38,967 bases of DNA from a virus, in IMG/VR virus record IMGVR_UViG_3300043429_000469, positions 1-38,967 of that record. The stretch is one strand, 5' to 3'. Below are positions 1-38,967 of the stretch, in pieces. Every line of letters starts with the position of its first letter. The first letter of the stretch is position 1. A program made the translations under genes and the position numbers. The notes under the pieces are model-generated. The model was not told where the DNA came from. It worked only from the letters and a program-made list of their open reading frames with translations, and did no database searches.

Positions 1-127
1 TTGTGGCGGCTCGGATATAGGCGAACCCATGAGGATGATTGATGGCTGGTGAACGTCTTAGTGACGAACAGTGCCTTGAACGCTTCCGTGCTTTCCAGAC
101 CTTCGGCAGTTTTAAAGCTGCGTCTGA
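1..127. repeat. Terminal overlap, copy 1 (identical to 38841-38967)
   Basis: The first 127 bases recur exactly as the last 127 bases. The copy runs through the end of the HExxH gene and the start of the metallophosphoesterase gene with both reading frames intact, which is what a circular assembly with a k-mer overlap looks like (127 is a common largest k-mer). A true short terminal redundancy is possible but less likely. Unique circular length is 38,840 bp. Confidence 0.95.
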
Positions 128-1133
128 GGCAACTGGATTGTCCCGCCACACTATCAAGCGCGGTGTTGAGACGGCCCGCGAACGCAAACTGGATGCCCCG
201 GCAGACGGCGAACTTATTCTTCCCGACTTCCCGTCAGATGACGTTCCGATTGAGAAGCTGTTGGACATGGCAGAGGAACGGGCGGAACTCCGCAAGGCAT
301 CCTATGACGCGCACACATGGTTTCCGGTCAAGGTCATGGATGACCGCCCCATTGGTATTCTGTGGTTTGGCGACCCCCACCTTGACGATGGCGGATGCGA
401 TTGGAAGTTAATTCGCCGCCACGCCCATCTTTGCGCCACTACGGACGGCCTCTATGGGGCCAACATAGGCGACACCACGAACAATTGGGCAGGGCGTCTA
501 GCGGCCCTTTACGCCAAGCAGGATGCAAGCGTTAAGACAGCCCGCCGTTACGCTTCCTGGTTTCTGTTGGATAGCGGCATCAAATGGATGTTATGGCTCC
601 TAGGAAACCACGATCAATGGGGTGACGGTGCCGAAATTCTGGCGCTGATGGCCGCAAAGCACAAAACGCAGAAGATTGTCTGTCACGATTGGGAAGCGCG
701 ATTTGTTCTCCGGTTCAAGAACGGCGTTGAAATTCGCATCAATGCCGCCCACGACTTCGCGGGCAACTCGATGTGGAACCCGCTGCACGGCACGGTGAAG
801 GCGGCAAAGTTCGGTGACAAGACGGATTTGCTGGTATGCGGCCATCTCCACAATTGGGCAATCAGCCAGTGGGAAATGGCTGAGAAAGGCACCATCCCCG
901 TTATGATCCGCGTCAAGGGGTACAAGACCAATGACGATTACGCCCGCAAGTTGGGCCACCACGAACAAAAGGAAGGCGCTGCCATCCTCACTGTGATTGA
1001 TCCGCGTGCGGAGACAAAAGCAGGACGGGTTACGGCCTTTGCTGATGTTGAGAATGGTGTGGAATATCTCAAGTTCCTGCGCTCTAAGTACGCAATTCTG
1101 CCGCAAAGCAACGCGAAAAAACGTGCCGCATGA
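42..1133 (+). CDS. HTH-metallophosphoesterase
   Basis: 363 residues from ATG 42, which overlaps the TGA of the preceding HExxH gene (complete at 38640-38882); GAGG at 31-34 is the ribosome site. Residues 5-50 look like a helix-turn-helix (SFKAASEATGLSRHTIKRG). The rest is a calcineurin-like phosphoesterase with its metal motifs in order: D111-P-H113, G143-D144, G188-N-H-D191, H237-D238 and G267-H-L-H270. Such enzymes hydrolyse phosphodiesters, often in nucleic acids, with two metal ions. The HTH suggests it acts on DNA. It sits late in the operon, just before the lysis genes, and its stop overlaps the next start (ATGA). The exact substrate is unknown. Confidence 0.88.
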   Translation: MAGERLSDEQCLERFRAFQTFGSFKAASEATGLSRHTIKRGVETARERKLDAPADGELILPDFPSDDVPIEKLLDMAEERAELRKASYDAHTWFPVKVMDDRPIGILWFGDPHLDDGGCDWKLIRRHAHLCATTDGLYGANIGDTTNNWAGRLAALYAKQDASVKTARRYASWFLLDSGIKWMLWLLGNHDQWGDGAEILALMAAKHKTQKIVCHDWEARFVLRFKNGVEIRINAAHDFAGNSMWNPLHGTVKAAKFGDKTDLLVCGHLHNWAISQWEMAEKGTIPVMIRVKGYKTNDDYARKLGHHEQKEGAAILTVIDPRAETKAGRVTAFADVENGVEYLKFLRSKYAILPQSNAKKRAA

Positions 1134-1498
1134 GCATCCTCAAAGAACGTCAGAAAACCCACGGCGAGTATGCCAATCTGGCCTTCGTCGCTCAGTCTAT
1201 GAAGAACATTCTTCGGGACGCTCCGAACTACAATGCATTGTCGCCCGTCCAGCGTGAGAGCGTGGACCTCATCGCCACCAAGTTGGCGCGCATCGTCTGC
1301 GGCGACTGTAACGAGCCTGACCATTTTATCGACATTTCCGGCTATGCCGATCTCGTCGTTTTCAATCTCAAAGATAAAAACACTGCATCCAGGGCAACCG
1401 TAACCATCATGGAAATGGACCCGGATGAAGAAAACGACCCTAGCATTGGCGACGATTGGGATAGCTATTACATCCCTCGCAGCGGCCTTCCCCGCTAA
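1130..1498 (+). CDS. DUF6378-like phage protein
   Basis: 122 residues; ATG overlaps the stop of the phosphoesterase gene (ATGA). The core with 'ESVDLIATKLARIVCGD' and 'HFIDISGYADLV' matches the pattern I know from DUF6378, a small helical phage family with no established biochemical role. The C-terminal 30 residues are acidic and probably disordered. They lie over the start of the next gene, which begins 74 nt before this stop in another frame. Function unknown. Confidence 0.75.
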   Translation: MSILKERQKTHGEYANLAFVAQSMKNILRDAPNYNALSPVQRESVDLIATKLARIVCGDCNEPDHFIDISGYADLVVFNLKDKNTASRATVTIMEMDPDEENDPSIGDDWDSYYIPRSGLPR

Positions 1499-1823
1499 CG
1501 CTCACGATCTATATGTCGGGACTACTGACCCAGTAACCAAGGGCGTCTGCTGCACCACCAGCGAACATGCGGGTTACGGCGACTGCGATAAACTTGATCT
1601 AGAACCCGGCGTTCTCACGGGCGAGGTTGGCGGATACCGCCTGCGCCTCACAGTGGAGCAGGCCCGCCGCATCAACCCGCTGCGCCAAGTTCCCGTTGAT
1701 ACGTTCATTCCAGATTCCCGCGTCCAGCCTTCGATGGACGGCAATTATCATGTGTGCATTCCCGCCACTTCGGTTCCTGACCGTGGCGACTTCTTCTGTT
1801 TCTTCCAGCCGTCATCCTCGTAG
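1425..1823 (+). CDS. Exported cysteine-containing protein
   Basis: 132 residues. A classical signal peptide covers residues 1-26 (KK, a hydrophobic stretch, then FPANA before HD). The mature part has a Cys-Cys pair followed by D-C (GVCCTTSEHAGYGDCDKL) and a C-terminal block with 'GNYHVCI' and 'FFCFFQP', so disulfides in the periplasm are likely. I recall similar small exported proteins in alphaproteobacterial genomes and prophages, without a known function. The start lies inside the DUF6378 gene in a different frame, with GGAAATGGA upstream. It heads the four genes leading to lysis, so an envelope role is plausible. Confidence 0.75.
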   Translation: MKKTTLALATIGIAITSLAAAFPANAHDLYVGTTDPVTKGVCCTTSEHAGYGDCDKLDLEPGVLTGEVGGYRLRLTVEQARRINPLRQVPVDTFIPDSRVQPSMDGNYHVCIPATSVPDRGDFFCFFQPSSS

Positions 1824-1838
1824 ACCGGAGGTTCCGCC

Positions 1839-2195
1839 ATGAGCCACGACAACAACGACAGTGCAGTGGCTATCGGTTGTTTCCTCCTGACTATGGTGCT
1901 CGTTATCGCTTTCTGGCTGGCTACTTTCGCCTCACCAGCCCCGGCGCAGTCCGTAGCCCCGAAGAACCCGTGCGGGCCTAGCAAGGCCATCGCGGAAATG
2001 CTGCTCCAGAAGTACGGCGAACGCCCTGCCTTTGCGGGTATCGCGGACAACAACACCCCCACGCTGATCTTCACCAACCCCAAGACGGGTTCCTTCACGA
2101 TTACCATTCGTCGCCCCGGTGGCTTGGCCTGCCTGATGACGGCGGGCGAGTCGTGGACCCCTGTGGATCAGGGCAAGGAAGGGACCGACATATGA
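1839..2195 (+). CDS. Membrane-anchored or exported protein in lysis operon
   Basis: 118 residues; ATG 1839 is preceded by ACCGGAGG. Residues 10-30 form one hydrophobic segment (CFLLTMVLVIAFWLATFA), followed by SPAPAQS, so it is either a signal anchor or cleaved near Ala-Gln. The periplasmic part carries two cysteines and a C-terminal 'GGLACLMTAGESW' motif that I know from uncharacterised rhizobial phage proteins. The last four bases overlap the holin start. Function unknown; position suggests an envelope role. Confidence 0.7.
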   Translation: MSHDNNDSAVAIGCFLLTMVLVIAFWLATFASPAPAQSVAPKNPCGPSKAIAEMLLQKYGERPAFAGIADNNTPTLIFTNPKTGSFTITIRRPGGLACLMTAGESWTPVDQGKEGTDI

Positions 2196-2422
2196 GGCTC
2201 ATCCCTGACTGGAGAAAAGTTCTTCGCCATGCATGGTCGGTGAAGCTGATGTTCCTTGCCGCAATTTTGACCGGGCTTGAATTTCTGCTGCCGCTGATCG
2301 ACCAAATTTCGCCTTGGCCAATCCCGCCTCAGATGTTTGCCGGGTTTGGATTCTTCGTGGTTGTCGCGGCCTTCGTGTCCCGATTCTGGGCTCAGAAGAA
2401 ACTTAGTGGGAGTGACGAATGA
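2192..2422 (+). CDS. Putative holin (DUF7940-like)
   Basis: 76 residues starting at ATG 2192, which overlaps the previous stop (ATGA) and is preceded by AAGGAAGG. Two hydrophobic segments (about 18-36 and 48-66) are separated by a short Pro-rich turn (WPIPPQ); the N-terminus has 'IPDWRKVLRHAWSVKL' and the C-terminus is charged. This is the pattern of the DUF7940 family, small two-helix phage membrane proteins found beside endolysins. As the gene directly before a SAR endolysin it is the best candidate for the pore-forming or depolarising holin that times lysis. Confidence 0.75.
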   Translation: MRLIPDWRKVLRHAWSVKLMFLAAILTGLEFLLPLIDQISPWPIPPQMFAGFGFFVVVAAFVSRFWAQKKLSGSDE

Positions 2423-2883
2423 GCCGGATGAAAAAAGGAACAGCCGCCGCTGCTCTTGCCATTGTTGTTATCGGTGGCTTTGAGGGCTTGCGCCTCAATG
2501 CCTACCCGGACCCGGCAACGGGCGGTAAGCCTTGGACGGTCTGCTATGGCCGCGCCTATGGCGTCAGCCCCGGCGACAAGCACTCGCTTGAGGAATGCAA
2601 GGCAATGCTGCTTCAAGATCTCACCAAGTATTCACAGGGCATTCTCGGCTGCACCAGCGTTCCGTTGCCTGACGAGCGGTTCGTAGCCCTGACCAGCTTC
2701 GCCTATAACGTGGGTGTGCAGGCGGCGTGCAAGTCCTCAGTGGTTCGCCTCATCAACCAAGGCAAAACCCGTCAGGGCTGCGATGCGCTGATGAAGTGGA
2801 ACAAAGCGGCTGGCATCACCTTTCCGGGCCTGACCAAACGGCGCGCAAAGGAACGCGAACTCTGCCTCAAGGGTCTGCCCTGA
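2419..2883 (+). CDS. SAR endolysin (GH24 lysozyme)
   Basis: 154 residues; starts with an ATGA overlap. This is a GH24 muramidase: the catalytic glutamate is E22 in 'GGFEGLRLNAY', followed by D31 and T40 within 'DPATGGKPWTVCYG', the E-D-T arrangement of T4 and P21 lysozymes with a short insertion. Residues 7-20 are a weakly hydrophobic, Ala/Gly-rich N-terminal helix with no cleavage site, typical of signal-arrest-release endolysins that are exported by Sec and freed when the membrane is depolarised. 'SFAYNVG' near residue 95 is a second family block. Length is normal. It cuts peptidoglycan between MurNAc and GlcNAc. Confidence 0.92.
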   Translation: MSRMKKGTAAAALAIVVIGGFEGLRLNAYPDPATGGKPWTVCYGRAYGVSPGDKHSLEECKAMLLQDLTKYSQGILGCTSVPLPDERFVALTSFAYNVGVQAACKSSVVRLINQGKTRQGCDALMKWNKAAGITFPGLTKRRAKERELCLKGLP

Positions 2884-3236
2884 TGCCCGCGTTTCTCATG
2901 CCGCTGCTCGTCAACCGCTACACCATCGGGGCCGTCATTGGCCTTGGCTTGTTGTTGGGTGCCTATTGGAAAGGCCACAGCACGGCGGCTCAGAATTGCC
3001 GGGACGCGGAACTTCGGGCGCAGATTGCCACCATGCAGCGCGATATGGCGGCGTGGCGGGCGGCTGATGACATTGAAAAACTGCTCCAGAGCGAACTTGA
3101 AACCCAGCGGAATGACCTTCAGGACAGGGTGAAACAGTATGAGATTGAATTGGCCCAGCGCCCGAATGGCAAGTGCGCTCTTGATGATCGGGATATTCGT
3201 AACCTTGACAGGATGCACGGCATCGGGAAGCGGTAA
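2883..3236 (+). CDS. i-spanin (Rz-like)
   Basis: 117 residues. ATG 2883 overlaps the endolysin TGA, so I prefer it to an upstream start. Residues 12-28 form one membrane segment (YTIGAVIGLGLLLGAYW), followed by a long charged coiled coil (about 35-95: RDAELRAQIATMQRDMAAWRA...). That is the topology of an inner-membrane spanin. It would pair with the outer-membrane lipoprotein encoded partly within it to fuse inner and outer membranes at the end of lysis, which also indicates a Gram-negative host. Confidence 0.85.
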   Translation: MPAFLMPLLVNRYTIGAVIGLGLLLGAYWKGHSTAAQNCRDAELRAQIATMQRDMAAWRAADDIEKLLQSELETQRNDLQDRVKQYEIELAQRPNGKCALDDRDIRNLDRMHGIGKR

Positions 3237-3429
3237 GGTACAGTCCGTTTCGTTGCCCCCTCCGCCCGCCTGTATGGCCCCTGTAGGCGTTCCGAACATT
3301 CAGGTGGGTGATGATGCCCGCGCCCAGCTAGGCCGTCACAGGGCCGCGCTATTGGCAGCAAACGGCAATTTAGACTGCTCCCGGCAGTGGTATAACAGGG
3401 TGAGGAAGGGTTACGCCAAGAAAGGCTAA
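3139..3429 (+). CDS. o-spanin lipoprotein (Rz1-like), overlapping Rz
   Basis: 96 residues, starting inside the i-spanin gene in the +1 frame and running 193 nt past its end. The signal sequence ends in a lipobox, TLTG|C26, so the mature protein is a lipoprotein. It is followed by a Pro-rich stretch (LPPPPACMAPVG), typical of Rz1 proteins. A weak AGGA lies 14 nt before ATG 3139; internal ATGs at 3166 and 3184 would shorten or destroy the signal peptide. It is longer than lambda Rz1 but matches embedded or overlapping Rz1 proteins in architecture. Confidence 0.85.
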   Translation: MRLNWPSARMASALLMIGIFVTLTGCTASGSGKVQSVSLPPPPACMAPVGVPNIQVGDDARAQLGRHRAALLAANGNLDCSRQWYNRVRKGYAKKG

Positions 3430-3638
3430 TCTTTCAGGCTGCGGATGGCGGCGGCGATGAATACGCCATGACTGTTCATGCTTTCAGCCTTTTCCGCCGC
3501 TTCCTCCAGCACCTCGGCGCGGATGAGGTCGATGATTTTCAGAATGTCGGCCCATAGCTCCTGAGTGATCCGGCCTGACCCGTTCATCAAGACCAGCATG
3601 GCAGCTTTTTCTAGCGCAGCGCGGCGGTCAGCGGTCAT
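3426..3638 (-). CDS. Small accessory protein
   Basis: 70 residues, the last gene of the leftward operon; its stop overlaps the stop of the outer spanin on the other strand by four bases. It is helical and Ala/Glu-rich, with 'RAEVLEEAAEKAE' and a closing 'AAAIRSLKD', a pattern common in small accessory phage proteins. The ATG overlaps the preceding stop (ATGA). No function can be assigned. Confidence 0.6.
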   Translation of the reverse strand: MTADRRAALEKAAMLVLMNGSGRITQELWADILKIIDLIRAEVLEEAAEKAESMNSHGVFIAAAIRSLKD

Positions 3639-4063
3639 GGTTCATTCCTTCCAAACGGGTCAGGCTTTTCATAGCCCTCAAAAACTCCCCGCATTTCGGC
3701 CAGTGTTCGCGTGGGAGCGGGCTTCTCCTGTGCGAGTGCTTTGAGTTGGCGGGCAGTGAAAAACACGCCCCGCCCATATCCGGTCAACGTATCTTCGGTT
3801 TCGCCGTCTGCCAGCACCATCAAGCCATCACACTCTTGGTTGACGCGCTCCAGCGCCGCCCGCAGACGTTCGATCTCGGTGCGGAGGGTGGCGAGTTCGG
3901 CATCCCGCTGGGCAATCCGGTCAACCATGCGCTCCCGTTCACCAGGCAGAGCCTCGGCGTCGAGCGCCCTCAGCCGTTCGATCTCGTCTTTGGCTTTGTC
4001 CAGCAACCAGCCCACGGGCATGCCAGGGAGATAGTCCCGAAGTTCGTCTAGAATGTCAGCCAT
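3635..4063 (-). CDS. Coiled-coil accessory protein
   Basis: 142 residues. Residues 20-75 are a predicted coiled coil (DEIERLRALDAEALPGERERMVDRIAQRDAELATLRTE...); the C-terminus is Pro-rich and acidic. ATG 4063 has the ribosome site AGGAGA. It shares the 'EIERLR' and 'ATLR.E(V/I)E' segments with the gene at 4228-4644, so the two may be diverged copies. Phage accessory genes of this type vary greatly among relatives and have no known role. Confidence 0.6.
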   Translation of the reverse strand: MADILDELRDYLPGMPVGWLLDKAKDEIERLRALDAEALPGERERMVDRIAQRDAELATLRTEIERLRAALERVNQECDGLMVLADGETEDTLTGYGRGVFFTARQLKALAQEKPAPTRTLAEMRGVFEGYEKPDPFGRNEP

Positions 4064-4241
4064 CCTGCTTCTCCTGTTCGTAAACTATGGGGACGTTGCG
4101 CCATTCGGTGAATGATGGCCCTGAAATAGGTGTCACCTCCCATTCCTGTTGTAGTCTGGTTTGCCTAAAAAGATCGCCTATGACCTTGTAGGGACGAAGC
4201 CACCGCATTTTGCCCGTAGGCTTTTCCTCACCCATCCACAT
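4056..4241 (-). CDS. Small accessory protein
   Basis: 61 residues from ATG 4241 (MWMGEEKPTGKMRWLRP...), chosen because AGGAGA lies 6-11 nt upstream and the start overlaps the previous gene's end. It has aromatic and basic residues in the N-terminal half and 'FTEWRNVPIVYEQEKQDG' at the end. The 16-base initiation region CAGGAGAAGCAGGATG is identical to that of the next gene (3635-4063). Function unknown. Confidence 0.55.
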   Translation of the reverse strand: MWMGEEKPTGKMRWLRPYKVIGDLFRQTRLQQEWEVTPISGPSFTEWRNVPIVYEQEKQDG

Positions 4242-4644
4242 CCTGCTTCTCCTGTGCGAGGGCTGTGGAATGTTCAAGCACATGGCTAACAAGCCCCCTG
4301 GCTGTCAGCTTAATGGCCTTGCTGGCGTCATCGGCTAAAGCTGCTTGAGCAACGTTCAGCGCATGGGTTTTCCGTTCGACCTCGGCGCGGAGGGTGGCGG
4401 TCTCGGTCATCTCGACAGCCAGTCGCGCTTCTGCCATAACTGCTGCCGACTTGTATTGCTCCACCTCGGCGCGGAGGGTGGTGGCCTCCTTGAACCAGTG
4501 TTCCTGCCGCGACCTTGAAAACGTCAAATCTTGCTGGAGACGTTCGATCTCGGCGGCGGCTTCCTCAAGCAAATCATCCACCTCATACCGCCCGCGCTCC
4601 GGGCAGTACAATCCAAGCCGCAGGCGGTCCACAATGTCACTCAT
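4228..4644 (-). CDS. Coiled-coil accessory protein
   Basis: 138 residues when started at ATG 4644 (MSDIVDRLRLGLYCPERGRYE...), which overlaps the upstream stop; an ATG four codons earlier is possible. The N-terminal 20 residues look like a small folded tip; residues 25-110 are a coiled coil with two internal 'ATLRAEVE' or 'TTLRAEVE' repeats, encoded by near-identical DNA around 4390 and 4470. It ends in 'ALAQEKQDVDG'. Related to the gene at 3635-4063. Function unknown. Confidence 0.6.
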   Translation of the reverse strand: MSDIVDRLRLGLYCPERGRYEVDDLLEEAAAEIERLQQDLTFSRSRQEHWFKEATTLRAEVEQYKSAAVMAEARLAVEMTETATLRAEVERKTHALNVAQAALADDASKAIKLTARGLVSHVLEHSTALAQEKQDVDG

Positions 4645-4939
4645 CCCGCTTGTCATTTTCGGCCCCTAGAATGTTGTCAAACGCGCCGGGGTATGGCTCA
4701 TAGACGGTCTTTGTCGGACCATCCCGCGCCTCCGTGTTAAGGGGGAGGACAATATAGCGGCCCCAATCCCCCGGCTTGCTCAGGCTTTCCTTGTTCGGCC
4801 ACGCGGAGAGCCCAGCGGAGAGGACGGCGCGGGCTATCTTCTCCGCAACGTCCGGGTGGATTTCATTCCAAAAGGAAACGAGTATCTGGTTTCGTCCCGC
4901 AATTGCCACCTCGGGCGGTATCATCTTCTGGTCAATCAT
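4637..4939 (-). CDS. Hypothetical accessory protein
   Basis: 100 residues, ATGA overlap at both ends with its neighbours. Soluble, mixed alpha/beta composition with a central 'IHPDVAEKIARAVLSAGLSAWP' helix pair. I recognise no family. The tight coupling within the operon supports a real gene. Confidence 0.55.
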   Translation of the reverse strand: MIDQKMIPPEVAIAGRNQILVSFWNEIHPDVAEKIARAVLSAGLSAWPNKESLSKPGDWGRYIVLPLNTEARDGPTKTVYEPYPGAFDNILGAENDKRDE

Positions 4940-5148
4940 TGCTGGGCCTCCTTCTCAGTTAGATCACTGAAACTCATGCGCCGGGGTTCCTGATCGGCAT
5001 CGCCACTAGCAAAGACGATGGTATCCCCTGGCGCGATCTCTCGCTGCGCTCTCAGGTCCCATCCACGGTGGATGAAATCAGGTAAACCGAAGACACGCAC
5101 AGCGGTGAGGTATCGGTCATCCTTGAAGCCTACGAAGTGCAAGATCAT
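4936..5148 (-). CDS. Conserved phage protein of unknown role
   Basis: 70 residues. ATG 5148 is preferred over the GTG just before it because AAAGG is well spaced. The sequence 'ILHFVGFKDDRYLTAVRVFGLPDFIHRGWD' followed by 'GDTIVFASG' closely matches a small conserved protein I know from rhizobial and Brucella-type prophages. No function is established. It is one of the better host-range clues in the window. Confidence 0.7.
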   Translation of the reverse strand: MILHFVGFKDDRYLTAVRVFGLPDFIHRGWDLRAQREIAPGDTIVFASGDADQEPRRMSFSDLTEKEAQQ

Positions 5149-5151
5149 CAC

Positions 5152-5334
5152 TCAGCCTTTCGGAGGGGCGGGGAGGGGGAGCCAGTGGGTCGTTGTCCGC
5201 ACATCACCAGCTTGAGACACAAAGCAAATGCGCGCTGACAGCACGTTTCGACCCAATTTAAAATCGGGCTGATAAACAAGGTATTCGCCTTTCTTCGGCG
5301 CGGTCTCGATCGGTTGCCACTGATGCTCGGTCAT
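5152..5334 (-). CDS. DUF551-like protein
   Basis: 60 residues from ATG 5334, which overlaps the upstream TGA. It has the DUF551 signature: 'WQPIETAPKKGEYLVY' at the N-terminus and 'THWLPLPAPPKG' at the end. DUF551 proteins are common small phage accessory proteins without a known function. The gene at 10010-10264 carries a similar start and end and may be a distant copy. Confidence 0.75.
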   Translation of the reverse strand: MTEHQWQPIETAPKKGEYLVYQPDFKLGRNVLSARICFVSQAGDVRTTTHWLPLPAPPKG

Positions 5335-5678
5335 CACAGGCCCTCGCCTTCGTCGCAATCTATGGTGAGCTTTACGCAGGCGATGCGGTTTCCGCCGTAG
5401 CGGTCGGCGTCATGCTTGCTTTCAAAACAGTCACCCGTCCCGGGGAGCCGATACACATTCACCCACACCTCGCGCTTGATGCGGGGGCGGCACTCGATGA
5501 GGTCAAGTTGTGAATCTGCAAAGTGCGAACCGGTTTTCAGCCATTCACATATATTCCAAAGTAAGCCGGTCCAATATGCGCCATGCACAGAAAGAATTGA
5601 GGTGTCATTATCCGTCGAATAGACACGCACCTCGCGGCCATCCCGCGTCCGGTAGTTCTTCCCGAGTTCGATCTCCAT
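5334..5678 (-). CDS. Conserved accessory protein
   Basis: 114 residues. ATG 5678 follows the strong ribosome site AGGAGGGG; a GTG one codon earlier is less likely. The start 'GKNYRTRDGREVRVY' and the end 'RIACVKLTIDCDEGEGL', with 'PRIKREVWVNVY' between, form a pattern I know from conserved phage proteins of rhizobia. It is beta-rich and soluble. It is the first gene after the attachment site in the leftward direction, so this small cluster (3426-5678) is cut off from the early promoter in the prophage and may have its own promoter, which I could not find. Confidence 0.65.
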   Translation of the reverse strand: MEIELGKNYRTRDGREVRVYSTDNDTSILSVHGAYWTGLLWNICEWLKTGSHFADSQLDLIECRPRIKREVWVNVYRLPGTGDCFESKHDADRYGGNRIACVKLTIDCDEGEGL

Positions 5679-5750
5679 CACCTTCCCCTCCTAACCGCTC
5701 GCCAGATCACTGCGGACTGAGTTTCGTCTGTTCTAATCACCGCCTACCTC

Positions 5751-5952
5751 CTGATACGGTTTGATACGAAAACATGGGACAGGTTGCGAACGCCAAGTGA
5801 ACGATAGCGCAACGTGCTGCATTATAATTCAATGACTTAACCATTGCCGCTTTTCTGGGGGGATAGGGGTCGCTGGTTCGAATCCAGTCGCTCCGAATGC
5901 AGAAACAAAGGCTTAGCCAGGTGGCCCCCAAACCTGATACGTATATGATACG
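5751..5952. other. attP: attP: tRNA-Pro(GGG) 3' half flanked by arm repeats
   Basis: The core at 5855-5896 is the 3' half of a tRNA with every canonical length: 7-nt anticodon loop 5855-5861 (C-T-GGG-G-G, anticodon GGG at 5857-5859), 5-nt stem strand GATAG, 5-nt variable loop GGGTC, T-arm GCTGG-TTCGAAT-CCAGT, 7-nt acceptor strand CGCTCCG and discriminator A. Acceptor G72 and A73 fit tRNA-Pro. Around it lie four direct copies of TGATACG, at 5752-5758, 5762-5768, 5935-5941 and 5946-5952, two per side with 10-11 bp spacing, as expected of integrase arm sites. No 5' half is present, so this is an attachment site that rebuilds the host gene, not a tRNA gene. Confidence 0.85.
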
Positions 5953-5970
5953 GTATAGCCCGAGTTTCGA

Positions 5971-5998
5971 GGGGGAAGTCACGCGGCTTCCCCCTTTT
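5971..5998 (+). terminator. Intrinsic terminator beside attP
   Basis: GGGGGAAG (5971-5978) pairs perfectly with CTTCCCCC (5987-5994) around an 8-nt loop and is followed by TTTT on the + strand. On the minus strand it contains the stop codon of the HNH gene but lacks a T-run. Facing away from the tRNA core, it would stop transcripts of the rebuilt host tRNA-Pro gene from running antisense into integrase. Confidence 0.7.
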
Positions 5999-6491
5999 CT
6001 ATTTCAACGTGCTGCCAGAAATGGCCGTTCCTAATCTTGGAAATCATCTGATGGGTGATGCCAAATCGGTCGGCAATGGCCTGATTTTTGTCGCCTGCGG
6101 CAATCTGTCTTTTTATCTCCCTGACGGCATATTCCGTCAGTTTGGCGTTTCCATTCTGTTCGCCCTTGACGGGTCCAGTACGGTGCCGCCCGCGTTCCAT
6201 CATGTCTCTGGTGTTCTGCTTCACATCGCCAAGGTACAGATGGGCCGGATTGCAGCACGGGCGATTGTCGCACTTGTGCAGCACCATCTGGTCATCCCAG
6301 ACAGCCCCGTGTCTTATGAGGTATGCCACCCTAGAAGTGGTCATTGCCTTGCCGTTCAATTTGAAAGAGCCATATCCATTCTTGGATTTTGCTCCCTGCC
6401 ACGGCCAACATTCATCCGTCCCCGCCCTCTGGACTTTTGACCAAAACCTTTCTTTCCAGTCACGGCGAGGACGTGGAACATATTTGCTCAT
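5979..6491 (-). CDS. HNH endonuclease with C-terminal HTH
   Basis: 170 residues, between integrase and attP. Residues 14-100 are an HNH_3-type nuclease: 'RFWSKVQ', 'CWPWQGAKSKNGYGSF', 'RVAYLIRHG', then 'VLHKCDNRPCCNPAHL' with the catalytic His and the zinc-site cysteines, and 'NTRDMMERGRH'. Residues 113-160 resemble a DNA-binding helix-turn-helix (NAKLTEYAVREIKRQIAAGDKNQAIADRFGITHQMISKIRNG), common in homing enzymes. Its start overlaps the integrase stop by four bases, so it is co-transcribed. It is probably a free-standing homing endonuclease that inserted next to the attachment site. Confidence 0.88.
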   Translation of the reverse strand: MSKYVPRPRRDWKERFWSKVQRAGTDECWPWQGAKSKNGYGSFKLNGKAMTTSRVAYLIRHGAVWDDQMVLHKCDNRPCCNPAHLYLGDVKQNTRDMMERGRHRTGPVKGEQNGNAKLTEYAVREIKRQIAAGDKNQAIADRFGITHQMISKIRNGHFWQHVEIEKGEAA

Positions 6492-7651
6492 TTATCTGCC
6501 CTCCGATGATGACCGTAAATCCTCTCAATAGTGCTGGCATCCGCCCCCAGAACCTCGGCAGTTTCCCAGATCGTCAAGGGCTTCTGAGCGGGCCTAGCGC
6601 CCTTGGCTTCCCGGCCCCACAGGAGCCAAGATGCCGCAGTGTGGCGCAGGGTATGCGGGGTAACGTCTTCCCCCAGCCCAGCGGCTTCCCTGACGGTGTT
6701 CCAGGCGCGGCGCATCTTGGTTATCGGTTGCCCAGCGTAAGAGACAATAAATTTGCGTCCTTTGCTTCGTGAAGCGTCATGCCATCGGTTAAGAAAAACC
6801 AATAGCCTTCCTTTGATCTGCACAGGCGGACGTCTCTTGCTGGATTCTTTCTCAGCAATTCCTCTGCGGTAGATAACGCCGCGTACAAGGTCTGCATGTC
6901 CTCCAATTTGAGAGGCATCCCATCTGAGTCTGAGAATTGCGTCATGGCGTGTTCCTGTATAAACCCCGATTAGAATGAACCGCGCAACGTGGGAATAGTC
7001 CGTATACTGCACAGCACCTTTGGCGGCTTTGTGACCTTCGCGCGATAGACGGCGGCATGCCCACAACATGCGGGCGACTTCATCCCTTGTGAGCCACCTT
7101 TCGCGCCTGCTTTCCACCTTTGGCAGGCTTACCTTTGGCACGGCTTCCAGCGGGCTTTCGCGGTGCCAGTGGTTTATTGCGGCTTGGAAGGTCTTTAGTT
7201 CCTGGCGGGCGGTCGAGGACAAGACCAATCCCTGTTTCCTTAAACCTTTCCCACTCTGCGGAACTGAGCGTGATGATGGCGCTCCCGTCCGGTGTGACAA
7301 ATACGCTCGGCATGTCGATCCTTTCACATCAGCTAGTGATTTATCGCCCCAATACGCACTCAACGCTTTGCAATGATACCTGATCGTTTCCCGGCTGGGG
7401 CTGTCGGCGGGAAGATCGGTCAGGTACAGCATCAGAACATCAGCACAGGCGACATTGCTTAGGCTGCGTGTTCCGGTGTCTGGTCGGTAGTGGCTGGCGA
7501 GGTAGTCCCGCAGGGCTTGCGTGGCCCCGTCAGCATCTTCAAGAGCGCATCCTGTGCTAACTTCCTTCGCTCCGTCCCTGATAACGTAGACGGCCTGACG
7601 GCCCTTCTGGCGTTTGACGTAGAGCCTCGCGCCTTTGCTAGGTCGCGGCAT
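6488..7651 (-). CDS. int: Tyrosine integrase
   Basis: 387 residues. Residues 70-165 form the SAM-like core-binding domain; the catalytic domain has R235 (YTGTRHDAILRLRW), H333-x-x-R336 (TPHTLRHTAASWLL) and the nucleophile Y379 (ERIYGHH). The usual second His/Trp before the tyrosine is Ala370 (LGADAS), a substitution I know from related alphaproteobacterial integrases. It catalyses recombination between attP and the host tRNA-Pro gene. The first 193 nt lie inside the excisionase gene in another frame, and it is followed by the HNH gene and then attP. Confidence 0.95.
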   Translation of the reverse strand: MPRPSKGARLYVKRQKGRQAVYVIRDGAKEVSTGCALEDADGATQALRDYLASHYRPDTGTRSLSNVACADVLMLYLTDLPADSPSRETIRYHCKALSAYWGDKSLADVKGSTCRAYLSHRTGAPSSRSVPQSGKGLRKQGLVLSSTARQELKTFQAAINHWHRESPLEAVPKVSLPKVESRRERWLTRDEVARMLWACRRLSREGHKAAKGAVQYTDYSHVARFILIGVYTGTRHDAILRLRWDASQIGGHADLVRGVIYRRGIAEKESSKRRPPVQIKGRLLVFLNRWHDASRSKGRKFIVSYAGQPITKMRRAWNTVREAAGLGEDVTPHTLRHTAASWLLWGREAKGARPAQKPLTIWETAEVLGADASTIERIYGHHRRADK

Positions 7652-7815
7652 CTTCCCCTCCAGGTTTCAATGTCTTCTTCGGTGACAAGGTATTGTCTCC
7701 CGACCAATTCGGCTGACAACTCCCCGGCGCGGATGGCGGCGCGGAGCGTGTTGACTGTGGCTCCCCCATGCGGGAAGCATTCTTTCACGGCAACGGGCAG
7801 GGGCATCGGGGTCAT
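7459..7815 (-). CDS. Excisionase-like DNA-binding protein
   Basis: 118 residues from ATG 7815, which overlaps the preceding HNH stop (ATGA). Residues 5-60 look like a winged-helix/MerR-like excisionase domain: 'VAVKECFPHGGATVNTLRAAIRAGELSAELVGRQYLVTEEDIETW'. The C-terminal 'STLSGTERRKLAQDALLKML' is a conserved tail in related rhizobial prophage proteins. It would bend attP and attR DNA and steer integrase towards excision. It shares 193 nt with the integrase gene, so translation of the two is likely linked. Confidence 0.75.
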   Translation of the reverse strand: MTPMPLPVAVKECFPHGGATVNTLRAAIRAGELSAELVGRQYLVTEEDIETWRGRCRDLAKARGSTSNARRAVRPSTLSGTERRKLAQDALLKMLTGPRKPCGTTSPATTDQTPEHAA

Positions 7816-8120
7816 GTCGGTGACAGTTTCCTCTTGGGCCAGTTCCACTTCCGCTTTACGCCAGCGGCGGCTTTCTTCTGACGATCCGCCTTCGCCATAA
7901 CCGGGCGGTCTTCCTCATGCGTCTTGAGGCGATGGCAGGGCCAGCAGATCACTTGGCAGTTCTCCAGCGTGGGTTCACCGCCAAGGCCGTCTGGAACCTT
8001 ATGGTCATAATCTGGACGCCCGACGATGAGCAAACCGCACCTTTCACAATGCGGCTTGCCATCGCGCTTGGAGCGCTCCCAAGCGGCCAGCTTGACCTTG
8101 ACGGGGAACTCGCGCCTCAA
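7812..8120 (-). CDS. HNH endonuclease
   Basis: 102 residues. A compact HNH domain: 'CERCGLLI' (first zinc pair), '[32 protein letters not shown]' with the D-H core, the Asn and the second C-x-x-C-H. The C-terminus is Lys-rich ([22 protein letters not shown]). It lies between ssb and the excisionase gene with ATGA overlaps on both sides, inside the recombination module. It may be an accessory nuclease for recombination or packaging rather than a homing enzyme, because it is fully integrated in the operon. Confidence 0.85.
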
Positions 8121-8566
8121 AACGGCACCGAATCCCCGTCCAGATCAAAGACGCGCTTGGCTTCGTCCTTGAACTCCTGGACTTTTTGTTCCGGGTCTGG
8201 CCGCGCGCTGGTGCCGTCTTTGCCACCCAGCAGAACCATTTCGCCACGGAAATTCTGAAGAACAATCTCTGTGCTATACTTTTCGACGCCATCCTTGTCC
8301 GTCCACTTGCGCGTTTGCAACTGGCCTTCAAGATAGACGGTTGAACCCTTCTTCAGATAGGCTTCGGCAACCTTCGCCAACCCTTCGTTGAAGATGACAA
8401 CGCGATGCCACTCGGTCTTCTCTTTCTTCTCTCCGGTGGCCTTGTCCTTCCAACTTTCGGACGTTGCAACGGTCAGGTTAACGATAGCCTTGCCGTCCTG
8501 CGTGTGGCGAATTTCCGGGTCTTTCCCAAGATTGCCAATAATCTGTACTTTGTTCAGCGATGCCAT
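8117..8566 (-). CDS. ssb: Single-stranded DNA-binding protein
   Basis: 149 residues. An OB fold with all landmarks of bacterial-type SSB: '[37 protein letters not shown]' at the N-terminus, 'TEWHRVVIF' and '[16 protein letters not shown]' in the middle. It ends in the acidic tip '[10 protein letters not shown]', the docking tail for host repair and replication proteins. AAAGGAGG lies 8 nt before ATG 8566. The linker is short for an SSB. It protects and organises ssDNA during replication and Erf-mediated annealing; the neighbours are Erf and a conserved recombination-module protein. Confidence 0.95.
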
Positions 8567-9060
8567 TATGCGGCCTCCTTTAGTAAGATTGTGAAGTCAA
8601 CACCCAGCAGATTGCTGATGATGTGCAATGCGCGTTCTTTCGCTTCCTGAAAGGCTTGACGGCCCATTGCGTCACGGCGCTGGCTGTCGGCGGTCCAGAT
8701 CGTGACGGCCTTCTCGTCAATCGCCACAACGCTGTATTTGTCGAGCGACTTTGCCTTCGTCGCCAGCGTCATCGCCTCCGAGTTGTTGGCGCAGACAATG
8801 CGCGTTTCGGAGCAGAACCCGGCCTTGATGAGCGACCACTTGCGAAGGTGTTCGGGGCTGGGGAAGTCATCCGCCATTTCTTCCGGCAGGTTCTTCCATG
8901 CCTCGTTCACCACGGCAAAGAAATGGTCATGGCTTGACTTGCTGCGGTGTTCCGCCATCTGCCAGCCGTGGACCGCGCCAACGTCCAGCTTGACCCTTTT
9001 GGGGTGAAGACAACGGAACAACCCGTTGCCTTCGTAGCGCATGGGGAGTGTTTCGCTCAC
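8566..9060 (-). CDS. Conserved recombination-module protein
   Basis: 164 residues from GTG 9060, which overlaps the Erf stop (GTGA); the open frame further upstream is Erf shadow. I know similar proteins beside annealing proteins in alphaproteobacterial phages. Visible blocks are '[40 protein letters not shown]', '[35 protein letters not shown]'. The family has no name I can give and no visible catalytic motif. Its place between Erf and SSB suggests a role in ssDNA handling. Confidence 0.75.
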
Positions 9061-9782
9061 TTGTTCCCCCTGTCCAATTCTTCGTTTGCCTTGAGCGCCT
9101 TGTATTCGTCTGCGTATTCCTTCTTGAGCATTGCCTCCCAATCCAGCGGCAGGATTTTGATTTGGTCGCGGTTTGCAGACCACCACTCATAAAGTTTGTT
9201 GTGGTCGCGGCTGTCCTGAACCTCGGCCCGCATTTCCCGTTGCAAACCTTCATAGAGGGGCTTGGCTTCCGCCTTTGACAGCCGTTCAGTGGCAACAAGT
9301 TGGCTTTGTTCCTGAAAGTCTGCTTCCTCGGCAATGTCGCCGCTCGACGCCTGGAACAGCCCTTTATATACGCCTTCCTTGATGGCGTAGGACTGTGCCG
9401 CGCCACTCGTCTGCGCGCCAGTGTAGGGCAGGGCGACAGTAAAGAAGCTGGGTTCAGATTGTTCGCCGCTCGAATGCTCAAGAACAAACTTGAAGCGGAT
9501 TATTGCAAGGTTTGTTTCCTTGCCTTCTTTGCCCGTTTTGATGGTAGAAAGCGCAAAGGTGTCTTCTGACACATGCAGGGAAATCCCATGCTTCGCCATG
9601 ATTGGGCGAACACTGTCTTTGAAGTCATCAACGGATGTAAACTGATACCCGCCGTGAGTATTCTTGTGGGTTTTCTCTAGGCGTTTAATTTCGCTGCTAA
9701 CAGCCGCCTTTGCACCCGCAAGGTTTACAGCGGTGTTAGACTTAACTTGCATAGATACTGCTGTCACGGCGTTCATGTTCAT
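9057..9782 (-). CDS. erf: ERF-family single-strand annealing protein
   Basis: 241 residues. The ERF signature is clear: 'LEKTHKNTHGGYQFTSVDDFKDSVRPIMAKHGISL', then 'VALPYTGAQTSGAAQSYAIKEGVYKGLFQASSGDIAEEADF', where the GA.SYA.+ block and the acidic end mark P22 Erf-type proteins. ERF proteins anneal complementary single strands and promote phage recombination and genome circularisation. The C-terminal 70 residues are charged and helical. It shares an operon with ssb. AAGGA precedes two possible starts, ATG 9782 and ATG 9776. Confidence 0.9.
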   Translation of the reverse strand: MNMNAVTAVSMQVKSNTAVNLAGAKAAVSSEIKRLEKTHKNTHGGYQFTSVDDFKDSVRPIMAKHGISLHVSEDTFALSTIKTGKEGKETNLAIIRFKFVLEHSSGEQSEPSFFTVALPYTGAQTSGAAQSYAIKEGVYKGLFQASSGDIAEEADFQEQSQLVATERLSKAEAKPLYEGLQREMRAEVQDSRDHNKLYEWWSANRDQIKILPLDWEAMLKKEYADEYKALKANEELDRGNK

Positions 9783-9921
9783 AATCCTTCGGGGGTTCGG
9801 TTTCGGGCGATATTGCCCACATCAGGGCTGCTTCAAATTCCGTGGCGTCCGGGTGTTCTTCCAAGTAGCGGTCAATGAACTCGTCCCGGTCCCATTCGAG
9901 GAAGTCGGTTTCGTTTTCCAT
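9742..9921 (-). CDS. Small acidic protein
   Basis: 59 residues from ATG 9921 (MENETDFLEWDRDEFIDRYLEEHPDATEFEAAL...). It is strongly acidic and helical, and its last 41 nt overlap the start of erf. GGTGATG is the only upstream purine-rich stretch. An acidic DNA-mimic role is possible but nothing shows it. Function unknown. Confidence 0.55.
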   Translation of the reverse strand: MENETDFLEWDRDEFIDRYLEEHPDATEFEAALMWAISPETEPPKDYEHERRDSSIYAS

Positions 9922-9925
9922 GTCA

Positions 9926-10006
9926 TCACCAATTGATTGCAGCGAGGAAACCCAAGGAAAATGCGAGGAAGCCAGCAAGGGCGTTGACGGGTGGGGTCCA
10001 GGTCAT
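9926..10006 (-). CDS. 26-residue membrane peptide
   Basis: ATG 10006 to TGA 9926 encodes M-TWTPPVNALAGFLAF-SLGFLAAINW, one hydrophobic helix with a Pro-Pro start. It is very short, but the ribosome site GGGGAGG ends 6 nt before the ATG and is among the best in the window. Its stop lies 4 nt upstream of the next start. A single-span peptide with such strong initiation is likely translated. Role unknown. Confidence 0.55.
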   Translation of the reverse strand: MTWTPPVNALAGFLAFSLGFLAAINW

Positions 10007-10009
10007 GCC

Positions 10010-10264
10010 TCACCTCCCCATCGTGAGGTCGGTGGCGGGGGCAACGGCCAGCTCAGAAAGCCGAAGCCATTCTTCTGGTGAACTCAGCACTACCCAATGC
10101 GTAGGCGGAAGATCGTCGCTTTCTTCAGGAACGATCTCGCCATCGCGCAACACTGCAACGCGCGCAAATGAACCGAAGCGGGCAATGCCAACGTGCATGA
10201 GCTTTTTGGGCAACGGGACCTTATCGATGGGTTGCCAAGCCCTAGACAAAGAATGCCAATTCAT
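10010..10264 (-). CDS. Hypothetical protein, distantly DUF551-like
   Basis: 84 residues; GGAGGGATAGGGG precedes ATG 10264. 'WQPIDKVPLPKK' near the start and 'PPTHWVVLSSPEEW' near residue 55 resemble the two DUF551 blocks (compare 5152-5334). The rest is not recognisable. Its last codons contain the ribosome site of the 26-residue membrane peptide. Confidence 0.6.
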   Translation of the reverse strand: MNWHSLSRAWQPIDKVPLPKKLMHVGIARFGSFARVAVLRDGEIVPEESDDLPPTHWVVLSSPEEWLRLSELAVAPATDLTMGR

Positions 10265-10267
10265 CCC

Positions 10268-10438
10268 CTATCCCTCCTTCTCGGTGGCGGCGGTGGCGCG
10301 GGCAAGGGCAAGAGCCCTCCTGGTCACAACGCACGGCCTGCATTTGCAATTCGGGTTGACGTAGCGCGCCTCGACAAGACTTAACGCCGCCACCAGCTCC
10401 GCGTTGATTGTGCGCAATTGATCAAGCTCATCACTCAT
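10268..10438 (-). CDS. Small CxC..C protein
   Basis: 56 residues from ATG 10438, overlapping the previous stop by 8 nt. 'DELDQLRTINAELVAAL' is a helix, followed by 'NPNCKCRPCVVTRRALALA', whose three closely spaced cysteines could bind a metal. It has the 'ALARAT' tail also found in the next gene upstream. Function unknown. Confidence 0.5.
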   Translation of the reverse strand: MSDELDQLRTINAELVAALSLVEARYVNPNCKCRPCVVTRRALALARATAATEKEG

Positions 10439-10610
10439 GATTGCTCTCTCCGCTTTGTGCGGTGGCGCGGGCAAGGGCGGCGCCGATAAGTTTAACGGCG
10501 TATGTAATTCGCTCTTCTTGTGGGGTGTTACTCTGCAGCAGAAGATTACGAATAACGCCCATGTCGTATCGCAGCTCCGCGTTGATCTCCTCAAGCGTGG
10601 GGCGGGTCAT
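10431..10610 (-). CDS. Small helical accessory protein
   Basis: 59 residues from ATG 10610 (MTRPTLEEINAELRYDMGVIRNLLLQ...). This start is fixed by its overlap with the stop of the membrane protein upstream. Helical, with 'ALARATAQSG' near the end, a tail pattern shared with 10268-10438 and 10777-11094. Function unknown. Confidence 0.55.
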   Translation of the reverse strand: MTRPTLEEINAELRYDMGVIRNLLLQSNTPQEERITYAVKLIGAALARATAQSGESNHE

Positions 10611-10780
10611 GTCAGCACCGCCCATGCTAGCCACGCGGAAAGAGAAAGACATGCGGCTGCAAGCCAGGCGCTAACCAACACGGGAACGGCGTAAGGGTAG
10701 CGTCCCAACTCCGTAAGCCAATAAACTGGCAAAACAAATGCAAGCACGGTGATACTGAGTGGAACCAAATACCAAGTCAT
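10607..10780 (-). CDS. 57-residue two-helix membrane protein
   Basis: ATG 10780 overlaps the previous stop (ATGA) and has GGGAGGG 5-11 nt upstream; TGA is at 10607. The product has two hydrophobic segments (WYLVPLSITVLAFVLPVYWL and AVPVLVSAWLAAACLSLSAW) joined by a short polar loop (TELGRYPY). It fills what would otherwise be an empty gap and its end overlaps the next start. Probably an inner-membrane protein, for example superinfection or host-takeover related, but no family is recognisable. Confidence 0.65.
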   Translation of the reverse strand: MTWYLVPLSITVLAFVLPVYWLTELGRYPYAVPVLVSAWLAAACLSLSAWLAWAVLT

Positions 10781-11094
10781 GCCTTCCCTCCCGTAGCCTT
10801 CGCAAGCGCGGCGCGGAATTGCTCAATGAGCCCCGAGCTTTTTAGCCCCCAGCCAAAATCAATGTCGTCAAGATCGGACCTGTCGATGTGGTCAAGAAAT
10901 GCCGTGATCGCGGCGTTCTGATCAGGGCTCGCCGCTATGAGGCGGGCGTTGGCAATCATCACGGGCTTAGGTTCAAGCGTGTACTCAGATTTAAGGCCGC
11001 AACTTTTTCCCATTCCGCAAATCACGGTGTCGTGGCCAGCGCGAATATCGTTCCACGCATCAAATTCCCAAGGTCCAGGGGTATGCCCGCTCAT
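10777..11094 (-). CDS. HTPGPW-motif phage protein
   Basis: 105 residues. It starts with 'GHTPGPWEF' and contains 'MIANARLIAASPD', the two hallmarks of a very widespread small phage protein family with no known function. The C-terminus 'LIEQFRAALAKATGGKA' resembles the tails of its neighbours. Coupled by ATGA overlaps on both sides. Confidence 0.75.
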   Translation of the reverse strand: MSGHTPGPWEFDAWNDIRAGHDTVICGMGKSCGLKSEYTLEPKPVMIANARLIAASPDQNAAITAFLDHIDRSDLDDIDFGWGLKSSGLIEQFRAALAKATGGKA

Positions 11095-11357
11095 GACCGC
11101 ACCCCCTCGACCATGTGGCGCTCAAAGGCTTGGAGAACGTCACCAACGGGCACGCGCTCCATGTCCCGCAGCGCCAGGGCGATGTTGTTACGGGCAAGCG
11201 TCAGGCTCACCGGGCTGTCAATGCCCTCCGCCGCAAGGATCGCGTACTTGCGCAGCTCGTCGGATGCATTGCGCAGGAGAAACGCCACGTTGCGCGCGGC
11301 CGTGATCTTGTCGTCGCTTGGCGGCGTCATGTCGGGGCGGTAGGAGAAGCCAACCAT
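11091..11357 (-). CDS. Hypothetical protein
   Basis: 88 residues from ATG 11357, which overlaps the preceding TGA (TGATG). Mostly helical: 'DDKITAARNVAFLLRNASDELRKYAILAAEGIDSPVSLTLARNNIALALRDME'. I recognise no domain. It is embedded in the coupled leftward early operon. Confidence 0.6.
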   Translation of the reverse strand: MVGFSYRPDMTPPSDDKITAARNVAFLLRNASDELRKYAILAAEGIDSPVSLTLARNNIALALRDMERVPVGDVLQAFERHMVEGVRS

Positions 11358-11548
11358 CACACATCCCCCCTGCACTTCGTTTCCAGCGTGATGCTGATGT
11401 GCCGCATCTCGTCGGCCTCGGCTTCCTCATGGTCGATGAGGAAGATCACCAGGTCGTGCAGGTCGGTGAAGTAGAGCGTCTTGTTTAAGTCTAGTATGTC
11501 AAGGGAATAGCCGGAGGCTCCTTTGTTGATCTGTAACGTCTCGCCCAT
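11357..11548 (-). CDS. Hypothetical protein
   Basis: 63 residues from ATG 11548 (TGATG overlap with the previous stop); a GTG one codon earlier is less likely. Acidic, with 'DLHDLVIFLIDHEEAEADEMRHI'. No family recognised. Confidence 0.55.
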   Translation of the reverse strand: MGETLQINKGASGYSLDILDLNKTLYFTDLHDLVIFLIDHEEAEADEMRHISITLETKCRGDV

Positions 11549-11643
11549 CACAGCACCCCCGCGTGATAGTCGGCGCGGAGCGGGTGTTCACCAGCTTGGC
11601 GAATGTGAATATACGCAGTGTAAAGTTCCATGCCGTCTTCCAT
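11548..11643 (-). CDS. 31-residue small protein
   Basis: MEDGMELYTAYIHIRQAGEH then PLRADYHAGVL, from ATG 11643, which overlaps the TGA of the zinc-finger gene; its own stop overlaps the next start. It is supported mainly by this double coupling, since without it the operon would have a 95-nt hole. Function unknown. Confidence 0.45.
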   Translation of the reverse strand: MEDGMELYTAYIHIRQAGEHPLRADYHAGVL

Positions 11644-11864
11644 CACTCGTCCTCTGTCTTGACGGTTCCGTTGCCGTTGCAGTACTCGCAATCTTCCCAG
11701 CCAGCTTTCTGCCAAGGGGCAAAGCCTGCCTCGAACCACACGCGGCCATTGCCCATGCAGGGGGCACAAACTTGCTCGTTAAGGGGGATGCTGACGGTGG
11801 CAAAAACGGCGGAACCGTCCTGCCTTTCACCGACATAAACCTTGGCTGATTTGGTGGGTGTCAT
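11643..11864 (-). CDS. Small DnaJ-type zinc-finger protein
   Basis: 73 residues, the first gene of the leftward early operon. Two CxxCxGxG motifs, C33-x-x-C36-MGNG and C59-x-x-C62-NGNG, match half of the DnaJ cysteine-rich domain and would bind one zinc ion. GGGAAGA lies upstream of ATG 11864. There is no J domain, so it is not a chaperone of the full DnaJ type. Being first out of the early promoter suggests a host-interaction or regulatory job, which is inference. Confidence 0.7.
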   Translation of the reverse strand: MTPTKSAKVYVGERQDGSAVFATVSIPLNEQVCAPCMGNGRVWFEAGFAPWQKAGWEDCEYCNGNGTVKTEDE

Positions 11865-11893
11865 TGCGTTTCTTCCCGACTGCTACAGGAAGG

Positions 11894-11923
11894 GGTATAT
11901 CACGCAACGTTATAAGTGTCCAA
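11894..11923 (-). promoter_or_regulatory. Leftward early promoter with operator half-site
   Basis: Reading leftwards, TTGGAC (11923-11918) and ATATAC (11900-11895) are 17 bp apart, a fair sigma-70-type pair 30 nt before ATG 11864. The half-site GCGTGATA (on this strand, 11905-11898) covers the -10 box and is the same sequence found in the repressor/Cro control region, so repressor binding would block this promoter. Confidence 0.6.
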
Positions 11924-11959
11924 CAAAAAAATCACAACGCGCAATATTTTTAAAACATC

Positions 11960-11992
11960 AAAAAAAACAGGCCGCTCTAAGAGCAACCTGTT
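11960..11992 (-). terminator. Intrinsic terminator of the repressor transcript
   Basis: AACAGG pairs with CCTGTT (11966-11971/11987-11992) and GCTC with GAGC (11974-11977/11981-11984), with a 2x2 internal loop between them and a TAA-type loop. On the minus strand it is followed by an unbroken run of eight T. It lies about 90 nt beyond the repressor stop, in the right orientation, and insulates repressor from the early leftward operon. Confidence 0.75.
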
Positions 11993-12079
11993 CTCCCCTC
12001 AGCCAAGGACGAATGGGTAAACGCCACAGCCGAGGCGAAATGCCTAACAGGCAATCAGCCCAAATGCGAGGTAGAGAAT

Positions 12080-12349
12080 TTACCTATGGTTAAATGGAAT
12101 CTTTGACAGCGCCTCTAGTCGGATCGGCAGGCCAGACACTTCGCCTTTATATATCCAATCGAGCGTGACGCCGTATTTCTCTGCAACAGATGCCGCGACA
12201 TCAAGGGTTATTCGACGGCGCCCCTTTTCATACTGGTTCCAGGCAGGCTGCGTAATGCCGAGGCCCTCCGCAAACGGTTCCTGCTTTAGGCCGGTTAGAT
12301 CGCGGAGCGCGGCGAGCCTGAGTCCGATTCTATCTGGTGGATCAATCAT
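12080..12349 (-). CDS. XRE-family repressor
   Basis: 89 residues. One HTH_3 domain fills residues 8-70: 'IGLRLAALRDLTGLKQEPFAEGLGITQPAWNQYEKGRRRITLDVAASVAEKYGVTLDWIYKG'. It diverges from the Cro-like gene across an operator-filled gap, so it is the likely lysogeny repressor. It has no LexA-type peptidase domain, hence no direct RecA-driven self-cleavage; induction must work another way. SD is weak (AAGGG close to the ATG), consistent with low synthesis. Confidence 0.8.
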   Translation of the reverse strand: MIDPPDRIGLRLAALRDLTGLKQEPFAEGLGITQPAWNQYEKGRRRITLDVAASVAEKYGVTLDWIYKGEVSGLPIRLEALSKIPFNHR

Positions 12350-12361
12350 ACCCTTGGATGG

Positions 12362-12429
12362 GCGTGATAAAAGAAAATGGCAAATTGCACCGCGTGATAC
12401 TTGCGTGCTATCACGATGCGTGATAATAC
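12362..12429. promoter_or_regulatory. Operator cluster and Cro promoter
   Basis: GCGTGATA occurs at 12362-12369, 12392-12399 and 12418-12425, and its reverse complement with one change at 12409-12416. The last two form a dyad, TATCACG-ATG-CGTGATA (12409-12425). A rightward promoter fits here: TTGCGT (12401-12406), 17 bp, TAATAC (12424-12429), or GATAAT at 12422-12427 as -10. The dyad covers the -10 box. The same 8-mer lies at the leftward promoter (11898-11905). Together they look like a lambda-type OR/OL system. Confidence 0.7.
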
Positions 12430-12436
12430 ACGGTCC

Positions 12437-12649
12437 ATGAATGAGATTTCCGACATCAAGGGATTTATTGACGCGCTTGGAGGGGCCAAGGCAGTTGCCG
12501 CCCTAAACCGCGTCGGCGTCACTGCCGTGTACATGGCCGTTAACCGTGGAAGCATTCCCCACAAGTGGCGGCTTCCAATGTTTGAAGAAGCAAAAAGTCG
12601 GAAGATCAAGTTTGCGCCTTCCTTGCTTGGTGTAGGAGGGGCGAAGTGA
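12437..12649 (+). CDS. Cro-like DNA-binding protein
   Basis: 70 residues from ATG 12437. 'ISDIKGFIDALGGAKAVAALNRVGVTAVYMAVNRGSIPHKWRLPMFEEAKSR' is a YdaS/Cro-type helix-turn-helix: 'GGAKAVAALNRVGVTAVYMAVNRGSIP'. First gene of the rightward early operon. The ATG lies only about 8-10 nt after the -10 box and has no ribosome site, so the mRNA may be leaderless. An in-frame ATG at 12416 would lie inside the operator dyad. It probably competes with the repressor for the GCGTGATA sites. Confidence 0.75.
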   Translation: MNEISDIKGFIDALGGAKAVAALNRVGVTAVYMAVNRGSIPHKWRLPMFEEAKSRKIKFAPSLLGVGGAK

Positions 12650-12831
12650 TCGAGGACATCTGGAATCCCCACAATTGGGCTCCCCCTCAATGGCTGCTTG
12701 CCGGGTTCTTTGCCCTTGGCGCGGCTGGAATGCTCGTAAGCCCGGAGACACTTGCCCCGAGCTTTAACGAGCGGGTTCTTGCTTTCATCATTATTGGCAC
12801 TCTCCTTTTGTGGGGAGGCTTCTTCGCATGA
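12646..12831 (+). CDS. Small two-helix membrane protein
   Basis: 61 residues with a GTG start that overlaps the Cro stop (GTGA). Two hydrophobic segments, 'WLLAGFFALGAAGMLVS' and 'VLAFIIIGTLLLWGGFFA', are separated by a polar loop; the N-terminus 'IEDIWNPHNWAPPQW' is aromatic-rich. Translated with Cro, so made early. Function unknown; superinfection exclusion is a possibility only. Confidence 0.65.
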   Translation: MIEDIWNPHNWAPPQWLLAGFFALGAAGMLVSPETLAPSFNERVLAFIIIGTLLLWGGFFA

Positions 12832-12923
12832 CTTCCCGCCAGTCCGTCTTCCCCCATTCCTATCGAGACGGTCAGCTTCACCCTGGAGTCATTGGCGGCA
12901 ACTTGGCCCGCGTTACGTGTAAC

Positions 12924-12952
12924 GCTCTGTCCTCCCAGACGGGCCTTTTTTT
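12924..12952 (+). terminator. tR1-like intrinsic terminator
   Basis: GCTC[T]GTC (12924-12931) pairs with GACGGGC (12938-12944) around a 6-nt loop, with one bulged T and one G-T pair, and is followed by C then seven T. It lies 93 nt after the second gene of the rightward operon, the place of lambda tR1 after cro. It overlaps the end of a 16-bp dyad, GCGTTACGTGTAACGC (12910-12925). Confidence 0.65.
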
Positions 12953-12953
12953 A

Positions 12954-13271
12954 TTCCACTGCGGGGCTTTCTCCTGGGCGTCTCGGGGCGTCCAACTGAG
13001 TCGAGATGCGCGTTCGGTTCCCGCATGTGGATTGATCCATAGACGCCGCAAAACGCGCAGTCCCCGAGACTCATTCCCTGAGCTTTTCAAGCAATTGAAG
13101 GCTCAGTTCACCAATGCTGGTCAGGTTTCCTCCGTTTCCCTGACTAGCGCGGGCGCGGCGTCTAGGCAGGCTGGTTCCCCCGCCAAGTCGCGCCCGCTTC
13201 CATTCGTGCATGTAGATCACCTTACACATTCGACCGTCTCCAATGTTTCACCTGCTCGCAACAGTGAAACT
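12954..13271 (+). ncRNA. Structured non-coding block A (early)
   Basis: No convincing gene fills 12832-13288, but perfect inverted repeats do: GTCTCGGGG (12980-12988)/CCCCGAGAC (13062-13070), enclosing TGCGCGTT (13007-13014)/AACGCGCA (13052-13059); CTGAGC (13078-13083)/GCTCAG (13101-13106), enclosing TTCAA/TTGAA with a GCAA tetraloop; GTCAGG (13120-13125)/CCTGAC (13139-13144); GCGGGCGCG (13149-13157)/CGCGCCCGC (13189-13197); GTTTCAC (13245-13251)/GTGAAAC (13264-13270). An open frame (12828-13319) crosses the block, but its product looks unlike a protein. I infer a structured leader or regulatory RNA. Strand is taken from the operon direction. Confidence 0.5.
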
Positions 13272-13288
13272 AAGGGGAGATTGTTTGC

Positions 13289-13642
13289 GTGTCTGAAAAA
13301 AGAGTTTGCAAGATCATGAGTGGCGTTGCCGACGCTCAGGCATGGGCGAACGAACTTGTCCGGCGTGAAAGCCGTGGGCCGGGTGACATGGAAAACGCCA
13401 TGCGCCGCTTGGAGGCTCGATACGGCATTCCGTGGCGAACGTTCTGGCAGCTTCGCTATCGCGCGCCAAAGGATGTGTTCGTTGGCGTCTTCCTCCAACT
13501 CAAAGCTGCTTACGATGCAGAAGGCATCCGGCAAGAAAGGCTACTCGCGCATGAGCGCAAGATCACGGAAGCCAAGGTTCTGGCTTTTGCGGCTTTGGGC
13601 AGCACGTCTTCTCACATGGATAGCAAGGAAAATCACCAATGA
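13289..13642 (+). CDS. Conserved early phage protein
   Basis: 117 residues from GTG 13289, chosen for the strong AGGGGAG 9 nt upstream; ATG 13316 (MSGVADAQAW...) is the alternative. 'ELVRRESRGPGDMENAMRRLEARYGIPWRTFWQLRYRAPKDV' is a highly conserved block I know from rhizobial phages, possibly a DNA-binding helix bundle ('YGIPWRTFWQLRYR' looks like a recognition helix). The hairpin GTTTCAC/GTGAAAC ends right before its ribosome site and could affect its translation. No function is established. Confidence 0.75.
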   Translation: MSEKRVCKIMSGVADAQAWANELVRRESRGPGDMENAMRRLEARYGIPWRTFWQLRYRAPKDVFVGVFLQLKAAYDAEGIRQERLLAHERKITEAKVLAFAALGSTSSHMDSKENHQ

Positions 13643-13725
13643 GGGAGTGGGTTAAGATTTGGTACTACGCCATTCGGGAAGTGACGAAGCTGATTATCAA
13701 GGCGATCAGAAGGTGGCGGCGATGA
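13639..13725 (+). CDS. 28-residue basic peptide
   Basis: ATG 13639 overlaps the previous stop (ATGA); the product is MREWVKIWYYAIREVTKLII then KAIRRWRR. It is amphipathic, aromatic and strongly basic at the C-terminus, which would suit membrane-surface or nucleic-acid binding. Supported by coupling and by filling the gap before the MTase-like gene. Unproven. Confidence 0.4.
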   Translation: MREWVKIWYYAIREVTKLIIKAIRRWRR

Positions 13726-13741
13726 AGGCGCGGGTATTGAA

Positions 13742-14332
13742 GTGACCCTGCGCGTTCTTATTGCCTGCGAATTTTCCGGCACTGTTCGCCGCGCCTTCCG
13801 TGCGCTGGGGCATGACGCTTGGTCTTGTGATCTGCTTCCGGCAGAGGATGGAAGCCCGCACCACATCCAAGACGATGTTACTTATGTCAGGAAGGCGGGG
13901 CAGTGGGACCTGATAATTGCCCACCCTCCCTGCACACATCTGGCTGTCAGTGGCGCAAGGTGGTTCAAGGACAAGCAGCGGGAACAGGCAGAAGCACTGC
14001 GTTTTGTTCGGGAGCTTCTTGATGCGCCCATTCCCCACATCGCGCTCGAAAACCCCGTCAGCATCATCAGCAGCCGCATCCGCAAGCCGGATCAGATTTA
14101 TCATCCCTATCACTTCGGTCATGGAGAGGTGAAGAAGACTTGTCTTTGGCTGAAGAACTTGCCGCCATTGCAGCATACAAATGTGGTCGAAGGCCGAGAA
14201 CCGCGCGTTCATAAAATGCCGCCTGGGCCGAACAGGTGGCGCGAACGCTCTAGGACCCCGGAAGGAGTTGCAGCCGCTATGGCTGACCAATGGGGGCGGT
14301 ATGTCTCACAGATAAAAAGGGACGCAGCATGA
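13742..14332 (+). CDS. DNA cytosine methyltransferase-like protein
   Basis: 196 residues from GTG 13742. The fold resembles C5-cytosine methyltransferases: 'VLIACEFSGTVRRAFRALGHDAWSCDLLPAE' in place of motif I-II, 'WDLIIAHPPCTHLAVSG' with the Pro-Cys catalytic motif IV, and 'HIALENP' as motif VI. The C-terminal target-recognition part is short, and the protein is smaller than typical M.C5 enzymes, as is usual for this phage family. It may modify phage DNA against host restriction; activity is unproven. Confidence 0.7.
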   Translation: MTLRVLIACEFSGTVRRAFRALGHDAWSCDLLPAEDGSPHHIQDDVTYVRKAGQWDLIIAHPPCTHLAVSGARWFKDKQREQAEALRFVRELLDAPIPHIALENPVSIISSRIRKPDQIYHPYHFGHGEVKKTCLWLKNLPPLQHTNVVEGREPRVHKMPPGPNRWRERSRTPEGVAAAMADQWGRYVSQIKRDAA

Positions 14333-14769
14333 CCGGATACAAGCACGGTTACGCGCGCCCAGAGTTTCGCAGTCCAACCTATCGCAGTTGGGAGTGCGCC
14401 CGCGCGAGGTGTCGCAATACCAATGATCCAAGTTATCAGGAGTACGGGGGCAGGGGCATCAAGTTTTCCCCTGCGTGGGACAAGTTTACAGACTTTCTAG
14501 CCGACATGGGTCACCGCCCGCGTGGGCATTCGCTGGACCGTATTGACGTTGATCGGGATTACGAACCTGGCAATTGCCGTTGGGCGACTGCGAAGCAACA
14601 GGGCCGCAATAAGAGAAACAATGTTGTTGTTACGTTTCGCGGCCAGACGCTGACACTTATGGAATTGGCTGAAACAACCGGGCTTCCATATCAGCGTCTG
14701 AATGAACGCATTGTGAGGCGTGGTTGGGACGTTGAGCGCGCCGTTACGGAGGCCCCCCGTGGTTGGTAG
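14329..14769 (+). CDS. HNH/AP2-like homing-type protein
   Basis: 146 residues from ATG 14329 (ATGA overlap). Residues 10-100 match a phage family with 'SPTYRSWECARARCRNTNDPSYQEYGGRGIKFSPAWDKFTDFLADMG', 'HSLDRIDVDRDYEPGNCRWATAKQQGRNKRNN'; D-R-I-D and NCRWA are its invariant parts. These are HNH-related and often annotated as homing endonucleases. The tail 'TFRGQTLTLMELAETTGLPYQRLNERIVRRGWDVERAVTEAP' is a DNA-binding-type repeat often attached to such nucleases. Confidence 0.75.
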   Translation: MTGYKHGYARPEFRSPTYRSWECARARCRNTNDPSYQEYGGRGIKFSPAWDKFTDFLADMGHRPRGHSLDRIDVDRDYEPGNCRWATAKQQGRNKRNNVVVTFRGQTLTLMELAETTGLPYQRLNERIVRRGWDVERAVTEAPRGW

Positions 14770-15739
14770 CCTTAAAACCCGCCTGACCCTCGCTCACCTT
14801 CCACCCAGCGTGAACGCAAAGAAGTACCAGCGCATTCCAGTTGATCGGGTGGTCGAGTCCTATGCAAGGACGCGCTCTGTTTGGAAGACGGGCGAAGAAT
14901 TGGGGATTGCGGGACAAACCGTAGCTAGCAAACTTAAGAAGGCAGGCATTCGGGCATTTCAGTCGCCGATGACCGAAGAGGACCGCCGTGTAATTCGCGA
15001 GTATTACGAAACGACACCAGTTGCGAAGTTTGACCTAAACGTGCTGGCCAATCAGCTAGGTCGCACTCGTCATTTGATTTGCCGCCGCGCCCGCGAAATG
15101 GGTCTTACAATAATGGGGCGCGTCAGAAACGACGAGGTTCTTTCTCGCCTAAGCGAGAAAACCAGGGAGCGTTGGAAGAATCAACCGCACCCGCGTGGCT
15201 ATCTTGGATACAAGCACGGACCAGAAACGCGGAAGAAGTTGTCTGTCGTTTCCAAACGACATTGGGACGGCATGTCAGAAGACCAGAAGGCTGACCTTGT
15301 AATGAAGCAACTGAGGACCAAGGTGGATAAATACGGCAGTGTTGCCCCTAATGTTCGGCGCGGTTCCTGGAAGGCTGGATGGCGCGAAATAGGAACGGTG
15401 CGGAAGTTTTTCCGGTCAAGGTGGGAGGCCAATTATGCCCGCTATTTGGAATGGCTAAAGCAGCGCGGTGAAATATCTGAATGGCAACATGAACCTGAAA
15501 CATTCTGGTTTGAAGCCATCAAGCGCGGCGTTCGCAGCTACCTCCCAGACTTCAAGGTTACTGAGTTGGGCGGTTCCGTTGCCTACCATGAAGTTAAGGG
15601 ATGGTTCGACGCCCGAAGCAAAACAACTATTCGCCGCATGGCTAAGTATCACCCGACAGTGAAACTCGTTGTTATCGACAAGACTCAATATGCCTCAATT
15701 TCGAAGACCGTTGGCGCGTTGATAGAGGGATGGGAGTAA
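14759..15739 (+). CDS. PD-(D/E)XK homing-type endonuclease with HTH repeats
   Basis: 326 residues from GTG 14759, with GGAGG 6 nt upstream and an 11-nt overlap with the previous gene. Residues 30-100 hold two HTH-like units ('WKTGEELGIAGQTVASKLKKAGI' and 'FDLNVLANQLGRTRHLICRRAREMGLT'). Next is a NUMOD3-like 'GYKHGPETRKKLSVVSKRHW'. The C-terminal nuclease domain has 'RSRWEANYARYLEWLKQRGEISEWQHE', then 'YLPDFKV' and 'AYHEVKGWFD', giving E...PD...ExK, in the style of DUF1064 or VSR-like nucleases. This is a modular homing nuclease, possibly mobile. Confidence 0.75.
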   Translation: MVGSLKTRLTLAHLPPSVNAKKYQRIPVDRVVESYARTRSVWKTGEELGIAGQTVASKLKKAGIRAFQSPMTEEDRRVIREYYETTPVAKFDLNVLANQLGRTRHLICRRAREMGLTIMGRVRNDEVLSRLSEKTRERWKNQPHPRGYLGYKHGPETRKKLSVVSKRHWDGMSEDQKADLVMKQLRTKVDKYGSVAPNVRRGSWKAGWREIGTVRKFFRSRWEANYARYLEWLKQRGEISEWQHEPETFWFEAIKRGVRSYLPDFKVTELGGSVAYHEVKGWFDARSKTTIRRMAKYHPTVKLVVIDKTQYASISKTVGALIEGWE

Positions 15740-15743
15740 CTGC

Positions 15744-16349
15744 ATGACCTACTGGACTGAAGCAGCGATTGCCAAACACCTTGAAGGGCGGTTCTTCGCT
15801 CTTGAGCAACTCAACACGGGCAAGTTCCGTGTCACAGACCTTAACGAGGTTCCTGAACCCGAAGCGCCGTCTGTCCCGGCCTCACGCTGGAATGACATAG
15901 AACTGGCGAACCTTGTCGAACTCAAGCGGCAGGGCAAGACCCACGCCCAATGCGGTGAGATGCTGGCCCGTACTGAGGCCGCTGTCATGGACAAGTGGCA
16001 GGACCGTGCAGCGTGGATGCACCGGGTTGACGTTCCCCGCAAGGAAGCCACTCTGCTGCTGGATGACATTGCCCGCGCTGTCTGCGGCGTCTACGGGGTG
16101 GGTAAGAACGACTTCATGAGCATCCGCCGTGCGCCCAAGTTGGTTGAGGCCCGACAGGTGTTCTCATGGTTTGCCAAGCGGTTCACATCGTTTTCATTCC
16201 CGCAGATCGGTCATTTCAGCAACCGCGACCACTCGACGGTCATTCATGGCTTCCGCAAGGTTGACGAGCGGCTGGACCGCTACAGGACGAATATCGAACT
16301 GATTGCCTTCGACCTTGGCGTTTCCCTGGACGAGCGGGAGGCAGCATGA
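15744..16349 (+). CDS. DnaA domain IV-like origin-binding protein
   Basis: 201 residues; GGGAG precedes ATG 15744. Residues 48-92 resemble an SANT/HTH segment ('RWNDIELANLVELKRQGKTHAQCGEMLARTEAAVMDKWQ'). Residues 105-185 match the DNA-binding domain IV of DnaA: 'LLDDIARAVCGVYGVGKNDFMSIRRAPKLVEARQVFSWFAKRF' and 'IGHFSNRDHSTVIHGFRKV', the last being the DnaA signature (DHSTV). There is no AAA+ ATPase. It probably binds the phage origin, which I place in the replication gene four kb-frames downstream near 16830. Confidence 0.85.
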   Translation: MTYWTEAAIAKHLEGRFFALEQLNTGKFRVTDLNEVPEPEAPSVPASRWNDIELANLVELKRQGKTHAQCGEMLARTEAAVMDKWQDRAAWMHRVDVPRKEATLLLDDIARAVCGVYGVGKNDFMSIRRAPKLVEARQVFSWFAKRFTSFSFPQIGHFSNRDHSTVIHGFRKVDERLDRYRTNIELIAFDLGVSLDEREAA

Positions 16350-16537
16350 AAAAGCGCCGCACTCGTTGGACTGATTTGCTTGATGAATACATTTTTAGGA
16401 AGCGGTCAGCGGGTGAGCCGCTTCGCTTCATCAGCACGGTGATTGACTGTTCCCCGGAGGCGGTGAGGCATCGCTACCGCAAGCTGTGCAAATGGCGCGG
16501 CTATGAAGATGTGGACAGAAGGAAAATCAGAGCATGA
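16346..16537 (+). CDS. Small basic DNA-binding-type protein
   Basis: 63 residues, ATGA overlap. 'RTRWTDLLDEYIFRKRSAGEPLRFISTVIDCSPEAVRHRYRKLCKWRG' looks like a SANT/Myb-type or HTH fold and repeats the pattern of residues 48-92 in the preceding protein. Very basic. Probably a nucleic-acid-binding accessory of replication. Confidence 0.6.
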   Translation: MKKRRTRWTDLLDEYIFRKRSAGEPLRFISTVIDCSPEAVRHRYRKLCKWRGYEDVDRRKIRA

Positions 16538-16629
16538 GCGGCGCGGCGTTCGGGACCGTGCTTCTCGTCGCCGTGCTTTGTGTTGTGTTCCTTGCTTATC
16601 GCATGGGTGTTGAGAACGGGCGTCTTTAG
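16534..16629 (+). CDS. 31-residue membrane peptide
   Basis: ATG 16534 overlaps the preceding stop (ATGA); the product is MSGAAFGTVLLVAVLCVVFL then AYRMGVENGRL. One membrane helix with a short polar C-terminus. Ordinary ORF cut-offs miss it. Role unknown. Confidence 0.5.
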   Translation: MSGAAFGTVLLVAVLCVVFLAYRMGVENGRL

Positions 16630-16687
16630 CAATCGCCGTGTACTTCGCGCCATTTCGTCGCCACAGAACGTAGAGATAAACTGTAAG

Positions 16688-17338
16688 ATGAACTTATCCG
16701 CAACCATAGCCAAGATGCGAGCCGCTGGTCTGTCCAGCGAGGCGATATTGGCCGTGCTTGAGTGTATCGTCCTTGAGACGAAGCCCGAGAAGTCAGGTGC
16801 TGCGCGGAGGCAAGCGGCCTATCGGGAGCGTAACGCGTTACGTAACAAGCGTAACAGTGACGTAACAAGTGACGTTTTGGTTTCCCCCCTTGGTCCCCCC
16901 CTTGAAGGTTTCCCCACACCCCTTCCTAAAACCCCCCCTATAATCCCCCCATCCTCGAAAAATACCAAGGCGCGTGGCGTTTCGCTTCCCAGCGATTGGG
17001 AACCCGATGCCAAGACCTGGAACCTTGCAGATCAGCTTGGTTTCACAAGCCAAGAGGCGTGGGACCAACTCGAAAGGATGCGGGATTGGGCCGGGAATGC
17101 CGGGGCCAAGGGCCTCAAATCTGATTGGAATGCCGCTTTCCGCAACTGGTTGAAAAGGGCCGCTGATGACCGCAGAAACAAACCTCAAGCCGCTGTACAG
17201 CGTAACAACAACGCCGACTCGTTCGCAATCCTCGATGCCGTCTTTGACGAGGCAATCCGTCGAACGGATGGAAGCGGGGAAGCGGGCCGCGAAGAAGATA
17301 ATTTCGAGCTTCCCGGATTACGGAAAAGCGCCGCCTGA
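16688..17338 (+). CDS. Replication protein carrying the putative origin
   Basis: 216 residues from ATG 16688 (MNLSATIAKMRAAGLSSEAILAVLE...). The C-terminus, 'DWEPDAKTWNLADQLGFTSQEAWDQLERMRDWAGNAGAKGLKSDWNAAFRNWLKRAAD', is the conserved tail of phage replication-initiation proteins. The linker in residues 48-95 is encoded by repeated GTAAC motifs followed by C-tracts (RNALRNKRNSDVTSDV, then many prolines). Position and architecture recall lambda O, whose gene contains the origin. SD is weak. The last 173 nt overlap the next gene. Confidence 0.75.
   Translation: MNLSATIAKMRAAGLSSEAILAVLECIVLETKPEKSGAARRQAAYRERNALRNKRNSDVTSDVLVSPLGPPLEGFPTPLPKTPPIIPPSSKNTKARGVSLPSDWEPDAKTWNLADQLGFTSQEAWDQLERMRDWAGNAGAKGLKSDWNAAFRNWLKRAADDRRNKPQAAVQRNNNADSFAILDAVFDEAIRRTDGSGEAGREEDNFELPGLRKSAA
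16829..16875. repeat. GTAAC iterons (putative origin)
   Basis: GTAAC occurs at 16830, 16842, 16851 and 16862, its inverse GTTAC at 16837, and the near-copy GTGAC at 16857 and 16869, all within 45 bp and spaced 9-12 bp. The 9-mer GCGTTACGT (16835-16843) is shared with the dyad at 12910-12918. Such direct repeats in an initiator gene are typical of lambdoid origins. Confidence 0.55.
16884..16950 (-). other. Six C-tracts: G-quadruplex potential on minus strand
   Basis: Runs of 6, 7, 4, 4, 7 and 6 cytosines lie at 16884, 16895, 16912, 16919, 16932 and 16945. The minus strand therefore has six G-tracts of four or more within 67 bases, enough for a quadruplex. They directly follow the iterons and encode a Pro-rich linker. 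Confidence 0.65.
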
Positions 17339-17789
17339 GTATGTGGTGAACTTGGCCGAAAGCCTGTCCTACCTCAACGAAGAGGAACTGGCTGTGGTCC
17401 TGCACCCGCTCAATGGCGTTGCTGCCCGCACCAAGTTCCTGCCGACCTTTGCAGACATTTCCGCCGTGCTGGTCGAGCATCGCGCCAAGCAAGAGCAGTT
17501 CAAGCCCGCGCACACGCAGTACAAGCGACTGACGGATGAGCAGGGGCCGTGGGACAGGGAAACCGACTACGAGCGAAAGGCCCGCGTGGTGAGGGAACTG
17601 CTTGGTTACAACCCGTCTCCCCACGCCCAGCGCACGGAAGAGGCCAAGCGTGTGTTGGTGCCGCCCACCGCCGAAGACTTGCGGAACCTGAAACTGAAGA
17701 CACCACCCGGCCCAATCTCTCGGCAATTGCGGGAAAAGCTAGAGGCGGAAGGTTGGCCGTTCATCCCCAGCGAGGAACAAAACGCATGA
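17166..17789 (+). CDS. Replication-module protein, possible helicase loader
   Basis: 207 residues from ATG 17166 (AAAAGGG upstream); ATG 17235 is possible. The core 'KKIISSFPDYGKAPPEYVVNLAESLSYLNEEELAVVLHPLNGVAARTKFLPTFADISAVLVEH' is a conserved block I know from replication modules of rhizobial phages. By position, directly after an O-like gene, it corresponds to lambda P, but there is no sequence proof that it loads helicase. The C-terminus is charged and Pro-rich. Its first 173 nt lie within the replication gene in another frame. Confidence 0.65.
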   Translation: MTAETNLKPLYSVTTTPTRSQSSMPSLTRQSVERMEAGKRAAKKIISSFPDYGKAPPEYVVNLAESLSYLNEEELAVVLHPLNGVAARTKFLPTFADISAVLVEHRAKQEQFKPAHTQYKRLTDEQGPWDRETDYERKARVVRELLGYNPSPHAQRTEEAKRVLVPPTAEDLRNLKLKTPPGPISRQLREKLEAEGWPFIPSEEQNA

Positions 17790-17950
17790 GCGAAGGAATG
17801 CTCCAACTCATCAGCGCCCTACAGCGGGAAGCCCAGCTTGCGGAGGATGACTACCGCGCCTTGCTCAAACGCTACGATGACGCGCTCAAGCGGCTGAACG
17901 ACATGCAGGCTGAACTGGAATATCTCAGGCAGGAGGTGAACCGTGGGTGA
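17786..17950 (+). CDS. 54-residue coiled-coil protein
   Basis: ATG 17786 overlaps the previous stop; longer readings in this frame are shadows. 'ALQREAQLAEDDYRALLKRYDDALKRLNDMQAELEYLRQEVNRG' is a continuous heptad-type helix. Probably a small oligomerising accessory. No function known. Confidence 0.6.
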   Translation: MSEGMLQLISALQREAQLAEDDYRALLKRYDDALKRLNDMQAELEYLRQEVNRG

Positions 17951-18128
17951 TTGGGCGCATGAGGAAGACGAATACAATCTGCGGGCTGCCGCAACTGCTT
18001 TGTATCTTGCGGGCCGCTGGACATGCGACCAGCCAGTGAATGAAGCGGAATTATGGGAAAACTTGAGGGATGCCCTTGGATTGCCAAGGGGCACTGAAAC
18101 CGCCCGCGCAGCAAAGGCCAAGCAATGA
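17943..18128 (+). CDS. Hypothetical helical protein
   Basis: 61 residues from GTG 17943, preceded by AGGAGG and overlapping the previous gene by 8 nt. 'NLRAAATALYLAGRWTCDQPVNEAELWENLRDALGLPRGTET' is helical. No family recognised. The excellent ribosome site supports translation. Confidence 0.6.
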   Translation: MGDWAHEEDEYNLRAAATALYLAGRWTCDQPVNEAELWENLRDALGLPRGTETARAAKAKQ

Positions 18129-18694
18129 ATTTCCGCGATGATAGCATAAGGGCAGTGTGTCCACTTTTCCAAGTGGAAGGCGGCGGTTCAACTCCGACCT
18201 CATCGCTCCAGCTTTATATTGGGGAGGTTAGCCTAGACCTCGCCATTCAGCTTGTGGCGCTGTGGCATTCGCGCCTGCCCAAGGTGGACAAGTCAAACAT
18301 GACCCGCACCCGCCATCTGTGGTGCGTAGGCGCTGAACATGGCGGCAAGTGGTACGCGGTAGCCATTTGGACAAACCCCATATCCCCAACCTACGCTCAC
18401 AAGCCATTCCTTGAGTTACGCCGCATGGCAATTTCGGATGACGCGCCCAAGAACACGGCGTCAAGGATGCTTGGCATTATGGCCCGCATGATCCGCAAGC
18501 GGTATCCGGCAGTCACGAACCTCATCAGCTACCAAGACACGGACGTTCATACCGGGACGATCTACGCCGCAGCCGGATGGCGGCCGGAAGGCTTCCGCAA
18601 GGGCGGTGAAGACATTTGGACAACGAACAACCGCAGGCGCGCAAAGCAGCAGGCGGCTGGTGACAAAATCCGCTGGGAAAGGAAAATCGCTTAA
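18125..18694 (+). CDS. Mom-like GNAT-fold protein
   Basis: 189 residues, ATGA overlap. 'LALWHSRLPKV'-like start (VALWHSRLPKVD), 'KWYAVAIWTNPIS', 'FLELRRMAISDDAPKNTASRMLGIMARMIRKRYP' and 'NLISYQDTDVHTGTIYAAAGWRPEG' form a well-known phage family of the GNAT fold. The same blocks occur in Mu Mom, which adds a carbamoylmethyl group to adenine and protects DNA from restriction. I infer a DNA-modifying, anti-restriction role; the chemistry here is unproven. The Lys/Arg-rich C-terminus suits DNA binding. Confidence 0.7.
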   Translation: MNFRDDSIRAVCPLFQVEGGGSTPTSSLQLYIGEVSLDLAIQLVALWHSRLPKVDKSNMTRTRHLWCVGAEHGGKWYAVAIWTNPISPTYAHKPFLELRRMAISDDAPKNTASRMLGIMARMIRKRYPAVTNLISYQDTDVHTGTIYAAAGWRPEGFRKGGEDIWTTNNRRRAKQQAAGDKIRWERKIA

Positions 18695-19146
18695 TGTGGC
18701 TAATCCTCCGCACCGACTTCCGCAAGGAACCCTATGTGGTTTCCCAGATTGCCAACCGTGGCTTTACCGCATGGCATCCGGTCCAGGTTATAGCCACACG
18801 CCCCGCAGTAGCCCGCCGCGTCACAGCCAAGGCCCAGCTACGGGCTTACCGTGAGATAGCGATATTACCCCGCCGCGTGTTTGGATGCCTGCCAGTGGCC
18901 TCCGTAGACGATTTAAACGGCATTCGGCATCTGGTGGGCGTCGAGTTTGACGGCGACATGCGCCCGGTGGTCATACCTGACGGGCAGATCGCGGCATTTC
19001 GGGCTGTGATTGACGCGGAGAACAGGGCGGCATTGGCGCTATCACAATCTGCTAGCAGAAAACAGAAGGCAAAATGGCGCGATTTGAAGGAGGCGTTGCT
19101 GGAAATGGTTGACCAAGCCAAGGCGCAATTGGAGCAGGCGGCATGA
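18694..19146 (+). CDS. NusG-like (NGN-only) antitermination candidate
   Basis: 150 residues; TAATG overlap with the previous gene. Residues 1-100 fit the NusG N-terminal domain: 'MWLILRTDFRKEPYVVSQIANRGFTAWHPVQV', then 'REIAILPRRVFGCLPV', 'IRHLVGVEFD' and 'PVVIPDGQIAAFRAVI', parallel to RfaH and LoaP. The KOW domain is absent; instead a charged helix (about 105-150) follows. NGN domains clamp RNA polymerase and suppress pausing and termination. It is the last sizeable early gene, immediately before a structured RNA and terminator that precede the late genes. A lambda Q-like function is my inference. Confidence 0.7.
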   Translation: MWLILRTDFRKEPYVVSQIANRGFTAWHPVQVIATRPAVARRVTAKAQLRAYREIAILPRRVFGCLPVASVDDLNGIRHLVGVEFDGDMRPVVIPDGQIAAFRAVIDAENRAALALSQSASRKQKAKWRDLKEALLEMVDQAKAQLEQAA

Positions 19147-19262
19147 GTTTCTGGACACCCCAACAAGAACGGCAATTGGTGTGGGCGCTTCGTGGGGCGA
19201 TTTTGGTTGCATGTATTGGCAGCGGAATTGTTGGCTTTGCAGTCGCAAAGTTACTGCTGTGA
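19143..19262 (+). CDS. 39-residue membrane protein
   Basis: ATG 19143 overlaps the NusG-like stop (ATGA). 'FWTPQQERQLVWALRGAIL' is followed by 'VACIGSGIVGFAVAKLLL', one membrane helix. The stop overlaps the next GTG. Too short for ordinary ORF calls. Function unknown. Confidence 0.5.
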   Translation: MSFWTPQQERQLVWALRGAILVACIGSGIVGFAVAKLLL

Positions 19263-19378
19263 AAACCGCCACAAAAAAGTCGCAATTACCCCCGATCTTG
19301 CACGATGACGAATTGCATATGCCGCTCAAGAGGGTTCGCCCCGTGGCTGTAAACGCTGCACCGTTCGCGGCGTGTTGA
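19259..19378 (+). CDS. 39-residue basic protein
   Basis: GTG 19259 overlaps the preceding TGA (GTGA). The product starts MKTATKKSQLPPILHDDELH and continues MPLKRVRPVAVNAAPFAAC; it is basic and Pro-rich with a terminal cysteine. It is the last coupled reading frame before the non-coding block. Function unknown. Confidence 0.4.
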   Translation: MKTATKKSQLPPILHDDELHMPLKRVRPVAVNAAPFAAC

Positions 19379-19393
19379 GAAGAATTGCCTGAA

Positions 19394-19804
19394 TTTGCCT
19401 TTTGTTTTACGAGAACCCTTCCACCCTGCAGAGGCCGAGGGTTGGCCCTTCCGGTGACGATGGGCGAGCAGAAGGCAAAACTCATTCCCCTGCGCTCAAA
19501 TCAACCTCGCAACGTTCCCCGACTGCACTCGTCTCGCGGTTAAAGCGCAGGGGATACCTCATCGGGGTCGTGCCCGGTTCATGGAGCCTGAGCATGCTCA
19601 AAAACTGCTCGCCTAACCATCAGGTGTTTGTCCGAGCCTGTGCTGCTTGGCGCGTCCTAGACGCATCGGACTCCAACTTATCCCGCTTGGATGCGTCCAG
19701 CGGCCCCTACAGGTTCCGGCTTGTAGGGTTTTCCTTTCCCGCCCGCGACCACTGCCACCCCTTCCAGGTACAGCGTAGAGCAGATTGCGCTTGCGCGGCG
19801 GGAA
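19394..19804 (+). ncRNA. Structured non-coding block B (early/late boundary)
   Basis: 19379-19829 has no credible gene. It contains nested perfect repeats: TTTGCCTT (19394-19401)/AAGGCAAA (19472-19479), enclosing AACCCT/AGGGTT (19414-19419/19438-19443); CCCCTGCGCT (19487-19496)/AGCGCAGGGG (19544-19553); two mutually exclusive stems, GTCCGA/TCGGAC (19630-19635/19666-19671) and GACGCATC/GATGCGTC (19660-19667/19690-19697); a terminator at 19705-19737; and TTCCCGCC/GGCGGGAA (19736-19743/19797-19804). I infer a folded leader RNA of about 400 nt with a switch-like pair of stems before the terminator. DNA functions (pac or cos) are an alternative. Confidence 0.55.
19705..19737 (+). terminator. Intrinsic terminator before the late operon
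   Basis: CCCTACAGG (19705-19713) pairs with CTTGTAGGG (19720-19728) over nine positions (one G-T) around a TTCCGG loop, followed by TTTTCCTTT. It ends structured block B, 93 nt before the first late gene. I see no good promoter between it and ATG 19830, so late transcription probably has to pass through it. Confidence 0.75.
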
Positions 19805-19829
19805 CCCCATCACAAGCAAAGAGGCTAGC

Positions 19830-20264
19830 ATGAGCGACCAAGCCACCAAGGCAGTCGCTGCCAAGAGCCGATTCCGGTTCTACGTTTACAAGCTGTACGA
19901 AGTACCCGAGGTAATTCTTTACGTGGGGAAGGGCAGCGGGCGGCGTCTAAAAGCACAAATGCGCCGTCACCGCCTCAATGGCGAGGTCATCAAAGAGTTT
20001 AGGTGCGAACGCGATGCGTTCCAGTTTGAGCGCAAGATGATTGCGGCGGCCATGCCGGAACTTAACAAGTCTCCCGGCGGCAATGGTGGCACTGTACGGA
20101 CTAAGAGGCGCACACCTCGCAAGACGGCAGACGAGAAGCTGATGGATAAGATCGGCACCCGCGTTTACGCCGCAAGGATGTTGCTCAGGTTTGACCTGAA
20201 AGGTTTGGTTGATAGGGGCACTTTTCAGCGTATTCGGGAGGTGGCCTATGGCGCGTCCCTCTGA
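19830..20264 (+). CDS. GIY-YIG-type nuclease
   Basis: 144 residues from ATG 19830, with AAGAGG 6 nt upstream. 'RFYVYKLYEVPEVILYVGKGSGRRLKAQMRRH' is the GIY-YIG core with Y-V-Y and Y-V-G as the two motif triplets and the conserved Arg, and 'ERDAFQFERKMI' carries the metal-binding Glu. The tail is basic (RTKRRTPRKTADEK). It is the first late gene, directly before terminase, so it may assist packaging (HNH proteins do so in other phages) or be a homing nuclease. It overlaps the small terminase gene by 17 nt. Confidence 0.75.
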   Translation: MSDQATKAVAAKSRFRFYVYKLYEVPEVILYVGKGSGRRLKAQMRRHRLNGEVIKEFRCERDAFQFERKMIAAAMPELNKSPGGNGGTVRTKRRTPRKTADEKLMDKIGTRVYAARMLLRFDLKGLVDRGTFQRIREVAYGASL

Positions 20265-20634
20265 CTTCACGCAGGAAATGGCTGACCATATCTGTGAACG
20301 ACTGTCTGAGGGTGAAAGCCTTCGGTCAATCTGCAACGACATGGACTTTCCCGGCAAAACTACCGTGTTCCGCTGGTTGTCTACAAACAAGGAGTTCCGG
20401 GACCAATACGCGCGCGCGAGGGAATGCCAAGCCGATGCGATTGCTGACGAAATTCTCAACATTGCGGATGAGGCTGAAGACGCTGGAAAGGCCCGCGTTC
20501 AGATTGATGCCCGCAAATGGCTGGCAGGCAAGTTGAGGCCCAAAGTTTACGGCGACAAACTGGCGGTTGGTGGCGACCCTGATGGGGAACCAATCAACGT
20601 GGTTGCCCGCATTGAGCGCGTCATAACCAAGTGA
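20248..20634 (+). CDS. terS: Terminase small subunit
   Basis: 128 residues from ATG 20248, which follows the ribosome site GGGAGGTGG. The N-terminal HTH ('TQEMADHICERLSEGESLRSICNDMDFPGKTTVFRWLSTNKEFRDQYARARE') matches small terminases of the 'terminase small subunit-like' group, followed by 'QIDARKWLAGKLRPKVYGDKL', their usual end. It recognises the packaging site and recruits the large subunit, whose GTG start overlaps its stop. Confidence 0.88.
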   Translation: MARPSDFTQEMADHICERLSEGESLRSICNDMDFPGKTTVFRWLSTNKEFRDQYARARECQADAIADEILNIADEAEDAGKARVQIDARKWLAGKLRPKVYGDKLAVGGDPDGEPINVVARIERVITK

Positions 20635-21932
20635 CCACTCTGCGGATTGAAACCGCGCCAGTATTCGAACCGCTTCTGAAGCCATCCCGTTACAAATGTT
20701 TGGCTGGGGGTCGCGGTTCAGGGAAGTCGCATTTCCTTGCGGAGCTAATGATTGAAGAGGCGCTGCTGAACCCCGGCATGCGCGCCGTTTGTATCCGCGA
20801 AGTGCAGAAGTCCCTTAAGGAAAGCGCCAAGCGCCTCATCGAGGATAAGCTGACCAAGTTCAACCTTGGTGCCAAGCATGGCTTCAAGGTGCTGATGGAC
20901 CGCATCGAAACACCCGGCAATGGCGTCATCATCTTTCAGGGCATGCAGGATCACACTGCAGAAAGCATCAAGTCTCTGGAAGGTTATTCGAGAGCATGGA
21001 TTGAAGAAGCGCAAACACTGTCGGCTCGGAGCCTGGGCCTTTTGCGTCCTACCATTCGCGCGGAAGGTTCGGAGTTGTGGTTTTCGTATAATCCGACACG
21101 GAAAAGCGACCCCGTAGACCAGATGTTTCGCGGCGGTGATCCGCCGACTGACTCAATCGTCATCAAGGCCAACTGGTCAGACAATCCTTGGTTCCCAAGC
21201 GTCCTTGAACAGGAGCGCCAGGACTGCCTCAGAAGCCAGCCTGACCAGTATCCGCATATCTGGGAGGGCGACTACGCCACGGTGCTGACGGGCGCTTACT
21301 ACGCCAAGCATCTTGCGGAGGCCAGAGCGCAGGGCCGGATCGGTAGGGTGCCTGCTGATCCCTTGATGACAATTCGCCTGTTTTGGGATCTGGGCGGGCG
21401 TGGTGCGCGGTCTGACGCAACGTCCATTTGGGCTTCGCAATTCATAGGCCGGGAAATCAGAAACCTAAATTACTACGAGGCCGTTGGGCAACCGCTTGGG
21501 GCTCATGTTAACTGGATGCGTGGGCAAGGTTATACGCCTGACCGAGCTTCGATCTGGCTTCCTCACGATGGCGGCACTGTTAATCCAATAGCAGATGCGT
21601 CGTGGGAGAGCGCCCTTCGGGAAGCTGGATATTCGGTGAGGGTCGTTCCCAACCAAGGTGCCGCCGCCGCTATGCAGCGCGTAGAAGCCGCTAGAAGGTT
21701 GTTCCCGATGATGTGGTTTAACGAAGAGACAACACGTGGCGGTCTGGATGCCTTGGGTTGGTATCATGAGAGGCGCGACGAGGCCCGCAACATTGGCCTT
21801 GGGCCTGACCACGATTGGTCCTCGCACGCTGCTGACGCATTTGGCCTTATGGCCGTGGCTTACGAAGCCCCGAGAGAGAAACCCAAGCCCCGCGAGCGCA
21901 TGATCCGCCCGCAAGGAGCCTGGATGGCATGA
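20631..21932 (+). CDS. terL: Terminase large subunit
   Basis: 433 residues, PBSX/Terminase_3 type. ATPase: Walker A G26-GRGSGKS33, Walker B 'AWIEEAQ' with E125-E126, coupling motif around 'WFSYNPT'. Nuclease: D253 in 'RLFWDLGG' and 'DHDWSSHAADAFGL' near residue 395. It powers DNA translocation through the portal and cuts the concatemer. GTG start overlaps the small subunit stop (GTGA). Length is normal for the family. Whether packaging is headful or cos cannot be read from the sequence. Confidence 0.95.
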   Translation: MTTLRIETAPVFEPLLKPSRYKCLAGGRGSGKSHFLAELMIEEALLNPGMRAVCIREVQKSLKESAKRLIEDKLTKFNLGAKHGFKVLMDRIETPGNGVIIFQGMQDHTAESIKSLEGYSRAWIEEAQTLSARSLGLLRPTIRAEGSELWFSYNPTRKSDPVDQMFRGGDPPTDSIVIKANWSDNPWFPSVLEQERQDCLRSQPDQYPHIWEGDYATVLTGAYYAKHLAEARAQGRIGRVPADPLMTIRLFWDLGGRGARSDATSIWASQFIGREIRNLNYYEAVGQPLGAHVNWMRGQGYTPDRASIWLPHDGGTVNPIADASWESALREAGYSVRVVPNQGAAAAMQRVEAARRLFPMMWFNEETTRGGLDALGWYHERRDEARNIGLGPDHDWSSHAADAFGLMAVAYEAPREKPKPRERMIRPQGAWMA

Positions 21933-22159
21933 AAACCAAATTGGTCGATACCATCGCAAACAATGAGGAAGACGTGCGGCTGCGTATTTTCGATGGTGAT
22001 TTGGACGTTTCCGAAGCATGCGCAGAACTCATCCGCATGGAACGTGCGCGGGCCGATGCTCTTGAGTGCCAGTTAGTTGCGGAGCGCGGCAAAAGCATGG
22101 TCCTTCATTACGAACTTCAGCGGTATATGCCGGCTTCTGAAATAGCCAAATTGGCTTAG
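21929..22159 (+). CDS. Hypothetical helical protein
   Basis: 76 residues, ATGA overlap with terL. 'DLDVSEACAELIRMERARADALECQLVAERGKSMVLHYELQRYMP' is helical and probably coiled coil. No family recognised; it lies between terminase and portal, where phages often carry accessory genes. Confidence 0.6.
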   Translation: MKTKLVDTIANNEEDVRLRIFDGDLDVSEACAELIRMERARADALECQLVAERGKSMVLHYELQRYMPASEIAKLA

Positions 22160-22162
22160 ACG

Positions 22163-22369
22163 ATGGATGGCATGATTGTCGCCTACGGAATTTACGGCGA
22201 CGGCATCAGGTTCGGCGTCAAATCTGACGGGCCTGACAATTTGCTGAAAATGCCACCGCTCACTGCATCGTTTTCATGGCCTCCTGTTGAAGACATCAAG
22301 CGGGATTATCCGCGCGAAGATCGGGCAATCCAGGGCCAGTGGTGCTGGGATGACATTTCCCCGCTGTGA
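22163..22369 (+). CDS. Hypothetical protein
   Basis: 68 residues; ATG 22163 four bases after the previous stop. Aromatic and Pro-rich with 'YGIYGDGIRFGVKSDGPDN' and 'GQWCWDDISPL' at the end. The stop codon lies inside the conserved hairpin that precedes the portal gene. Function unknown. Confidence 0.55.
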   Translation: MDGMIVAYGIYGDGIRFGVKSDGPDNLLKMPPLTASFSWPPVEDIKRDYPREDRAIQGQWCWDDISPL

Positions 22370-22374
22370 AGCGG
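22361..22374 (+). promoter_or_regulatory. GNRA hairpin element, copy 1 (before portal)
   Basis: CCGCTGTGAAGCGG: a 5-bp stem closed by a GTGA (GNRA) tetraloop, ending 19 nt before the portal ATG. The same 14 bases occur before the scaffold and fibre genes, and a variant before the coat gene. Here it contains the preceding stop codon. Confidence 0.65.
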
Positions 22375-22393
22375 CCATTTCTAGGGAGGCCAT

Positions 22394-24436
22394 ATGGCTT
22401 CTGATTCCGACATCATCAATGACGCCAAGGAGGCTTACCGCCTTGGCATGGACGCGGAGGCTGACAACCGCGCGTCCTATCTTGATGATTATCGCTTTGC
22501 TCGCCTGAACGAGCACTGGCCGGAGGATGTCCTTGCCCTTCGCCAGCGTCAGGGGAAGCCGTCACTGACCATCCCCCGGCTTCCGGCCTTCATTCGCCAG
22601 GTGGTGAATGACAGCAGGCAGAACAGGCCGCGCATCCGCGTGAAGCCTGTTGACAACTTTGCCGACCCGAAGACGGCGGCGGTTCTTGATGGTCTGATCC
22701 TCAACATCGAGACGGCATCCAATGCCTCTGTGGCCTATGACACGGCGATTGACTGCGCTGTATCGGGTGGCTTCGGCTATTTCCGCATTGATGTCGAATA
22801 TGCGTCCGAGACGAGCTTCGACAAGGAGCTTCGGATCAACCGCATTGCCAACCCGCTTCAGGTTGTCGGTGATCCCTATTCGCAGACGGCGGATTCGAGC
22901 GACTGGAACACTGCATTCATCACGACGATGCTTTCCAAGGACCAGTTCAAGCGCAAGTACAAGGGCGCTGCTCCGTCCTCATGGTTTGAGTATGACTATG
23001 AAAGCATGAAGGCACCGTGGCGTGACGGTGATGAAGTGATGATCGCGGAGTATTGGACCCGCGATGAGGTAGACAAGAACCTTCTCAAGATGTCCGATGG
23101 CCGCGTAATGCTTGAGGACATTTACCTGAAGCAGGCAGAAATGCTTGCGATGTATGGCATTCTTCCCACTGGCGAAATCCGCAAGACCAAGGGTTACAAG
23201 GTCAAGCAGCATCTTGTGACGGGTGCTGAGGTTCTCGAAAGCAAGGATTGGGCGGGCTGCTATATCCCGATTGTGCCGGTCTACGGTGAGGAACTGAACG
23301 ACAGCGGCAAGCGCCTGTTCCGAAGCCTGATCTATAGCGCCAAGGACGCGCAGCGCAGGCTGAACTATTGGGTAAGTGCTGCCACTGAGATTGTGGCGCT
23401 GGCTCCGAAGACGCCGTTCATTGGCGCTGAGAGGGCCTTTTCTCTTGAGCCCGACAAGTGGGCTACAATTAACGTTGAGTCCCACCCCTACATCGCCATT
23501 CCTGACGGTGAGCAGCCGCCTCAGCGCCAGCCGCTTGACGGGGGGCAGGCCATCGGTGCCATTTCGCAGGCTTTGTCGGCTGCGGATGACATCAAGTCCG
23601 TGCTGGGCATGTATGACGCCAGCCTGGGCGCGCGGTCCAATGAGACGTCAGGCAAGGCCATCATGGCTCGCCAGCGTGAGGGCGATACGTCAACGTTCCA
23701 TTTCCTTGACAACCTGTCTCGCGCCATTCAGCACGCGGGCCGCATTCTGGTTGACCTGATCCCGGCAGTTTACCCGCCCGGTCAGATGGTGCGCGTTCTG
23801 CATCAGGACGGACGGTCAGCAACGGTCGCCGTTGGGAACCGCATGCCGAATCAAGAGAAGCCCCAGTTTGCGCCGTTCGAGGAGCAGCAGGTGGACCCGC
23901 GCGAACAAAACGCGATGGAAAGCATGCGGGAAGGCATTGAACTTGTCTATGACTTCGGCGTTGGTCGCTATGACGTTGTGGTTGACAGCGGTCCTTCGTA
24001 CACGACGAAGCGCGAGGAGACGGCACAGCAGCTCGTTGAGCTTGTCCGGGCATACCCGGCGCTTGCTCAGGTTGCGGGTGACAAAATTTTTGAAAGCCTC
24101 GACATTCAGGGCGCGGATGAGATTGCCGAGCGCCTTCGCAAGATGCTTCCGAAAGACCCGGAAGAGGGCGGCATTCCGCCTGAGATTGCTCAGCAGATCG
24201 AGCAGGGGAGACAGCTCATCGGCCAGCTTCAGGGCGAATTGCAGCAGATCAAGACTGACAAGAGCATTGAGCAGCGCAAGACTGAAATTGACGCGCACAA
24301 GGCCGAGACAGACCGCCTCAAGACGGTTCTTCCCTACATGCCGCCGCAAGGCCTTGCTGCCCTCGGCCTCCAGACCACGGCGCAAGCCATTAATTCGCCC
24401 GACATTGTTCCGGGCCAGCAACCCCCCATTCAGTGA
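22394..24436 (+). CDS. P22-type portal protein
   Basis: 680 residues; AGGGAGG precedes ATG 22394. It matches the P22 portal family: 'DRRFARLNEHWP'-like start (DDYRFARLNEHWPEDVLALRQRQGKPSLTIPRLPAFIRQVVNDSRQNRPRI), 'AVSGGFGYFRIDVEY', 'PLQVVGDPYSQTADSSDWN' and 'SNETSGKAIMARQREGDTSTFHFLDNLSRAI'. A long helical C-terminal part (about 560-640, barrel-like) is Gln-rich. Twelve copies would form the DNA channel at the capsid vertex. It shows the phage to be P22-like in head assembly. Confidence 0.93.
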   Translation: MASDSDIINDAKEAYRLGMDAEADNRASYLDDYRFARLNEHWPEDVLALRQRQGKPSLTIPRLPAFIRQVVNDSRQNRPRIRVKPVDNFADPKTAAVLDGLILNIETASNASVAYDTAIDCAVSGGFGYFRIDVEYASETSFDKELRINRIANPLQVVGDPYSQTADSSDWNTAFITTMLSKDQFKRKYKGAAPSSWFEYDYESMKAPWRDGDEVMIAEYWTRDEVDKNLLKMSDGRVMLEDIYLKQAEMLAMYGILPTGEIRKTKGYKVKQHLVTGAEVLESKDWAGCYIPIVPVYGEELNDSGKRLFRSLIYSAKDAQRRLNYWVSAATEIVALAPKTPFIGAERAFSLEPDKWATINVESHPYIAIPDGEQPPQRQPLDGGQAIGAISQALSAADDIKSVLGMYDASLGARSNETSGKAIMARQREGDTSTFHFLDNLSRAIQHAGRILVDLIPAVYPPGQMVRVLHQDGRSATVAVGNRMPNQEKPQFAPFEEQQVDPREQNAMESMREGIELVYDFGVGRYDVVVDSGPSYTTKREETAQQLVELVRAYPALAQVAGDKIFESLDIQGADEIAERLRKMLPKDPEEGGIPPEIAQQIEQGRQLIGQLQGELQQIKTDKSIEQRKTEIDAHKAETDRLKTVLPYMPPQGLAALGLQTTAQAINSPDIVPGQQPPIQ

Positions 24437-24444
24437 GGCTTTAA

Positions 24445-24924
24445 ATGTCCGCTCAAGTTTCTGTTATCCAGTGGATTTTCACGCGGCCTGCGAACACGAC
24501 GGCTTATGCGTCCGGCGATCTTGTGGCCAACAGCACCACGGCTTCGGCGGTAATTCCGATGCCGTTCAAGATTGGCGACAAGATGCGCGGTGGACTGATC
24601 CGGCGCGTTCGTCTCCGCAAGTCTGGCACCAGCATCACCAATGCGCAGTTCCGCCTGCATCTCTATCGGTCTGGTAGCATTACCTGCGCCAATGGTGACA
24701 ACGGTGCCTGGAGCACTAACCGCTCTCTCGACTATGCAGGCGCTTTTGATGTCACCTGCGACCGCGTGTTTACAGACGGCGCGGTAGGCAACGGCATTCC
24801 GCTTCTGGGCTCGGAGATCGGCTTCAATGCCGACACGTATTTCGGCCTTCTGGAGGCCCGCGCGGCTTATACTCCGGTATCTGCCGAGGTGTTTGACCTT
24901 GAACTGGAAGTGGTCCGCAACTGA
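24445..24924 (+). CDS. Structural protein of unknown position
   Basis: 159 residues; AGTGAGG lies upstream. It is beta-rich, with 'ANTTAYASGDLVANSTTASAVIPMPF', 'GLIRRVRLRKSGTSITNAQFRLHLYRS' and 'YFGLLEARAAYTPVSAEVFDLELEV', a pattern I know from phage head genes of alphaproteobacteria. Likely a capsid decoration or head-fibre base, since it sits between portal and scaffold with the next gene. Confidence 0.65.
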   Translation: MSAQVSVIQWIFTRPANTTAYASGDLVANSTTASAVIPMPFKIGDKMRGGLIRRVRLRKSGTSITNAQFRLHLYRSGSITCANGDNGAWSTNRSLDYAGAFDVTCDRVFTDGAVGNGIPLLGSEIGFNADTYFGLLEARAAYTPVSAEVFDLELEVVRN

Positions 24925-26363
24925 TGCAGGCGGCACCGCTCACGGCGGCAATTTTGAGCCGGGCACGGTCATCCGTTGCTCCGCTGCCGCTTGACAGTTT
25001 CACGACTGTTGCCCGCGCCTATTCGATCGCGCGCCGCCTGCGCACGGCCTACACCGGATCGCTGGTGCGGGCGCGGCGGTCTGCTGACAGCGCAGAGCGT
25101 GACTTTGGCTATACGGCGACGAATGAGCTTGATAGCGCGGCCTTGGTGGGGTTCTGCGGTTTCAACAGTGTTCCCAATTCCGAAACCATCACGGCGGTCG
25201 CTGGTTGGACACTGACCGGTGTCACGACAGCCACAAACGGAACGGCTGGTGGTGACAACATCTGGCGCGTTACCGAAGACGCGACAACCAACAAGCACCG
25301 GATTAACACTGCCACGATCACAGCCACGGCAGGTCAAAGCCTTGTTGTTTCTGTTGAAGTCAAGGCGGCGGGTGCGTCTCTGTTCCAAATCCTATTTGGA
25401 AGTGCCATTGCCGTCTCAAGGGCCAATTTTGACCTTGACACCCTTACAACCAATTTCACCACTACCACGGCCACTATTACTGACATCGGAGACGGATGGC
25501 GGCGCATTACTGCTGGCGTCACTGTATCAACGGGCAATGCGCAGATCTTTCTGCAATTCATTCAGTCTATAACCGACATCCGCGATCCGCTGGGCTATGC
25601 GGGCAGTACGTCGCGCGCAGTTGACGTGCGGCGCTTTCAAGTTCAGGTCGGTGCAACGGCATCAGGCTACTGTCCGACTTTCGGCACGGCGGTCACGGCG
25701 GTGCAGGACGCCTTTGTTACCACGATCTATGACCAGTCAGGCACGGCGGACAACGCCGTTCAGGCAACGGCAAGCCTTCAGCCGCGCATTGTGACGGCGG
25801 GTGCTTTGTCACGGACGCTTGGTGGCAAGCCAACGGCGCTGTCAGATGGCGTGGATGACACCATGACCTTTGGCATCACGGGGTTGACTGCGTATCCGCT
25901 GTCCTTTGCCTTGACCATCTCGCGCACGGCAACGCCGTCCAAGGGCGCGTGGCTCAAAATTGGCGGGACAGGCCCCAGCACCGGCGTTGGCATTGGCATG
26001 GGCAGCAGCACGGTCATCGCTGTTGGTGCAAACATCGTCGGCCTGAAGGAAGCAGTAACTTGGGTGAGGACCAGCACGGCGGTTGTGGCCGAAGCTGTCG
26101 TTTCGGTGCTGCAGCCGGAAGGCACGACGGAGACTTCGATCCGGCAAAATGGCACGGCTGCGACCATTACGGCGGGCGCCACATCCGCGCCTATTGCCCC
26201 CACAGGCGGCGGCGCCCTTTTTGGCCACACCCTCAGCGCGGAACTGCGGTACGCGCAGGACGGCATCATGGAGTGCGTCGTGTGGAACGCGCTGCTCTCG
26301 GCGGCTGAGGTGAACACCTATGAAAAGAACGTCGGCACCTTCACAGGTATCACGGTGGCATAA
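24924..26363 (+). CDS. Lectin-like capsid or fibre protein
   Basis: 479 residues, TGATG overlap. Residues 28-75 ('ARAYSIARRLRTAYTGSLVRARRSADSAERDFGYTATNELDSAALVGF') and the later 'FVTTIYDQSGTADNAVQATASLQPRIVTAG' belong to an arabinofuranosidase B/lectin-like fold seen in phage surface proteins. Between them (about 90-235) lies a beta-sandwich resembling a carbohydrate-binding module ('GWTLTGVTTATNG... DGWRRITAGVTVSTGNAQIFLQF'). The C-terminal half looks like a concanavalin-type domain. It probably binds glycans on the virion surface; no catalytic residues can be named. Confidence 0.7.
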   Translation: MQAAPLTAAILSRARSSVAPLPLDSFTTVARAYSIARRLRTAYTGSLVRARRSADSAERDFGYTATNELDSAALVGFCGFNSVPNSETITAVAGWTLTGVTTATNGTAGGDNIWRVTEDATTNKHRINTATITATAGQSLVVSVEVKAAGASLFQILFGSAIAVSRANFDLDTLTTNFTTTTATITDIGDGWRRITAGVTVSTGNAQIFLQFIQSITDIRDPLGYAGSTSRAVDVRRFQVQVGATASGYCPTFGTAVTAVQDAFVTTIYDQSGTADNAVQATASLQPRIVTAGALSRTLGGKPTALSDGVDDTMTFGITGLTAYPLSFALTISRTATPSKGAWLKIGGTGPSTGVGIGMGSSTVIAVGANIVGLKEAVTWVRTSTAVVAEAVVSVLQPEGTTETSIRQNGTAATITAGATSAPIAPTGGGALFGHTLSAELRYAQDGIMECVVWNALLSAAEVNTYEKNVGTFTGITVA

Positions 26364-26626
26364 TGACGATTTATCTTGTTTTCGAATCCGAGGCTGATGC
26401 CGAATACACTGCCAACGGGATCACCGCCGCGCTTGGTCTTCCGACCCAGCCTGAGAACGTGACAACCCATTGGAACAACGTTCGCCAGCGCAATGACGGC
26501 AAGTGGGTGCTGATGTGGCCAGGTCGCAACGAACTGATCCCGCCTGACGCACCGTCTTTTGTGGTCGAAGAATACAATTCAACATGGTTTGAAACCCAAG
26601 AGGTTTTAGAAGATCCCGCGCAATAA
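26363..26626 (+). CDS. Hypothetical protein
   Basis: 87 residues, TAATG overlap. 'TIYLVFESEADAEYTANGITAALGLPTQ' then 'WVLMWPGRNELIPPDAPSFVVEEYNSTWF'. Small soluble protein linked to the preceding surface protein, possibly a chaperone for it. No family recognised. Confidence 0.6.
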   Translation: MTIYLVFESEADAEYTANGITAALGLPTQPENVTTHWNNVRQRNDGKWVLMWPGRNELIPPDAPSFVVEEYNSTWFETQEVLEDPAQ

Positions 26627-26639
26627 CGCGCGTGGTGCC

Positions 26640-26653
26640 CCGCTGTGAAGCGG
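26640..26653 (+). promoter_or_regulatory. GNRA hairpin element, copy 2 (before scaffold)
   Basis: An exact copy of CCGCTGTGAAGCGG, ending 37 nt before the scaffold ATG. It lies in untranslated sequence, so the repeat cannot be explained by coding. Confidence 0.65.
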
Positions 26654-26690
26654 TGCTGTCCCTGTGAGCAAGCCCAGAAAGGCACTCCCG

Positions 26691-27572
26691 ATGGAAATGA
26701 ACGAAACGACCAATCCTGAAACCGAAGTCACCTCTACGGCTGAGGCAACGGAAGTCGATGAAAACGAGGCTCTTGCCTCCGAAGATGCAAATGAAGCAGA
26801 TTTGGAAGGCGAGGGCCTCGAAGAAGACGAGGAACTCGACATTGACGGGAATCCCCTGAAGGTTCCCAAGTCACTGGCCGAGAAACTCAAGGCCCGCATG
26901 ATGATGCAGGCCGATTATACCCAGAAGACGCAGACCCTTGCCGAGCAGCGCCGCGAACTTGAGACGCAGCGCCAAGCCGCACAGTGGGAAGCCGAAACGA
27001 AACAGCAGCTTTTCCAGGAGGAAGCGCAGCTGTTCAGCGTTCGCCAGCGTCTTGAGCAGTTCCAGAACGTGAACTGGCAGCAGATGGCAGCACAGAACCC
27101 TCAGCAGGCTCTTGCCGCACAGGCTGAATATACACAGCTTCGTGATTATCACGACAGGCTGAACGGCCATGTTGAGGGCCGCAAAGCTGAACTTGCCCAA
27201 GCGCGCGAACAGGACACTGCAATTGCGCGTGAGAAGGCAATGGAAGCGCTCAATAAACCCGATCCCGAACTCGGATGGGACGGCAAAATTGATGCTGAGA
27301 AAGGAAGGCTTCTCACTGAGCTGGGGCAAAAATTTGGCTACACCAACGAAGAGTTGCTGGCGGCAAATTCTGATCCCCGTTCAGCTAAGGTGCTGAACCT
27401 CGCACGTCTCGGCATGAAGTATCTTGAGGCTCAGCGCAGAGCCCCGCAGCGCCCAGCGGCAGAACCTGCCGCCAAGGTGCCAGCTGCCAAAGCAACGGGC
27501 TATCCGCGCGATCCCAGCAAGATGAGCATGGAACAGTACGCGGCTGCACGAAAGTCAGGCCGCATCAAGTAA
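26691..27572 (+). CDS. Scaffolding protein
   Basis: 293 residues from ATG 26691 (AAAGG 8 nt upstream); a GTG at 26664 lacks a ribosome site. Very acidic N-terminus to residue 50 (many Glu/Asp), long Gln-rich coiled coil (about 65-190), and a basic C-terminus ending 'PRDPSKMSMEQYAAARKSGRIK'. This composition, size and position between portal and coat genes define a P22 gp8-like scaffold, which guides coat assembly through its basic C-terminal helices and then leaves the procapsid. Confidence 0.85.
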   Translation: MEMNETTNPETEVTSTAEATEVDENEALASEDANEADLEGEGLEEDEELDIDGNPLKVPKSLAEKLKARMMMQADYTQKTQTLAEQRRELETQRQAAQWEAETKQQLFQEEAQLFSVRQRLEQFQNVNWQQMAAQNPQQALAAQAEYTQLRDYHDRLNGHVEGRKAELAQAREQDTAIAREKAMEALNKPDPELGWDGKIDAEKGRLLTELGQKFGYTNEELLAANSDPRSAKVLNLARLGMKYLEAQRRAPQRPAAEPAAKVPAAKATGYPRDPSKMSMEQYAAARKSGRIK

Positions 27573-27583
27573 TCAACAAGGCC

Positions 27584-27595
27584 CGCCGTGAGGCG
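27584..27595 (+). promoter_or_regulatory. GNRA hairpin element, variant (before coat)
   Basis: CGCC-GTGA-GGCG: same GTGA tetraloop, stem sequence changed but pairing kept (compensated). It ends 26 nt before the coat ATG, which has AAGGAG. Confidence 0.55.
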
Positions 27596-27621
27596 CGCTA
27601 TTCCCATGAAGGAGTTGGCCA

Positions 27622-28863
27622 ATGGCTAACACGACTCTTACCGCAGACATCATCGCCAAAGAGGCGCTGGTTCTTCTCGAAAACAACCTTGGTGTTCTCG
27701 ATACCTTCTACCGCGCCCCCGAAGAGGAATATTCCGACACGGTGAACGGGTACAAGAAGGGTGCCACCATCTCCATCCGCCGTCCTGCTGATTTCACCGT
27801 CCGCACCGGCGCAACCCTTAGCTCCCAGGACGTCATTGAAGGCAAGGTTGCCTTCTCTGTGGACCAGCAGCGCGGTATCGACTTTGAGTTTACCTCGACC
27901 GATCTCACCCTGTCTGTCTCCAAGATGTCGGAGCGTGTGCTGAAGCCCGCGATGTCCTCGCTGGTGAACGCCATTACCGCCGATTGCATGAACACCTTCT
28001 ACCCGGCTGTTTACAACTGGGTGGGCGATCACGGTCAGATCATCAACTCGTTCCAGGACTTCTACAAGGGTGCTGAGCGGTTGAACGAAATGGCTGCGCC
28101 GGATGATAGCCGCTATGCGGCCCTGTCTCCGTCGGATCACGCTGGCATGCTGGGCAACCTGACGGGCCTTTATATCTCGTCTGATGCCAAGGGCGCTTAT
28201 CGCAACGGCAACCTCGGTCCGATCGGTGGCGTCGAAACCCTGATGTCGCAGGTTGTTCCGACCCACACCAACGGCACCACTTATGGCACGCCGCTGATCC
28301 GTGGCACGGGCAACTCGGTGTCCTATGACACTGCCAATAACACTTGGAGCATGGCTCTTTCCACTGACGGCTGGACGGCCAACGCCTCCATTACCGCTGG
28401 TACGGTGTTCACTCTGGCTGGTGTCTTTATGGTCAACCCGAAGACCAAGGCTGTCACTGACATTCTGCAGCAGTTCACTGTTCTGACTGCAGCGACCGCC
28501 AACGCCACGACCACTAACGAAACCCTTCTGACTGTCTCGCCTCCGATCATCACGTCTGGTCCGCACCAGACCGTGAACGCGGCTCCGGCTGACAACGCGG
28601 TCATTACCGTGAAGGGTTCGGCGTCTACCTCCTACCGTCAGAACCTCATGTACCACAAGAACGCCTTCGCGCTCGCCATGGTGCCGATGGAACTGCCGCC
28701 TGGTGCGTATGGCGCGGCTCGCCAGTCCTACAAGGGCATCAGCGTCCGTGTTGCCCCGGTGTGGGATGGTACCAACGACGTCTCCAAGTGGCGTCTGGAC
28801 GTCCTCTATGGCCGCAAGTGCATTGATCCGCGCCTTGCGGTTCGCCTGTCCGGAACTTCGTAA
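27622..28863 (+). CDS. Major capsid protein (P22 coat-like)
   Basis: 413 residues; AAGGAG precedes ATG 27622. The sequence shows the P22-type coat pattern: 'ANTTLTADIIAKEALVLLENNLGVLDTFYR', 'GYKKGATISIRRPADFTVR', 'DQQRGIDFEFTSTDLTLSVSKMSERVLKPAMSSLVNAI', and the end 'GISVRVAPVWDGTNDVSKWRLDVLYGRKCIDPRLAVRL'. HK97 fold. A Thr/Ala-rich insertion around 220-310 corresponds to the place of the I-domain of P22 coat. Codon use is strongly biased to C-ending codons, as expected of the most expressed gene. Confidence 0.93.
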   Translation: MANTTLTADIIAKEALVLLENNLGVLDTFYRAPEEEYSDTVNGYKKGATISIRRPADFTVRTGATLSSQDVIEGKVAFSVDQQRGIDFEFTSTDLTLSVSKMSERVLKPAMSSLVNAITADCMNTFYPAVYNWVGDHGQIINSFQDFYKGAERLNEMAAPDDSRYAALSPSDHAGMLGNLTGLYISSDAKGAYRNGNLGPIGGVETLMSQVVPTHTNGTTYGTPLIRGTGNSVSYDTANNTWSMALSTDGWTANASITAGTVFTLAGVFMVNPKTKAVTDILQQFTVLTAATANATTTNETLLTVSPPIITSGPHQTVNAAPADNAVITVKGSASTSYRQNLMYHKNAFALAMVPMELPPGAYGAARQSYKGISVRVAPVWDGTNDVSKWRLDVLYGRKCIDPRLAVRLSGTS

Positions 28864-28870
28864 CAACAAG

Positions 28871-28898
28871 AAGGGTGGGGGTTCGCCTCCACCCTTTT
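28871..28898 (+). terminator. UUCG-capped hairpin after the coat gene
   Basis: An 11-bp stem (28871-28881/28886-28896, one G-T pair) is closed by TTCG and followed by only TTTTCC. It lies 8 nt after the coat stop. The short T-run suggests partial termination or 3'-end protection, raising coat mRNA over the downstream genes. Confidence 0.7.
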
Positions 28899-28914
28899 CC
28901 AGACAGGAGACGCC

Positions 28915-29586
28915 ATGCCCACTTATGCCGACATGCGCAGCCGCATTGCCGAAGAACTTGCGAACGATGGTGACATTACCTCGACGCAGATCGACCGGGC
29001 AATTCAAAGCGCCATTCAGGATTACGAGGGTGAGGCTTTCTGGTTCAACCAGAAGGTCGGAACGTTTGCAACCGTGGCGGCTCAAGAGCTTTATACGGCG
29101 TCAGATTTTGCTGACATCCCGAACATTATCAGTCTTCGTTCCGTTCGCCTTGTAGGTTCCGGCAAAGACCGCGAGCCCATTGAAGGTGTGGACAACAATT
29201 CCATCGAAGACATTCAGGACGGCACCGTTACGGGTGAGCCGCGCCTGTATTCCCGCTTTGAAAACAAGCTCAGGCTCTATCCAATCCCGTCAAGCGTCTA
29301 CACGGTGAAGATGTCTTACATCTATCGCCTTGCCGCGCTTGTGAACGACACGGATACGAATGCATGGACTGAGGATTGTGAAGAAATGATCCGGCAGGCC
29401 GCAAAGAAGCGCCTGTGCCTTGATATTCTCCTTGCCGATGACATGGCGGCGCGCTGCGCAATGCTTGAGAAGGAAGCATACGCCGGGGTTCGCAAGGAAA
29501 ACCGTTTGCGCAGCCCGCAGAGCTACCTCCGCACTGATTTGCCGTTTGGTCGTCGGTCCTATGAGTTTTCCAGGTGGCGCGGATGA
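28915..29586 (+). CDS. Head-tail connector (gp4-like)
   Basis: 223 residues; AGGAGA precedes ATG 28915. 'PTYADMRSRIAEELANDGDITSTQIDRAIQSAIQDYEGEAFWFNQK' and 'NKLRLYPIPSSVYTVKMSYIYRLAAL' match adaptor proteins of podoviruses, which form a ring below the portal. Helical, with a C-terminal arm (RSPQSYLRTDLPFGRRSYEFSRWRG) that would reach the portal or nozzle. Coupled to the next gene by ATGA. Confidence 0.75.
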   Translation: MPTYADMRSRIAEELANDGDITSTQIDRAIQSAIQDYEGEAFWFNQKVGTFATVAAQELYTASDFADIPNIISLRSVRLVGSGKDREPIEGVDNNSIEDIQDGTVTGEPRLYSRFENKLRLYPIPSSVYTVKMSYIYRLAALVNDTDTNAWTEDCEEMIRQAAKKRLCLDILLADDMAARCAMLEKEAYAGVRKENRLRSPQSYLRTDLPFGRRSYEFSRWRG

Positions 29587-31055
29587 TACCTCTGGCGCCG
29601 TGGCTTCCTGACAGTGCAGAGTTTGCCAATGTTTCTTCAGAAGCGTTGAACGTCATTCCGTCTTCCTACGGCTTCCGTCCCTTTCCGGGGTTTACGAACA
29701 CTGCGTCTGCCATCACGGCTCGCGCGCAAGGTGCCATTTCGGTACGCTCCATCAGCGGAACCATCTTCAACTTCTGTGGCGATGCGACAAAGCTCTACAA
29801 ATTAGCATCGGATGGCCTGTCGTGGACTGACGTTTCCCGCACAACTGGTGGTGCCTATACCGTAGCGGCAGACAGCAAATGGTCATTTGCCCAATACGGC
29901 GATTACCTTATGGCGACCAACGGTAACGATGCCGTTCAGGTGTTCCAGTTGGGTGTTTCAACCAACTTCGCGGCTCTTAGCGGCACGCCTCCGGCTGCAT
30001 ACTTTGCAGGCGCTATTCGTGAATTTGGTGTTCTTGCCAAGACGTCCTCGGAAAACAACCGCGTTCGGTGGTCTGCCATTGGTGACATTGCGGATTGGGT
30101 AGCCTCTGCCACTACGCTGTCGGATTACCAGGATTTGCCCGATGGGGGCTCCATCATGGGCTTCGTCGGTGGCGAATTTGGCATCGTCTTTCAAGAGCGC
30201 GCCATTACCCGCATGTCGTTTGAAGGCCCACCCACCGCATTCCGCTTCGACAAGATTGCCAGTTTCCTTGGCTGTCGTGCTGACGGGTCAATCGCCGCGT
30301 TTGAGAACTTCGCGTTCTTCCTTGGCGACGATGGCATGTACATGATCCGGGGCGGTTCTGAAATTATCCCCATTGGGGTGGAGAAGGTAGACCGCTGGAT
30401 TGAAGCCAACCTTGATGCGAATTACCTTTACCGCATCACCTCGGCAATTGACCCCATCAACAAGCTGTACGTCATGGGCTTCCCGAGCCTTTCAACGGGC
30501 ACGGGCAGTCCGACAGAGATTATCATCTATCATTGGCCGACGGGTCAGTGGTCGCGCGCTTCCGTCAATCATGAGATCATCTACGCGGCGGCAACGCAGG
30601 CCACTTACACCATTGACGGCATGGACGCGGCATCCTCCACGGTTGATGGGCTTCCGTTCCCGGTTGACAGCCGCTTTTGGGCTGGTACGGGCCGCTTGCT
30701 TTTGTCCGGGTTTGATACCTTGCACAGGCAGGGATTTTTCTCAGCAGCCAACCTTGCTGCAACTATTGAGACGGGCGACACACAACTAACGCCGGGGCGT
30801 CGTTCGCTTCTCAAGGGTCTGCGCCCCATTGTGGAAGGCACCACGGTCACGCCATCCCTCACAGTTGGCAAACGTAACTACCTCAATGAGCCTGTGACTT
30901 ACGGCTCACCAATCGCAGTCAACGCCTATGGCATCTGCAATGCGCGAGTGAACGGGCGCTATCACCGGGCGCGGATCACCATTCCTGCGGGCAATCTTTG
31001 GAACTTTGCGCGCGGGGTAGATGACCTCAACTTTTCACCTGTCGGAAGACGGTAG
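29583..31055 (+). CDS. Tail nozzle / DNA stabilisation protein (gp10-like)
   Basis: 490 residues from ATG 29583 (ATGA overlap). 'MIPLAPWLPDSAEFANVSSEALNVIPSSYGFRPFPGF' is the typical start of podovirus tail-nozzle proteins; repeated blades ('FNFCGDATKLYKL', 'WSFAQYGDYLMATNGND', 'FGVLAKTSSENNRVRWSAIGDIADW') suggest a beta-propeller, as in P22 gp10. It would close the portal channel after packaging. Length is close to gp10. Confidence 0.75.
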   Translation: MIPLAPWLPDSAEFANVSSEALNVIPSSYGFRPFPGFTNTASAITARAQGAISVRSISGTIFNFCGDATKLYKLASDGLSWTDVSRTTGGAYTVAADSKWSFAQYGDYLMATNGNDAVQVFQLGVSTNFAALSGTPPAAYFAGAIREFGVLAKTSSENNRVRWSAIGDIADWVASATTLSDYQDLPDGGSIMGFVGGEFGIVFQERAITRMSFEGPPTAFRFDKIASFLGCRADGSIAAFENFAFFLGDDGMYMIRGGSEIIPIGVEKVDRWIEANLDANYLYRITSAIDPINKLYVMGFPSLSTGTGSPTEIIIYHWPTGQWSRASVNHEIIYAAATQATYTIDGMDAASSTVDGLPFPVDSRFWAGTGRLLLSGFDTLHRQGFFSAANLAATIETGDTQLTPGRRSLLKGLRPIVEGTTVTPSLTVGKRNYLNEPVTYGSPIAVNAYGICNARVNGRYHRARITIPAGNLWNFARGVDDLNFSPVGRR

Positions 31056-31073
31056 TTATCAGGAGTAATTCAT

Positions 31074-31814
31074 ATGTCGGCACGGGACGCTGAAAGCGGT
31101 TCAAGCACATACAAGGGCGGCTCTGGCAGTGCTGGTGGCCTCGGTAATGGCGGCATTGGCGGTGGCATGGGCGGCGGCGGCAATCATGGCGGCGGCATGG
31201 GCGGTGGTGCTGGCCGCAACGGTGGTATTGGCAACCGCACTGGCCTGACCACGGGAAACCGCATGTATGGCGGCATGGCTTTTGGCCGTCCTGGCGGACG
31301 TGCGATGAACCCCGGTGCTTGGGGTATTCGCCCCTCGCCTCGGGTTATGCAAGGCGCGCTCAATCGGCCCGCGCGTCCGGGCCTGCTGGGAAATCCGACC
31401 CCTGCATCAATTCCGGGCGTCAATCCGGTTCCTGAATACGCTCCGTTGACGGCTTTCCGAGATCCGATGGCGATGTACACAACGCTTACCCCGCCTCGCG
31501 AAGCGCCCATTCCACCGTCTGGCCTGATGTACGGTAACGGCGGCTTGTGGCCAGGCCAAGCAACCACTCCGCAGGCTCCAGCGCGCAGTTACTACAGCGA
31601 CTTGAGGGCCTACAACTCAGCCTATGGCCCGGAGTACGCGGCGCTTGCTGGTGGAAACAGAGTCGGCATCGGTGAATGGACGCGCAACACCAACCAAATC
31701 AACAATGTTACAGGATATGACCCCGGATACCGGGCAGATACCAACATGACCACGCGCGGTCACACTGGCAGTTGGCGCGGTTATGGCGGTTGGAATTCGC
31801 TCGGTTTCAATTGA
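31074..31814 (+). CDS. Glycine-rich virion-type protein
   Basis: 246 residues; AGGAG precedes ATG 31074. Residues 8-60 are almost only Gly with Ser, Asn and Met (GSAGGLGNGGIGGGMGGGGNHGG...), so disordered. The middle is Pro-rich, and the C-terminus aromatic ('YSDLRAYNSAYGPEYAALAGGNRVGIGEWTRNTNQ'). Position among tail genes suggests a virion component, perhaps ejected. The next gene has a similar initiation region and composition. Confidence 0.6.
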   Translation: MSARDAESGSSTYKGGSGSAGGLGNGGIGGGMGGGGNHGGGMGGGAGRNGGIGNRTGLTTGNRMYGGMAFGRPGGRAMNPGAWGIRPSPRVMQGALNRPARPGLLGNPTPASIPGVNPVPEYAPLTAFRDPMAMYTTLTPPREAPIPPSGLMYGNGGLWPGQATTPQAPARSYYSDLRAYNSAYGPEYAALAGGNRVGIGEWTRNTNQINNVTGYDPGYRADTNMTTRGHTGSWRGYGGWNSLGFN

Positions 31815-31832
31815 CGGGCAAGGAGTAATCAA

Positions 31833-32237
31833 ATGGCCACGTCACCTCGCGACCAATCCGCAAAACAGATCATGAAACAGATTAGCTACGGCATGCGAAA
31901 CTCCCCAAGGGGTAGTGGGGGCATGGGCGCTATGATGGGGTTCATGGGCCTCCCCTTCATGTCAAGGGGCGAAAGTTATGGCGGTCCCTTTTCGTCCATT
32001 GACCCTCTGTCGCCTGATTTTTGGGGGAGAGTTATTGGCAGGAACGGAACCCAGGCTGAGAGGCCACCGCTTCCTCCGCGCACCCCATCCAACGATGGTG
32101 CGGGACAGCCGTATTGGCAGTTTCCGCAGTACTCGCAGACTTGGGCCTTCACCCCTCCTGAGCCGACGCCGTATCTATACCCGCAGCCGTTCGATCCGAA
32201 AAAATACGGCAACCCGTTTGCCAAGGACAAGAAATGA
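31833..32237 (+). CDS. Gly/Pro-rich virion-type protein
   Basis: 134 residues; AAGGAG precedes ATG 31833. Start 'ATSPRDQSAKQIMKQISYGMRNSPRGSGGMGAMMGFMG', end 'YSQTWAFTPPEPTPYLYPQPFDPKKYGNPFAKDKK'. Low complexity, probably extended. No family recognised. Confidence 0.55.
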   Translation: MATSPRDQSAKQIMKQISYGMRNSPRGSGGMGAMMGFMGLPFMSRGESYGGPFSSIDPLSPDFWGRVIGRNGTQAERPPLPPRTPSNDGAGQPYWQFPQYSQTWAFTPPEPTPYLYPQPFDPKKYGNPFAKDKK

Positions 32238-32587
32238 ACACGGATCGGCGCGACTTCGCACCGTTTGCGCTGAAGTGGTTTCCAACACTTGTGGACGCCA
32301 CCAGCGATGATTGGCATTTCTTCCTTGACAAGGTGACGGGCCTTGACACCCCGATCGACATGCCGAACGGCAGCGCATTCGACCGCTGGCGTCAGGCTTT
32401 GGCGGCTCAAGGGTATCCGGCGTTCCCATACACGGCCACTGACGTTGCGGGCGCTAAGGCAAAAGCGACTGCGATGCTGGAGGCGGAAGAGAGGCGGGCG
32501 GCTTCCATTGGCAAGAGCCTGGATGTTCTAGCGAAGGAAGCGCCGAACTGGACGGTCGAGGAAATGTTGTCCAGCGCGAAGGGGTGA
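32234..32587 (+). CDS. Hypothetical late protein
   Basis: 117 residues, ATGA overlap. 'DFAPFALKWFPTLVDATSDDWHFFLDKVTGLDTPIDMPNGSAFDRWRQAL' then a charged helix 'AKAKATAMLEAEERRAASIGKSLDVLAKEAP'. Soluble and helical. No function known; probably virion assembly by position. Confidence 0.6.
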   Translation: MNTDRRDFAPFALKWFPTLVDATSDDWHFFLDKVTGLDTPIDMPNGSAFDRWRQALAAQGYPAFPYTATDVAGAKAKATAMLEAEERRAASIGKSLDVLAKEAPNWTVEEMLSSAKG

Positions 32588-32591
32588 GGCA

Positions 32592-32927
32592 ATGACCATC
32601 CGCTCTTTCCTTCACTTTCCTCCCCCGCCGAATGACCCGTTCTCGCGGCGCATGTACGAAGTGCTTCAGCAGATTCGTTCCGGCAAGACAGAGAATGTTG
32701 CAGAGGTAACGCTTACCGCTGGTGCCGCGTCCACCACAATAACGGACATCCGCATATCTCCGCAGTCCGTCATTGTTTGGCATCCCCGCACGGCCAATGC
32801 AGCAGCCGAGCTTGCGGCGGGGACCATGTACATAACAGACGCCAACATGGGCAATGGAACGGCAACAATCACTCATGCCAACAACTCACAGACAGATCGT
32901 GACTTCCGTCTCGCAATTGTCGGCTAA
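32592..32927 (+). CDS. Small virion-type beta protein
   Basis: 111 residues. After a helical start ('NDPFSRRMYEVLQQIRSGKTEN') it is beta-rich: 'VAEVTLTAGAASTTITDIRISPQSVIVWHPRTANAAAELAAGTMYITD... GTATITHANNSQTDRDFRLAIVG'. This resembles small phage proteins that sit on fibres or ejection complexes, but no clear family. Its last 53 nt overlap the next gene. Confidence 0.6.
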   Translation: MTIRSFLHFPPPPNDPFSRRMYEVLQQIRSGKTENVAEVTLTAGAASTTITDIRISPQSVIVWHPRTANAAAELAAGTMYITDANMGNGTATITHANNSQTDRDFRLAIVG

Positions 32928-33327
32928 ACGCATCCCCTGCCAAGGTGTTCTGGTGGATGATCTCGGGCGCGTCTGGAAAGAATGCGTTACACTGCTCACG
33001 CCTGCGTTGAATGGCAATACGACTATCGAGCAGGTGCTGACTGCCATCTTTGCCAAGGATGCGCAGTTGTGGATCGGTTCCGACAACGGCGAAATTCAGG
33101 TCGCTTGCGTCACTGAACTCATTCGGCGCGGTAGCAGTCTTTACTGCAACGTATGGCTCACAGGTGGCCGTGGCGTGAATAACTGGATTTATTTCCTCGA
33201 AACCATCGAAGCATGGGCCAAGGAACGCGGCTGTGACGCCATGTTGATTGACCGCGCCCGCAAGGGGTGGGGCCGCTTGCTTCCCGACTACAAAATCAAA
33301 ACAGTTACGCTTGTGAAGGACATTTAA
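32875..33327 (+). CDS. GNAT-like late protein
   Basis: 150 residues from ATG 32875, inside the end of the previous gene. 'VLTAIFAKDAQLWIGSDNGEIQVACVTELIRRGSSLYCNVWLTGGRGVNNWIYFLETIEAWAKERGCDAMLIDRARKGWGRLLPDYKIKT' shows the layout of the acetyltransferase-like proteins found beside podovirus ejection genes ('GW.+.LP.Y'). Catalysis is unproven; it may be a structural use of the GNAT fold. Confidence 0.65.
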   Translation: MPTTHRQIVTSVSQLSAKRIPCQGVLVDDLGRVWKECVTLLTPALNGNTTIEQVLTAIFAKDAQLWIGSDNGEIQVACVTELIRRGSSLYCNVWLTGGRGVNNWIYFLETIEAWAKERGCDAMLIDRARKGWGRLLPDYKIKTVTLVKDI

Positions 33328-33329
33328 GC

Positions 33330-34103
33330 ATGGATTCACCTGGGAACAACAAAGTTAAAGAGACACAGAAATCCGAGCCCTGGGGTCCGCAGGCGCCCTA
33401 CCTCAAGTACGGCATGGACGAAGCCAAGCGGCTTTATCAGGAGGCGGGGCCTGAATATTATCCCGGTTCAACGGTTGCCCCGTTCAGTTCAACGCAGCAG
33501 CGGGCGCAGCAGTTAGGCACCTACCGAGCGTTGACTGGCAATACCTCCATGAATCAGGCGGAATCCGTCAACAGCGACTTCATGTCGGGCAAGTACCTCA
33601 ACAGCGACCCTTACTCGGATCAGGTCTACCAGAACATTCAGTCCAAGGTTCTGCCTTCGGTGAACTCGCAGTTCATGGGTTCTGGCCGTTACGGCTCCAA
33701 CCTCCAGACCGATACGGCAACCCGCGCACTGACTGAGGCTTATTCGCCTTATGCCTCGCAGCAGTACCAGCAGGGCCTTGACCGTATGGAGCAGGCGGCG
33801 GCTATGGCACCGACCTTTGCGGCGAACGATTGGACCGACATCAACGCGCTGTCCAACATCGGCGGTCAGCAGCGAGAGCTTGGCCAGCAGGAACTGAATG
33901 ACGCAGTTGCGCGGTGGGATTGGTATCAGCAGCTTCCCTACAACAAGCTTGGCCAGTTCCAAAACAACATCGGCGGCAACTACGGCGGCACGACTGTCGG
34001 CACGACAAAGACGCCGCAGCCGTCCATGTTCTCTCAGGTTGCTGGCGCAGGTATGGGCTTGATTGGTGCCGCTGGCGGCCTCGGCTGGCGTCCGTTTGGT
34101 TAA
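33330..34103 (+). CDS. Putative ejection / internal virion protein
   Basis: 257 residues from ATG 33330 (AAGGA upstream). 'YPGSTVAPFSSTQQRAQQLGTYRALTGN', 'VLPSVNSQFMGSGRYGSNLQTDTATRALTEAYSPYASQQYQQGLDRMEQAA' and 'GNYGGTTVG' are typical of a podovirus virion protein family near ejection genes. Gln-rich and helical, closing with a Gly/Ala helix ('VAGAGMGLIGAAGGLGW') that could enter a membrane. It probably helps carry DNA across the envelope. Confidence 0.7.
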   Translation: MDSPGNNKVKETQKSEPWGPQAPYLKYGMDEAKRLYQEAGPEYYPGSTVAPFSSTQQRAQQLGTYRALTGNTSMNQAESVNSDFMSGKYLNSDPYSDQVYQNIQSKVLPSVNSQFMGSGRYGSNLQTDTATRALTEAYSPYASQQYQQGLDRMEQAAAMAPTFAANDWTDINALSNIGGQQRELGQQELNDAVARWDWYQQLPYNKLGQFQNNIGGNYGGTTVGTTKTPQPSMFSQVAGAGMGLIGAAGGLGWRPFG

Positions 34104-34114
34104 TGGGGGTTGAT

Positions 34115-35161
34115 ATGAATCTTCTCGGTTTTCAGAACCCTTATTCTGATGAAACAACGCAGCTCTTGGGGCTCAATCCCAGCGAGATGCGGAGGCAGGC
34201 CATTTTCCAAGGTCTGATGCAGGCGGGCGCAGGACTTGCCACAACTGGCAATGTTGGCGGCGCTATGCTTGGCCTTGCGCGCGGCATAAATGACGGTCGT
34301 GAGCAATACATGGATCAGGCGCTTCTTGGATACAGGGCGAAAACAAACGCTGAGGAAGCCGCTTGGCGGCAGCAGCAGCGCCAGGAAGAGGCAGCGGCTA
34401 GGCAGGCAGAGGAAGAGGCGCAAAACGCGGCCATTGCGGGCCTTCCGCCTGAAATGCGCTCTTTGGCTAAGGCGTTCCCGAGCGCGGTCATTCCGCAGTA
34501 TGTGCGAAACACCTACTTCCCTGAACAGGCTGGTGCGAACGTCAACAGCTATGCACCTATTCCCTACGACATGGGCGATGGCCAGGTTGGCTATGGCATC
34601 CCCAAGTCTGACGGGACGTTTACGCCCGTACAGGGTCCAGATGGTGCCAAGTTCCTGTCGCCATATGACAAGGCTTATCAGCAAGGGGCTGGCTCCACGG
34701 CGGGCAAGACGATCACTGAACAACGTCTCACCGCGCCCGCCGATTTGCAGGCTGCGGACATGGCTCTTGGCATATTGGATCAAATTGTCTCGCATCCCTA
34801 CCTTGAGCGAGGAACGGGTTTCTCGTCGTATGGAAATGTGGTGCGTGGCACTGGTGGGTATGACTTCCAGAACCTTGTTGAGCAGGCAAAGAGCGGAGCC
34901 TTTCTGACCGCCATTGAGCAGATGAAGGGGCTTGGCGCGCTGTCCAACATGGAAGGACAGGCGGCAACCGCAGCCGTAACGCGCATGGATTCGGCAACGT
35001 CAAAGGAAGCCTTCCTGAAAGCAGTTGCGGATTATCGCGGCATCATCGAGACGGCCAAGGATCGCGCAATGTCGCGTGGCGCGGAAGGTCAGCAGCCTGT
35101 TCCCCAGCCCATTCAGGGTGGTCCTTCCATTGACGATCTTGTCAAGCAATACGGTGGTTAA
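34115..35161 (+). CDS. Putative ejection / internal virion protein
   Basis: 348 residues from ATG 34115 (GGGGG 5 nt upstream); ATG 34103 is possible. N-terminus 'QAIFQGLMQAGAGLATTGNVGGAMLGLARGINDG' is a Gly/Ala amphipathic helix, then a Glu/Gln/Ala coiled coil ('EEAAWRQQQRQEEAAARQAEEEAQNAA'). The C-terminal half is helical ('AADMALGILDQIVSHPYLERGTGF'). This is the usual make-up of P22 gp7/gp20-type ejected proteins. No lytic transglycosylase motif is visible. Confidence 0.7.
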   Translation: MNLLGFQNPYSDETTQLLGLNPSEMRRQAIFQGLMQAGAGLATTGNVGGAMLGLARGINDGREQYMDQALLGYRAKTNAEEAAWRQQQRQEEAAARQAEEEAQNAAIAGLPPEMRSLAKAFPSAVIPQYVRNTYFPEQAGANVNSYAPIPYDMGDGQVGYGIPKSDGTFTPVQGPDGAKFLSPYDKAYQQGAGSTAGKTITEQRLTAPADLQAADMALGILDQIVSHPYLERGTGFSSYGNVVRGTGGYDFQNLVEQAKSGAFLTAIEQMKGLGALSNMEGQAATAAVTRMDSATSKEAFLKAVADYRGIIETAKDRAMSRGAEGQQPVPQPIQGGPSIDDLVKQYGG

Positions 35162-35163
35162 AC

Positions 35164-36789
35164 ATGGCAACCCTTGAGCAGCTTCAGCGGGCGTTGGTGA
35201 ATGCCCATAACGCTGGTGACACCGTTGCCGCGAAGTCTCTTGCCAACGAAATCATCAGGATCGGTGGTGCGGAGCAGTCTGCGCCTGCTGCGCCGCAAGC
35301 GCCGCAAGACTATTCTGACATCAGCGCAGCCATCCCAGATGTTGCCGTGAACCGTGAGCAGCGCCAGTACAACGCGCTTCCGGCTTGGGGCCAAGCGCTG
35401 GTGGCTGGGCAGGATATGCTCAACATTGGCGTTAACGGGATTACCTTGGGCCATGCCGACAAAGCCGCCGCCGGCATGGACTCAATGCTGGGCAGGGGCT
35501 CTTATGAAGATCGGTTGGCGTACCATAGAAAAATGACCGACGATGCCAGAAGCAGGGCAGGATCGGCGGGCGTGGTGGCTGATGTGCTTGGAACGCTCGC
35601 CCCGGCAACCGGTCTTGCCAAGTCGTTCCTCTCGGCCTCGCGGGCTGTTCCTGCGACCTTGGGCGGTGGGCTTGGGCTTGCCGCTCGAACGGGGGCAATG
35701 GCTGCTGATGGCGCAACACTTGGCACGGTGCAGGCGTGGGGGAACGACCAGGACGCCGCGACGGGTGCCATGTTGGGCGCTCTTGGTGGCGCGGGCGGTA
35801 ACCTCCTTGGTGAAGGCATCAGCGCTGGCCTTGGGAAGGTCGCTGGCGCGTTCAATGCCAAACCCAAGGTCATGGCACCGGAGGAATTGAAAGCCGCTGG
35901 CAGTGCCGCCTATGGCCGCGCAAAGGATGCGGGCGTAGTATTCAAGCCGGAGGCTGTCGGGCGGCTGCGTGATACCGTTTACAAAGACATGGCCGAATTT
36001 GGATGGGACCCGCGTTTGCAGCCGGGTGCTGAAGTCGTTTATGACAGACTTTCCCGACTTGCTGAGGGTGGGAACGTCGGTCTTGATGGCCTAGAGTCCG
36101 TCAGAAAGATTGCGGGCAACGCCTATAACCCGCTGAACAACAGCAACAATGAACTGCTCCGTCAAATTACCCAGCGGGTAGATGATTTTGCAGCAAACGC
36201 AGGCCCTGACGACATTCTGATGGGGAATGCAAAAGCTGCAACCGATGCCCTAAGCGAAGGTAGGGGCTATTGGGCTCGCTTCCGCAAGTTGGAAAAAGTC
36301 CAGGAACTCATTGATCGAGCCGGGCGGCGTGCGGGTTCAACGGGTTCCGGTGGCAATGTTGAGAATGCAACGCGGCAAGAACTGCGCAAAATCTTAGACA
36401 ACAAGAAGATGATGCGCGGATTTACGCCGGATGAAATCAACGCCATTGAGGCTGCTGTCATGGGAACGGGGGCGCAAAACACGCTTCGTCTCCTGGGGAA
36501 GCTGTCTCCGCAGGGGAACGGGCTTATGGCTGGCCTTGGGCTTGGCGGAGCCTTTGCAATGCCTCAAGTCGCTGTTCCGGCCATGCTCATTGGTGCTGGT
36601 GCGAAGAAGGGTGCGGAAGCGATGACGCGCGCCAATGCCGAGTATGTGAAACGCCTCATCGCAACGGGCGGAAACAAGGCATCGTTGCTGGGACAGCCTA
36701 ACGCTGTTCAACGACTTGCCCAACAATACAGGCCGCTACTGGGTCGGGCCTTGATGTCCGGTGCTCTTGTCGGCACGGCTGGGCAATAA
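35164..36789 (+). CDS. Large ejection-type virion protein
   Basis: 541 residues. N-terminal helix 'EQLQRALVNAHNAGDTVAAKSLANEIIRI' is the familiar start of such proteins. Residues 120-215 are Gly/Ala-rich and hydrophobic ('GVVADVLGTLAPATGLAKSFL', 'ATGAMLGALGGAGGNLLGEG'), the centre is helical, and another hydrophobic stretch ('LMAGLGLGGAFAMPQVAVPAMLIGAGA') lies near 455-480. It resembles P22 gp16-type proteins that insert into the inner membrane. The last 54 nt overlap an antisense gene. Confidence 0.7.
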   Translation: MATLEQLQRALVNAHNAGDTVAAKSLANEIIRIGGAEQSAPAAPQAPQDYSDISAAIPDVAVNREQRQYNALPAWGQALVAGQDMLNIGVNGITLGHADKAAAGMDSMLGRGSYEDRLAYHRKMTDDARSRAGSAGVVADVLGTLAPATGLAKSFLSASRAVPATLGGGLGLAARTGAMAADGATLGTVQAWGNDQDAATGAMLGALGGAGGNLLGEGISAGLGKVAGAFNAKPKVMAPEELKAAGSAAYGRAKDAGVVFKPEAVGRLRDTVYKDMAEFGWDPRLQPGAEVVYDRLSRLAEGGNVGLDGLESVRKIAGNAYNPLNNSNNELLRQITQRVDDFAANAGPDDILMGNAKAATDALSEGRGYWARFRKLEKVQELIDRAGRRAGSTGSGGNVENATRQELRKILDNKKMMRGFTPDEINAIEAAVMGTGAQNTLRLLGKLSPQGNGLMAGLGLGGAFAMPQVAVPAMLIGAGAKKGAEAMTRANAEYVKRLIATGGNKASLLGQPNAVQRLAQQYRPLLGRALMSGALVGTAGQ

Positions 36790-36945
36790 AAACCAGACAA
36801 GCAGCGCCATAACCGCGCCAAACATGACGTAATCACCCCATCCGTGGGCGTTAATTCCGCCAGTTTTCCAGATTACTAGACCAAACGCAACGAACAGAAT
36901 GGGAAGCATGCCCGCTTGATAGTGCTTCTTGGGTGAGGTTTTCAT
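36736..36945 (-). CDS. Antisense membrane protein, possible moron
   Basis: 69 residues from ATG 36945, with AGGGGAT upstream on the minus strand. 'AGMLPILFVAFGLVIWKTGGINAHGWGDYVMFGAVMALLVWFLLPS' gives two membrane helices. It is the only leftward gene in the late half and overlaps the end of the ejection gene. TACAAT (36970-36965) 20 nt upstream may be a -10 box; no -35 is evident. A lone, oppositely directed gene between virion genes is typical of lysogenic conversion genes. Confidence 0.55.
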   Translation of the reverse strand: MKTSPKKHYQAGMLPILFVAFGLVIWKTGGINAHGWGDYVMFGAVMALLVWFLLPSRADKSTGHQGPTQ

Positions 36946-36971
36946 ACCAAATCCCCTACCACACATTGTAC

Positions 36972-36985
36972 CCGCTGTGAAGCGG
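36972..36985 (+). promoter_or_regulatory. GNRA hairpin element, copy 3 (before fibre)
   Basis: Third exact copy of CCGCTGTGAAGCGG, ending 18 nt before ATG 37004. It is non-coding and follows directly after the antisense gene's control region. Confidence 0.65.
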
Positions 36986-37003
36986 CTTATTCGGAGATAG
37001 CCG

Positions 37004-38107
37004 ATGCCTGATCTTGGCAGTTCCACCTTCTCGCAGACCGATTCCGGCAACGCCAGCGGCACCATGCCATCCTGGTCCGGGGCGGCTGCGCCTTCGACAT
37101 TGGATGACGCAGGCCGCGCCCTTCAGGGTGCCGTGACGCGCGAATGGAACTGGCGCAGTTACACTTTGACCGCAACGGGAACCGCTGACGCGAAGGTTCT
37201 CGCCTACAGCGTTGCCCCTGCCGCCTATTACAACGGCCAGCGGTTTGCCTTCATCGCCAATACGACGAACACCGGAAGCGCAACCCTCAACGTCAACAGC
37301 CTTGGTGCCAAGACCATCAAGAAAGACGTTTCCGGCACGCTTACCAACTTGTCGGCATCCGACATGGTTTCCGGCATGTTTGTCGAGGTTGCCTACAACA
37401 CCTCGAATGACTGTTTTGTGTGGGTGAACAGGTGGCCCGGTTCGTTCTCTGCCGGTTCGGCTTCCGCGCCTTCCATCACACCCACGGGCGACACCAACAC
37501 GGGTTTCTGGTTCCCGGCTGCTGACACGATTGCGGCCAGCACGGCTGGCACTGAGCGCGTTCGCGTAGACAGTAGCGGCAACGTAGGCATCGGAACTTCA
37601 ACCCCCGGCGTCAAACTTGAAGTGTCGGATGGCACAACCCGTATTGCTGCAGGATACATATTCAGCACAACAAGTTATATGGGAACGATTAGTAATCACA
37701 ATTGGGGCATCATAACAAACAACATCATCCGCGCCACAATGGACACAAGCGGAAACTTCCTTCTTTCGACCTCTGGAGGTGGCTTTGGCTACGGCACGGG
37801 CAGCGGCGGAACTGTTACGCAATTAACCTCTCGGACAACTGGCGTCACGCTGAACAAAACAAACGGCGCGATTACGTTGTTTACTGCTGCCGGATCAACC
37901 ACCCCGGCAACTTTCAACGTTGCTAATTCAACCGTTGCTGCGACTGACACTATTATTGTCAATGTCAAATCCAGTACAAACGTGTACTTCGTTTCAGTCA
38001 GCGCCATTGTTGCTGGATCGTTCAACATCACGTTTTACACAACTGGCGGCACTGCGTCTGACGCCCCTGTTTTCAACTTCTCAGTCATCAAAGCAGTGAC
38101 TTCGTAA
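37004..38107 (+). CDS. Tail fibre / receptor-binding protein
   Basis: 367 residues; CGGAGA precedes ATG 37004. The N-terminal 150 residues ('MPDLGSSTFSQTDSGNASGTMPSWSG', 'YTLTATGTADAKVLAYSVAPAAYYNGQRFAFIANTTNTGSATLNVN') are a phage fibre domain. It continues with 'DTNTGFWFPAADTIAASTAG' and the fibre repeat 'ERVRVDSSGNVGIGTSTPGVKLEV'. The beta-rich C-terminus 'YGTGSGGTVTQLTSRTTGVTLNK... VFNFSVIKAVTS' is a frequent tip domain. There is no S74 chaperone peptidase. It most likely binds the host surface. Confidence 0.85.
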   Translation: MPDLGSSTFSQTDSGNASGTMPSWSGAAAPSTLDDAGRALQGAVTREWNWRSYTLTATGTADAKVLAYSVAPAAYYNGQRFAFIANTTNTGSATLNVNSLGAKTIKKDVSGTLTNLSASDMVSGMFVEVAYNTSNDCFVWVNRWPGSFSAGSASAPSITPTGDTNTGFWFPAADTIAASTAGTERVRVDSSGNVGIGTSTPGVKLEVSDGTTRIAAGYIFSTTSYMGTISNHNWGIITNNIIRATMDTSGNFLLSTSGGGFGYGTGSGGTVTQLTSRTTGVTLNKTNGAITLFTAAGSTTPATFNVANSTVAATDTIIVNVKSSTNVYFVSVSAIVAGSFNITFYTTGGTASDAPVFNFSVIKAVTS

Positions 38108-38343
38108 TGAAGTGCCCGCTTCCCCGCTACTATCTCTGCCATGCGGTAATATCGCTGATTATCGCAGCCGTCCTGTGGTGGCCGCTTGGCCTCAACGCTG
38201 GCCTTGCCGCTGGCGTGGCCTTCTATGCGGGCCGGGAGTTCACACAATGGGAAAACGGCTTGCCTTTTGATTGGAAGGGGCTTGCTGCGCCATTTGCTGT
38301 GTGTCTTCTCGTGCACATAGTTGTTGCTCATGTCACCGTTTGA
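38107..38343 (+). CDS. Small membrane protein downstream of fibre
   Basis: 78 residues, TAATG overlap. Two hydrophobic segments (about 10-38 and 58-76) flank 'AFYAGREFTQWENGLPFDWKGLAAP', a motif I know from small phage membrane proteins near lysis genes. It could be a second holin or an antiholin; it is separated from the main lysis cassette by only five genes across the circle junction. Confidence 0.65.
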   Translation: MKCPLPRYYLCHAVISLIIAAVLWWPLGLNAGLAAGVAFYAGREFTQWENGLPFDWKGLAAPFAVCLLVHIVVAHVTV

Positions 38344-38377
38344 TCGCGCAAACCAAGACCAATCTGGGGGCAACAAC

Positions 38378-38638
38378 ATGGCCAGCTATGACCGCGATAT
38401 TGGCAGGCTGGAAGCTGTTGCCCAATCTCTTGAGAGGCAGATAGAAGACCTCAAGGTTGAGCGGGATGAACTTAAGAAGGACCTGAAAAAGCTTGGAGAC
38501 GAGCTGGCGCAAATCAGGGAACTGGTGGCGCAAATTCGTGGCGGATCGCGCGTTGTCCTATGGGTCGGTGCAATGGTTTCTGGCGGCATCGGAACGGCTC
38601 TTGTCAAGTTTGCGCCACTTCTAATGTCGCTGAGATGA
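38378..38638 (+). CDS. XhlA-like coiled-coil membrane protein
   Basis: 86 residues from ATG 38378 (GGGGGC upstream); ATG 38330 is possible. A coiled coil at 1-55 ('DIGRLEAVAQSLERQIEDLKVERDELKKDLKKLGDELAQIRELVAQIR') is followed by one membrane helix ('VVLWVGAMVSGGIGTALVKFAPLL'). This is the topology of XhlA-type lysis proteins and of related phage membrane proteins. Probably assists lysis. Confidence 0.65.
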   Translation: MASYDRDIGRLEAVAQSLERQIEDLKVERDELKKDLKKLGDELAQIRELVAQIRGGSRVVLWVGAMVSGGIGTALVKFAPLLMSLR

Positions 38639-38639
38639 C

Positions 38640-38882
38640 ATGCGCCGCATCCGCTTTTCGCACAAGCGAAACAGGGGCTGCTGGGGCCTCGCCTACCCGC
38701 ATAAATGGCGCATCGAAATAGACCCAGACCTTGAAGACAAGACACACATGGATATTGCCTTGCATGAGGCGCTCCATGTGCTTTTCCCCGACCTAAGCGA
38801 AGAGAGTGTCAACAACGCCGGGATTACCCTAGCCGATTTATTGTGGCGGCTCGGATATAGGCGAACCCATGAGGATGATTGA
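38640..38882 (+). CDS. Small HExxH metallopeptidase-like protein
   Basis: 80 residues, complete across the circle junction (its end is repeated at 1-42). 'DIALHEALHVLFPDLSEESVNNAGITLADLLWRLGYRR' contains H42-E-A-L-H46, a zinc-binding HExxH motif with acidic residues shortly after that may give a third ligand. Such tiny zincin-like proteins occur in several phages; substrate and activity are unknown. It overlaps the HTH-phosphoesterase start (TGATG). Confidence 0.7.
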   Translation: MRRIRFSHKRNRGCWGLAYPHKWRIEIDPDLEDKTHMDIALHEALHVLFPDLSEESVNNAGITLADLLWRLGYRRTHEDD

Positions 38883-38967
38883 TGGCTGGTGAACGTCTTA
38901 GTGACGAACAGTGCCTTGAACGCTTCCGTGCTTTCCAGACCTTCGGCAGTTTTAAAGCTGCGTCTGA
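38841..38967. repeat. Terminal overlap, copy 2 (identical to 1-127)
   Basis: Exact copy of 1-127. It contains the end of the HExxH gene and the first 86 nt of the HTH-metallophosphoesterase gene, which is truncated here only because the window ends. Remove one copy to obtain the circular genome. Confidence 0.95.

Follow-up and report, generated by a model that had tools for sequence, protein, structure and literature searches.

A NusG-like protein and a two-hairpin leader RNA as a putative antitermination module of phage late genes

The late (terminase) operon of the phage described here is preceded by an untranslated leader, whose most conserved part, positions 19313-19391, is composed of two hairpins (P1 and P2) and a short linker. 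The gene upstream of this RNA codes for a short protein of the NusG lineage. We propose that the protein and P1-P2 probably work together, letting RNA polymerase pass stop signals into the virion genes. From sequence, structural models and analogy we consider it fairly probable that they constitute an antitermination module similar to that of LoaP, which controls late genes in the place occupied by Q in phage lambda. The window, i.e. the whole stretch of DNA analysed, comes from IMG/VR, where it forms a record 38,967 bases long. Its relatives were collected from IMG/VR by means of related terminases and DNA patterns, and the leaders compared comprise nine distinct leaders of the window type together with the more distant ones of L093, L104 and L106. 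All leader features are given on the plus strand.

Genome context and the NusG-lineage protein

The first late gene in the window (19830-20264, plus strand) encodes a GIY-YIG nuclease-like protein (PHROG 22377, 4.6e-16) and is followed on the same strand by genes for the small and large terminase subunits (20254-21932; PHROG 1482, 5.2e-47, and PHROG 3717, 1.9e-51). Erf and SSB are found on the minus strand, as well as an integrase (6488-7651) and a repressor-like HTH protein (12080-12349); resolvase, replication and Mom-like genes are located on the plus strand. Inside the Mom-like gene there is a weak tRNA-like match (18135-18206; 31.4 bits, gathering score 29), in which ARAGORN finds no proper anticodon. 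Named relatives of the terminase include Sulfitobacter and Bradyrhizobium phages and EBPR podovirus 2. Searches with the DNA gave no match among INPHARED phages, and none among plasmids.

The 150-amino-acid protein encoded at 18694-19146 (plus strand) consists, judging from its homologues and a structural model, of an NGN domain followed by a basic helical tail. On its own the window protein gives weak matches (NCBIfam UpxY antiterminator, 4.5e-4, below the cut-off; Pfam NusG, 0.1), and the window form has no PHROG match. Its homologue in L093, 54% identical, matches Pfam NusG with 4.9e-7 (30.6 bits, cut-off 22.2) and the PHROG 6386 transcription antiterminator with 2.1e-8; the homologue in L091 matches Pfam NusG with 3.3e-6 (27.9 bits). 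These two homologues pass the Pfam cut-off, and it is through its 54-59% identity to both that the window protein can be assigned to the NusG superfamily. Compared with L093, L091, L104 and L106 together, the protein is 54-60% identical. Neither INPHARED phages nor the bacterial genomes searched contained a match to it.

Modelled with AlphaFold (pLDDT 81), the L093 protein has the NGN fold: it superimposes on RfaH with a Z score of 10.0 (rmsd 2.8, 87 residues aligned), Foldseek matches it to the NusG N-terminal domain with 5.6e-4, and the 50 structural matches listed are NusG/RfaH/Spt5-type chains. The NusG/RfaH alignment covers residues 1-111 of the L093 protein, the remainder being a predicted helix. 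No KOW domain was matched in the NusG-like protein, whose 150 amino acids end in a predicted helix. The basic helix, at residues about 120-130, contains an invariant QKAKW. A stretch of lambda N, EKQAQWKAA, resembles the helix sequence RKQKAKWR, possibly by chance.

The P1-P2 core and its co-occurrence with the protein

The P1 hairpin (19313-19352) has the sequence UUGCA-[UAU]-GCCGC-[UCAAGA]-GGG(UUCG)CCC-GUGGC-UGUAA. Invariant columns make up 29 of the 42 in its alignment and 97.4% of cells are paired; two pairs are changed on both sides, each of them in 3 of 11 sequences. The covariation score is higher than in all 500 shuffles; such shuffles keep relatedness, and the independent changes are few. 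Most relatives share the UUCG tetraloop of the window and L104 has UCCG, which makes P1 a UNCG-type hairpin in an operon leader, as known for LoaP; the exception is L106 with UUUG, which is not UNCG. P2 (19353-19373, ACGCUGC-loop-GCGGCGU) is kept as a hairpin in L093, L104 and L106 from largely different sequence: in L106 and L104 other bases make up its stem, and in L093 the closing helix differs. The conserved unpaired linker AGAAGAAUUGCC (19378-19389), included together with P1 and P2 in our model R1, has the counterparts AGAUUUGCC, AGAUUUGAC and AGAUUUACA in L093, L104 and L106, respectively.

The folding energy of P1-P2 is no better than that of shuffled sequences (z -0.2), and in several relatives RNAfold favours other folds. 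With the energy unremarkable, the case for this RNA rests on its conservation. P1 of the window is 85-93% identical to that of L093, L091, L104 and L106 (the lowest value among all pairs is 82.5%), and in the same comparison the third codon positions of the NusG-like gene are 40-44% identical; the overall ranges are 82-93% for P1 and 40-45% for these codon positions. P1 is therefore far better conserved than these positions, which indicates that selection acts on the RNA. We propose P1 as the recruitment site of the NusG-like protein. A small peptide encoded by the 5´ block (ATGCCGCTCAAG...) was also considered and ruled out, because the changes are compensatory and its ATG is ACG in L106. The P1 pattern had no match in the bacterial genomes searched.

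The G-U pairs of P1 (columns 13-33) are invariant in all 11 sequences. Only a plus-strand RNA can account for such pairs, which favours RNA over a DNA palindrome. They also bear on the idea that the conserved repeats are DNA sites beside the terminase (pac or cos), or traces of recombination between phages. This idea would account for the position just before the terminase and for the mosaic joints seen at module ends. We nevertheless regard it as very improbable: compensatory changes, and G-U pairs that stay the same on one strand, fit RNA, and P1-P2 is kept with different types of terminase. The pair of P1-P2 and protein precedes three of them, in L093, in L104 and in the window family.

Protein and RNA occur together without exception in the sequences searched. 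A scan of IMG/VR with the protein yielded 16 contigs, and P1-P2 is present downstream in all 16. Three of the sequences (L104, L105 and L106) had no part in model building, and their P1-P2 scored 66-68 bits, with E about 1e-16 for 57 kb searched. Conversely, a search with nothing but the P1 sequence yielded 15 contigs; the protein is encoded in 13 of the 13 that have enough upstream DNA (L003 and L090 end too soon upstream and were left out of this count). Of 38 complete records, 10 encode the protein, and exactly these 10 have a clear P1-P2 match, the best other match having E 0.012. As gene and RNA are closely linked, they might also have been inherited jointly.

This complete co-occurrence has to be weighed against the view that P1-P2 acts alone on RNA polymerase, in the manner of the put RNA of phage HK022, and that the neighbouring NusG-like gene is incidental. 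P1-P2 matches put in size and in its two-hairpin layout. The constant company of the protein speaks against an independent RNA, and R1 had no match in 7.5 kb of HK022, a stretch that may not include put. We therefore consider an RNA acting alone unlikely.

Five other phages with related large terminases (L009, L018, L037, L046 and L047) encode longer NusG-family proteins (196-265 amino acids, counted from the first start) about 1-5 kb upstream of the terminase. P1-P2 is absent in these five, and no convincing P1-like UNCG hairpins were found near their terminases. A NusG-type regulator upstream of the terminase is a recurring arrangement, as these further cases indicate.

Exchangeable hairpin modules of the leader

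The interval 19394-19804, singled out in the preliminary description as a candidate regulatory RNA, is the variable 3´ part of the larger leader and begins just downstream of the P1-P2 core. The leaders of relatives are mosaics of hairpin modules. Their order is fixed and their parts are exchangeable: P1-P2 with linker, insert A, module B, any of C, D and E, module F and the first late gene. Modules B and F are common to the relatives. The presence of A, C, D and E varies, and for this reason a single rigid RNA spanning A to F was ruled out. Several relatives carry small genes on the opposite strand between F and the first late gene. Upstream of P1, an A/T-rich conserved DNA block, GCCAYAAnnnnGnnnCAATTR (19268-19290), can be aligned by eye in members of the family and is a possible start or pause region; a scan for sigma-70-like promoters, this block included, found none.

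The inverted repeats reported in the interval are present. Five perfect repeats of at least 8 bp occur within 220 nt, against 1.04 expected; at least five were reached in 13 of 2000 simulations, and when the window was divided into 386 overlapping tiles, only 5 of them reached this number. The pairings are 19394-19404 with 19469-19479 (10 of 11 positions paired), 19486-19496 with 19544-19554 (11 of 11), 19463-19471 with 19605-19613 (9 of 9), 19657-19667 with 19690-19700 (10 of 11) and 19736-19743 with 19797-19804 (8 of 8), and GTCCGA at 19630 finds its complement TCGGAC at 19666. These stems had been said to nest with one conflict only; 19463-19471/19605-19613 and 19394-19404/19469-19479 compete for 19469-19471 as well. 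The region folds better than shuffled sequence: 19379-19829 has a z score of -2.86, with 1 of 100 shuffles equally good, and the modules give -4.8 (B), -3.1 (A), -2.5 (C-E) and -2.4 (F). Three equally long stretches taken from genes as controls gave +0.65, -0.7 and -1.6. No Rfam family reached its gathering score in this region, and nothing credible appeared at E up to 10. Among relatives, module B varies in length by numbers not divisible by three; the region is therefore non-coding, as had been supposed.

Module A (19394-19479) is a hairpin insert seen only in the window. Unrelated inserts occupy the same site between linker and B (19394-19483 in the window) in L003, L008, L085, L088 and L091, and L002, L086, L092 and L094 have none. 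The inserts at this site form hairpins, of which some fold significantly better than shuffles and others do not. Module B (19487-19553), the hairpin CCCCUGCG...CGACUGCA...CGCAGGGG, is common to 10 distinct relatives. It is unsuited to a covariation test, since its outer stem hardly varies and B itself had served to find some of the members. Module C (19559-19615) is an insert found in the window only. Module D (19616-19675) is composed of a GUCCGA/UCGGAC stem and the hairpin GCGUC-CUA-GACGC; it is present in the window, L002, L003, L088 and L091 and absent from L008, L085, L086, L092 and L094. Module E (19676-19735) contains a terminator-like hairpin at 19705-19728 (CCCUACAGG UUCC GGCUUGUAGGG UUUUCCUUU), and L092 has a hairpin related to it, without the U-run. 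The terminator of the preliminary description thus exists as a hairpin, but sites of this kind are no commoner than by chance: two were found in the 1.6 kb scanned, 19705-19728 being one of them, against 2.1 expected from shuffles. In most leaders no obvious intrinsic terminator was found.

The same description interpreted D and E as alternative folds controlling this terminator, as in an attenuator or riboswitch. The sequences GACGCATC and GATGCGTC are indeed a perfect 8-bp complement that shares bases with the D stem and lies upstream of the U-run hairpin. The window, however, is alone in having both alternative partners, and this speaks against a switch: four relatives (L002, L003, L088 and L091) have D without E, one (L092) has an E-like element without D, and the D stem itself is invariant. 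A switch of this type is accordingly most unlikely. Of the original proposal, a non-coding, structured RNA absent from Rfam at the boundary of early and late genes has stood; the switch has not, and the best conserved part proved to lie outside the interval.

Module F (19736-19804) ends the leader with the hairpin UUCCCGCC-CGC.../...GCG-C-GGCGGGAA, which contains a bulged base. Here the search for covariation in relatives, suggested at the outset, did reveal compensatory changes: 97.4% of cells are paired, two pairs are changed on both sides, and 1 of 500 shuffles scored as high. F-like hairpins are found also in L104 and L106. A separate conserved hairpin, GCGACCAAGC-N5-7-GCAGTCGC (GACCAAGC-N5-7-GCAGTC), is located where the first late gene begins (19834-19858). 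It has 20 exact matches across loci against 0.07 expected, with related copies counted apart, and is found also in L009, L010, L011, L013, L045 and most members of the P1-P2 family that cover this stretch. Hairpins of this type coincide with the beginning of that gene or shortly precede it; in some phages they belong to the coding sequence (MSDQA..AVA), in others they do not. The N-terminal peptide MSDQAN-AVA (19830-19870 in the window) heads quite different first late proteins: the GIY-YIG nuclease in the window, small terminase-like proteins in L003 and L093, and another protein in L086.

The closeness of F and of the 19834-19858 hairpin to the start codon, together with the exchangeability of the hairpin modules, would suit a leader that affects how the first late mRNA is translated or how stable it is (as 5´ UTR element or in protection from RNases) or that autoregulates the NusG-like gene from its 3´ side. 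The core itself fits such roles poorly, as P1-P2 is remote from the late start codon and can be as much as 1.2 kb away from the gene of the NusG-like protein (L092); we give these roles little credence.

Proposed mechanism and relation to known systems

The gene layout matches the place of Q and the late promoter in phage lambda, and on this account we propose the NusG-like protein and P1-P2 as an antitermination module of late genes. The phage would make the short NusG-lineage protein during middle transcription. We infer that transcription by host RNA polymerase starts ahead of P1-P2 and that the nascent hairpins recruit the protein, which may bind the RNA through its basic helical tail and the polymerase through its NGN domain. 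The polymerase modified in this way would ignore leader terminators, of which 19705-19728 may be one in the window. Read-through may also take place within the moron genes that separate leader and terminase in relatives, or in more distal parts of the late operon. The modules that follow the core are exchangeable.

The closest parallel is LoaP, a NusG paralog of Bacillus velezensis, which is recruited by a UNCG-type hairpin in the leaders of two operons (dfn and mln), causes terminator read-through and binds RNA with both its domains (PMC12691694). Shared with LoaP are a NusG paralog encoded beside its target operon, a UNCG-type hairpin in an untranslated leader and a long operon. Contrary to LoaP, the presumed target is a phage late operon and not antibiotic genes, KOW is not detected, two hairpins are adjacent and one family member has UUUG. 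The module would work like LoaP, but we do not class it as LoaP, because the KOW part is not matched and RNA binding is putative. RfaH and the UpxY-type paralogs share the NGN domain, RfaH being the best structural match and UpxY a weak NCBIfam match; RfaH, however, reads an element of non-template DNA, whereas the conserved element here looks like RNA.

Two phage systems are comparable as well. The put element of HK022, about 70 nt with two stem-loops and 21 Watson-Crick pairs, causes antitermination from the nascent transcript without a phage protein (PMC9378689). P1-P2 agrees with it in layout, being about 70 nt long with two stem-loops in a predicted nascent phage transcript; it differs from put, which acts on early genes and does so unaided by a phage protein, and no sequence match between them was found. 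Late control by lambda Q at pR´ occupies the same place in the genome, between replication and recombination genes and late genes. Q itself has no relation to NusG, and what it binds is promoter DNA. HK022 put acts through the zinc-binding domain of the RNA polymerase beta´ subunit. Whether the present module represents a new class of processive antitermination, in which a nascent dual-hairpin RNA recruits a short KOW-less phage NusG paralog by way of the invariant basic helix (QKAKW) of the protein and which replaces late control of the lambda Q type in a group of phages, is a further step, which we put forward tentatively and with some doubt.

Phage NusG-like proteins are already annotated as a family of transcription antiterminators (PHROG 6386 and 25909), yet no RNA target for them was found in the open literature searched. 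A compact conserved RNA beside a NusG-like gene makes the question of the target directly testable. If our proposal is true, NusG paralogs recruited by RNA would extend from antibiotic operons of Gram-positive bacteria to phage late genes, and a small two-part switch for read-through would be on offer.
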